IMG/VR virus record: IMGVR_UViG_3300046003_000260
Location: 1-39,658 of that record
Reading direction: 5' to 3' (one strand)
Length of the DNA: 39,658 nt
Source of the DNA: a virus
The position numbers and the translations under genes are program-made. Shown here one piece after another: positions 1 through 39,658 of this stretch. How positions within the stretch are numbered: position 1 is the stretch's first letter; each line of letters opens with the position of its first letter. The notes under the pieces are model-generated. The model made no database searches. It saw only the letters and a list, made by a program, of their open reading frames with translations, and was not told the origin of the DNA.

Positions 1-72
1 GATGTCCGTTTTGTCATACTATGTTCTCTATGTCCTATTGGCGTAGTAGATGTCCGATTTGCCCCATTAGGG
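1..72. repeat. Terminal direct repeat (copy 1), circular contig overlap
   Basis: These 72 bases are identical to 39587-39658. An exact short end repeat is the usual sign of a circular or circularly permuted genome assembled as a linear contig. A genuine short direct terminal repeat is possible but less likely, because the repeat falls inside the iteron-like array with no gene boundary at its ends. The repeat contains three ATGTCC-type motifs at 2, 30 and 50. Confidence 0.9.
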
Positions 73-138
73 GGCTATTGTTATATATTAAATATAAATA
101 TACCGATATGTCTGGGATGTCCGACTGTCTGCCTAGCC

Positions 139-199
139 TGTGGATAACTCCCCCACTTTGTCCACAACTTGTCCACAACTGTGGATATCCTGTGGATAA
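139..199. other. DnaA-box cluster, probable replication origin
   Basis: Five nine-base DnaA boxes sit within 61 bases: TGTGGATAA at 139-147 and 191-199, TTGTCCACA at 158-166 and 169-177, and TGTGGATAT at 180-188. TTGTCCACA is the favoured actinobacterial form and TTATCCACA the general bacterial one. A sixth, one-mismatch box (TAATCCACA, 257-265) overlaps the -10 of the next promoter. The cluster lies in the only large non-coding region, among iteron-like repeats and near AT-rich DNA. I infer an origin that recruits host DnaA. A DnaA-titrating site is the alternative. Confidence 0.7.
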
Positions 200-231
200 C
201 TATATCTCTACCAATTAGAACATCTGTTCTA

Positions 232-260
232 TTGACAAGATCATCAACCTATGCTATAAT
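232..260 (+). promoter_or_regulatory. Sigma-70 type promoter P1
   Basis: TTGACA at 232-237 and TATAAT at 255-260 are both perfect consensus hexamers with an ideal 17-base spacer. The -10 overlaps a DnaA-like box (257-265), so DnaA could repress it. There is no gene for the next 270 bases, so the product is either a long leader for the gene at 532 or an untranslated origin transcript. Confidence 0.8.
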
Positions 261-406
261 CCACAATGTCCGATTTGTACCTTTTGTCCTTACTTGTTTG
301 GTGTGACGGAGATCACATGGTCAATGTCCGACTTGTCCGATTTGTCCTCTTGCGCTCTCTCGTTTCATGGTGTAGTCTTATCCTTGTTAGATCGTAGAAG
401 GGTTTA

Positions 407-462
407 GGGATTAACGCCCCTAGATAAGAACTAGTCGCTAGTTCGGGATTATCCCTAATCCC
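407..462. promoter_or_regulatory. Tandem inverted repeats upstream of P2, possible operator
   Basis: Two perfect 7-bp inverted repeats are back to back: GAACTAG-TCG-CTAGTTC at 428-444 and GGGATTA-TCCC-TAATCCC at 445-462. A further GGGATTA copy lies at 407-413. They end nine bases before the -35 of promoter P2. This is a typical place for a phage operator, although RNA hairpins in a P1 leader are equally possible. Confidence 0.5.
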
Positions 463-470
463 TAGCCTAC

Positions 471-499
471 TTGACAACATGGTAAAGATGTGGTATAGT
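471..499 (+). promoter_or_regulatory. Sigma-70 type promoter P2
   Basis: TTGACA (471-476), a 17-base spacer and TATAGT (494-499) lie about 30 bases upstream of the first plus-strand gene, which has a good AAGGAG ribosome site. This is probably the main early promoter for the rightward accessory genes. Confidence 0.75.
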
Positions 500-531
500 T
501 CAACCATTACGAGAGAGAAGGAGAATAGAAC

Positions 532-843
532 ATGGCGAGCCCCTACGCGGGCTCATGGTATGTAGTAGTTCCTAGTAAGGGTAACTATCCTAAGCCGGAT
601 AAGTCGCGAGGTTTGCCAATGGCAGACACGCGAGAGATCAAGGCTAAGGCTAAGGCTAAGGCTAAGCGCAAGGCTACGCCGTCGCTCATAAGTAATGAGC
701 AAGCGATAGCATTACTACGCGAACACGCCAAACGCGAGGAACGCTACGCACATGAGCAAGCACTAGCAGAACGACGCGCACAATTTAGAGAGCAACAACT
801 AGCATGGGAGAAGGAGAACGGCTACACCAATCTATATGTTTAG
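532..843 (+). CDS. Hypothetical basic/coiled-coil protein
   Basis: This is a 103-residue protein that I do not recognise. It contains a lysine-alanine tract at residues 37-48 (KAKAKAKAKRK), encoded by a repeated AAGGCT codon pair. A long charged helix follows, rich in Arg, Glu and Gln, and probably forms a coiled coil. The start is supported by AAGGAG about eight bases upstream and by promoter P2. As first gene after P2 it is probably expressed early. The basic tract suggests nucleic-acid binding, but nothing shows this directly. An internal start at residue 30 is less likely because it lacks the good ribosome site. Confidence 0.7.
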   Translation: MASPYAGSWYVVVPSKGNYPKPDKSRGLPMADTREIKAKAKAKAKRKATPSLISNEQAIALLREHAKREERYAHEQALAERRAQFREQQLAWEKENGYTNLYV

Positions 844-850
844 AGTGGTA

Positions 851-895
851 GTCTGCCCCTAGTGGGGGAATGATGGTGCAATCCCATCAGCAGAC
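851..895 (+). ncRNA. Compact three-way-junction RNA element (riboswitch-like or tRNA-like)
   Basis: A closing stem GTCTGC/GCAGAC (851-856 with 890-895) encloses two hairpins: CCC-TAGT-GGG (857-866), and TGATGG/CCATCA (871-876 with 884-889) with a seven-base loop TGCAATC. The second hairpin abuts the closing stem. The string GGGAA-GGTGCAATCC-AGCAG resembles the conserved core of cobalamin riboswitches. The last hairpin plus closing stem also resembles a tRNA T-arm and acceptor, but there is no room for D and anticodon arms. It lies between a stop codon and the next promoter. The folding is clear; the identity is speculative. Confidence 0.45.
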
Positions 896-900
896 ACGGC

Positions 901-930
901 TTGACATAGTGTTAGGTCATGTGCTAGGAT
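901..930 (+). promoter_or_regulatory. Sigma-70 type promoter P3
   Basis: TTGACA (901-906), an 18-base spacer and TAGGAT (925-930) lie just downstream of the structured element at 851-895 and 28 bases before the ATG at 958. It would drive the string of tiny overlapping genes and the amidoligase/amidotransferase pair. Confidence 0.6.
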
Positions 931-957
931 AATACCTAGACAAGAGAGAGGGAACGC

Positions 958-1107
958 ATGGACAGAGTAGAGAACCTGCTCGCTATTGCAAGAGAGCAGA
1001 TCAAGCAAGCAGAACGCGAGGAGAAGGCGCAAGCCTTCCAAGAGTGGGCAAGATCGGTAAAGTGGCAACCTGCCACCAAGCGCACAAGATTGGTAGGTTT
1101 AGCATGA
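958..1107 (+). CDS. Small charged helical protein
   Basis: This 49-residue reading frame follows promoter P3 and a GAGAGAGGG ribosome site. It is a predicted amphipathic helix rich in Glu, Lys, Arg and Gln. I do not recognise a family. Its stop overlaps the next start as ATGA (1104-1107), the same coupling used by the next genes, which supports it being translated. Confidence 0.6.
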   Translation: MDRVENLLAIAREQIKQAEREEKAQAFQEWARSVKWQPATKRTRLVGLA

Positions 1108-1241
1108 CAGAGTGGGATATAATCGCGGTAATAATCGCGCTAGTAGCAAGCGGAACGCTGAACTTAATAGCCATTAGGCGCAACATAGTATTGGAACGGC
1201 AATTATGGCAAGCAAGGCGTAGGATTGCTGGGCTTGTATGA
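1104..1241 (+). CDS. Small single-span membrane protein
   Basis: A 45-residue protein with one strongly hydrophobic helix at about residues 6-25 (IIAVIIALVAS), followed by a basic tail with several Arg residues. By the positive-inside rule the C terminus should be cytoplasmic. The ATG is chosen because it forms an ATGA overlap with the previous stop; an in-frame start at 1044 would overlap the upstream gene much further. Function unknown; small membrane proteins in early phage regions often modify host envelope or metabolism. Confidence 0.55.
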   Translation: MTEWDIIAVIIALVASGTLNLIAIRRNIVLERQLWQARRRIAGLV

Positions 1242-1339
1242 GTGAGATTGACCCATTGAAGGGCAAGTTTTGGAATTGTCCTGAGTGTGGTAAATTAAAC
1301 TTAGGGGCATGGTGTCCCTGCGAGAGAGAGGGTAAATGA
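1238..1339 (+). CDS. Tiny zinc-ribbon protein
   Basis: A 33-residue protein with CPEC and CPC pairs spaced 12 residues apart, enough for one zinc knuckle. It overlaps both neighbours by ATGA (1238-1241 and 1336-1339). Its function is unknown. The preserved overlaps and paired cysteines are the main support for it being a real gene. Confidence 0.55.
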   Translation: MSEIDPLKGKFWNCPECGKLNLGAWCPCEREGK

Positions 1340-1512
1340 ATCTGGAACTTACCAGAGATGAGAGCGAGATTATTAGAACGGCACTAGCGGAATACGCGAA
1401 CAGCGCAACGCTACGCAACAGATACGAAGGACACGCGATCGAGGTTGAGGATTTGCGTTCTAAGTTAAGTAATGCTATACTGGAATCTATGCTAGCCAAG
1501 ATAGGAGAATAG
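1336..1512 (+). CDS. Hypothetical small helical protein
   Basis: A 58-residue, mostly helical, charged protein of no recognised family. The ATG overlaps the preceding stop by four bases, and the ribosome site GAGAGAGGG lies within the upstream gene. Its stop directly abuts the next ATG at 1513. The C-terminal end (KIGE) is repeated at the end of the next small gene, because both stop in the same sequence, ATAGGAGAATAG, which doubles as ribosome-binding site for the following gene. Confidence 0.55.
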   Translation: MNLELTRDESEIIRTALAEYANSATLRNRYEGHAIEVEDLRSKLSNAILESMLAKIGE

Positions 1513-1617
1513 ATGACAAGTAATACAGCAAGAGAGATTATGAAAGATGTTCCAACGGAAGTTTTAACGGCAGTTAAGTGGTACTTATGGTACAGCAACG
1601 ATAAGATAGGAGAATAG
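1513..1617 (+). CDS. Hypothetical 34-residue protein
   Basis: A tiny reading frame starting directly after the previous stop, with AGGAG six bases upstream. It holds an aromatic stretch (WYLWY) in its C-terminal half. It ends in the same DNA motif as the preceding gene (ATAGGAGAATAG), which serves as the Shine-Dalgarno site of the amidoligase at 1621. Function unknown. Confidence 0.45.
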   Translation: MTSNTAREIMKDVPTEVLTAVKWYLWYSNDKIGE

Positions 1618-1620
1618 AAT

Positions 1621-2889
1621 ATGACAGAGAGTAAAGTGGAAGGGGGTGAGGATATGGAGAACACAATGGTTGAGTGTAATGAGTGTGGCGGTGAGTATGA
1701 CTCAGAGCAAGAAGGTGGCGAGTACAATGATGCGCCTATTTGTGATGAGTGTTCGAGATTCTGCGAACGGTGCGATAGTACCACTAGCAGTAACGATTCG
1801 TATGTAATCAACGGCAACACTATATGGTGTGAGAGTTGCAGAGATAATCACGCGTTCTATTGTAATGAGTGTAATGAGTACTATGATTCCAATTATGTAG
1901 GCTCGCATTACTTTAATGGTAGCGATTACTGCGAGGATTGCATTAACGCAGTTGCTGATTGGTGCGAGTACTGTGATGAGTGGGAAGAGGCAAGAGATCG
2001 GTGTGAGGAATACCGTAGGCGTGAAGGTGGAGAGGGTGCTTCTGTACACCAGTATTCTTACAAGCCTGACCCTATATTCTTAGGCAAGGATAAGCACTCA
2101 CTCTATATGGGTTGGGAGTTGGAAGCAGATACACAATGGCACAATCAAGATGAGGCTTCCGCTTACGCTTCCAATATATTAGAGCAAGAGAATAACCTAG
2201 CCTACTTGAAGCAAGATGGCTCAGTAAGTAGAGGGTTCGAGATAGTAACGCACCCAATAGCACACAATGAATTGCGAGGTGCGAACCTAGACCCCTATTG
2301 GGATACGATAGAGAGGTTGCGTGCTGACTATAACTTTAGATCGTGGGATAGTGAGGCTTCATGTGGGCTACATATACATCTAAGTCGTAAAGGATTTAGT
2401 AATGGGGCACACCTTCACAGGTTCTTACAATTCATATACCGTAACCCTGAGATGATGATGAAGTTCGCAGGTCGCAAGTCTGAGGACTATGCTACCTTCC
2501 AAGATGTATGGAAGTATGATGAGTACGATAGACCGTTCAGATCATACGCTCACAAGTTAGACTATGTACCTAGCAGACCTCACACTTTCAATAGGCGAGG
2601 TTCGACAAGAGGGTCGGCTGTCAATACGAATAACGAACACACAATAGAGTTGAGATTCTTTAGAGGTACGCTCAACAAGAAGGGTATCCTTGCGTGCTTA
2701 GATCTGGCACACGCTGGTGTAGAGTACACTAGGCTACTCAACACAAGAGATGTTGTCGCTGGTATGCTATCGTGGGATATGTTCTACGAGTGGGTATCTG
2801 ATAACAATGGAATCTATCCTGAACTGTACGACCGTATGCCTAAGTGTAGAACGGTGAACATTAAGAATAGAGTAATGATAAATGCTTAA
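1621..2889 (+). CDS. Amidoligase with N-terminal zinc ribbons
   Basis: A 422-residue protein. Residues 19-128 hold a series of Cys pairs (CNEC, CDEC, CERC, CESC, CNEC, CEDC, CEYC), consistent with several zinc ribbons that may bind a target. Residues 160-350 carry the amidoligase signature: GWELE (164-168), DGS followed by GFE (199-207), CGLHIH (248-253) and ELRFFRGT (343-350). The family has a glutamine-synthetase/glutamate-cysteine-ligase type fold and joins carboxyl and amino groups using ATP. The following gene is a class II glutamine amidotransferase, which could supply ammonia or handle the product. This pairing is known from predicted peptide-modification systems. The substrate is unknown. 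AGGAG lies just upstream. Confidence 0.85.
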   Translation: MTESKVEGGEDMENTMVECNECGGEYDSEQEGGEYNDAPICDECSRFCERCDSTTSSNDSYVINGNTIWCESCRDNHAFYCNECNEYYDSNYVGSHYFNGSDYCEDCINAVADWCEYCDEWEEARDRCEEYRRREGGEGASVHQYSYKPDPIFLGKDKHSLYMGWELEADTQWHNQDEASAYASNILEQENNLAYLKQDGSVSRGFEIVTHPIAHNELRGANLDPYWDTIERLRADYNFRSWDSEASCGLHIHLSRKGFSNGAHLHRFLQFIYRNPEMMMKFAGRKSEDYATFQDVWKYDEYDRPFRSYAHKLDYVPSRPHTFNRRGSTRGSAVNTNNEHTIELRFFRGTLNKKGILACLDLAHAGVEYTRLLNTRDVVAGMLSWDMFYEWVSDNNGIYPELYDRMPKCRTVNIKNRVMINA

Positions 2890-2904
2890 AGAGAGAGGGA
2901 GAGT

Positions 2905-3747
2905 ATGTGTTTATTAGTAGTATGTAATCCTAATAGCACACCAGATAGCAAGGACTTGCACGCTGGTGCGTGTAATAATCCGCATGGCTTCGGCTATGCT
3001 GTGATTGCTGGTGATAAGATCATATCCAATAGAGGTATGTCTGCTAAGAAAATTATCAAGGAGTTTTTAGAAGTGAGGGCAAGATACCCTGATAGTTATG
3101 CTATGTGGCACGCTAGATATGCTACGCATGGTGTAAAGAACGAGGTGAATTGCCACCCCTTCAAGGTAGGTGGTAGCGATTTGACATACCTAGCACACAA
3201 TGGTATGCTTGATATAGATATTGAGGTGGGCGATAAGCGTAGCGACACGCGCATTTTTGCTGAGGATACGCTACCTAATATGGGTGGTGTGTCTGCGCTC
3301 AATGACCCTAATGTCATGGATATAATTGGTAAGTGGGCAGGTGGTAGCAAGATATGCGTACTATCAGTAGACCCTACTGCTCAGTATGATATGTATCTGA
3401 TCAACGAGAAGGCAGGTAAGTGGGATGATAGCGGTGTATGGTGGAGTAATCAGAACCATGTACCTAAGACATACCCTACTACCTACTACTCAGCCACTAC
3501 ATACAAGGATTCCGCATGGAAGGATGATTACACAGACGACTATGCGATAGCGGTAGAGCATGATGCGTTACCGATCGACACTCAATGTCCTTGGTGTATG
3601 GGCATAGGTGATATGTTTATTGACCCGTACTACTGTATATACTGTGAGTCATGCTTCGAGTGTGGCACAGATAAAGAAGTATGTATGTGTTGGAATCCTG
3701 ACAAGGCATGGCATGATGAAGTCAATGTAAGATCATATGGCTACTAG
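2905..3747 (+). CDS. Class II glutamine amidotransferase
   Basis: A 280-residue Ntn-type glutaminase. Cys2 follows the initiator Met (MCLLVVC), as needed for the N-terminal nucleophile after Met removal. Further family motifs are NPHGFGYAV, a MWHARYATHG block followed by NCHPF, and LAHNGML. The family releases ammonia from glutamine for a partner synthetase. Here the likely partner is the amidoligase 15 bases upstream. The C-terminal 60 residues add Cys pairs (CPWC, CIYC, CFEC, CMC), a zinc-ribbon tail like that of the partner. Translation starts after a GAGAGGGAGAG ribosome site. A hairpin follows the stop. Confidence 0.88.
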   Translation: MCLLVVCNPNSTPDSKDLHAGACNNPHGFGYAVIAGDKIISNRGMSAKKIIKEFLEVRARYPDSYAMWHARYATHGVKNEVNCHPFKVGGSDLTYLAHNGMLDIDIEVGDKRSDTRIFAEDTLPNMGGVSALNDPNVMDIIGKWAGGSKICVLSVDPTAQYDMYLINEKAGKWDDSGVWWSNQNHVPKTYPTTYYSATTYKDSAWKDDYTDDYAIAVEHDALPIDTQCPWCMGIGDMFIDPYYCIYCESCFECGTDKEVCMCWNPDKAWHDEVNVRSYGY

Positions 3748-3748
3748 A

Positions 3749-3779
3749 ATTAGAGTCCCTCTCTAATACTCCTGAGTAT
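3749..3779 (+). terminator. Alternative hairpins after the amidotransferase gene
   Basis: Two mutually exclusive inverted repeats begin right after the stop codon: ATTAGAG/CTCTAAT (3749-3755 with 3761-3767) and ATACTC/GAGTAT (3766-3771 with 3774-3779). They share two bases, so only one can form fully. There is no T-run, so this may be an mRNA 3'-end or attenuation element and not a classical terminator. Confidence 0.35.
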
Positions 3780-3842
3780 GAGTATAAACTACTCACTAAC
3801 TTTCAGTAAGCAACAATGCCTACTGATTATCGAAAGGACGAT

Positions 3843-4121
3843 ATGAATACTATACAAGAAGTCGCAAGTAACCTACGCTATCTAGCGTCAGAAACTTGCG
3901 ATCATGAGCAAGAACTATTAGAGTTAGCAGAACTCTTAGACCCTACTTATTATGCTAAGGGTACAATTGTTAAGGCTATCAAAGGACAAGATAGATTCAA
4001 GGATACTTCACTATGGATCTCACTAGGTAATGGTAAGTACCAACACCTGACAGGAGAGAAGGGCTTAGTCACTACACACTCACGACTTGACGGATATGTC
4101 AAGCCAGTTTGGATTTCCTAA
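3843..4121 (+). CDS. Hypothetical small protein
   Basis: A 92-residue acidic N-terminal helix followed by a beta-rich half (a run around KGTIVKAIKGQDRF). The family is not recognised. The start at 3843 is chosen for the GAAAGGA ribosome site at about seven bases; an in-frame ATG at 3816 lacks one. It overlaps the next reading frame by 26 bases. Confidence 0.65.
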   Translation: MNTIQEVASNLRYLASETCDHEQELLELAELLDPTYYAKGTIVKAIKGQDRFKDTSLWISLGNGKYQHLTGEKGLVTTHSRLDGYVKPVWIS

Positions 4122-4338
4122 GAACAACGTGATCCCATTCCCTAAGAAAACTTTTGCTCCTATACCTCCACATATTATAGCGTCATTCGCTGTAACCTAT
4201 GACACGTCAGATTTTCCTGACGACATTGATGTTGATACCGCAATAGACATGGTGAGAACGGACTTATCCGACACACATGGCAGTATCACTATAGATGAGT
4301 GGTTCCTTACTGATTCAAGAGGTAAGCCTCTTGGATGA
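4096..4338 (+). CDS. Hypothetical protein
   Basis: An 80-residue protein with an N-terminal proline-rich segment (PFPKKTFAPIPP) and an acidic middle (DFPDDIDVDTAIDMV). No known domain is seen. The ATG at 4096 is favoured over an in-frame TTG at 4087, though neither has a convincing ribosome site. The 26-base overlap with the preceding gene suggests coupled translation. Confidence 0.55.
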   Translation: MSSQFGFPKNNVIPFPKKTFAPIPPHIIASFAVTYDTSDFPDDIDVDTAIDMVRTDLSDTHGSITIDEWFLTDSRGKPLG

Positions 4339-4516
4339 GGAAGCGATCTATAACACTATCATCTATGATGTACGATTTGAATTGAAGCGAGATAAGTATC
4401 AGTATGTGAGTGCCGACAGATTCCATGAGGTACTACATGAAGCACTTACTGATACCGATCTTGGCTACTATGTAGCATACGCTACAATCGTACGAGAAAT
4501 ACCGGATGAAAGATAA
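4331..4516 (+). CDS. Hypothetical small protein
   Basis: Unrecognised protein of about 61 residues. Two starts are possible. TTG at 4331 has AAGAGG nine bases upstream and overlaps the previous stop by eight bases, matching the style of the operon. ATG at 4295 would give 73 residues with a longer overlap and no clear ribosome site. I prefer TTG. The sequence is rich in Tyr, Asp and Glu and predicts as mixed alpha/beta. Confidence 0.5.
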   Translation: MDEEAIYNTIIYDVRFELKRDKYQYVSADRFHEVLHEALTDTDLGYYVAYATIVREIPDER

Positions 4517-4634
4517 ATCAATCTTGGTGGGGTGCGCCCTTGGATTATCGGGGATGATGTTCCTCGGTGGTGCTCCACCAAGTGCGATAGCAATTACGCT
4601 ACCAATTATATACCTGATAGGAGTGATGATATGA
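4506..4634 (+). CDS. Tiny two-segment membrane protein
   Basis: A 42-residue protein made mostly of two hydrophobic stretches (about 6-22 and 26-42) separated by GGAPPS, which suggests a helical hairpin in the membrane. It overlaps the previous gene by eleven bases and ends as ATGA over the WhiB start, so the two are probably translationally coupled. Holin-like or envelope-modifying roles are possible, but no homolog is recognised. Confidence 0.5.
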   Translation: MKDKSILVGCALGLSGMMFLGGAPPSAIAITLPIIYLIGVMI

Positions 4635-4954
4635 TAGGAATATGTACGGACCATCCCGAACCTGACCTATGGTTTTCGGATACTCTAGATCAGGTTGGTG
4701 CTGGTGCACCTAAGAAGGCAGTAGCCAACAAGATGATTGACAATACATTAAGAGCAATCAAAATCTGTGGTAACTGCCCTGTTCAACAGGAGTGTAAGCA
4801 ATTAGGTATGCTACCTGTTAACTTGGAGCACGGTGTATGGGGTGGTACTATGGCAGGTGAGCGATTGCTTCTTGCTAAAGTGCCACTTCATAATACTTCC
4901 CTACGAAATACAGTATCCTTTGCTAATAAAGTAAGGGCATTGGAGGTTAAATGA
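4631..4954 (+). CDS. whiB: WhiB-family iron-sulfur transcriptional regulator
   Basis: A 107-residue protein with the four cluster-binding cysteines of WhiB proteins: C5, then C46-x2-C49-x5-C55, followed by the GVWGG turn at 68-72. Family members bind a 4Fe-4S cluster and act on the principal sigma factor region 4 of actinobacterial RNA polymerase. Phage copies such as WhiB of mycobacteriophage TM4 repress the host gene and exclude superinfection. The start has AGGAG at 4619-4623 seven bases upstream; a GTG at 4532 would add 33 unrelated residues. WhiB is confined to Actinomycetota and their phages, so it is the best host marker here. Confidence 0.9.
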   Translation: MIGICTDHPEPDLWFSDTLDQVGAGAPKKAVANKMIDNTLRAIKICGNCPVQQECKQLGMLPVNLEHGVWGGTMAGERLLLAKVPLHNTSLRNTVSFANKVRALEVK

Positions 4955-5328
4955 AACGCATGTATCTGATACCGCTAGCAACGTTAGCCTTATTGTTAGT
5001 TGCTACCCCTGCCTTAGGGCCTAAGCCTGTTGAACATAAGCAACATGCTTGGACTAAGCAAGATAGCCTAGCCTATGCTAATGACCGACTAGTAGTGTGG
5101 GCAAGCAAGCAAATGACCTGCCTAAGCAGGCTATGGGGTAAGGAATCTGCGTGGAATCCTAAGGCTAAGAACAAACACAGTACTGCCTTTGGTATACCAC
5201 AGATGTTGAAGTTAGATAACTCCCTATCGGCAGCACAACAAATAGATAGAGGATTGTCCTATATCTACTATCGCTACGACACACCATGCAACGCATGGAA
5301 ACACTGGCAAAGAAAGAAGTGGTACTAA
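4951..5328 (+). CDS. Exported lysozyme-like transglycosylase
   Basis: A 125-residue protein. Residues 1-23 form a signal peptide (MKRM, then hydrophobic core, ATPALG). The mature part resembles the small lysozyme-like domain of actinobacterial lytic transglycosylases: KESAWNP with the probable catalytic Glu at 65, GIPQM at 81-85, and a C-terminal helix with YIYYRYDTPCNAW. C57 and C118 may form a disulfide. It cleaves peptidoglycan outside the membrane. The ATG overlaps the WhiB stop (ATGA). Its place among early accessory genes, far from the endolysin, suggests cell-wall remodelling or a separate export-driven lysin. Confidence 0.8.
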   Translation: MKRMYLIPLATLALLLVATPALGPKPVEHKQHAWTKQDSLAYANDRLVVWASKQMTCLSRLWGKESAWNPKAKNKHSTAFGIPQMLKLDNSLSAAQQIDRGLSYIYYRYDTPCNAWKHWQRKKWY

Positions 5329-5567
5329 TGGGTGATGAAATAAGTATACATCAGTTACGACCCACTGACTATGAGAACGCTATGGATATACGTGGTACTG
5401 CTACCACTGTATGTCCATGTGGCTGTGATGTATGGCGTGTCTTAGTTAAGTGGGATGAGGAAGAGAAGGCAGTAGGTATGTACTTCTTAGATATGGAGTG
5501 CGCTCAATGTGGCACTCTTGCTACTGCGCCGACACCAGATGAGGACGATACTGATGCCGACCTATGA
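5328..5567 (+). CDS. Zinc-ribbon protein
   Basis: A 79-residue protein with CPCGCD and CAQC cysteine groups about 30 residues apart, a typical zinc-ribbon fold, and an acidic C-terminal tail. The chosen ATG overlaps the upstream stop (TAATG). An upstream in-frame ATG at 5286 would lie inside the lysozyme-like gene. Similar small ribbon proteins are common in actinophage accessory regions; their targets are unknown. Confidence 0.65.
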   Translation: MGDEISIHQLRPTDYENAMDIRGTATTVCPCGCDVWRVLVKWDEEEKAVGMYFLDMECAQCGTLATAPTPDEDDTDADL

Positions 5568-5724
5568 ATATAAATGTGCAAGTTGTTTCACTACTGTTGA
5601 ACAAGAACGTAGCCTACATAGTGAGGCTATCGCCCCCACTTGTTGCGGTGGTAGCATGATTAGACAATGGAATAGTACCGCTGTACACTTTAAGGGTACC
5701 GGATTCTATAAGACAGGTGGATAA
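5554..5724 (+). CDS. FmdB-like zinc-ribbon protein
   Basis: A 56-residue protein that begins PTYEYKCASC and continues with CCGG, ending in a basic, aromatic stretch (HFKGTGFYKTGG). This is the pattern of the FmdB zinc-ribbon family, small putative regulators found in bacteria and many phages. The ATG at 5554 overlaps the preceding gene by 14 bases. The stop overlaps the next start. Confidence 0.8.
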   Translation: MPTYEYKCASCFTTVEQERSLHSEAIAPTCCGGSMIRQWNSTAVHFKGTGFYKTGG

Positions 5725-5891
5725 TGGAACTATATAATCTCACACCAGACGAGAAAGAATTATTTAAGAAGGATCACCCTAACATGACCGAGGGTGAGTA
5801 CTTCGATCAGGAGTTTGGTGAATTGCTATGGTCTGATCCGGCGGAGTTAGATTCTTCTCCTTCTACCGGCTCAGAATCATCATCACGATAG
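5724..5891 (+). CDS. Hypothetical acidic protein, convergent overlap
   Basis: A 55-residue acidic protein with a Ser/Glu-rich tail. Its ATG overlaps the previous stop (TAATG). The last 85 bases (5807-5891) overlap the 3' end of the minus-strand sigma-like gene, tail to tail, in antisense. Both tails are low-complexity Ser/Asp/Glu/Pro sequence, as expected when one DNA stretch codes on both strands. Function unknown. Confidence 0.5.
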   Translation: MELYNLTPDEKELFKKDHPNMTEGEYFDQEFGELLWSDPAELDSSPSTGSESSSR

Positions 5892-6490
5892 GGTTTGAAC
5901 CCACCTATCTTGTTGATGATGCGCTTGATGGCACGCTTGTGTCGCATACGTGCGGCATCTGCGCTGCCTATCTCCATAGCGGTAGCGATCTCATCAAAGT
6001 CCATTGACTCAGCGTATCGGTAGAACAATAAGCGTCGATCGTCCTTGCTTAGATGCCAGTATGCTGAGTCAACCTCTACTAACATAGCCATAAGATTACC
6101 ACCCTCTGATGGGGCAGACGGACGACCCGGACGACCAAGATTTAATACCTGAGTGATGTTCATCTCTCCTCGTATGACGGCAGGAAGTAATGCTTCCACC
6201 ATATCAGCCTCGTAAAAGAATAAGTCTGATGTTTCATACCCACTTAACTTTGCTTTCCACTTCTGACAATAGTCTAACGCTTGATTGCGTAAGGATTTAT
6301 AGATAAGATTCTTAGCATCTTTCTCGCCTATCGCTTCCCATTCATCTAACTTATTTGGGTGCTCAACGAACCATTGGTACAACGACTGATGTATATCATC
6401 ATACTCTACTATCTCATACTTCCTATGATAGTCAGAGGCGACAGCCTTTACTATGTAATCCCAAGGTTCAATGCGCGACCACTCTATCAT
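5807..6490 (-). CDS. Sigma-70-like RNA polymerase factor
   Basis: A 227-residue protein. The C-terminal half has a region-4-like helix-turn-helix: LSKDDRRLLFYRYAESMDF, DEIATAMEI, and a basic recognition helix with RMRHKRAIKRI. The N-terminal half is helical and could be a diverged region 2 (YDDIHQSLYQWF). It probably redirects host polymerase to phage promoters or is a related regulator. The start at 6490 is chosen because it overlaps the upstream stop by one base and has AAGGA nine bases before it; an earlier ATG at 6508 is possible. The C-terminal 28 residues are acidic and overlap the convergent gene. Confidence 0.65.
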   Translation of the reverse strand: MIEWSRIEPWDYIVKAVASDYHRKYEIVEYDDIHQSLYQWFVEHPNKLDEWEAIGEKDAKNLIYKSLRNQALDYCQKWKAKLSGYETSDLFFYEADMVEALLPAVIRGEMNITQVLNLGRPGRPSAPSEGGNLMAMLVEVDSAYWHLSKDDRRLLFYRYAESMDFDEIATAMEIGSADAARMRHKRAIKRIINKIGGFKPYRDDDSEPVEGEESNSAGSDHSNSPNS

Positions 6491-7065
6491 TATAGTTTCC
6501 TTATCCATACTTGGTTGTTCATCTCAATAACTTCTGACTTAAACTGAAATGCCCAACAGAAAAAGTCTATTGCTCTGAATGGCATATACACCATCCCATC
6601 CTTATGCTCCCAAGTAAAGTCATCAAACGCCATGATGCCACCACTCTTAAGATGTTGCCACCCTAAGATTGCGTCAGTTATTACACCTGCTGCTGTGTGG
6701 TCAGCATCTATGTATATAAAATCATACCACCAATCACCATCATCTTGATGTTCATTAAAGAAATGTTCAGTCGACAATCTAGATGGATAAACATTTTCAT
6801 AATCTTTTACCCTGTATAAATAAGTCTGCCACACGTCATGAAAGTCCATATCTTTATGAGCATCTTCATCCGAGCCAGCCCAAGTATCAACATCAGTAAG
6901 AGATGAAGACTCATCTGTTAAAATGTTATCAAGCATCCATATACTAGCATCACCAGTAAAGACACCTAGTTGTAAAAACTTTAAGTCTGGCTTACCTTTG
7001 TAAGCCGATAAATGTTTCTCAAAGTTTGGTTGAGAAGATGCAAACCAATTAGGATACTCTGTCAT
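6490..7065 (-). CDS. Class I SAM-dependent methyltransferase
   Basis: A 191-residue protein with a Rossmann-type SAM-binding site: LQLGVFTGDAS near residue 31, an acidic strand end, YIDADHTAAGV near 118 and a GGIMAFDDF strand near 145. It resembles the small-molecule or sugar O-methyltransferase group (Methyltransf_24-like), more than DNA methyltransferases, as no NPPY or DPPY motif is visible. It overlaps the upstream gene by ATGA and the downstream gene by one base. Target unknown; capsule, glycan or metabolite modification are options. Confidence 0.75.
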   Translation of the reverse strand: MTEYPNWFASSQPNFEKHLSAYKGKPDLKFLQLGVFTGDASIWMLDNILTDESSSLTDVDTWAGSDEDAHKDMDFHDVWQTYLYRVKDYENVYPSRLSTEHFFNEHQDDGDWWYDFIYIDADHTAAGVITDAILGWQHLKSGGIMAFDDFTWEHKDGMVYMPFRAIDFFCWAFQFKSEVIEMNNQVWIRKL

Positions 7066-7805
7066 TTACCCCACACCTTGCCATTAACTACGAAACTTCC
7101 ATCCTTCTGGATAGGAATCAAGTGTGGTGTTACTACATTACCATCAACATAAAGGATACCGAAGCCTTGCTGCCATGAAAATAAGCCAGCCTTGATATAC
7201 TTAGCATCCTTGTATGACATTAGATTGCCAACTTCCATACCCCATACAATCTTAGGCTTACCACCCATGTATGACTGCGTGTAATGGGTCAAGCCCATGC
7301 GGTGTGTATGTCCACATACTACAGACATGCCTGCCTTCTTAGCCAAGCCTAAGGCTGTCATGCCCCCAGTAGGATTCATTGATCCTTCGTCCCCGTGTAG
7401 GAGAATCCAACCGGGAGCAAGTTGATAAGGGTTGCGATGATAGGTAGTACCTATGTCGTCCAACCGTAGGAAGTTCTCAATATTTAATTCAGGCAATCCA
7501 AGTAAGCCCGGTGCTCTCATCATTACTGTATTGAATAACCTATCAGTATGATTCGATCTAATCATATGCCTTACCTGTAGAGATTCTAAGATACGTGTTG
7601 TCTCATCTCTATCTCTACCTATGCTGCGCTCAAACTCTAGTGGTGTACCCTTAGCCCACTTAGATATCGTCTGCATATCCATCTCATCGCCAACTGATAC
7701 CACCTCATCAGGCTTGAATGCCTTAATAAACTTAGCAAGATTGGCTACTGCACGCTTATCATGATACGGTACTTGAAGATCGGATACACATACGATTACC
7801 TTCAT
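7062..7805 (-). CDS. Calcineurin-like metallophosphoesterase
   Basis: A 247-residue protein with the five metallophosphoesterase blocks: SDLQVPYHD (8-16, with Gln in place of the usual His), GDEMD (39-43), SNHTD (84-88), LHGD (136-139) and GHTHRM (165-170). The family hydrolyses phosphodiester or phosphomonoester bonds with two metal ions. Phage homologs in replication operons may trim nucleic acid or cyclic nucleotides. Start overlaps the DUF1599-like stop (TAATG). Confidence 0.85.
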   Translation of the reverse strand: MKVIVCVSDLQVPYHDKRAVANLAKFIKAFKPDEVVSVGDEMDMQTISKWAKGTPLEFERSIGRDRDETTRILESLQVRHMIRSNHTDRLFNTVMMRAPGLLGLPELNIENFLRLDDIGTTYHRNPYQLAPGWILLHGDEGSMNPTGGMTALGLAKKAGMSVVCGHTHRMGLTHYTQSYMGGKPKIVWGMEVGNLMSYKDAKYIKAGLFSWQQGFGILYVDGNVVTPHLIPIQKDGSFVVNGKVWGK

Positions 7806-8170
7806 TACTTACCCCATTGTCCTCTCAGGACTAGCAATCCTATGATTGCATAGTTAGCCATGTCCTTGAATGAATCCTCAAGGGGCTCGAAGTTTGGTTC
7901 ATTACTATGTAGGTTATTAATCCTTGCTAACTTATCGTGCATTCGCACACGCAATCCATTGATCGCACCACCGGGTGCATCCATAATATTCTTAGTGCCA
8001 TAGTCTTGGTGCTTACGCAACAACAACTCTTCTAACTCTTGGAATGTTTCGTTGACTACAGTTTCGAATTCAGCAACGGGATCGTTATCGTTATCGTCAG
8101 AGTATCTTCGCTCCGTCCAACCTTCGTCAAGTTGAGCCCGTAACCTCTCAACCACTCTAATATTTGCCAT
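7805..8170 (-). CDS. DUF1599-like nucleotide-modification-associated protein
   Basis: A 121-residue helical protein whose second half matches the DUF1599 pattern: KHQDYGTKNI, then RMHDKLARINNL and EDSFKDMANYAIIG. This family (also called nucleotide modification-associated domain 1) is linked to the all-alpha MazG-type NTP pyrophosphohydrolases and occurs in phage nucleotide metabolism. GAGGAAGT before the ATG is a good ribosome site. Enzyme activity is inferred from the family only. Confidence 0.75.
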   Translation of the reverse strand: MANIRVVERLRAQLDEGWTERRYSDDNDNDPVAEFETVVNETFQELEELLLRKHQDYGTKNIMDAPGGAINGLRVRMHDKLARINNLHSNEPNFEPLEDSFKDMANYAIIGLLVLRGQWGK

Positions 8171-8176
8171 ACTTCC

Positions 8177-8536
8177 TCATCCCCTATTCTCATCCTCTGC
8201 CTTTAATAACTCTTGTAGTCCCTGATCGAAGTCAGCCATCTCGGTATTGATTACTATGTCTTGCACCATCTCGCCTATTAATTCGGGATGGGTTTCTGCT
8301 GTATACAATGTCATGTAGGTGGACTGAACTATCTCTTTAATAGTATCTGTCTCACCCTTAAGTGCATGTCCATATAGGCAACGCAACAATGAGCCTATCA
8401 TCAATGAGAATCCGCTAGGCAAGATCAACGCAGGATCAAAGGGATTATCATCATCTTCAAGCAAATGATCTACCGCTTCGAACACATTCTTAAAATGCCA
8501 TCCACATTCAGGGCATTTAGGTATCTCTTTATCCAT
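8177..8536 (-). CDS. Hypothetical protein with N-terminal zinc knuckle
   Basis: A 119-residue protein beginning with CPECGWHFKNVFEAVDH, a C2H2-like or CxxC-H zinc knuckle, followed by an acidic helical domain. I do not recognise it. The start at 8536 overlaps the primase stop by eight bases; an in-frame upstream start at 8572 would overlap it by 44. Its place directly after the primase suggests a replication-linked role. Confidence 0.6.
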   Translation of the reverse strand: MDKEIPKCPECGWHFKNVFEAVDHLLEDDDNPFDPALILPSGFSLMIGSLLRCLYGHALKGETDTIKEIVQSTYMTLYTAETHPELIGEMVQDIVINTEMADFDQGLQELLKAEDENRG

Positions 8537-9152
8537 TGATCTTAGCCTTCTCTCTAATATAATCTGCACCATACTTTACATAGGCTGAGTTAACATCTTC
8601 ACCATCAGCGAACTGTACTATGGTAACAGGCAACTCGCGTGCTAACGACCTAGCAAATTCCGTGCCCGGTTGATCGCCGTCCGCAAAGATAAAGACTCTT
8701 TCAAAGTCTGCCAATAGCCTAGTGTAATGCTTCTTCCAACTGTTAGCCCCAGGTACGCCAACACAAGGAATGCCAACACAAGCAGATAAAGTAATTGTAT
8801 CGAGTTCACCTTCACATACTCCTATCCAGTCACCGGCTCGATCGATATCGAGCACGTTATACATCTTTGTTTCTGCACCAGTCATACTCATATACTTAGG
8901 TTCAACAGCCGGATTAAGAGAGCGGAACCGCAGATCAACAACGCCAGTTTTAGTAATATACGGAATCGATAATCTACCAGTAAACATCTCATGTCCAGTT
9001 TCAGGCTCCGCGACTACGCCGAATCGAGCCAGCCGTGCTGCCTCTTGAGTTATACCCCTGCTTCTTAGGTAGTCGTAAGCCAGTGAGATGTTTGCCGCGT
9101 ACTTGTCCGCTGCAAGCCCCAGCAATTCCTTCTGCGATGCTGTTTGCTTCAT
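8529..9152 (-). CDS. DNA primase, TOPRIM (catalytic) part
   Basis: A 207-residue protein. YLRSRGITQEAARLARFG matches the DnaG-type linker region. The TOPRIM domain follows, with GVCEGELDTITLSA (catalytic Glu) and FIFADGDQPG (DxD metal site). It makes RNA primers for phage replication. The first 50 residues overlap the zinc-finger reading frame in another frame (9001-9152). A separate ATG at 9152 has AAGG eleven bases upstream. Alternatively, a +1 frameshift would fuse both halves into one DnaG-like primase. A TAG three codons before the ATG rules out a longer independent start. Confidence 0.85.
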   Translation of the reverse strand: MKQTASQKELLGLAADKYAANISLAYDYLRSRGITQEAARLARFGVVAEPETGHEMFTGRLSIPYITKTGVVDLRFRSLNPAVEPKYMSMTGAETKMYNVLDIDRAGDWIGVCEGELDTITLSACVGIPCVGVPGANSWKKHYTRLLADFERVFIFADGDQPGTEFARSLARELPVTIVQFADGEDVNSAYVKYGADYIREKAKING

Positions 9153-9366
9153 TGAAATCTACACCTTCTCTTTTACATATGAGTTGTAAACTATTTCCCG
9201 ACATACCACATGCGAAACAAACAAAGATTTGTTCGTTAAGGTTTGCTGAACCTGACTTGTGCGTGTCGTCGTGGAACGGACACTTGATATATACTTGACC
9301 GGAGTCTCTAGTAATTGTTGCGCCATAATACTCTAACACCGCCTTAACTTTTGGTAGATCAGTCAT
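9001..9366 (-). CDS. DNA primase, CHC2 zinc-finger part
   Basis: A 121-residue protein carrying the primase zinc finger: CPFHDD, then CFACGMSGNSLQLI, with CxxH and CxxC ligands. It recognises template DNA for primer synthesis. After about residue 65 (the SIAEGIAG helix) the sequence becomes low-complexity and basic (RGSTAGSIRRSRG), as expected where the frame is only an overlap with the TOPRIM gene. ATG at 9366 is chosen, with GGTGA upstream and an eight-base overlap with the previous stop; a GTG at 9378 is possible. Confidence 0.8.
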   Translation of the reverse strand: MTDLPKVKAVLEYYGATITRDSGQVYIKCPFHDDTHKSGSANLNEQIFVCFACGMSGNSLQLICKREGVDFNEANSIAEGIAGACSGQVRGKHLTGLRLPKKQGYNSRGSTAGSIRRSRGA

Positions 9367-9727
9367 CGAATAAATCACCTAACCTAAACACTAGGTAGGC
9401 ATCTGCTATTGCTTTACCCCTCGCCTTGATGACGACGGCCGGTAAGATGGACTCGATGGAGAGGCCTCTTGCTTTCGCATAATTGCCTGCTTCAACGCTT
9501 GCCTCTTTACCCCAGCCAGAGAGGTCGATCTTATTCCCAGCGCCGGGTGCTTTACATTCGAGGATTCCGATGTTCCCGAGGAAGTCCGCATGAATGACAA
9601 CATCACCCTCGTCATTCTTTCCAGCCCTCGCCAGCCTTTCGGCTGAGAATTTACGAGATCGAAACCAGTCTCTAACTTCGACTTCAAAGTGTGCTCCTCT
9701 TGCTTTGTGTGACTTACGTGTTGTCAT
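9359..9727 (-). CDS. PD-(D/E)XK endonuclease / Holliday-junction-resolvase-like
   Basis: A 122-residue protein with a compact restriction-like core: an early Glu (E15), GDVVIH (catalytic D42) and ILECKA (E57-x-K59), then a helix with an EAGNYAKARG stretch. The layout fits phage and archaeal-type resolvases or VRR-like nucleases that cut branched replication intermediates. Basic N terminus (MTTRKSHKARG). Starts two bases after the preceding stop. Exact substrate is inferred. Confidence 0.7.
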   Translation of the reverse strand: MTTRKSHKARGAHFEVEVRDWFRSRKFSAERLARAGKNDEGDVVIHADFLGNIGILECKAPGAGNKIDLSGWGKEASVEAGNYAKARGLSIESILPAVVIKARGKAIADAYLVFRLGDLFDD

Positions 9728-9729
9728 AT

Positions 9730-10206
9730 TTATTTCAATTCTGTGATAGGTACACGCCATCCACCAATAGATTGATCTACCCATTCATCTCGTCTGCATT
9801 CATCTGCAAAGAAATGACCGTAGATTTCTACCTGTGAATAGTATTCTGTATCTAATACCATACATCCATACACACACTTGCCTGCATCTTTACCCCAGAA
9901 GGGGATACCATTAGCCGTACGTATAGTACGCACCTCTATAGCATGACCAACATCAGGTAGATGAGCACGTTGCGAATGCAATTCATTCGGATACCAAGGC
10001 ATACTCCACACTAAATTCTTAGCCTTGGCAACTGCCCACTCAGCCACGTTAGCACGTATGCTAGCGGTAAGTTCGTGCTCTAGTCTACCATTAGCCTTAC
10101 CTTGTGCATAGTTTGGTCTGTCAACACTACCAAACTTCATAAGCCAACGCTCTGTTGCAAGCATGGTACATACTCTTACTTCTTCTTTACTCAGTTCTAC
10201 TATCAT
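9730..10206 (-). CDS. Hypothetical protein, possible PD-(D/E)XK nuclease
   Basis: A 158-residue protein. Residues 44-60 form a helix with E56, and residues 83-93 read LPDVGHAIEVR, which fits a PD...E-x-R variant of the restriction-like core. The C-terminal part is aromatic and ends GWRVPITEL. Such proteins occur among phage replication genes, but I cannot name a family. Its ATG overlaps the upstream ATPase stop (ATGA) and the next gene is a clearer nuclease. Confidence 0.6.
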   Translation of the reverse strand: MIVELSKEEVRVCTMLATERWLMKFGSVDRPNYAQGKANGRLEHELTASIRANVAEWAVAKAKNLVWSMPWYPNELHSQRAHLPDVGHAIEVRTIRTANGIPFWGKDAGKCVYGCMVLDTEYYSQVEIYGHFFADECRRDEWVDQSIGGWRVPITELK

Positions 10207-10985
10207 GAATTCTCCGGTATGTCTTCAACGAACATGTACTCAGGATTGAATGCAACCCAAGTCATAAGATTAGCATGAGCATCTGCTCTGCCATATCTAT
10301 TCTTTACAGGTGCTATAGCCATTGAAGTACCGACAACACCTAGGGTACAGATTAATGCTGGCAACTGGGATACTTTACCTTGAATCGCTGAGCGTGGCTG
10401 GCATGGTCTACCTTCTACCGCCTCAGAAGTATGATGTAATACAATTACTGCTGCGTTAGTAGCACGGGCTAGGTACTTTAACTCTTTCATAATAGCACGC
10501 ATTGAAGCGAACTCTTCGCCACCATCAGTGGCTACGTCCATTAAGTTATCTACTATGATACATACTGGGGGACAACCCCACAACTCTTCGAATGCTTGGA
10601 CTTCCTCATCTATATCCTGCAATGTAGGACTAGATTCGAATGACCATACTACGTGACTACTCTTAGATAGTGTAGCCTTAGTCCACCCAATATCATTTTT
10701 TAACATCTGCTCTACATCACCTTGGCTTTTGCCAGAGATCATAGAGGCTAAACGCATAGCCATAGTATGAGCATTGGTATCTGCTGATATGTACAGCGTA
10801 GGTACCTTCATCTTTAATGCTAGCGCAAGTGCGAGCGTGGACTTTCCTGCTCCGGGCGCTCCTGCAAACATCGAAACTTCGGCACGCCGAATAATGATTT
10901 GGTTATTCTCAAACGCTTTGAACGGCGACGGGAGTGGTTCGCCACCGAGCGACGCACGACCAACTGATCTGACAAGCGTACGCAT
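10203..10985 (-). CDS. DnaB/RecA-like replicative ATPase (helicase core)
   Basis: A 260-residue P-loop ATPase. Walker A is GAPGAGKST (42-50), Walker B CIIVDNLMD (142-150), a sensor-like VLHHTSEA follows (182-189), and PVKNRYGR (227-233) carries the likely arginine finger and KNR motif of DnaB C-terminal domains. The usual DnaB N-terminal domain is missing, so it is a minimal helicase or a RecA-like recombinase. It lies between the Fe-S nuclease and the primase, a normal replisome setting. AGAAAGG provides the ribosome site. Confidence 0.8.
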   Translation of the reverse strand: MRTLVRSVGRASLGGEPLPSPFKAFENNQIIIRRAEVSMFAGAPGAGKSTLALALALKMKVPTLYISADTNAHTMAMRLASMISGKSQGDVEQMLKNDIGWTKATLSKSSHVVWSFESSPTLQDIDEEVQAFEELWGCPPVCIIVDNLMDVATDGGEEFASMRAIMKELKYLARATNAAVIVLHHTSEAVEGRPCQPRSAIQGKVSQLPALICTLGVVGTSMAIAPVKNRYGRADAHANLMTWVAFNPEYMFVEDIPENS

Positions 10986-11073
10986 GGATTACCTTTCTGA
11001 TTAATAAAGAAGAGCCGTATCCAGATGGAGGGCTGACTACGACTCTGTCTCATTTTGCCTTCAGCCAAGAAGG

Positions 11074-11460
11074 CTAGTTAACTGGCTTGCATTGCTCAGG
11101 ACTTTGGGGTAATGAACATACCCACATAGCATATGGCTTACCAGTCTTAGAACTTATGCCTGACTTATGGATTCGAGCGCCGTGTGGACATGTAGGCGTC
11201 GCGGATAGGCCCGGATTGCTTGTCGGGGCTGGAGCGGAGGAGGTGGATGGCGGAGTGCTTGGCATTGAAGGCGGTGTCTCCAAAGGGGCTGTGTTATATG
11301 AAGCAACTACCAATCCTCGTACTGCTGCAATCTGTGGTGAGTAATCACCGATACCTTCTAAGAGAACACTAAGTTCATCAGCGGTATTGGCACGGATATT
11401 AATCATATCCCCACCTGGGGTCTTGTATGAAACCTGTAACTTCCAGTCTTCTGTTGACAT
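11074..11460 (-). CDS. Hypothetical protein with Pro/Ser linker and zinc ribbon
   Basis: A 128-residue protein in three parts: a beta-rich N-terminal domain (1-60), a Pro/Ser/Thr/Ala linker (61-88), and a C-terminal Cys/His segment (CPHGARIHKSG...WVC...QC) that probably binds zinc. Similar layouts are seen in phage single-stranded-DNA-associated proteins, but no homology is recognised. One base separates it from the nuclease gene. The 88 bases after its stop hold only the ribosome site of the next gene. Confidence 0.6.
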   Translation of the reverse strand: MSTEDWKLQVSYKTPGGDMINIRANTADELSVLLEGIGDYSPQIAAVRGLVVASYNTAPLETPPSMPSTPPSTSSAPAPTSNPGLSATPTCPHGARIHKSGISSKTGKPYAMWVCSLPQSPEQCKPVN

Positions 11461-11461
11461 G

Positions 11462-12091
11462 TTAACCTATCTTTCCTGGGTAGAATTCGCAATGCTCTGT
11501 GAGTCCACATAGTACATTGCAGTTGTTTGTATTTGGTAAGAATAGCCCAGCCTTACGTGACTTGTCAAAAATATCTACAATGTACTCAAGTTTCTCATGA
11601 GTAAACTCAGATAGGTCTATCGTATTTCCTGTGCTAAAGGTACGTGCCATGTAGTAATTGCCCCACTTGACAGGCACACCGAACTGCTTCTCTAGTCCAA
11701 CCTTGTAGAACCCCAACTGTAAGGGGTTAGATGGGTAGCGTTGTGATGTTTTAAGATCCACAACTACCAACTCACCATTGACTTCGAACACTCGGTCGAT
11801 AACCATCTTGACATTTACACCTGCTATGTCTACTATCAGACCAAGTTCTATCGCTGGCTCCCCCTCAGGGGTAGTCCAGATCTTCCAATCAGGGTTGTTA
11901 ACACGCCATTGGATGTAGGATTCAAGCCACTTAGGCCCTGCTGTTTGCCAGAATTCCACATTCTCTTTGTCAGGATTTAACTTAGTGGCTCTGCCACCTA
12001 CGCGTGCATCAGTCAGATCTATCTCACCTAGGGATTCTTGCCATGCAACATCCCATAGTGTTTGCGTATCGTATAGTTTTTGATTAGTCAA
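11462..12091 (-). CDS. RecB/Cas4-like Fe-S exonuclease, C-terminal part
   Basis: A 209-residue protein with the RecB-type nuclease core: DIAGVNVKMVIDRVF, then VVVDLKTSQ (catalytic D-x-K) and QLGFY (motif IV). It ends in CNVLCGLTEHCEFY, three of the four cysteines of an AddB/Cas4-type 4Fe-4S cluster. The fourth Cys is in the adjoining upstream frame (12084-12278). The frame opens at a TTG that overlaps the upstream stop by eight bases, with AGGGTG just before it. A TGA two codons upstream blocks any extension. It probably processes DNA ends in recombination or replication. Confidence 0.8.
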   Translation of the reverse strand: MTNQKLYDTQTLWDVAWQESLGEIDLTDARVGGRATKLNPDKENVEFWQTAGPKWLESYIQWRVNNPDWKIWTTPEGEPAIELGLIVDIAGVNVKMVIDRVFEVNGELVVVDLKTSQRYPSNPLQLGFYKVGLEKQFGVPVKWGNYYMARTFSTGNTIDLSEFTHEKLEYIVDIFDKSRKAGLFLPNTNNCNVLCGLTEHCEFYPGKIG

Positions 12092-12278
12092 TTGTCACCC
12101 TATCGTAATTCTCGGCGGCAAGGTGGAAGGCGGAGCCTCCAACAGACCAGACCGAAGGCTTCTCTTTGATAGCCATCAATCTACCTAGATAATACTGATG
12201 ACCGCAGGTCATGAAGGTATTAAGGGCTGAATAGGATATATGTTCGGGTAATGTATACTCTTCTAGTTTGATTGTCAT
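12084..12278 (-). CDS. RecB/Cas4-like Fe-S exonuclease, N-terminal part
   Basis: A 64-residue fragment that reads as the N terminus of a Cas4/AddB-type nuclease: SYSALNTFMTCGHQYYLGR with the single N-terminal cluster Cys (C25), then a GGSAFHLAAENY helix with the usual His and Glu. The frame then stops. The rest of the enzyme continues in the +1 frame at 12091. It is either an independently made N-terminal subunit, the zero-frame product of a frameshifting gene, or the result of a one-base change. The promoter at 12285-12313 would start transcription at this ATG. Confidence 0.7.
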   Translation of the reverse strand: MTIKLEEYTLPEHISYSALNTFMTCGHQYYLGRLMAIKEKPSVWSVGGSAFHLAAENYDRVTID

Positions 12279-12284
12279 GGCATC

Positions 12285-12313
12285 AGTATAGGGAATTATG
12301 TTTATCTTGTCAA
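12285..12313 (-). promoter_or_regulatory. Leaderless sigma-70 type promoter for the replication operon
   Basis: On the minus strand TTGACA (12313-12308), a 17-base spacer and TATACT (12290-12285) precede the ATG at 12278 by six bases. The expected start site is therefore the A of the ATG, giving a leaderless mRNA, a form common in actinobacteria. No Shine-Dalgarno sequence can fit. Confidence 0.75.
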
Positions 12314-12360
12314 GAAAACCTTGATTATACTAGGTAGTTTGTCAAGTATATCTATAATTC

Positions 12361-12388
12361 TTGACACGATAGAGTCTATGTGTATAAT
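12361..12388 (+). promoter_or_regulatory. Sigma-70 type promoter, rightward
   Basis: TTGACA (12361-12366), a 16-base spacer and TATAAT (12383-12388) face right, back to back with the leaderless leftward promoter. The transcript would carry an AT-rich leader of about 80 bases with a hairpin before the gene at 12475. Confidence 0.7.
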
Positions 12389-12474
12389 TGATATATAATA
12401 ATATATAATTAATATATAATACCCCGAAGGGGTATATAATATATATAGATTATATATACTATATAAGGAGTTAT
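12389..12474 (+). promoter_or_regulatory. AT-rich leader with GC hairpin
   Basis: This leader is almost pure A and T (repeated ATATATAAT units) apart from ATACCCC-GAA-GGGGTAT (12419-12425 with 12429-12435), a 7-bp stem with a three-base loop. AAGGAG follows six bases before the ATG at 12475. The layout resembles 39312-39480 near the terminase: a short GC stem inside AT repeats next to TATAAGGAGTT. Confidence 0.55.
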
Positions 12475-12672
12475 ATGAATAAAGAGATATATTATGCTAT
12501 AGTTCTAGGTATTGTTACTTCCGATATAGTACGAGGGATCCATTGGATCCTAAGAGATAAGTATTGGAACTACCTAGATCGTAAAGAAGTCAAAGAGATC
12601 ATTGCTAGACTAGATGATGCTACTAAGATCGTCAAGAAACCTAAGCCAACACCTAGGGCTAAGGCTAGATGA
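12475..12672 (+). CDS. Small membrane-anchored basic protein
   Basis: A 65-residue protein with a moderately hydrophobic N-terminal helix (IYYAIVLGIVTSDIV), then an amphipathic charged helix and a Lys/Pro/Arg-rich tail (KKPKPTPRAKAR). Strong AAGGAG ribosome site. Function unknown; the tail could bind nucleic acid or lipid head groups. It is followed by an ATGA overlap with the next gene. Confidence 0.6.
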   Translation: MNKEIYYAIVLGIVTSDIVRGIHWILRDKYWNYLDRKEVKEIIARLDDATKIVKKPKPTPRAKAR

Positions 12673-12887
12673 GTAGTATCTATACTACGATATCATCTAC
12701 CCTATGGGATGAGTACGGTGAGAACCTACCTGAGGCCCCATTCAGGATGGCTAACCTAATTGTAGACGCTCTCAGACGGGATGGACACATCCCAGAAGTG
12801 CCCGTTCAAGCCCCTGTAGTGACCCTAGAAACGACAAAAGACCCCGGTCTAGGGTGGGTACCTAGCCGGGGCGTATCTTTGTCTTAA
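12669..12887 (+). CDS. Hypothetical protein, end overlaps terminator
   Basis: A 72-residue protein starting in the ATGA overlap with the previous gene. Residues 8-40 are helical and acidic; the rest is Pro/Val-rich. Its last 15 codons are written over the hairpin at 12842-12871, so the C terminus (DPGLGWVPSRGVSLS) may be shaped by the terminator. The function is unknown. It converges on the holin candidate only seven bases away. Confidence 0.6.
   Translation: MSSIYTTISSTLWDEYGENLPEAPFRMANLIVDALRRDGHIPEVPVQAPVVTLETTKDPGLGWVPSRGVSLS
12842..12871. terminator. Bidirectional terminator between convergent operons
   Basis: CCCCGG-T-CTAGG (12842-12853) pairs with CCTAG-CCGGGG (12861-12871): 11 bp with one bulge and a seven-base loop. 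On the minus strand it is followed by TCTTTTGTCG, so it should end the long virion and lysis transcript. On the plus strand a weaker T-rich stretch (TCTTTGTCTT) follows. Confidence 0.75.
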
Positions 12888-12894
12888 ACTTGTA

Positions 12895-13092
12895 CTATGC
12901 TTTGCGTCCGTAATCTTTAGCGGACTTGTCTAGAGCCTTCAATGCTGGTCCTGCAAGGGATGCAATGAAGACAGAGGCGAGAGCCTTAGGGTCTGTCTGT
13001 CCTGCCATGTATAAGGCTAGGACTGAGGCTACTGCTGCTCGTAGATACGAGGTAGCCATTGCCTGAAACTTTGCTTTAGTGAGTTGATTCAT
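12895..13092 (-). CDS. Holin candidate
   Basis: A 65-residue protein with two short hydrophobic segments (about 17-31 and 40-52), separated by a polar turn (GQTDPKA), and a basic C terminus (KSAKDYGRKA). Size, topology and position directly after the endolysin (ATGA overlap at 13089-13092) fit a small actinophage holin. The protein at 13627-13821 is the competing or partner candidate. It is the last gene before the terminator. Confidence 0.6.
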   Translation of the reverse strand: MNQLTKAKFQAMATSYLRAAVASVLALYMAGQTDPKALASVFIASLAGPALKALDKSAKDYGRKA

Positions 13093-13538
13093 TTGCTCTC
13101 TTTCTTTTTAGGGTTGGGCTTTAGTGCTGCTTTTACCTTATTAAGTTTTTTAGCGTCCCCTAACCAAGGGAACCAAGGGGAAGTATTAGTTCCCGCAGTC
13201 TCCTTGATACTGACATGAAGATGAACTGGGTGAGAGTAACCATCAAAGTCACGGTCGCCCTTCATCTCTGACCAAATGCGTCCTTGGAAAATCAAGTACT
13301 TTACACGTGGGTCTTTTTGTAATTCTTTGTATGCTACCTTACAGTCAATCCCATTCTTAGGATCGTGACTTAGGTCACATGCAAACCCAGAGTTGTGGTC
13401 TGAGTTAGGGTTCTTCTTAATGTGTGCTTTAGATGGGAGCAGCCCATCCGAGGCTTTCAATCTCTTCGGATACAATGCTGTCGCTTGTCTTAGGATCGCA
13501 ATTGCAGCCGGTTGTGCAGCACGGGCTAGAGGTATCAT
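13089..13538 (-). CDS. Endolysin, M15-type peptidase
   Basis: A 149-residue protein with the zinc peptidase pattern of the M15/VanY-like group: SDHNSGFACDLSHD (zinc ligands H48 and D55) and PVHLHVS (H106/H108). These enzymes cut peptide stems of peptidoglycan. There is no signal peptide, so release by a holin is expected. The C-terminal 20 residues are Lys-rich (KPNPKKKESK), perhaps for binding the wall. Its start overlaps the stop of a 31-residue frame by four bases. Confidence 0.8.
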   Translation of the reverse strand: MIPLARAAQPAAIAILRQATALYPKRLKASDGLLPSKAHIKKNPNSDHNSGFACDLSHDPKNGIDCKVAYKELQKDPRVKYLIFQGRIWSEMKGDRDFDGYSHPVHLHVSIKETAGTNTSPWFPWLGDAKKLNKVKAALKPNPKKKESK

Positions 13539-13630
13539 TCGTAATCATCTCCATCTTCGAACCATTCTTCGCGTTGTTCTTCTGTCATTGGACGTGGGTC
13601 CCAGTTAATGTCTGGAATAATTTCTGTCAT
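13535..13630 (-). CDS. Tiny acidic protein in lysis cassette
   Basis: A 31-residue acidic reading frame (many Glu and Asp; MTEEQREEWFEDGDDYE at its end). It overlaps its neighbours on both sides by ATGA (13627-13630 and 13535-13538), which is hard to explain unless it is translated. It lies between the membrane protein and the endolysin, so an antiholin or lysis-timing role is possible but unproven. Confidence 0.5.
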   Translation of the reverse strand: MTEIIPDINWDPRPMTEEQREEWFEDGDDYE

Positions 13631-13821
13631 TTATCCACCAACAATCTGTAGATTTCATCTACTCGTAGTTCTAACCGATTGACTTGATCTTTTACTGACG
13701 AACCACCATTGGGTCTAAGTTCATTAAGGTAATGTTTTACCATCCACTTAATCATAAGAGCAAAAGTACCTACTAAAGTAGAGATACTAATTGCAAGGGC
13801 AGCCCAATCAGCAGGAGTCAT
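13627..13821 (-). CDS. Single-span membrane protein with coiled coil, holin-like
   Basis: A 64-residue protein. One membrane helix at about 7-27 (AALAISISTLVGTFALMIKW) is followed by a basic turn and a C-terminal coiled coil (VNRLELRVDEIYRLL). Proteins of this layout are frequent beside actinophage endolysins and are suggested holins or holin partners. It starts in a TAATG overlap with the tail protein and leads into the lysis genes. Confidence 0.65.
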   Translation of the reverse strand: MTPADWAALAISISTLVGTFALMIKWMVKHYLNELRPNGGSSVKDQVNRLELRVDEIYRLLVDK

Positions 13822-15824
13822 TATACAGTCCTTATAGTGATAGTGATAACGCCACCGAAACCATCAAAGCGCTTGTCAGGTGGAGTCATGCGTTGGAAGT
13901 TAGTGTTTTCGATTACTGCTTGTTGAGATTCACCAGTTGTTATATCTTGCCAAGTGATTACATCTCCTGTTTTTTCTATCTCTTCTAATAATTTAATTCG
14001 ATCGAATGCTCTACCTTCATAGCCCACTACTGTATTATATCTATCTGTTTCAACATCGAAGCAATAGACAGGGAATTGTATCTGTCGTTGACGAGGTGTA
14101 GCGATAGTAGCCTTGGCTTGGTAGCCCTTAAAGACTGGACCTTGTGAGGTTGTAGTACCATCACGGTATAGGATAAACTTATAGGCTACATACTCTTGAG
14201 CAGTAGCAGGTGTTGATGTGGTAATCTCAGGTGAACCAATAGAAACATCATAAGAAATGTGGTCATATTCAATTCCATTTTTATCTACTGTTTCTAGTGT
14301 CATTGAGCCGTAGGTAAAATCACCACGACCAAGCAGACGCTTGAAGTTCTTAGGTTCTAATGTACCATAGCGGATGTTACCAGTAGTAAGATAGCCAGAG
14401 GTACGTAAAGTTGTAGCATCTTCTACATATATGGCACCATTAGATGATGAGCCATAAGCAGTAGCAAACATAAGTCGATCAGTTGTTGTTGGGTCAGTGT
14501 TACCATCAAAGCAAACGGCAGTTGTAACGTGACCAGTAACTCCATCATAGTAAACATCATTAGCATAAGCAAAACGTAGTGGTTCTACTTCGGCACTTAG
14601 GTCAATGCGTGTTAACCCTGGCGCACCAGCAACAGATGTTGTTGCCCAAACATAATGGTCGCGGGCAGCAAAGTCGTAGACAGGCTGAGTCGTTTCCACA
14701 ATAAGTGGACCGTAACTAATAGAACCATCTTGGTCAGATACGGCAGCAACACGGATACCCTTATTAGTACCAATCATCATGTAACCAAGGTAGTAATAAA
14801 TTTTATGGACTATCTCACCTACTGGTAATTCTGCTGCTACAATTGCAGAAGTTAAAGTAGGCATTACACCTGATGTATTAAGCGTAAACTTTTGAATAGT
14901 TGATTGGCTACCATTGTAACCAGAAACATAAATTGCTGGACCTGATGCAGCAACAGATGTATATACGTGAGTTGAAGTTGGGTGTGTGTATACAGTCGTT
15001 GGCATTGCTGTTGCTGATGTAGCAAATTCATATACTTTATTATCAGCGCATAAAATAATTCTATCTTTTACATACTCCATAGTAGCGTTTGATATTGTGC
15101 CAATTTCATCAAACATCTTGGTATCAGCATCAGAAGATGTTAGGGTTAATGCTTTTTTGTATACAGTTTTTTTGGTTGAAGTATTAGTAATCCAGTAAGC
15201 GAAAGTTCCATCATCGCAGATAGCGTATACAGGAGAATCAGTACCACTATTGTAATCAATGAAGTGAACTGGGTTGCTTGGGTCTGTTACTTTAATCTTA
15301 TCAACATCATACTCATCAAGCAGTAACGCACCAGTAAATGTGCTCCACTTGATTGAGCGTAGATGTTGCTGTGTTACACCATTAGAAGCAATAGGGCCTG
15401 TAGTTGCATGTCCTGCTGTGCATGATTTAAGTAGAGTTACTTGCCCCTTAGTCCAAACATTAAGACCTCTGCTATCAGCAAAACGATAGTGTCCATTCTC
15501 ATCTGTAGTTGCCGGGTCATAGAACTTAATACCTGAACCAGAGTGGAATGACATCTGACTACGAATCCACCAGCCAGTTAGAGATTGCTCTCCTGGCTCA
15601 TTACCGTTATCAAATTGGTCTTTGCGGAATGGTGCAGTTTGACGGGTGTATGGACGACCATCACCAATAGCATAGATAAAAGGCATACCACCAATTGCTA
15701 CATCATAGGCAATAGAAGTATTCTGCCATACAGCAGAGGAAGATACTATGCCTACGTCTACAGCAATAGAACGACCTAAACCACCGGAGTCTCCACGACC
15801 ATCTGTAATATCACGACCTGCCAC
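13821..15824 (-). CDS. Tail/virion protein, beta-propeller-like
   Basis: A 667-residue protein rich in beta strands. The central part (about 190-450) has recurring strand-turn units such as YAICDDGTFAYW, DRIILCADNKVYEF and GPAIYVSGYN, as in propeller domains. It starts with GTG, preceded by AAGGAG five bases away. The position between fibre genes and the lysis cassette fits a distal tail or receptor-contact protein. No named family recognised. Confidence 0.65.
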   Translation of the reverse strand: MAGRDITDGRGDSGGLGRSIAVDVGIVSSSAVWQNTSIAYDVAIGGMPFIYAIGDGRPYTRQTAPFRKDQFDNGNEPGEQSLTGWWIRSQMSFHSGSGIKFYDPATTDENGHYRFADSRGLNVWTKGQVTLLKSCTAGHATTGPIASNGVTQQHLRSIKWSTFTGALLLDEYDVDKIKVTDPSNPVHFIDYNSGTDSPVYAICDDGTFAYWITNTSTKKTVYKKALTLTSSDADTKMFDEIGTISNATMEYVKDRIILCADNKVYEFATSATAMPTTVYTHPTSTHVYTSVAASGPAIYVSGYNGSQSTIQKFTLNTSGVMPTLTSAIVAAELPVGEIVHKIYYYLGYMMIGTNKGIRVAAVSDQDGSISYGPLIVETTQPVYDFAARDHYVWATTSVAGAPGLTRIDLSAEVEPLRFAYANDVYYDGVTGHVTTAVCFDGNTDPTTTDRLMFATAYGSSSNGAIYVEDATTLRTSGYLTTGNIRYGTLEPKNFKRLLGRGDFTYGSMTLETVDKNGIEYDHISYDVSIGSPEITTSTPATAQEYVAYKFILYRDGTTTSQGPVFKGYQAKATIATPRQRQIQFPVYCFDVETDRYNTVVGYEGRAFDRIKLLEEIEKTGDVITWQDITTGESQQAVIENTNFQRMTPPDKRFDGFGGVITITIRTV

Positions 15825-15921
15825 GTTGCTCCTTTGGTTTCATCTGCTCATCTAATGGGTCAGACCTATCCTCCCAAGAAGGGAGGTAGTCATCTGTACA
15901 ACTGCCTGTTAGTAAAGACAT
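15811..15921 (-). CDS. Possible tiny protein between tail genes
   Basis: A 36-residue frame starting three bases after the upstream stop and overlapping the next start by 14 bases. It fills what would otherwise be a gap, and carries the ribosome site of the next gene. A 6-bp hairpin (CCTCCC/GGGAGG, 15870-15886) lies inside it. The support is contextual only, so the gap may instead be a regulatory leader. Confidence 0.4.
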   Translation of the reverse strand: MSLLTGSCTDDYLPSWEDRSDPLDEQMKPKEQRGRS

Positions 15922-15923
15922 TA

Positions 15924-16430
15924 CTATTTATTTTCCAACTCGTTTGCTTTAGTAATCATGCCAGACATCAACATAGAAGAAAGATTACCTACGCTTATTC
16001 CATCTCTTGCTTGCACCACATCTAATTCTGCTTGTTTTGTAAGTCTAAGGTTCCAATAATTTTCTTGGTCGGCTTCAACATCTTCGTATGAATAGTCCGG
16101 ATATTTTGCAAACAATTCTTCTAACGCTTTTAATTCATACTTAGTTGATTCTAAAATAACTTGTGAGTAATGAAATCCAAGTTCTTTTTTGTCTGCTTCG
16201 ATTGCATCTATTTCATCGCCAGTAGCACGTAATCTTTTAATTTCAATAGTTGTTTTTTGTAAATCTAATTCAGCAAGTTTAATTTTATATGTAAGGTCTG
16301 CACCTTCAATTAAAATTTGTTGATATTGCATTTGTGGAGTATCATGCTGATTGATAACAAAGTTTTGCATTTGAAATCTAGAACGTGATGGAATAATTTG
16401 TTTGCTTGCTCTTTTTGCTAAGTCACTCAT
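15924..16430 (-). CDS. Coiled-coil tail-region protein
   Basis: A 168-residue helical protein. Residues 45-85 form a long charged coiled coil (KIKLAELDLQKTTIEIKRL), and a second helix covers 90-110. The N terminus is basic. It overlaps the propeller gene upstream by ATGA. It could be a fibre assembly or trimerisation factor for its neighbours, but no homology is recognised. Confidence 0.6.
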   Translation of the reverse strand: MSDLAKRASKQIIPSRSRFQMQNFVINQHDTPQMQYQQILIEGADLTYKIKLAELDLQKTTIEIKRLRATGDEIDAIEADKKELGFHYSQVILESTKYELKALEELFAKYPDYSYEDVEADQENYWNLRLTKQAELDVVQARDGISVGNLSSMLMSGMITKANELENK

Positions 16431-17335
16431 CTTGAATAAAATCCTGCCATAAAAGAAACAAAGGAAAACATACTTGGACCGCCACTTACTACTTCTGTTG
16501 CATATGTTAATTTTTGAAGGGACGTTGCAGGAAATGGCGCACCGCCAAAGATCCCGTGACTTTGCGTACTACCACCACCCAACCGATCACCATAAGACCC
16601 GCCTATAGTAGCAGAAATAACGCTCATTGTGTCTGTTGAAAAAACACACTTTTCAATTTGAAATGATTGCCCACCGGAAGTGCTTCCCCCTAAAAAATAC
16701 CCTGAACTTGATGAATTTATTGATTGCGAACTGCCGTTAGATTTGGCGGCAGATAATCCAGTGCCAAGTGTTGAGCGTGCATCAGTAGAAAATAAAAATT
16801 TGTCAATTGTTGTAACACGACCACCACTAGTAGAACCACCTGCAACATACCCGTTTGTTGAAGATTCAAAACCTGATGACGAACTTCTAGCGCTACTTAA
16901 TCCAGTTGCAAGTGATGTACGCGTATCGGCAGAAAAAAGCAATTTATTGACAGTAGTAACGCTGGAGTTTGCTACAACAATATATCCATCAGTTGTTGAT
17001 GAAAATGCACCACCACCACCAATTGCTACTGAGAGCGTAGTGCCGAGCGTTGTTCTTGTATCATTTGAAAATAAAAACTTTTCAATTACTGATTGATCTC
17101 CCCCTGCAGAACCACCGCCACAAGTGTATCCATTTGTTAAAGATGAAACACCTGAAACATTGTATCTTGCTGACGATAAAGTCGCAGCCAAATTGGAAAT
17201 AGCATCATTATTGGATTGTATTTTTTGCACAACATTTGTTCTTGCTGAAGTGTTGTCATCCAATCCGCCCGCTAAATACACAAAAGTAATTTTTACTCTA
17301 AACGCTGAGGCAACAATCCCAAGAATTGGACTCAC
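16427..17335 (-). CDS. Kelch-like repeat fibre protein, receptor-binding candidate
   Basis: A 302-residue protein with about five or six repeats of 45-50 residues. Each repeat runs GY-x2-GG-x2-SGG, I-x-KF-x-FS-x-DTR, L-x3-LS-x-A, then an S-rich stretch ending in SSTNGY. This pattern folds as blades of a kelch-type propeller. Repeats differ at loops, as expected in a binding surface. The start is GTG at 17335 in a GTGA overlap with the previous stop; a TTG at 17359 would add eight residues. It lies among fibre genes. Confidence 0.7.
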   Translation of the reverse strand: MSPILGIVASAFRVKITFVYLAGGLDDNTSARTNVVQKIQSNNDAISNLAATLSSARYNVSGVSSLTNGYTCGGGSAGGDQSVIEKFLFSNDTRTTLGTTLSVAIGGGGAFSSTTDGYIVVANSSVTTVNKLLFSADTRTSLATGLSSARSSSSGFESSTNGYVAGGSTSGGRVTTIDKFLFSTDARSTLGTGLSAAKSNGSSQSINSSSSGYFLGGSTSGGQSFQIEKCVFSTDTMSVISATIGGSYGDRLGGGSTQSHGIFGGAPFPATSLQKLTYATEVVSGGPSMFSFVSFMAGFYSR

Positions 17336-17904
17336 GCTAAATCGCCTATTACTAACCAACTATTTGCAGCAATTTTTTTACAAGTGGCTGCGCTATTAGC
17401 AACACGAAGTTTAGGAGTAGCACTTGTTGCACCAGTTGAAATAACTGTAGTTGTACCGGGAGTAACTGCACCTATTGTAGGTTGCCCTGCTCCAGTAATC
17501 CAGAACACATTTATTTCAGTACCTACTGCAAAGTTAAATGTTGCATCAGTTGGAATGTTAAACTGTACGCTTGAAGCATTATTCATTGAGAACAATTGAC
17601 CTTCATCACCAGATGCAAATGTATAAGCAGCAGTCTTGGCTGTGTAGGTAGAAGCAATCTTAGGAGATGTAATGACTGCACCAGTAGGAATAGTTACTGT
17701 ACCTGTAAAAGTAGGTGATGCCAATGTTGCTTTAAGATTATCATTTGCTATAGTGGCATAAGTAGAAGCAGCAGTAGCAGTTGCTAACTTAGTATCTATC
17801 TGTGTCTGGATAGCAGAGGTAACACCATCTAGGTAACCTAACTCTGCTGAAGAAACAGTAGACGGTGCAGGTATTCCACTTGCTATATCTCTTGACTTAG
17901 TCAT
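17332..17904 (-). CDS. Tail fibre protein
   Basis: A 190-residue Thr/Ala-rich protein. The N-terminal piece ELGYLDGVTSAIQTQIDTKL and the motif SPTFTGTV are recurrent in phage tail fibre and baseplate-like proteins of aquatic phages. The C-terminal half looks like a beta-sandwich or trimer tip (FNFAVGTEINVFWI). It overlaps the upstream gene by eight bases. Probably a short fibre or an adaptor for the kelch protein that follows. Confidence 0.7.
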   Translation of the reverse strand: MTKSRDIASGIPAPSTVSSAELGYLDGVTSAIQTQIDTKLATATAASTYATIANDNLKATLASPTFTGTVTIPTGAVITSPKIASTYTAKTAAYTFASGDEGQLFSMNNASSVQFNIPTDATFNFAVGTEINVFWITGAGQPTIGAVTPGTTTVISTGATSATPKLRVANSAATCKKIAANSWLVIGDLA

Positions 17905-18244
17905 TGACTACCTCTTTCCAATTAAGGTCATCCTCTGACCAAGTGTAGAACTTATCATCTGTTGGTCTAGCAACTGGTGCTTGCCAATCAAAGTTACTAT
18001 CTAGCGACCAAGATGCAAAAGGTTGTGGGGCTACAAATACATCTGCTTCAGCATTGTATGAATAACCTACTCCGCAATACTGTTTGCGTATATTGCCATT
18101 GTAACTGGTACGCTTACAGACTTGACCTCTAAAATTACCGTACCAAGTTTCTGTATCTAAACCTTCAATAAGTTCGGTTTCATCTATGCCTGTAATAACA
18201 TCAATAACTATATTGTTTGAATCTAAGAATGCGTAATGTGCCAT
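17897..18244 (-). CDS. Conserved aquatic-phage tail-associated protein
   Basis: A 115-residue protein with the segments AHYAFLDSNNIVIDVI, WYGNFRGQVCKRTSYNGN and IRKQYCGVGYSYN. Proteins of this type are widespread in marine cyanophages and other aquatic phages, usually next to tail fibre genes, and have no assigned function. Two Cys (in CKRTSYN and YCGVGY) could pair. Starts in a TAATG overlap. Confidence 0.7.
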   Translation of the reverse strand: MAHYAFLDSNNIVIDVITGIDETELIEGLDTETWYGNFRGQVCKRTSYNGNIRKQYCGVGYSYNAEADVFVAPQPFASWSLDSNFDWQAPVARPTDDKFYTWSEDDLNWKEVVND

Positions 18245-19179
18245 TAGAAAGTCACCGTACCTGTTCCTGCCGTAAATGTATAAACTCTATAACCGGGTCT
18301 TGATGTTGTACTTACGGAATAAGTAAGTCCAGAAAATCCACTTAATGCTGCAAAGGCATCAGGATATGCAATAATAACAACTCCAGAACCACCTTGATAG
18401 CCGGAAGAATAAGAACCTCCACCACCACCTGAACCCGTATTCACCGTACCCGCAGAACCCGCAGTTTGTGTGCTAGGAAAACCTTTTTCACCATTACCGC
18501 CACCGCCAGCACCGCCAGTACCAGCCAAGTTTGCGCCTGACTGTCCACTAGCACCACCACCGCCTGCGCGGGTTGTTGCAGTTCCGGTAATGCTAGATGA
18601 AGCACCATCACCACCATTACCACCAATACTATTACCACCAGAATCATAACCATCTTGACCTACTGCACTGGCGCCGCCACCACCGCCACCCATTCCATTA
18701 CCAGAAACAGGTTTTTTACCACCAGCAAAACCTTCTACTGGTGTAAAACCACCAGAGTTTCCTGCACCAAAGGCTGGACTTGTAGACGTATCTCCTTGAC
18801 CACCACCACCTGAACCGCCATCACCTGGAGTAAGTGGTGACCCTAACCGTTGCCCACCTTTACCACCACCAGATGAAGTTATAGTAGAAAATACTGAGTT
18901 AGTACCGTTAGTTGCGGGACTACCTGTAGCGCCACCGGTTCCAACAGTTACCGTATAGGCAACTCCAGTTGTTAATCCTGCTAAACCAGTTCCAGTTCTA
19001 TAACCGCCTGCACCACCGCCACCGCCCATACCAGTACCGCCACCGCCACCACCGCCAATAACAAGGTATTCAGTTGCGGTAGCAATTGTAGGTAATGCAA
19101 CAAATTGATTACCAAAAAAATTTGATACTAAATTGGTAGATGTATTACTTAATCTAGTGCGTTGTCCGTATCTTGACAT
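18244..19179 (-). CDS. Glycine-rich adhesin-like tail protein
   Basis: A 311-residue protein dominated by glycine clusters (GGGGGGG, GMGGGGGAGGY, GGSGGGGQG). The pattern resembles Gly-rich tail-tip adhesins of T4-like and cyanophages, where polyglycine helices form a binding bundle. It opens with EYLVIGGGGG and ends in a beta stretch (GSGVVIIAYP). It may bind host surface polymers. DNA here is rich in ACC/GCC triplets on the plus strand, which makes spurious frames common. Confidence 0.75.
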   Translation of the reverse strand: MSRYGQRTRLSNTSTNLVSNFFGNQFVALPTIATATEYLVIGGGGGGGTGMGGGGGAGGYRTGTGLAGLTTGVAYTVTVGTGGATGSPATNGTNSVFSTITSSGGGKGGQRLGSPLTPGDGGSGGGGQGDTSTSPAFGAGNSGGFTPVEGFAGGKKPVSGNGMGGGGGGASAVGQDGYDSGGNSIGGNGGDGASSSITGTATTRAGGGGASGQSGANLAGTGGAGGGGNGEKGFPSTQTAGSAGTVNTGSGGGGGSYSSGYQGGSGVVIIAYPDAFAALSGFSGLTYSVSTTSRPGYRVYTFTAGTGTVTF

Positions 19180-19532
19180 TATGCAATCCGATTCACATAG
19201 CCTGTAAGGGTAATAACGTTAGCAGTTCCAGCAAATGCTTTAATTACTAATGAGTTTTGAAGTAAAAGTCCGGGTGATACAAGGACAAGTCCGGTGCCTT
19301 CGGCACCAATATTAATTTCAATGTTACCATCAGGAGCAGTAGCCTCGCCCCATTCAAGGGTAAGTTTAACTGCTACTGAAGATGAGTTATGTGCATATAG
19401 CCACACCTCATCGAGGGATGCAGTACCGCTTACTGCTGTGTGAATAGTGGTTCCTGCCGTAGCAGTAGCAGCGACTTTAATAGCCTTGCCATTTGTTGAA
19501 CCGCTAAGGAGTTGTTTAGAGAAAGTAGCCAT
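19179..19532 (-). CDS. Small beta-sandwich tail protein
   Basis: A 117-residue protein predicted all-beta (AGTTIHTAV, VKLTLEWGE, SLVIKAFAGTANVITLTGYV). It is similar in composition to small fibre-associated or decoration proteins next to fibres in aquatic phages. AAGG precedes the ATG; the stop overlaps the next start (TAATG). Function unknown. Confidence 0.6.
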   Translation of the reverse strand: MATFSKQLLSGSTNGKAIKVAATATAGTTIHTAVSGTASLDEVWLYAHNSSSVAVKLTLEWGEATAPDGNIEINIGAEGTGLVLVSPGLLLQNSLVIKAFAGTANVITLTGYVNRIA

Positions 19533-19542
19533 TATATTTTCC

Positions 19543-21687
19543 TTATCCGAATATCTGGGAGGCTAGAATTGGTTGGTCATCGTCTGCTGTTGGAATTGTT
19601 ACTGTACCCCACGACTCACTTGTTCCGTTTGTCGTAAGGAATTTTCCTGAGTTGCTTGCTTGTGAAGGTAGTGTGTACTGAGATACTGCAGACCAAGCGA
19701 GTCCTGTACCTGCTGTTGAGTCTGCTTTTAGATAGTAGCCGTCAGTTCCAACACCAAGTCTACCTACTGTGTCAGCAGCAGTACCTACAACTAAGTCACC
19801 CTTAGCATCTACAATAGATTGAGGGATGTCAGTTACTACGCTAAGTGCAGTAAAGGTAATAATTTCTAATACATCAGATGCAGCCAAGGCTGCTAATGCA
19901 GTAATGCTTGTGCCGTTAGTCGCTGTGTAGTCTTGTCCTCTAACAAGCAAGACACCGTTAAGGTATACTTGTTCTTTACCAGCAATATATGCAAGTGTTT
20001 GGCTAGAATCATCAGCACCAGACTTAGAAGTTTCTCCACCTGTTGCAGTAAAGCGATAGCGATAAATTTCTGCAGATGAAGATATAGAACCCCAAGCAGA
20101 ACCAGTCCAAGCGTACATAGTAGCACCGGGAGTGTTCCAATAGATAGCACCAGTGATAAGCGCATTACCATCATTGTCTAGTGTTGGGGCAGATGTTTTA
20201 GCACCTAGGTATCTATCATCAAAGTTATCATAGGTTGTAGCAGCAGCCGCAGCAGAGGCTGCAGCAGCAGTGGCAGAACCAGCCACACCATCTACATAGA
20301 GTTTAGTAGCAGCGTGTAGGTCTACTGTAGGGGCACCAGACAGGGTAAGAGCACCAGTCATAGTGCTACCAGCCTTTAATACCATAGCATCAAAGACTGT
20401 ACCACCGGCTTGGATTGCAGTTGCAATCTCACCTAGGGTATCTAACGTTCCGGGTGCAGAGTTAACAAGGTTTGCTACAGCAGTATCTACATAAGCAGTT
20501 GTTGCAGCATCTGTAGTGTTAGCAGTAGGTGTACCTAATCCTGTAATCTTCTGTGCGTTAAGAGCAACAGAGGCAGTAGGTGCAGCCATCTGGTCTAGTC
20601 GGCTAGTGCGTACTTGTGTATCAAAGTCAGATACAGTAGCAGCAAGTTGTGTACCAGTATGGTTAGCCCGTGCAAACGGGTCAGCAGTTAACTTGGCTGC
20701 AGTAATAGTTCCATCTGCAATGTCGCCAGCAACAATAGTTCCATTGACAATATCAGCAGAAGTGATAGAAGAGTTGAGCGATAGTTTGCCGTAGGTAATA
20801 CCAGCAGCAGCATTAACATCAGCATTTACAATAGCGCCAGTACCAATAACAGTTGTAAGGCTTACGTTGCCAGTACCATCAAAGGTTACTCCGCTTGCTT
20901 CCACATCTCCAGTTAATTGGAATGTACGAGCAGTTGCAAGAGCAGTTGCTGTAGCAGCATTGCCAGTAGTAGAACCAGATGTTCCACTTACGTTACCAGT
21001 CACATTGCCAGTTACATCACCAGTAATATTACCAGTAAATGTACCAGCAATAGCACCAGTGCCAGTGATGGTAGGAGATGCAATAGTTGGGCTAGTGCCA
21101 AATACTAAAGCACCTGAGCCTGTTTCTCCAGTAACTGCAGCGGCTAAGTTAGCGGTAGTAGGAGTAGCAAGAAATGTGGCTACGCCTGTACCTAAACCAG
21201 CCAAGTTGGCAGTAGGAAATCCAGTTGTATTAGTAAGTGTACCAGAAGCAGGAGTACCTAATACTGGTGTGGTTAATGTAGGGCTAGTTAAAGTCTTGTT
21301 AGTAAGAGTCTGGGTGTTTGTGGTACCCACTACAGCACCAGTTGCACCGTGTCCGGTAGTTGCTTCAACATGCTCGTTGGCTTCACGGAAATCACGACCT
21401 GTTGCCATATGGCGAACAACGGCTCCGGCACTGTGTGCCTGTCCTACGCCTGATGTCTCGACACCACGTGTAATTGTAAAGGTGTTAGTACTTACCGCAG
21501 TAACATCTACAATTTCTTCAAGGGCTGTGTCTGGATCAATCACTACTGTGAATGTCTGACCGGCTGATACTGTTGCACCACCCAGTACGCCAGTGCCTGA
21601 TACTACCGTACAAGTAGTGGCAACATCAGTTAGAGATGCGGCTAGTGTGGTCTGTTGGGAACGGGACGAATATTTGCGTGTTGTCAT
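19543..21687 (-). CDS. Long tail fibre protein
   Basis: A 714-residue Thr/Ala/Gly-rich fibre. The N-terminal domain (1-110) includes [17 protein letters not shown] and may attach to the tail. Residues 120-260 carry repeats such as [15 protein letters not shown] and GNVTGNVSG. The middle has [17 protein letters not shown], a phage fibre motif, and an Ala-rich coiled coil. The C terminus (600-714) is a compact domain. Similar fibres occur in cyanophages and pelagiphages. Confidence 0.8.
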
Positions 21688-21694
21688 TTCTTAC

Positions 21695-22612
21695 CTATCG
21701 GCTGTAGTGGACGCGGACGGGATACTGTTGTTGCTGTGCTGATACTTCTTCACTTAGACGTTGAGTATAGAGTGCGTAGATTTGCTTGGTAGCACTTTGA
21801 GATGCACCAAATGGGCGTTTACTATCTGTCTCATCAGCCTGTGGGCTGACCATTGCTGCACGTGCTGGGTCTAGGAATGTTAGAAGTCTGTAAGTTGCAC
21901 CCAAAATTACCACGTCCTTGCAGGACTCTGGTAGTCCAGTCTTAGTTGTAAATTCATCTGCTGTTGTATCAAAGACTGTAGGTGCAGTTGCGTAGACAAC
22001 TTTGACAGTACGACCTGGAGTAATATAATCTCCAATAGTAATTGTTTGAGGGCTAGCGCCAAATGCTGTAGCATTGGCTGCTGGGTCCCAACTCCAACGA
22101 CGTACTGGAAGCCATTCTTTAGATGGTCCAACTTCTTGCCATGATACTGAAAGAATGTTTTGAATGTTGAGTGAGTTAAAAGCGTAGGTTGTGATTGCAC
22201 TATTAAAAGTAAAGGTTGTACTCTTGACTGCAAACATAGATGAACCCATAGCATTGAGGGTATCATTGATAGAACGCTTTACAACTTGACGTGGGAAGGT
22301 AGGGGAGATAGTCACCTTAGTATCTAGCGCATGTGTTGCTGCTGTAGTACCTAAATAGCCACGTCCGTAAGGAGCGGCAGTTGCTGTATTAGAGATACGG
22401 TCATATGAATCTATCCATAATAGTTCATCATCAATCTCAATAATTCCTTTACCAACATTGTCGGTGGAACCAAGAGATACAATTAATGGACTAGCACTAG
22501 TAGATGTAGTTGTAGTAATAGCAGTCTTAAGATAGGTTGAGCGGTCTTGTTGGTAAGTATAACCAGCAAGATTGATAAGTACTTCATCAATCATATTACT
22601 AAAGGTTGTCAT
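21695..22612 (-). CDS. Head-tail connector/tail tube A-like protein
   Basis: A 305-residue protein. The N terminus has helices (FSNMIDEVLINLAGY) and the rest is mostly beta, with VKRSINDTLNAMG and CKDVVILGATYRLL. The layout resembles podoviral gatekeeper or tail-tubular-A type adaptors that sit under the portal, and the gene stands at the head-to-tail gene border. Homology is not certain. It starts in an ATGA overlap. Confidence 0.55.
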   Translation of the reverse strand: MTTFSNMIDEVLINLAGYTYQQDRSTYLKTAITTTTSTSASPLIVSLGSTDNVGKGIIEIDDELLWIDSYDRISNTATAAPYGRGYLGTTAATHALDTKVTISPTFPRQVVKRSINDTLNAMGSSMFAVKSTTFTFNSAITTYAFNSLNIQNILSVSWQEVGPSKEWLPVRRWSWDPAANATAFGASPQTITIGDYITPGRTVKVVYATAPTVFDTTADEFTTKTGLPESCKDVVILGATYRLLTFLDPARAAMVSPQADETDSKRPFGASQSATKQIYALYTQRLSEEVSAQQQQYPVRVHYSR

Positions 22613-22884
22613 GAAGATATGCTCCTTAATGCATCGACTGCTGATTTGCCGGTGGTTGAAGCAAGTTCATTGCAGACTGCGTTTAACCCTTTAAATGAGC
22701 CAGGTCCACGACTTGAACTAACCTTATAGTTAAGAGCAGCAAGCAATGCTTTGCCCGTAGTACCAGCCCATGCGTTAGCAGCACCTTGTTCAGCAAGAAA
22801 CGCGGTACGGGCAGGGTAAGTCCCACCATTTGCTAACCTATTTAATTCGGCATTAAGTGGACTGCCTGCATTGCCAACTGCCAT
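22609..22884 (-). CDS. Hypothetical virion-region protein
   Basis: A 91-residue Ala/Asn/Gly-rich protein, mostly helical, with no recognised domain. Segments such as GAANAWAGTTGKALLAALN are typical of small head or tail completion proteins in actinophages. It begins three bases after the glycosyltransferase stop and overlaps the connector start (ATGA). Confidence 0.6.
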   Translation of the reverse strand: MAVGNAGSPLNAELNRLANGGTYPARTAFLAEQGAANAWAGTTGKALLAALNYKVSSSRGPGSFKGLNAVCNELASTTGKSAVDALRSISS

Positions 22885-22887
22885 CTG

Positions 22888-23622
22888 TCACTTCTTTCTA
22901 TGATGTTTTGGTAATATAAGACCTGATGATTTTTCTGCTGCTTTCTCTGGTGCGCCAAAGAAGGCGTTGTAATAATGCTCATCAAATGAAAATCTCTTCA
23001 TATGTGGAGCCAATGCTGCGGTGTGGCAATGAAGCGGGATTCCTACCTTATCGCATAAAGCGAAGAAGTAGATGTCTTCTCCAATAAATTTAGTTCCTCT
23101 ACCCATCTCCATAAAGAGTTGAGTATCAGGTAGTTCGGTGCGTATGCGTTCTACTACACTGCGATGCATTAGTATGTACCCCATACCTGCTGCATCTGCT
23201 TTGATTAATTGATTCTTTGGTAGAGGATGGACTCTAGTTAAACCAAAGCCACCTGAACCATCATCAACAAATTTAAATACTGTAGGCATAGGAATCATTA
23301 ATGGTTCTTCTGGGTTGTCCGTTGTGAAGTATACACCAGTGACCATAGGGCGTTCTTTAGCATCTCTATTATCCCAAAGCAACTTAAATGTTTCAGGGCT
23401 AATAACTACATCTGAATCTACCCACAGTAACCATTCATGCTCTGTCTTATCAAACCAGTAGTCTATAACTGTTTGACGCTGACGAGCAATTTGATTACCT
23501 TGACTTCGCAAAGTACTAGCAAAGGTTACTCCAGACTTAAGCATAACATCTGTAACACCTTGCATAAACTTGCCATCTACCATACCATTATCGCACCAGG
23601 CGATTGCTACTGTTTCTTGCAT
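22888..23622 (-). CDS. Glycosyltransferase, GT-A/GT2-like
   Basis: A 244-residue protein with the GT-A features: an N-terminal strand with CDNG, LLWVDSDVV holding the metal-binding DxD (about 69-77), GMGYILMHRSVV, and KFIGEDIYF, a usual catalytic ED pair. It transfers a sugar from a nucleotide donor. The place inside the virion block, between basic proteins and the connector, suggests glycosylation of phage structural proteins, or of host surface sugar. ATG at 23622 has AAGGTGGGG upstream; a GTG at 23631 is less likely. C-terminal tail is basic (KHHRKK). Confidence 0.75.
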   Translation of the reverse strand: MQETVAIAWCDNGMVDGKFMQGVTDVMLKSGVTFASTLRSQGNQIARQRQTVIDYWFDKTEHEWLLWVDSDVVISPETFKLLWDNRDAKERPMVTGVYFTTDNPEEPLMIPMPTVFKFVDDGSGGFGLTRVHPLPKNQLIKADAAGMGYILMHRSVVERIRTELPDTQLFMEMGRGTKFIGEDIYFFALCDKVGIPLHCHTAALAPHMKRFSFDEHYYNAFFGAPEKAAEKSSGLILPKHHRKK

Positions 23623-23636
23623 TGTCCCCACCTTAG

Positions 23637-24032
23637 TTATCTACTTCTTGCAGTTTTTTGTGCAATTGCTTTAGGCTGTTTAACAAATTGTTTACCAGCC
23701 TTAGTTCCTTCACGCTTTGCTTTGGTTGTTGCTGCATACTCTGCAGCCGTCAAAGACTTGCGGGCTTTTTCTGGCAGATATCTTTCACCAGTAGCCTTAG
23801 AACCTTGAGTGCTAGGTTTGCCTGATTTGGTTCCCCATTTTTCTTTGGTCCATTTAGATAAAGACTTTTGCTTTTCTGTCTTAGCACCAGAGTAACCTCC
23901 ACCTGCTTTTTCATAAGCCTGTGTAAGTAACTGTGCTTTACGGGCAGACCATTGACCAGGTTTACCACCTTTAGAGCCAGCCATTATTCTGTTCTTGATA
24001 CGCTCACGCGCTTCAGGTTTAGTGTATGCCAT
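23637..24032 (-). CDS. Lysine-rich protein of DUF5872-like type
   Basis: A 131-residue very basic protein. The stretch GKPGQWSARKAQLLTQAYE, then SLSKWTKEKWGTKSGKPS and RYLPEKARKSL, matches a short family found in freshwater phages and giant viruses. It probably binds DNA or packaged nucleic acid in the virion, but this is not demonstrated. ATG at 24032 overlaps the previous stop by one base (TAATG). Confidence 0.7.
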   Translation of the reverse strand: MAYTKPEARERIKNRIMAGSKGGKPGQWSARKAQLLTQAYEKAGGGYSGAKTEKQKSLSKWTKEKWGTKSGKPSTQGSKATGERYLPEKARKSLTAAEYAATTKAKREGTKAGKQFVKQPKAIAQKTARSR

Positions 24033-24289
24033 TACCATTTAACCTTATCAGCCCAGTAGGCTGCTGACATCTTACCTTTAGAAATGTTCTTCGCATGACG
24101 TGCTTTGAAAGACGCCTGACGTGCAGATGGTTTTCTATCTCCTGTTACACCTTGTTGACCAAAGCGAATCAATTTAACTTGAGTTCCTTCTTTGGCTACA
24201 ACAACATGTGACTTTTTAGGATGACTTGGTGTACGCTTTGGCTTATTAAAGCCTGCTACACCTGCACGTGTCAGACGTGAATCTTTCAT
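24032..24289 (-). CDS. Small basic protein, giant-virus/phage shared type
   Basis: An 85-residue basic protein. VKLIRFGQQGVTG, then SFKARHAKNISKGKMSAAYWADKV is a recurrent signature of short proteins in phages and large algal viruses, often next to the DUF5872-like protein as here. No activity known. ATGA overlap with the gene upstream. Confidence 0.7.
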   Translation of the reverse strand: MKDSRLTRAGVAGFNKPKRTPSHPKKSHVVVAKEGTQVKLIRFGQQGVTGDRKPSARQASFKARHAKNISKGKMSAAYWADKVKW

Positions 24290-24747
24290 TTTTTAGACTT
24301 AAACGGTTCTGCAGCAGCGCGGCCTACACCAAATACAAATCTTGCAATTGGATCAGTAGTCTTTGAGGTTTTCTTAGCAGGAGCAGACTTAGTTACTTTA
24401 CGCTCGGCTACGCGAGGAGAGGTACGACTAGCAGTTGCTGATGCGCGTTCCGCCACGCGAGGTGACACACGGCTAGTTCCTTGTGATGCTGTTGCTTTCT
24501 TAGCAGCAGTCAAACGGCTTGCTCCGTACATACGCTTAACGCCCTCTAAGTACATAGGGTTCTTTGAGGTTGCTGCCTTTTTAAGAGAAGCAGTCATTCC
24601 CATTTTCTTAATAGAATCAATAGTGCTTTGAGATACTTTAGGAGTACCTTTGTACTTCTTTGACATAGATGTTTCAATTTGACGTGGTGAAATATTTTTA
24701 GATGCAGGCATCTTTTTTCCACCAGTTGCTACTTTTTTGTCTAGCAT
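24286..24747 (-). CDS. Histone-like Lys/Ala-rich protein
   Basis: A 153-residue basic protein. The N-terminal half is helical (PRQIETSMSKKY, DSIKKMGMTASLKKA). Residues 85-120 contain two copies of SPRVAER separated by ASATASRT, then a Lys/Pro/Thr tail like histone H1 or bacterial Hc1/HU tails. It starts at 24747 or at 24711 (MPASKNIS); the first has AAGG upstream. Probably a DNA-binding virion or nucleoid protein. Confidence 0.6.
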   Translation of the reverse strand: MLDKKVATGGKKMPASKNISPRQIETSMSKKYKGTPKVSQSTIDSIKKMGMTASLKKAATSKNPMYLEGVKRMYGASRLTAAKKATASQGTSRVSPRVAERASATASRTSPRVAERKVTKSAPAKKTSKTTDPIARFVFGVGRAAAEPFKSKK

Positions 24748-24761
24748 GTGTACTGCCTTTC

Positions 24762-24914
24762 TTAGTTAGTGAATCCGTTGTTCCAAGACTTTGGGCCAAA
24801 CTTCTTTGTATTTTTTATATCGTTCTTACTTGCTGGACGATTTTTTTCCATATCTTTCATGGTAGGTTTCTTAGCAGGTGGTTTCTTGGCAGTTGGTTTC
24901 TTAGCGGTAGCCAT
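24762..24914 (-). CDS. Tiny Lys/Pro-rich protein
   Basis: A 50-residue frame beginning MATAKKPTAKKPPAKKPT, three near repeats of AKKPT, then KFGPKSWNNGF. It starts in a TAATG overlap with the gene before. Histone H1-tail-like composition suggests DNA binding. The lysine-rich repeats and the precise junctions make a chance frame unlikely. Confidence 0.6.
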   Translation of the reverse strand: MATAKKPTAKKPPAKKPTMKDMEKNRPASKNDIKNTKKFGPKSWNNGFTN

Positions 24915-25048
24915 TACTTCTTTTTGCCCATCTTCTTCATGGCCTTTGGCTTCATAACAAGTTTCTTGCCAGTTCTTTTGGCATCTTTCTTTGCTGCTGC
25001 TACACCTTTTGGACCGTATGAGTATTCTTTCATTCCTACTTTTGGCAT
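24914..25048 (-). CDS. Tiny lysine-rich conserved protein
   Basis: A 44-residue protein that starts MPKVGMKEYSYGPKGV and ends in a run of Lys and Met. The opening MPKVGxKE-Y-x-PKG is common to many small phage basic proteins. AGAGGAG lies nine bases upstream. Likely virion-associated nucleic-acid binder; inference from composition. Confidence 0.65.
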   Translation of the reverse strand: MPKVGMKEYSYGPKGVAAAKKDAKRTGKKLVMKPKAMKKMGKKK

Positions 25049-25060
25049 TGTTATACTCCT

Positions 25061-25444
25061 CTACTTAGAATTTCTTTTAGCCTGTGCTTGTACACGACGA
25101 TTGGTACGTACTGCTTCTCCGTATGGTTGTGCTGCTTTAACCGCAGCGTATCTTCCCATATTTTTTAAAGATATTCCCTTAGATTCTTTGTTATAGGCAG
25201 CGTTAAGAGCAACTGAATCTCTGGCTGCTTTCATTTCTTTACCGGCGTTTGCTACAAGACCTTTTCCGCCTTTTACAAGTGCCTTGGCTTCATCTACTCT
25301 ACCTTTTTTCTTTAATAAATTTGTTTTTGCTGCGTTTGTAGTAGTAGGCTTTCCTGATTTTGCTACTGGTTTTTTGGTTCCAGAAGTTGAAAGCGTTGGA
25401 CGCTTTATACTGCTACCAATTAGTTTTTGTGGTTTCATTGCCAT
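25061..25444 (-). CDS. Basic hypothetical protein
   Basis: A 127-residue Lys/Ala/Thr-rich protein with pI clearly basic. The first 40 residues are low-complexity (SGTKKPVAKSGKPTTT); the rest predicts as helices. GGAG lies seven bases before the ATG. It is one of six small basic proteins in a row between capsid and glycosyltransferase genes. Function unknown. Confidence 0.6.
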   Translation of the reverse strand: MAMKPQKLIGSSIKRPTLSTSGTKKPVAKSGKPTTTNAAKTNLLKKKGRVDEAKALVKGGKGLVANAGKEMKAARDSVALNAAYNKESKGISLKNMGRYAAVKAAQPYGEAVRTNRRVQAQAKRNSK

Positions 25445-25445
25445 T

Positions 25446-25763
25446 TTATACTCCTAGTTCTTTCATAACTGCTGCGGTTTTTTTGGTTATCTTATTTGCT
25501 TTAGGCATTGTATTACCATCATATGCTTTACCTAATGTCTCCGATGCCTTTAAGGATGCTTCTATTACTTTCTTAGAAGTACCATTGGGCTGGATACCTT
25601 GTGCTCTTGCATCGCGGTAGGCTTGTAACTCGCCGTCCCACTTCTTGTTTGCCATAGTTTTTACACTATTAGCATCTCCGGTACTTGTTTGAAGAGTACC
25701 TATCTTGCAACCAAAACATCCCTCGACGTACTCAGGGTGGTCGCGCAGTTGGTGAAGATTCAT
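25446..25763 (-). CDS. Conserved actinophage virion-region protein
   Basis: A 105-residue protein with HPEYVEGCFGCKIGTLQ near the start, a CxxC knuckle known from many actinophage structural modules, followed by NKKWDGELQAYRDARAQGI and KASETLGKAYDGN. Function not assigned. It is separated by seven bases from the gene upstream. Supports an actinobacterial host. Confidence 0.7.
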   Translation of the reverse strand: MNLHQLRDHPEYVEGCFGCKIGTLQTSTGDANSVKTMANKKWDGELQAYRDARAQGIQPNGTSKKVIEASLKASETLGKAYDGNTMPKANKITKKTAAVMKELGV

Positions 25764-25770
25764 ATCGTCC

Positions 25771-26040
25771 CTACTCTACTGTAAAGTTTGCCTCTGTAAT
25801 CCCTAAACCAGAAGCAATCAGTGCCGTCTTAACTCCCTCAGTAACTGAGTTCTTTGTCCCACCTATGTAGTATGCTGTATAGGTAGGCAAATCTTCGTCT
25901 AGTGGAAATCTAGTTAGTGAGTAAGTTCCACCTTGATTGATAACTGTGTAAGATTTTGTTAGTCGATAAAATTGGAATAGACGATGAGTGCCAGCCGGAC
26001 CTTCTTCGAAGGTAGGCGTTTCAAATATATATGTAGGCAT
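25771..26040 (-). CDS. Small beta-rich head/tail protein
   Basis: An 89-residue protein, MPTYIFETPTFEEGPAG at its start, then RLFQFYRLTKSYTVI. Small proteins of this type are found just after the capsid gene in actinophages. The start at 26040 has TAGGAGGAC, one of the best ribosome sites in the window; the in-frame extension to 26103 would cover a hairpin leader. Possible head completion or decoration role. Confidence 0.65.
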   Translation of the reverse strand: MPTYIFETPTFEEGPAGTHRLFQFYRLTKSYTVINQGGTYSLTRFPLDEDLPTYTAYYIGGTKNSVTEGVKTALIASGLGITEANFTVE

Positions 26041-26103
26041 TGTCCTCCTAATGGACTTACTCCGTAGTAGGGATATTGCTACCCCTACCACAGCGTCAAT
26101 CAA

Positions 26104-27054
26104 CTAAGCGATTGATGAACCAGACTCAATGCGGTATAAAGCCTCTTCGCGGTAACGCTTGAAGCCTAGTACGCCGTACCAGCCCATTGGGCGGAAGCGC
26201 ATCAAGTGGTCAATAACAGGTCCGATTACAGTGTGTGGTTCTTCGGCAACTGCCTCAGCCAACGCCTGTTGTCCTGCTAGAATTGTACGATAAACCTTGG
26301 CGCTTGAAGAACCGTCGGTTGCTGAGTACATACGAGATGATTCTACGAAGTAAGCGCCTTCGTATGAACCGATTTCGCCTGCCCAGATGTTCTCGTTTGA
26401 GTTGTACTCATGAGGCAAACGCCATCCGCCAGCACCAGTCTCTGCACGAAGATCGTGTGAAACTTCTGGGTGGATACCGCACCAGTACATTGAACCCTTA
26501 CGGGCTACTGACTTGCCTGCACGTAACTTAGCAACTGCCTTGCGGAGGTTGGCTGAAGTTAGTGTGGCTGCAGCAGTAATGGTTGCAGTTGAGGTTGCGG
26601 TTGAACCTGAGTAGATTACGTTTGTTCCGCCACGAAGTTCAGTCTGTGCGACTGTATCAATCGAACCGGCAAGGTTGAACGCAATGATGTTAGCGATTGC
26701 AGGATCTACATCAGCAAGGCTGAAGAGTTCCAACGCACGAGTAACAAGAACAGAGTTACCATACTCGGCAAGAGTAATGGTTACTGATGTTGGGGTTGAG
26801 ATTGCTACAGAGTCACGCTCTGTTGCCTCAGTTAGAGCAGTGGTCTGCTCTGATAGATCTTGATGAATTTGTAGAACTACAGTTGAGCCAGGAATTGCTT
26901 GCTTGGCAGGGCGCTTGTCAGCGACACTACGAATAAGCGGTTCCGAACGCAATGCGAATTCTAGAAGACGGTCATAAGCCTTTTGGACTAGACCGGCTGC
27001 ACCAGCGGTACCTCCGAGTGTAGAGGACCCTGTGGATGTATATGCATTAGCCAT
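26104..27054 (-). CDS. Major capsid protein, N4-gp56-like
   Basis: A 316-residue protein. LTEATERDSVAISTPTSV, then TLAEYGNSVLVTRALE and GWYGVLGFKRYREEALYRI fit the N4-gp56 family of HK97-fold capsid proteins. An N-terminal helix (QKAYDRLLEFALRSEP) precedes the fold. It follows an acidic scaffold gene, the usual order. GC content and codon choice look higher than in neighbouring genes, consistent with heavy expression. The ribosome site lies inside a small hairpin (27061-27075). Confidence 0.85.
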   Translation of the reverse strand: MANAYTSTGSSTLGGTAGAAGLVQKAYDRLLEFALRSEPLIRSVADKRPAKQAIPGSTVVLQIHQDLSEQTTALTEATERDSVAISTPTSVTITLAEYGNSVLVTRALELFSLADVDPAIANIIAFNLAGSIDTVAQTELRGGTNVIYSGSTATSTATITAAATLTSANLRKAVAKLRAGKSVARKGSMYWCGIHPEVSHDLRAETGAGGWRLPHEYNSNENIWAGEIGSYEGAYFVESSRMYSATDGSSSAKVYRTILAGQQALAEAVAEEPHTVIGPVIDHLMRFRPMGWYGVLGFKRYREEALYRIESGSSIA

Positions 27055-27060
27055 TGTTCG

Positions 27061-27075
27061 TCACCTCCAAGGTGA
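27061..27075 (-). promoter_or_regulatory. Hairpin holding the capsid gene ribosome site
   Basis: TCACCT and AGGTGA pair around a three-base loop. On the mRNA the 3' arm contains the GGAGGTGA Shine-Dalgarno sequence of the major capsid gene (ATG at 27054). The stem would hide the site unless opened by translating ribosomes or a protein. Confidence 0.5.
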
Positions 27076-27091
27076 TTGGTATTACTATGGA

Positions 27092-27574
27092 TTAGTTTTG
27101 TTGTGAGTAAATGAGTGCAGTGAGTTCGTCTGCATTTGCTGCGTTAGCGATCCTCATACTCAAGTCATCTGCTCGATCAGGCGTTGAACCAAGTTGAGTC
27201 ACAACATCTTGTTGCCGTAAGGCTGCTAGATTAAGTTGTGTTTCTTCTGGAACTTCCTTAGACTGCGTTAACCCAAAGAGATCGCCATTATCTTCAAGCC
27301 AGTTATTAACTGACTCTTCATTAATGTCGTCTAAGTCTTTGAGAATTAAACGCTGTGCCTTAGGGTTTACACCCTTTTTTTCTAGGACATCTTTGACTGT
27401 ACGCTCACGCTGCGACTTGGATAGTCCCTCAAGTTGCTCAGTGAGTTCCTTAATACGTTTTTCGTCAGACCGTTTTGCTTTCCGTAACTTTTTTAATAAG
27501 TCACTTCCATCAATCGGCATATCGACTTCGGTATCTAGGTCGTCTTCGTCTTCATCCCAGTAGTTGTTGCTCAT
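27092..27574 (-). CDS. Capsid scaffold protein candidate
   Basis: A 160-residue acidic protein: DEDEDDLDTEVDMP at the start, a coiled coil (DLLKKLRKAKRSDEKRIKEL), then further acidic helices. Composition and position directly before the capsid gene are those of phage scaffolding proteins, which fill the procapsid and leave. No sequence family can be assigned. AAGGGTGGG precedes the ATG. Confidence 0.7.
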   Translation of the reverse strand: MSNNYWDEDEDDLDTEVDMPIDGSDLLKKLRKAKRSDEKRIKELTEQLEGLSKSQRERTVKDVLEKKGVNPKAQRLILKDLDDINEESVNNWLEDNGDLFGLTQSKEVPEETQLNLAALRQQDVVTQLGSTPDRADDLSMRIANAANADELTALIYSQQN

Positions 27575-27694
27575 AGCAACCCACCCTTTCTATTCGTTAG
27601 TCGCAAGCCTCAGGTTCCAATCGGGGAATCGGTCTGGCTCTTGCTATCGGTCTAATACGCTGCATAGGGCCGATCGGTCTATGTCAGGATTCTA
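27575..27694 (-). promoter_or_regulatory. Gap with three ATCGGTCT repeats and hairpin
   Basis: This 120-base gap is the longest in the virion block. ATCGGTCT occurs at 27628-27635, 27646-27653 and 27673-27680. An imperfect hairpin, CATAG/CTATG around CCGATCGG, covers 27663-27683. It separates the portal and internal-protein genes from scaffold and capsid genes, so it may hold a late promoter, an operator or an RNA processing site. No clear -35/-10 pair was found. Confidence 0.5.
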
Positions 27695-28915
27695 TTAGAA
27701 CGTGGTATTCCTAGAGAATGCTCCACGTGCTGCGCCTACTTGGCTAGAGAAACGATTTACTTCTTTCTCTGCAAGTTGTGCTTCTTTACGTTGTGCAGAT
27801 GCCAATCCTTCTATTTGAGATTGCTCTGCTGTTGTTTGAGTAAAGGCTTCTTCTTTTCCTATTTGAGCAAGTTTCTGTGCATCAGTTAGGTAGGTGGCAA
27901 TTTTACCATAACCCTTTTCTGCTGTTGCTTGAGTTACTCCAAGACCTTTAAGTTCCATAGCACGTGCTTCACTTGTCTGTAAATTCTGACGTAGTGCAGC
28001 GCCACCAATTTCAGCAGCAGCAACTTTGCGTTGTAATGCTGGAAGTTGTTCATTTGGATTCAACATAGCAGCAACAATATCACCTTGTGATAGTTGTGGA
28101 TAAAATGTTTGAAAGGCTTGAAGTACCTTAGCATTACTCTTTAAATTATCGTAGCCTAGTTTTACTCTAGTTGTTGCCTCATCTGCAGAGATCTCATTGC
28201 CAATTAACTTAGCATATGTTTCTTTGTTAAGCATTGTTGCTGGAAGGCCGTATCCTTTAAATGTTTTTTCGTATTCGCTTTCTGCTTTGATGTATTCAGC
28301 ATCGTCTAAAGGAATCTTTCCTGCTTTAACAAGAGCAGCATTACCAGCAAAACGCTTGGCATATCCTTTGGCATTTCCTTGGGCATCAGTGTTATATTTT
28401 TTATCTGTCTTTAAAAGATCTTGTAGTGTTTGAGCATCTGCTTTAGGATAATCTATTGATACCTGTAGGTAAAGGTCTGGAAAATCTGCCATTCCATATG
28501 ATGCAAATTTTTGTGCTAATACTTTATATTCTGGATCATCTTGAATACCTTTAAGAACTGCGGCTCCAGCGGCAAAGTCAGTACCACCTGCAGCCTTAAC
28601 AGTATTTGCGGCTCCTGTATCTTTACCAAACTGAAGATCAGCCATACTGCCTGTAAGGGTAGTGCTTTGATCTTTAAGATTCTTTATTGTTCCAGCCGCT
28701 GTATTCTGTGCAACTCTTAGTTGTTCTGCTAAACGATCTGCTGCTGTAAGAGTTTGTCTAGTAGCAACTCCTCCACCATAACCACCAAGACTGCGCTCTA
28801 ATGGAGCAACTGGGGTTTTAGGTTTGGGTGTAGGTGCAGGCATAGAAGGTGATTGTCCTGCTGGTATTCCTAGATAGTTTAAAGGGTTTACCACCACTGG
28901 TTTTTTAGGAGCCAT
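27695..28915 (-). CDS. Internal virion protein candidate
   Basis: A 406-residue Ala/Lys/Gln-rich helical protein. The N terminus is Pro-rich (PAPTPKPKTPVAP); the C terminus is a long coiled coil (QRKEAQLAEKEVNRF). No catalytic motif seen. With the two genes upstream it forms a set of three large helical proteins between portal and capsid genes, like the inner core proteins of podoviruses. The function is inferred from position. Confidence 0.6.
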   Translation of the reverse strand: MAPKKPVVVNPLNYLGIPAGQSPSMPAPTPKPKTPVAPLERSLGGYGGGVATRQTLTAADRLAEQLRVAQNTAAGTIKNLKDQSTTLTGSMADLQFGKDTGAANTVKAAGGTDFAAGAAVLKGIQDDPEYKVLAQKFASYGMADFPDLYLQVSIDYPKADAQTLQDLLKTDKKYNTDAQGNAKGYAKRFAGNAALVKAGKIPLDDAEYIKAESEYEKTFKGYGLPATMLNKETYAKLIGNEISADEATTRVKLGYDNLKSNAKVLQAFQTFYPQLSQGDIVAAMLNPNEQLPALQRKVAAAEIGGAALRQNLQTSEARAMELKGLGVTQATAEKGYGKIATYLTDAQKLAQIGKEEAFTQTTAEQSQIEGLASAQRKEAQLAEKEVNRFSSQVGAARGAFSRNTTF

Positions 28916-28917
28916 TG

Positions 28918-30096
28918 TTATCCGATCCCCAAACTTCTAGCAAATCCTCTAAGACCATCTTTAACTCCAGTTTTATACTTTTCGGTTTTAAGATAAGCAG
29001 GTTGTTTCATTAAGTATGTTTCTGTTTCTTCTGTAGTCATTGCCTTAGTAGGATCTGCCGCAACAAACTTAAGATCACTTAACTTAACTTGATTTCTAGG
29101 AATGCCATAAGTCTGAGAATAGATATCAGCATATGGATCTAATACATCTGCTACTGTTTTGCCTTGATCTATATATGGAGCAAATGCTGGATACTGCACT
29201 TTAGCGCTCATACTAATGTTATCTTTGATATTTGCTATTACTTCTTGTCCCTGTAATCCTTTAATAGCATTCTTATATACCTTAGCATCATCTATCATTA
29301 AACCATTGTCAGCATAAGATGAGCGTATGTCTTTCACAAGTCTACCAAAAGCACCTGTCTCTACAATACCAGGCTTGGTTTCTTTGCCAGCAAGAGCACG
29401 TTTAGTGCGTCCAGTTGCACGTTGTTCTATGGTAGATAGTAAGATATCTTCTTTTTCGGCAGCAGATATAGCGCCTTTTGCTTTGATCTCTGCAGCGTTT
29501 AATCTTTTTAAGTAATCTTTGGTTTCTTTTTCTGTTGGTTTAGAATCAAAGATGTTTACAAAGTTGTTAGTAAGAGATGCTGCTGCCTCTGCATAATCTG
29601 TTGTAGCAATTTTTTTTGTTTTAGGTGCACCAAAGTAATCAACTGCTGCTTGTGTATTGGTATATAGATATCCTAAAGATGATCTAAAAGCATCATTAGC
29701 AGTTGCTCCGGTAAGACCAGTTGCATTTGAAAACGATAGAACCCTAGACATATTGGTAAAGTCTTGTTCTCTAAAGATACCAGCCTGTATGTTTCCTTGA
29801 GGTGGTGCATCCCCAGACTTATATAATCCAGGTATGCCACTCATGGCTGCTAGTATCTGAGCACGCTCAGCAGTACTTGCTTGATTCCAGACAGTGTATA
29901 CGTCTTCTGGTTTCCATTGTCCTTTACCTGCAGGTAGTTTAATTCCACCTTTATTGGTAAGCATATTAGAGTTTGTAGCAGCACCTTGTGGTATTGCTGC
30001 AATAGCAGCAGACTGATCGGTTGCTCCTAATGCTGGATTACCAACTTTGCTTTTAGTATTAGAAGGACGACTGTCCGGTGTCTTAGGATCTGCCAT
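28918..30096 (-). CDS. Internal virion protein candidate
   Basis: A 392-residue helical protein with a disordered N terminus (PKTPDSRPSNTKSK). It shows TTDYAEAAASLTNNFVN and YADIYSQTYGI segments and no recognised domain. Its stop is two bases from the next start and its own start lies two bases after the giant gene's stop. Probably part of a DNA-ejection or core complex with the 1599-residue protein. Confidence 0.6.
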   Translation of the reverse strand: MADPKTPDSRPSNTKSKVGNPALGATDQSAAIAAIPQGAATNSNMLTNKGGIKLPAGKGQWKPEDVYTVWNQASTAERAQILAAMSGIPGLYKSGDAPPQGNIQAGIFREQDFTNMSRVLSFSNATGLTGATANDAFRSSLGYLYTNTQAAVDYFGAPKTKKIATTDYAEAAASLTNNFVNIFDSKPTEKETKDYLKRLNAAEIKAKGAISAAEKEDILLSTIEQRATGRTKRALAGKETKPGIVETGAFGRLVKDIRSSYADNGLMIDDAKVYKNAIKGLQGQEVIANIKDNISMSAKVQYPAFAPYIDQGKTVADVLDPYADIYSQTYGIPRNQVKLSDLKFVAADPTKAMTTEETETYLMKQPAYLKTEKYKTGVKDGLRGFARSLGIG

Positions 30097-30098
30097 TA

Positions 30099-33000
30099 TT
30101 ATCCTTCCAATTCTTTCTTAAAAAATGTATAGAATATTTGTTGAAACTCTGGATTGCGCTTAATGATTTCAAGTGCTTGATCTGCTAACCATTTACGTTG
30201 ATTAATTGATGCTGCATTCTTAAGAGTCTTCATACCACTAGCAGCCAATGCTGCATCACGCAATACTATATAATCTCTTAATCCAGTTACTGCATCCGAA
30301 TCATCAAAACGAGGATCTTGAGCAGCGGCAGTTAACTGTAATAGAACTCTATCTTTTTTGTTAAAATCCATAGTTACTTCTCGACCTTTATAGTCATAGG
30401 ATTTTTTAAGTTCACTTACTCCTGCAGCAAAGCGCTTACTATCCCAGCCTTCGGCAGCAGAACGTGCAGCAAGTCTATCTTTAGCAGCATTATAACGCAA
30501 GTTAGTTGCCTTGGCTACAATTTGTTTTGGACTTAGATACTTTACACTAGCATTTAATTTAGACCAACTGTACATTTCTTTAGAGAAACCACCGTATGGA
30601 TATAGATAACCATAGATATCTTTGTATGTATCTAATACCGATGGATCTTGTTGAATAAGTTCATATGTTGATAAGTTGGTAGGGCCACCGCTGGTCTTAC
30701 CAATAATAGCATATACGGCCTCTGGACCATATAGATCTAAGAATTGAGCGTGGGCTTGTGTTGTGCCACCAAACTCTGCTCTCATCTTTAAGAAGTCTTC
30801 GTATAAGGCTGCTTGTAATTGTGTGTCGCCAGTCTTATCTTTTACTATAGCAGTAGGAATAAATGCATTTGGGTTAGGACTTAATAGTCCATTAAGACCA
30901 CGCATAATACTAAACCATTGAGAAAATTTGTCAGCATCTCTAGTTAATCTACCTTGATCTTCAGGTACATCAATGTTATAATCGCCACTAGATGCTAGAT
31001 ATGATAGTACTGGCGCAAAAGAAGATGCATAAGACTCTTCATTTCCTGCTAGTCCACCAAGCAAACGAGCCCAGTTATTGCTTATAAATCCACCCTCAAT
31101 TAATCCTTTTCCTTTGATATCAGGAGCACCATAGGGGTATAAGAATTGATTTACTTGTGCTTGGAGAGCAGGAGATAGTAACTTAACAGGATTTACTTTT
31201 AGTGTATTTAATACTTCGCTAGGTATAGTAATACCAGGACCAACTCCAGGCATAATTCCATTACCTTGTAGGGCAAAGTTAATGCTCATTGGGTCAGCAG
31301 ATGCAGCGTATGGACCTTGTGCAGATATGCCTTTACCAGTAATTAGGTTTGATACTAAGTTCATAGGCAGTGCGCCGTAAGGTACAAAGAATCTGCGTTG
31401 GCCATACTGTGGATCGTTATAAAAGAAACCTTGATTTGGATCGTAGTAATCTCTAGCATCTGAGAATTGATATAGTGATGAAGATGCAGGCTTGTTTAAC
31501 CAGTTCAATCCACGTGCAACAGAGTAGACTTTATCTGGATTATCTAAGGCTAGTTTACCCCAAGAAAGAATTGTATCTGCCCATGCCTGTCCGAATGGAG
31601 ATACAAGGCGCAATTGATGGAATAAAAGTCTACGTTCAGAGGCATTATAAAATAACTCTGCTACATGTTTTCCTGCATTAGCGGAAGCAATCTCATGTAT
31701 CTGATCTAACGAAATAGGGCCATTGCCTGGTGCATCTTTAATAGACTTATAAGCACCATGTTTTTTGCCAATGTTAATGTTTTTAATATTAACTAAAGAA
31801 CCTAATGATTCATCAATATTACTTTGTAGTTTTAAAATAGCATTGCCATCTAAAAGATTAGCGTATTGCTTAACAACATCCCAATACTTCATACGCCATT
31901 CAGGACCCATTGTGCTGGTCTTTTCAAATCTAACTGATGCCTCAAAAAAACCTTCTAGTTTTTGCATTACAACAGATTTTTCTTTTCCGCGCAATCTAAA
32001 TGTAACTTTTTGTGGAACTACCAATGGTACATTATCCCAATTGCCAGAATCCTTAAAGGCTAATTCTAATTGTTCTGCAAACTTACGGTTAGTGTCGGCG
32101 TTATCAGATCCTTTTAAATAACGCAGATTGTCAATTGCTTCATCAGCATTAGACGGTAGTTTTATTGCTACGCCATCTTTTATAAATTTGCGATCAGCAA
32201 TAAGTGTTCTAACAGAACTTAACCCGCCACCCAATTCATTTATACGTGCATTAACAGAGTTTGCCGAAGAGAATAAATAGGACTCTATAAGTTCTTTAGT
32301 TAAGAAATCTGCTTCATCTTCTTTACCTACTGCCCTAGCAAATGTTGCCCAACTTGTTTTTCCTTTTCCGTTTAAGAAAAATTCTACAGTCTTGGCAATT
32401 TCTACAGGGCTAGATGTATTCGTTTGTGCAACCTTGCGAGCAATTAAACTAGATGAAAGTATTTGTACTTGGCTAGCAAATCCATCCCACCAACCTGCTT
32501 CACCAAACTTCTTAGTAGTATAGTCCATCTTACTAAGAACCTTACCTATTTTTTCATCGTTAGCACCAAAGTTATCAGCAACCATAAAGGCTAAATAAGC
32601 ATCATTCTTAGCAGTAGTTGCTGCTACTTCATCTGCTACATCTTTTAGTTTTTCACCAGAGCGCATTGGCGTACCGTATACGGTGTTACGTACCGGATCT
32701 AAACGGTTAAGCAACTGGCGCCATTCTGGTCCATCTGTTTTGCCAAGCCACATACTTATTGCAGCAAGTGGATTGTTGTAAAATGATGTATGACCGCTAG
32801 CAAATACACGAACCTGTTCTTCCATAATATTGCGTACAATAAATGCTGGGCGAACAAGTACTGATTTTTTCCAAAAATTACCAATAGCCTCATCAGCAAA
32901 ACTAGTTATTAACTCTTTACCTTTTGATTTTCCACCAAGAGCACCCTTAGCCTTGCCACCACTTAAACTTAATATCTTCATTAGTTCATCAGCAGGTGGG

Positions 33001-34898
33001 AAGTAAAGATGAGAGTTTAAGAACTCGGAGTCCAAATGAATTCCATGAAGTTGAATTTTTTTGCCATTTAATGACATGATGTCAATAACACCATCATCTA
33101 CTTGACGGCTAGCCCAGAATTTGCTAAAACTATTTTCTTCCTTTAAGAAGAACTGTGTAGCATCTTGGAATCTTTTCATTAAACGTTCTGGCACGTCTGC
33201 TTCATTTGCTACTCTAATGGCTTGAAATGTTTTAGCAGATGCAGTGATACCAGCAATTCCTGGATCAGGAGCATTTAAGATTTCGTTAATAATTTTATTG
33301 CGCTCTGCTAGAGGTACTTTGCCTATAATCATATAAGCATCTGCTGTTTCAACAAGTGCTGCTGTATCATGTTTATGCACAACAGCGCCACGTGGAATTA
33401 CAGTATTGTATTTTTCAGACATGTTTGTATAAAACTTTTTCATAAAAGGAGCGCGTGCGAATGTTGCTGCTGCTCCACCTCTTAATGCTTTCGCTGCTAC
33501 TGGGGAGGCACCCTTTGTTATTTTTGATAATACTTGAGGAACAAAAGTTCCAGTTGTTGTACCACCTAGAGCGTCAAGTCCTAATCTACCTACGGCAGTT
33601 GCATCATCTCCAACAATACCACGAGCAAAGACTGTTAATACTTCTTCTCTTGTTGTAGCATTAGCAAGGTTTTTTGCAAGTTCGCCATCTAATTTTTTAT
33701 TAGACAAACGCCAAATTTGTGCAGCATCTGTCTGTTCTACTAGGTTATCTAGTAATGGTTCAAGACTTTTTCTTGAAAGAAACCCTGATATAGCATCTGG
33801 ATTAAGATTAATTGTACCAAGTTCGTCTTTTAATTTAACTTCTTTGTCGATAAGTTGACGAATATTACGCTGTGCTTCATTATAAGATTTAGGTTTATTT
33901 GCTGGGGAACCTAGATTAAATAAATCTTCCCGTGCTTTTTTAACCTCATCAAGTACAGAAGCATATTCTTTTTCTACTTCTGCTTTACGCACAGCATCTT
34001 TAGCAGCAACTACACCTTTTGTAGTACGTGTTTGTTGCTCTGTAATTCTTTTAAGGCGTAGTATCTTCCCACCTTTAGAGATAGGATCAGAATAAAATGA
34101 TAGTGCCATCTCGCCTACTGCATCAATTACAGCACCAGCACGGCTTTCAGGATGTCCACCTGTTAGTACCCATGATATAGGAGTAGCCACACTATATGGA
34201 CGGTAGCCAATAACTTTACCTTTATTATTTTTAATAGCAATCTTCATTACTTCTTTGGCTTTTTCGCGTGCTAAAAACCCTGCACCTGATGTTTCGCTAA
34301 TAAAGAAACCTTGGCCTATGTCAATTTGGCCTTTGTCCATTTTTTGCTTTATTGCTTGGTACAATGTAAATTGTTCTAAGTTTTGTTTAGCAAAAGGATT
34401 CCATACTGCTTCTAGTCTTTGATTTTTTTCTTTTTCAGTATAGTTTCCTTGGTTGCTAAGTACAGATATAGCAGATGCAGTATTCCTTGCACCCATGTTT
34501 ATGCCTTCTATAACAGTTTGTACCGGCAATACAGCAACTCTGGTTACTGATTTAAGTGCGCCCCAAATTTTTCCTCTTACGCTGTTCTGAAATCTTGCAT
34601 TCTCAGCATCTTGTGCTTCTTTAATTTGATTACGTTTGCGTTGCTCTTTAGTTTGTGCATCTATAGTAGCAATCTTCTGCGCTAATTCGTTGTCTCCACC
34701 TACATTGTATGACGATAGAGCACTGAATGTACCGGCGGATAAGCCTGGATTTTTGGCAAGTAGATCTCTTGCTATGGCAGGATCAATATTTGCTAAGTCA
34801 TTAGAAGAAGAAGAGTATTTTGGTGGAACAATTGCTTTAACACCCTCAACAATTGGAAGACCGTTAGCGTCTTTTTTGTATTTAGGGTATGTTGTCAT
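30099..34898 (-). CDS. Very large virion/ejection protein
   Basis: A 1599-residue protein, the largest in the window. It is mostly helical and has no recognised enzyme motif on inspection: no lysozyme or transglycosylase Glu motif was found. Segments near residue 100-140 and 460-490 are hydrophobic or amphipathic. The stretch VRPAFIVRNIMEEQVRVFASG lies in the middle. Its size, with a capsid operon position after the portal, fits an internal protein ejected with DNA, as the gp16-like proteins of podoviruses. A tape measure protein is an alternative, but it lies before the capsid gene and no tail-tube gene is near. Confidence 0.6.
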   Translation of the reverse strand: MTTYPKYKKDANGLPIVEGVKAIVPPKYSSSSNDLANIDPAIARDLLAKNPGLSAGTFSALSSYNVGGDNELAQKIATIDAQTKEQRKRNQIKEAQDAENARFQNSVRGKIWGALKSVTRVAVLPVQTVIEGINMGARNTASAISVLSNQGNYTEKEKNQRLEAVWNPFAKQNLEQFTLYQAIKQKMDKGQIDIGQGFFISETSGAGFLAREKAKEVMKIAIKNNKGKVIGYRPYSVATPISWVLTGGHPESRAGAVIDAVGEMALSFYSDPISKGGKILRLKRITEQQTRTTKGVVAAKDAVRKAEVEKEYASVLDEVKKAREDLFNLGSPANKPKSYNEAQRNIRQLIDKEVKLKDELGTINLNPDAISGFLSRKSLEPLLDNLVEQTDAAQIWRLSNKKLDGELAKNLANATTREEVLTVFARGIVGDDATAVGRLGLDALGGTTTGTFVPQVLSKITKGASPVAAKALRGGAAATFARAPFMKKFYTNMSEKYNTVIPRGAVVHKHDTAALVETADAYMIIGKVPLAERNKIINEILNAPDPGIAGITASAKTFQAIRVANEADVPERLMKRFQDATQFFLKEENSFSKFWASRQVDDGVIDIMSLNGKKIQLHGIHLDSEFLNSHLYFPPADELMKILSLSGGKAKGALGGKSKGKELITSFADEAIGNFWKKSVLVRPAFIVRNIMEEQVRVFASGHTSFYNNPLAAISMWLGKTDGPEWRQLLNRLDPVRNTVYGTPMRSGEKLKDVADEVAATTAKNDAYLAFMVADNFGANDEKIGKVLSKMDYTTKKFGEAGWWDGFASQVQILSSSLIARKVAQTNTSSPVEIAKTVEFFLNGKGKTSWATFARAVGKEDEADFLTKELIESYLFSSANSVNARINELGGGLSSVRTLIADRKFIKDGVAIKLPSNADEAIDNLRYLKGSDNADTNRKFAEQLELAFKDSGNWDNVPLVVPQKVTFRLRGKEKSVVMQKLEGFFEASVRFEKTSTMGPEWRMKYWDVVKQYANLLDGNAILKLQSNIDESLGSLVNIKNINIGKKHGAYKSIKDAPGNGPISLDQIHEIASANAGKHVAELFYNASERRLLFHQLRLVSPFGQAWADTILSWGKLALDNPDKVYSVARGLNWLNKPASSSLYQFSDARDYYDPNQGFFYNDPQYGQRRFFVPYGALPMNLVSNLITGKGISAQGPYAASADPMSINFALQGNGIMPGVGPGITIPSEVLNTLKVNPVKLLSPALQAQVNQFLYPYGAPDIKGKGLIEGGFISNNWARLLGGLAGNEESYASSFAPVLSYLASSGDYNIDVPEDQGRLTRDADKFSQWFSIMRGLNGLLSPNPNAFIPTAIVKDKTGDTQLQAALYEDFLKMRAEFGGTTQAHAQFLDLYGPEAVYAIIGKTSGGPTNLSTYELIQQDPSVLDTYKDIYGYLYPYGGFSKEMYSWSKLNASVKYLSPKQIVAKATNLRYNAAKDRLAARSAAEGWDSKRFAAGVSELKKSYDYKGREVTMDFNKKDRVLLQLTAAAQDPRFDDSDAVTGLRDYIVLRDAALAASGMKTLKNAASINQRKWLADQALEIIKRNPEFQQIFYTFFKKELEG

Positions 34899-35350
34899 AT
34901 CCTACCATCTTCGCCTAGCGCTTGAATAATCAAACGTAGGTCTTCGTTGCGGGGATCTTGCATGTAGAGTGCTTGAATTGCACGAATTGCAGGATCATCT
35001 TCTTTAGGAGGAGTAGGTAAGCCAAGAACACTAGAGTCTGGGCCAGGACCAAAGTCCATTCCAGCAGTAATAGGCTCATCTGGGCGCTGTGTTGGCTCAA
35101 ACATACCTACAGTAGGTGGCATCTGTGGTGCTTGTGTAGCACTATCAGCACTTACTTGCGCTGATGCTACAGGATTGCCTGCCATTGGTGCCGAAGTCTG
35201 TTGTTGCATTTGTGCTTGCCCTTGACCATAGGGCAAACCTGACATATACTTTGCTGATTGTGTTGGTCCACCATCTGTACGTTGTGACATAGCACCCGGT
35301 CCTGATACTGGAGCAGGATTATTAGGTTCGCGGTATCCTCCACTAGCCAT
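34895..35350 (-). CDS. Pro/Gln-rich linker protein
   Basis: A 151-residue low-complexity protein rich in Gly, Pro, Gln, Ala and Ser (QGQAQMQQQTSAPM). The C-terminal 40 residues are an ordered acidic helix (DPAIRAIQALYMQDPRNEDL). It resembles small disordered proteins beside portals in actinophages. ATGA overlap with the giant gene. Function unknown. Confidence 0.6.
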   Translation of the reverse strand: MASGGYREPNNPAPVSGPGAMSQRTDGGPTQSAKYMSGLPYGQGQAQMQQQTSAPMAGNPVASAQVSADSATQAPQMPPTVGMFEPTQRPDEPITAGMDFGPGPDSSVLGLPTPPKEDDPAIRAIQALYMQDPRNEDLRLIIQALGEDGRI

Positions 35351-35595
35351 TAGTCATCCTCCTCTAAATCTGATTCGTAAATATCGTTTTCAATTGAATA
35401 GTACAACATACCAGTAGCAGTCCAAGGTGATATAGAATCACTAATGTGTGTTGCTACGTATCGTTCTCCAGCAAAATCTGCCCATTCGGTTACTAATATC
35501 CAACCGGTACAGATTTGATTCTTTGCTTCTACATCTTCTTTAGCGATTACTTTAATAACTTCATCTATTTTATTTGATAAAGCGTCCCCTGACAT
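35350..35595 (-). CDS. Small conserved actinophage head-region protein
   Basis: An 81-residue acidic protein containing GWILVTEWADFAGERYVATH and ending in ESDLEEDD. The WILVxEWAD-x-GERY pattern is familiar from actinophage genomes near the portal gene; no function assigned. It starts one base after the portal stop and overlaps the next gene (TAATG). Confidence 0.65.
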   Translation of the reverse strand: MSGDALSNKIDEVIKVIAKEDVEAKNQICTGWILVTEWADFAGERYVATHISDSISPWTATGMLYYSIENDIYESDLEEDD

Positions 35596-35596
35596 A

Positions 35597-37399
35597 TTAA
35601 CCTACCGCTCTACGATTAACCATTCTAACGCTTGAGTTTGCTTCGCCTGATCCACTTAGACTAGATAATAGACTTTGTATGTCTGGTGGTTGTTGAGGTG
35701 GTGCCTCTATCGTTGCGCCTTCTGGTGAAGGAGCGCCCCCCGTTGGAGAGCCGGGAGCAGGGGACGTTTGCTCAACCATAGGCGCTGCTCCAGCGGAGGG
35801 AACCTGTTCAGGAGCCGGAGGAGGAGGTGCAAAGATTTTATCAATTGCATCTTCAATCGTCTGGCCCTTTTGCCGTGCCTTTATGACAGCAGCAATCTTA
35901 CGAACAATTTCTGAGGTGTCCCCACCTGTAGCAGCCATCTGTGGAATGGCTTGTGTATATGCTTGTAAAGATCCTAGAAGTGCTGCACGCATATCTTCGA
36001 TCTCTATTTTCTCTTGCTCTTGTGTAACATTGACACCAAATGGTAGTTCACGCATAGCCATATCCTTAGATATTAACTTACCACCTAGTGCTTGTAGCAT
36101 AAAGATAAGACCTTGTGCTGGGTTAAGGCCAGCCAACATACCATATCGAACATCAGATGAGTAATCACTCTTGATATCTTTAGATGGTAGGTAGGTTACT
36201 TCATAAGGTGCGCCAGCATCTACACCACGAATAGTCTTCTCAAAGTTAAAGAACTTCTCATCTACTTCAAAACAAATGCTCATTACATCAGTAAGGGCCT
36301 TAGCAAAGATAGCCTGAGCAGATTTAACTTGCGTATCAAAGGCACCCATGAGTGCTTGTACACCTTGACCTGTAATAACAGATGCATCAATGTTTCCTGT
36401 ACGACCTTCAGGGTAACGTGTGCCAACACGAAGTTCTGCATTAAGAAGATCTGATTCTTGGAATGCACCTTGTGGGAGAGTTAACTCTACACGACGTACG
36501 CCTGCAGGATTTGATGTACGAATAACTGCGTCTCCACCAAGTTGTAACTCTTGTACATCTTGTGGTAGAACAATAGGAGCCTGCACAGATTTTTCTGCTG
36601 CTTCCATTGCAAGCATTGCAAAACGATTACGAAGTAATTGAATACCTAGAACATCATCAAACTGTCCACGCATCTCACCATCAACGGATGGGCGGCGTGC
36701 AACAACTACCATCATACGACCAATAGGATTTGCGGCCTGTGATAGTACTAAGTTATTTCTATTAGGTAAAAAGATTACTGATTGATCTTGGTCATAGTAG
36801 CGGATCATATCTACTGTAGAATTAAGATCTTGCTTGTAGCCCATGCTACCAAGAATTTCACGATCATACTCTGGGAACTGTGTAGCAAGTTCACCTAGTG
36901 TAAGTGTGTAGCGTTTAGCAAAAGCAATACAACGACCAAAGCGATCAAACTCAGGATAAGATCCAATAGGATTTTCTACACGAACGCTAGGCAATCCTGC
37001 TTCTTGATCTAATTCAATGATGAAAGGAATGAAACCGTAGGTAATATATTGATCTGCACCACTGTACATCTGTACTTGTAGGTCTGAATGACGGAAGTAG
37101 TTCGATGCAATACGTGTGCGACGATCTGCAAACTGACGTGCTTTGTCTGAAACTTGATTAGAGGTAGAGCAATTGACAGCAGGAAGAGGGGCCATTACTT
37201 CAGATAGATCGCGTGCTACGATATCAATAAAGTTAGCAACAACGTTTTGATTTACGCCATCTGGAAAGAAGTCAGGATAGACTTCAGCAATATTACCTTG
37301 ACGTACAGACAAAACATCTTGGGCCCGGGAATCCCGTTGGCGAGCACGATAGCGTAGAGAATCTACACGCGCTGCAATCTGTTCAATTGATAATGCCAT
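35597..37399 (-). CDS. Portal protein
   Basis: A 600-residue protein following the terminase. It has a portal-like body: early helices (SLRYRARQRDSRAQDV), the VVANFIDIVARDLSEVM segment, then RVENPIGSYPEFDRFGR, and a long helix (ALMGAFDTQVKSAQAIFAKAL). The C-terminal 90 residues are Pro/Ala/Ser-rich and disordered, as in many portals. It forms the dodecameric DNA channel. TAGGAATTAA precedes the ATG. Confidence 0.8.
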   Translation of the reverse strand: MALSIEQIAARVDSLRYRARQRDSRAQDVLSVRQGNIAEVYPDFFPDGVNQNVVANFIDIVARDLSEVMAPLPAVNCSTSNQVSDKARQFADRRTRIASNYFRHSDLQVQMYSGADQYITYGFIPFIIELDQEAGLPSVRVENPIGSYPEFDRFGRCIAFAKRYTLTLGELATQFPEYDREILGSMGYKQDLNSTVDMIRYYDQDQSVIFLPNRNNLVLSQAANPIGRMMVVVARRPSVDGEMRGQFDDVLGIQLLRNRFAMLAMEAAEKSVQAPIVLPQDVQELQLGGDAVIRTSNPAGVRRVELTLPQGAFQESDLLNAELRVGTRYPEGRTGNIDASVITGQGVQALMGAFDTQVKSAQAIFAKALTDVMSICFEVDEKFFNFEKTIRGVDAGAPYEVTYLPSKDIKSDYSSDVRYGMLAGLNPAQGLIFMLQALGGKLISKDMAMRELPFGVNVTQEQEKIEIEDMRAALLGSLQAYTQAIPQMAATGGDTSEIVRKIAAVIKARQKGQTIEDAIDKIFAPPPPAPEQVPSAGAAPMVEQTSPAPGSPTGGAPSPEGATIEAPPQQPPDIQSLLSSLSGSGEANSSVRMVNRRAVG

Positions 37400-37406
37400 T
37401 TAATTC

Positions 37407-39263
37407 CTAACCATAGTGATCTTGCCATTGTTCTGCGATCATGTCATCTACATTTATTGTCATACGATTTGCCATCTGTGAGCGTGTTGCCCAACGATTA
37501 CTTTGATACTGACCTACTCTAGTAGATTGCTGCATTAATTCACGAACGCGAATGATAGCAAACCATAGAGCCATCACACAGTCAGTAGGGTTCCTAGTTT
37601 CAGGTCTCCATGTAAGCATCTGTTGTGTTAAAGCCTTTAATCCTTCCGAACTTTCATTCGAAGGTAGTTCAATAATATTGTTATCTTGGAAGCGACCATC
37701 ACGGGCAGTTCCAAAAAGACCAGCCATAGAAGCAACGCCGAAACCGACATCCCACTTATTCTTGCCGGTGAAGTGCGAGTTGAGTTGCGTCCCATATTGT
37801 GCTAACCAATTCCGTAAATCATCATCTAAGGCGTAAGCCTTCTGATGTGCGTTGATTTCAATTCTAAGTTCTTGTGGTCGGTACTTCTCGACCCACTCTT
37901 CTATTAAAGCACGGATCTTCATAGGATTAGGTTCTGTCATATTGACACAATCTAATACATATATCTTACCATCAGAGCGGTTATAGGTTACAATCACTGC
38001 TGCTGTATTGCCAGTCATAGCAGGATCAAGTCCCATTACAGTGTAAGCACCGTCAATATGTTTAGGATGTCCCGCAGCGCCAGGCTTTAATGGGCCGCGC
38101 TTTCTCATACCATTTGTAGAACCAGTAAGACATACAGGGGCAAAGATTGAATCTTCTTGTATGTCTTCTTGTTGATAGACCATAGCCCAAACCGAAGGAG
38201 CAACTTCGCTACGTCGGGTAAATAGTGCTGGTCCATCCCATTTTTGATAAAGACCTGTCTCGTCTGGCTCATCGCGGTCAGTTTCTGGGCGATCGGTCCT
38301 AGGCCAGAGAGTTTTCCAGTTGGCAGGTTTCTCATCAAATTCGAGAACTGCCGGCATGGCAAAATAAGTAAAGGGGCTTTTGCCCCCGCTCCATTGACCA
38401 GGGTCCCTAATCTGTCGATAAAGATCGACGGGAGCGACACGGGTTCCTACTACTAGCAGTTTTCCGTGCCGTCCCAAACGGGTGATAACGTCTTTCTGAA
38501 GCCATTCAATTTGCTTTTCCCATTCATGGGCATTGCCGTTCATCACCACATCATCTAGGATAATCAGGTCGGCACGTGCGCCGTAGATCTGAGATCCAAA
38601 TCCAAGTGCTTGAACCGTAGGGTCCTTCTCACCTGAATCTCTTCCTGCACCTAGGTAGATCATATCAGCACTCCATGAAGTAGAGTCTGATTTGTATCCA
38701 CCAGAGGGGCCGAAGGCCACCTGCATCTTAGTCCAGTTAGGATGTGATAGTCTAGCCTTGATAGCCGAAAGAAATTTTCTAGCCATACCTTGAGTCTTAG
38801 AGACGACAATGATACGGACGTTAGGGTCTGTTGCCACCCGGTAAGTCACATAGTTAATAGTAATGACCGTAGACTTGGCGTGCTCTGGGGGTACGTTAAT
38901 AAGTACCCGGTTATCGGCATTCTGCTCAAAGGTCATAGCCGGATGCACCCAGCGGGGTGGGCGACCTTCAATTAGGTCGATCCAGTCCAGGTGATGTTCA
39001 AATAACTTAGTATCTAGGAATTGCTCGCAGAAGTCCTCAAAGGAGATATTCTTTAATTCTGATAGATCTGATTTGACGCCCTTGCCTTCAAGGCGGGCTT
39101 TTTCGGCTAGGGTCTTGAACTCTGGGTCTTGGAAGGTCCACTGCCGGTAGGCTGATTCTGTTCTACCTACTGCATCCATAGCCATCTTGATGTTCTGGCC
39201 CTGCGATAGGAGGGCTATGACCATCTTTTGGGAGTCTTCTTTGGATAGATTCTTTGTAGCCAA
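37407..39263 (-). CDS. terL: Terminase large subunit with N-terminal HTH
   Basis: A 618-residue packaging motor. Residues 12-59 form a helix-turn-helix-like segment (IALLSQGQNIKMAMDAVG, then a DPEFKTLAEKA tail) of the kind normally found in small terminase subunits. The ATPase follows: Walker A-like VPPEHAKST (124-132), Walker B LIILDDVV and the coupling motif VVGTRV. The nuclease has GLDPAMTGN, RIEIN and a downstream DVGFG. The start is TTG at 39263, with AGGGG five bases before it; a TTG at 39311 would give 634 residues but lacks a ribosome site. First gene of the late block; no separate small subunit is recognised. Confidence 0.85.
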   Translation of the reverse strand: MATKNLSKEDSQKMVIALLSQGQNIKMAMDAVGRTESAYRQWTFQDPEFKTLAEKARLEGKGVKSDLSELKNISFEDFCEQFLDTKLFEHHLDWIDLIEGRPPRWVHPAMTFEQNADNRVLINVPPEHAKSTVITINYVTYRVATDPNVRIIVVSKTQGMARKFLSAIKARLSHPNWTKMQVAFGPSGGYKSDSTSWSADMIYLGAGRDSGEKDPTVQALGFGSQIYGARADLIILDDVVMNGNAHEWEKQIEWLQKDVITRLGRHGKLLVVGTRVAPVDLYRQIRDPGQWSGGKSPFTYFAMPAVLEFDEKPANWKTLWPRTDRPETDRDEPDETGLYQKWDGPALFTRRSEVAPSVWAMVYQQEDIQEDSIFAPVCLTGSTNGMRKRGPLKPGAAGHPKHIDGAYTVMGLDPAMTGNTAAVIVTYNRSDGKIYVLDCVNMTEPNPMKIRALIEEWVEKYRPQELRIEINAHQKAYALDDDLRNWLAQYGTQLNSHFTGKNKWDVGFGVASMAGLFGTARDGRFQDNNIIELPSNESSEGLKALTQQMLTWRPETRNPTDCVMALWFAIIRVRELMQQSTRVGQYQSNRWATRSQMANRMTINVDDMIAEQWQDHYG

Positions 39264-39311
39264 TTTGTCCCCTAATAACGTCAATCTAACGGTTCTTCGT
39301 AGTAGGCACAA

Positions 39312-39544
39312 ATGTGGCCATATAGAGATATATAATATATTATATCTATTATTATGGAGTTCCGGGTTAAAGGAGGAACTCCTTATATTATATTAATTAT
39401 ATATACATATAAGATAACCTGTAGTTTACGCAAAACCGAACACTATCTTTAAATATATTATTATATACGCCCCCCTATTATATATAGCCGCAGGTCAGAG
39501 ACCTGACGGCGTAACAAAAAGTTTTTACGGGAGACATAATATAT
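39312..39544. promoter_or_regulatory. AT-rich control region upstream of the terminase
   Basis: This stretch has many TATAAT-like runs, any of which could serve the leftward late transcript, but no convincing -35. It includes GGAGTTCC/GGAACTCC (39356-39363 with 39375-39382), an 8-bp stem. Short frames here (for example ATG at 39354) have no support. It continues into the iteron and DnaA-box region across the junction. Confidence 0.5.
39487..39510 (+). terminator. Strong hairpin followed by A5-G-T5
   Basis: GCCG-CAGGTC pairs with GACCTG-A-CGGC around an AGA loop: 10 bp with one bulged A. GTAACAAAAAG and then TTTTT follow on the plus strand, so the T-run begins eleven bases after the stem. It may terminate rightward transcripts, act as a structured origin element or mark the border of the leftward late operon. 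Confidence 0.5.
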
Positions 39545-39586
39545 ATGCATGAGGCGATTTATACTACTATGGGTCAAATGTCCTAT

Positions 39587-39658
39587 GATGTCCGTTTTGT
39601 CATACTATGTTCTCTATGTCCTATTGGCGTAGTAGATGTCCGATTTGCCCCATTAGGG
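39587..39658. repeat. Terminal direct repeat (copy 2)
   Basis: Second copy of the 72-base repeat at 1-72, identical throughout. Joining the two copies gives a circle of about 39,586 bases in which the terminase and the plus-strand accessory genes flank one shared non-coding control region. Confidence 0.9.

Follow-up and report, generated by a model that had tools for sequence, protein, structure and literature searches.

What might an amidoligase and a glutamine amidotransferase (GATase), encoded side by side and each extended by additional cysteines, do together in a phage? We addressed this question in the window, i.e. the whole stretch of DNA analysed, an IMG/VR virus record of 39,658 bases. 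The pair is part of a short operon of early type on the + strand (approximately 530 to 5,900), the replication and structural genes being on the opposite, - strand. The features are listed in Table 1.

Table 1. Features of the amidoligase–GATase pair and of the gene that follows it (positions in the window)
Feature	Position	Strand	Basis
Amidoligase_2 (glutamine-synthetase-fold carboxylate-amine ligase), 422 aa	1621..2889	+	Pfam, fold, invariant residues; start possibly 1654
N-terminal LIM-like zinc-finger array of the amidoligase, residues 19-128	1675..2004	+	Foldseek, Pfam LIM in relatives, spacing
Catalytic amidoligase core: GxELE, KxDGSxxxGFEIVTHP, CGLHIHxS and HTIELRFFRG motifs	2104..2709	+	
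C-terminal dipeptide Asn-Ala-COOH of the amidoligase; [N/D/E/Q]-A in relatives	2881..2886	+	Conservation
Class II (Ntn, N-terminal Cys) GATase, 280 aa	2905..3747	+	Pfam, PHROG, invariant residues, Foldseek (GlmS/GFAT/EgtC)
C-terminal cysteine-rich ribbon of the GATase, residues 228-263	3586..3693	+	Conservation, spacing; no confident model
Protein of ~90-100 aa, candidate third member after the GATase	3816..4121	+	Position and shared history in freshwater relatives

Two enzymes with intact catalytic residues

Both reading frames are open over the coordinates of Table 1, and dN/dS is approximately 0.1–0.2 for the amidoligase and the GATase alike, a sign of purifying selection, so that the conservation of cysteines and motifs described below is not due to chance. 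The preliminary description had recognized an amidoligase with all its core motifs followed by an Ntn-type amidotransferase, and both identifications hold. The amidoligase matches Amidoligase_2 (PF12224) above the Pfam cut-off (6.3e-8, 33.2 bits for a cut-off of 22), its catalytic motifs are all present, and the same profile is matched by 44/44 amidoligase relatives at E <= 0.1. Residues G164, E166, E168, D199, S201, G205, E207, P212, G249, H251, H253, R285, R330, N335, T341, E343, R345 and F347 are unchanged in all 47 relatives compared, and include the residues of the glutamine-synthetase-like site (E166, E168, D199, E207, H251, H253, R330, E343 and R345). The relatives start at the equivalent of Met12 of the window protein, and the true start may therefore be 1654, preceded by GGGGGTGAGG. 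The AlphaFold model of the 422 residues (mean pLDDT 87, pTM 0.67) retrieved YbdK (3e-4), gamma-glutamylmethylamide synthetase, PafA, Dop and glutamine synthetases with Foldseek, with TM-scores that are low over the whole chain for these catalytic matches. As modelled, the fold is of the glutamine synthetase/PafA/YbdK class, the catalytic domain having it in common with PafA/Dop, YbdK, gamma-glutamylmethylamide synthetase and glutamine synthetase at ~8–14% identity. To our knowledge, none of these enzymes has a counterpart of the LIM-like arm of the window amidoligase.

The GATase scores below the curated cut-off of Pfam GATase_6 (5.5e-5, 23.6 versus 27), a profile that matches 46 of 47 GATase relatives (best 2.7e-8), and it matches phrog_25883 at 6e-35. 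It starts with Met-Cys and carries the HxRxATHG, HNG and SDT motifs; M1-C2, N25, G28, G30, H69, R71, T74, G76, N82, H84, P85, H98, N99, G100 and D114 show no variation among 47 relatives, so that neither enzyme has a mutated catalytic site in this set. When distinct loci are counted, M-C is found at the N terminus in 86/87 and V-C, with a GTG start, in the last one. The Ntn core is well modelled, with the glutaminase domain of GlmS/GFAT as best Foldseek match and EgtC next. In the alignment R71, T74, N99 and G100 correspond to R73, T76, N98 and G99 of GlmS, and the main glutamine-binding and hydrolysing residues of GlmS have equivalents. Judged by its sequence, this protein is a class II glutamine amidotransferase, with a predicted glutaminase activity. 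Production of a fused protein by stop-codon read-through was considered and rejected: the two genes are in frame in the window, but the frame is lost in many relatives.

Cysteine-rich regions and the amidoligase tail

The extra cysteines reported earlier at the N terminus of the amidoligase and the C terminus of the GATase are real and conserved across relatives, but they are not of matching types as had been claimed, LIM-like double fingers being found in the amidoligase and, in most relatives, a Cx2C-x12-Cx2Cx2Cx2C-x6-CxC ribbon in the GATase. In the amidoligase, C19, C22, C41, C44, C48, C51, C70, C73, C81, C84, C104, C107, C115, C118 and C128 are kept in at least 90% of relatives, and 82/85 have the double-finger pattern, most commonly spaced C-x2-C-x(17-20)-C-x2-C-x3-C-x2-C-x(18-28)-C-x2-C. 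With Foldseek the arm resembles the LIM domains of FHL1, FHL2, LMO2 and LMO4 (E ~1e-2 to 1e-1; prob 0.97 and E 0.014 for 2cup). The likeness to the LIM proteins FHL1, LMO2 and LMO4 lies in the fold and in the C-x2-C-x18-C-x2-C-x3-C-x2-C-x18-C-x2-C spacing; in contrast with a LIM domain, the third ligand of the window arm is Cys instead of His and the linker has three residues instead of two. Pfam LIM (PF00412) is matched by 3/44 amidoligase relatives (best 3e-5) and not by the window protein. We therefore speak of a LIM-like arm and not of a LIM domain. The arm is present also in the pairs of a Lokiarchaeota bin and of Clostridia.

At the other end of the amidoligase, Ala is the last residue in 29/30 representatives (<80% identity), and the penultimate residue is Asn, Asp, Glu or Gln in all 30. 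All four codons are used for the terminal Ala, whereas positions -3 to -8 are free to vary. In the AlphaFold monomer model the tail has little order, which suggests that it contacts another molecule. The C-terminal tail of GlmS-like enzymes closes the active site, and the amidoligase tail may be analogous. This [N/D/E/Q]-Ala ending is limited to the freshwater clade. An open-literature search, whose coverage did not extend to the original 2009 paper, returned no paper naming both amidoligase and LIM domain, so the LIM-like arrays and the conserved tail may be unreported so far.

In the GATase ribbon C228, C231, C247, C250 and C262 are conserved, and the complete pattern is found in 75/83 relatives. 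The ribbon is absent from the GATases of MEP401, ctgrD200 and locus L111, the amidoligases of which still have cysteine fingers, so that the proposal of matching ribbons through which the two enzymes dock is not supported. Structure prediction of the complex lends no support to it either: the AlphaFold model of the fused proteins (pTM 0.42), based on the in-frame read-through of 22 loci as co-inherited pairs, showed neither a confident interface nor an ammonia tunnel, and left the GATase ribbon unordered. The test is weak, as the linker offers little length and is attached to the GATase at its catalytic N terminus. An alignment mixing unpaired rows told nothing about the complex.

Linkage, spread and relation to known modules

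The GATase gene lies directly behind the amidoligase gene in 107/110 amidoligase loci. Of the other three, one ends at a contig edge and two, which have room and had appeared to hold an amidoligase only, have a divergent GATase, so that separate loss of a partner was not seen. In IMG/VR the analysis covered the best 80 of 427 amidoligase relatives; a single-sequence amidoligase search of IMG/VR and a GATase-profile search gave no matches. Using the neighbouring Toprim gene as bait, both genes were found in 18/18 IMG/VR contigs whose flank on the side of the pair measures 8.2 kb or more, and one alone in none. In the freshwater set the genes are -1 to +15 bases apart. Amidoligase and GATase distances correlate at 0.91, compared with 0.57–0.82 for amidoligase distances versus the WhiB, SLT, ribbon and sigma genes of the region.

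Besides freshwater actinophages, Mycobacterium phage Marvin and OM43 phages, the pair is found on mycobacterial plasmids, in Clostridia and in a Lokiarchaeota bin. It is nevertheless an accessory module, as the cultured Planktophila phages E7 and F5 keep the operon without it. No amidoligase was found in the complete record of F5 (LanE43AprF5, OX376641; PMC10202952), which has WhiB, SLT-like, ribbon and FmdB genes in the order seen in pair-bearing phages, and the phage search returned no match from E7 (OX376640). Upstream of the WhiB–FmdB genes of F5, where the pair would be, there are a nuclease-like gene and small ORFs. This accessory-gene slot of the early operon is at 9835-10272, and the nuclease-like protein appears SNase-like by eye. 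From the kinship of the window virus with the WhiB-encoding phage family that infects 'Ca. Nanopelagicales', we infer that its host belongs to the freshwater actinobacteria.

Amidoligase–GATase pairs are already known from Marvin and MEP401/402, and the pair of the window is a further one, from a large freshwater clade. It was earlier described as a pair of the kind foreseen by comparative genomics, and it does match the type of Iyer et al. (2009), as far as this is cited in PMC10580990. Marvin gp105/gp106 (Marvinvirus) and the mycobacterial plasmid pairs consist of adjacent co-directional amidoligase and class II GATase genes (29–35% and 32–38% identity), and share with the window the finger cysteines at the N terminus of the ligase and the ribbon at the C terminus of the GATase. 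In Marvin the finger region is shorter, the ligase is extended at its C terminus and lacks the [N/D/E/Q]-A tail, the genes are separated by a 79-base gap, and the neighbours are different. The plasmids, of 144–156 kb, are NZ_CP065286, NZ_CP015269 and NZ_CP025548; finger cysteines are present in the two examined. In the Methylophilales phages MEP401 and MEP402 (MEP401 gp05/gp06; PMC10580990), the amidoligase (PF12224) likewise adjoins a GATase (PF13522), but its long N-terminal extension is of another kind with few cysteines, the GATase ribbon is lacking and the host is different. The peptidoglycan modification cassette of phiEco32, LUZ24/PaP3, RIO-1 and PSA-HP1, as related in PMC5498523 and PMC3890496 (Iyer 2009; Hardies 2013), includes Amidoligase_2 and class II GATase_6, as in the window, and in addition an ATP-grasp, a second COOH-NH2 ligase and a GGCT, none of which was found with Pfam or PHROGs among the ~30 larger ORFs of the window. 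Peptidoglycan modification by the cassette is itself put forward as a hypothesis (PMC10580990, PMC5498523, PMC11945000). An apparently complete module of this cell-wall type is seen in the soil Stenotrophomonas phage StenR_269 (GGCT, GATase, GS-like ligase, ATP-grasp, amidoligase and a second GATase); here the amidoligase lacks the LIM-like arm.

Proposed reaction, alternatives and neighbouring genes

Phage amidoligase–GATase pairs have been noted since 2009, and the open literature consulted gives no experimental function for them. The explanation that we favour, and hold as a whole to be somewhat probable, is that the pair forms a two-subunit glutamine-dependent amidating enzyme, with an envelope peptide as the likeliest target of this early operon. 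Cys2 of the GATase would split glutamine to release ammonia, and the amidoligase would use ATP to convert a carboxylate to an acyl phosphate and then, with the transferred ammonia, to an amide. The LIM-like array would pick the protein or peptide target, and the [N/D/E/Q]-Ala tail would shut the active site, or touch the GATase or the substrate. The early-type accessory operon, together with relatives in the proposed phage cell-wall cassette, makes a host envelope peptide (the peptidoglycan stem) the likeliest target, its amidation leading to superinfection exclusion or lysis; a cell-wall role of such pairs, as an aid to either, has been proposed (PMC10580990, PMC5498523, PMC11945000). Taken on its own, the cell-wall target is a guess, and a doubtful one: the pair of the Lokiarchaeota bin counts against it, since peptidoglycan is not expected in archaea, unless the contig comes from a virus or was put in the wrong bin.

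Class II GATase folds serve also as gamma-glutamyl hydrolases (EgtC), which counts against amidation. The two proteins might instead act as EgtA and EgtC do in ergothioneine synthesis: the amidoligase would couple a carboxylate, glutamate or another, to an amine that is not ammonia, and the Ntn enzyme, rather than supplying ammonia, would cut a gamma-glutamyl amide at a later step. This would suit the matches obtained with Foldseek, EgtC for the GATase and YbdK and gamma-glutamylmethylamide synthetase for the ligase, as well as the gamma-glutamyl cyclotransferases of the StenR_269 and LUZ24-like cassettes. We consider this reading unlikely, because the GATase is closer to GlmS/GFAT than to EgtC, its glutamine-binding motifs are complete (although the pocket is common to EgtC), and such a scheme does not need tight coupling, yet adjacency is near-obligate. 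The PafA and Dop fold matches, the protein substrates suggested by the LIM-like arm, the exposed conserved tail and the actinobacterial host would all suit a Pup-like system, in which the amidoligase would couple lysines to a small protein or to its own C-terminal tail after the GATase has readied the carboxylate. However, no Pup-like gene or C-terminal GGE/GGQ substrate was found, the sole candidate tag being the -TGG end of an FmdB-like protein that phages lacking the pair also keep, and a class II GATase acting as a deamidase would be unusual, which makes tagging very improbable. Amidation of a modified DNA base is hardly credible: an NMAD1-like protein (PF07659 at 7808-8170, just under the cut-off) and a glycosyltransferase (phrog_34859, 22891-23631) are encoded in the genome, but F5 has both genes (72% and 46% identity) without the pair.

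A rather unlikely version of the amidating enzyme would modify proteins, the LIM-like arm recruiting a specific host or phage protein, the [N/D/E/Q]-Ala tail being a substrate mimic or gate, and the co-inherited 90-aa protein a third component or the target. This ~90-100-aa protein follows the GATase in 73/79 relatives and is unmatched in the phage collection. Amidoligase distances correlate with its own at r 0.90 (0.91 for the GATase), to which proximity alone could contribute. Other small proteins take its place in some deeper relatives, so the third gene is optional; its co-inheritance is possibly a new feature.

The LIM-like arm and the conserved tail offer new handles for finding the target of the amidating pair. 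With many naturally diverged pairs, an ordered domain plan, a very short tail, a linked third gene and the module-free cultured phages E7 and F5, the function is directly testable in this family. If phages do use amidation when infecting acI actinobacteria, which are among the commonest freshwater bacteria, this would bear on superinfection and lysis.

Among the neighbouring genes, that of an FmdB-like 56-aa zinc ribbon protein (5554-5724), tried as the source of a pair-specific substrate, was rejected, the C-terminal GFY[SK]TGG of the protein being near-invariant in related phages whether the pair is present or not, cultured E7 and F5 included. Upstream of it, a secreted-looking SLT-like (lytic transglycosylase-like) protein of 125 aa (4951-5328), present in 71/79 relatives and in F5, is a possible cell-wall enzyme. 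A putative zinc-ribbon peptide of 33 aa (MSEIDPLKGKFWNCPECGKLNLGAWCPCEREGK, 1238-1339) is encoded just 5' of the pair, and a basic 103-aa protein with an (AK)n repeat (KAKAKAKAKRKA) at 532-843.
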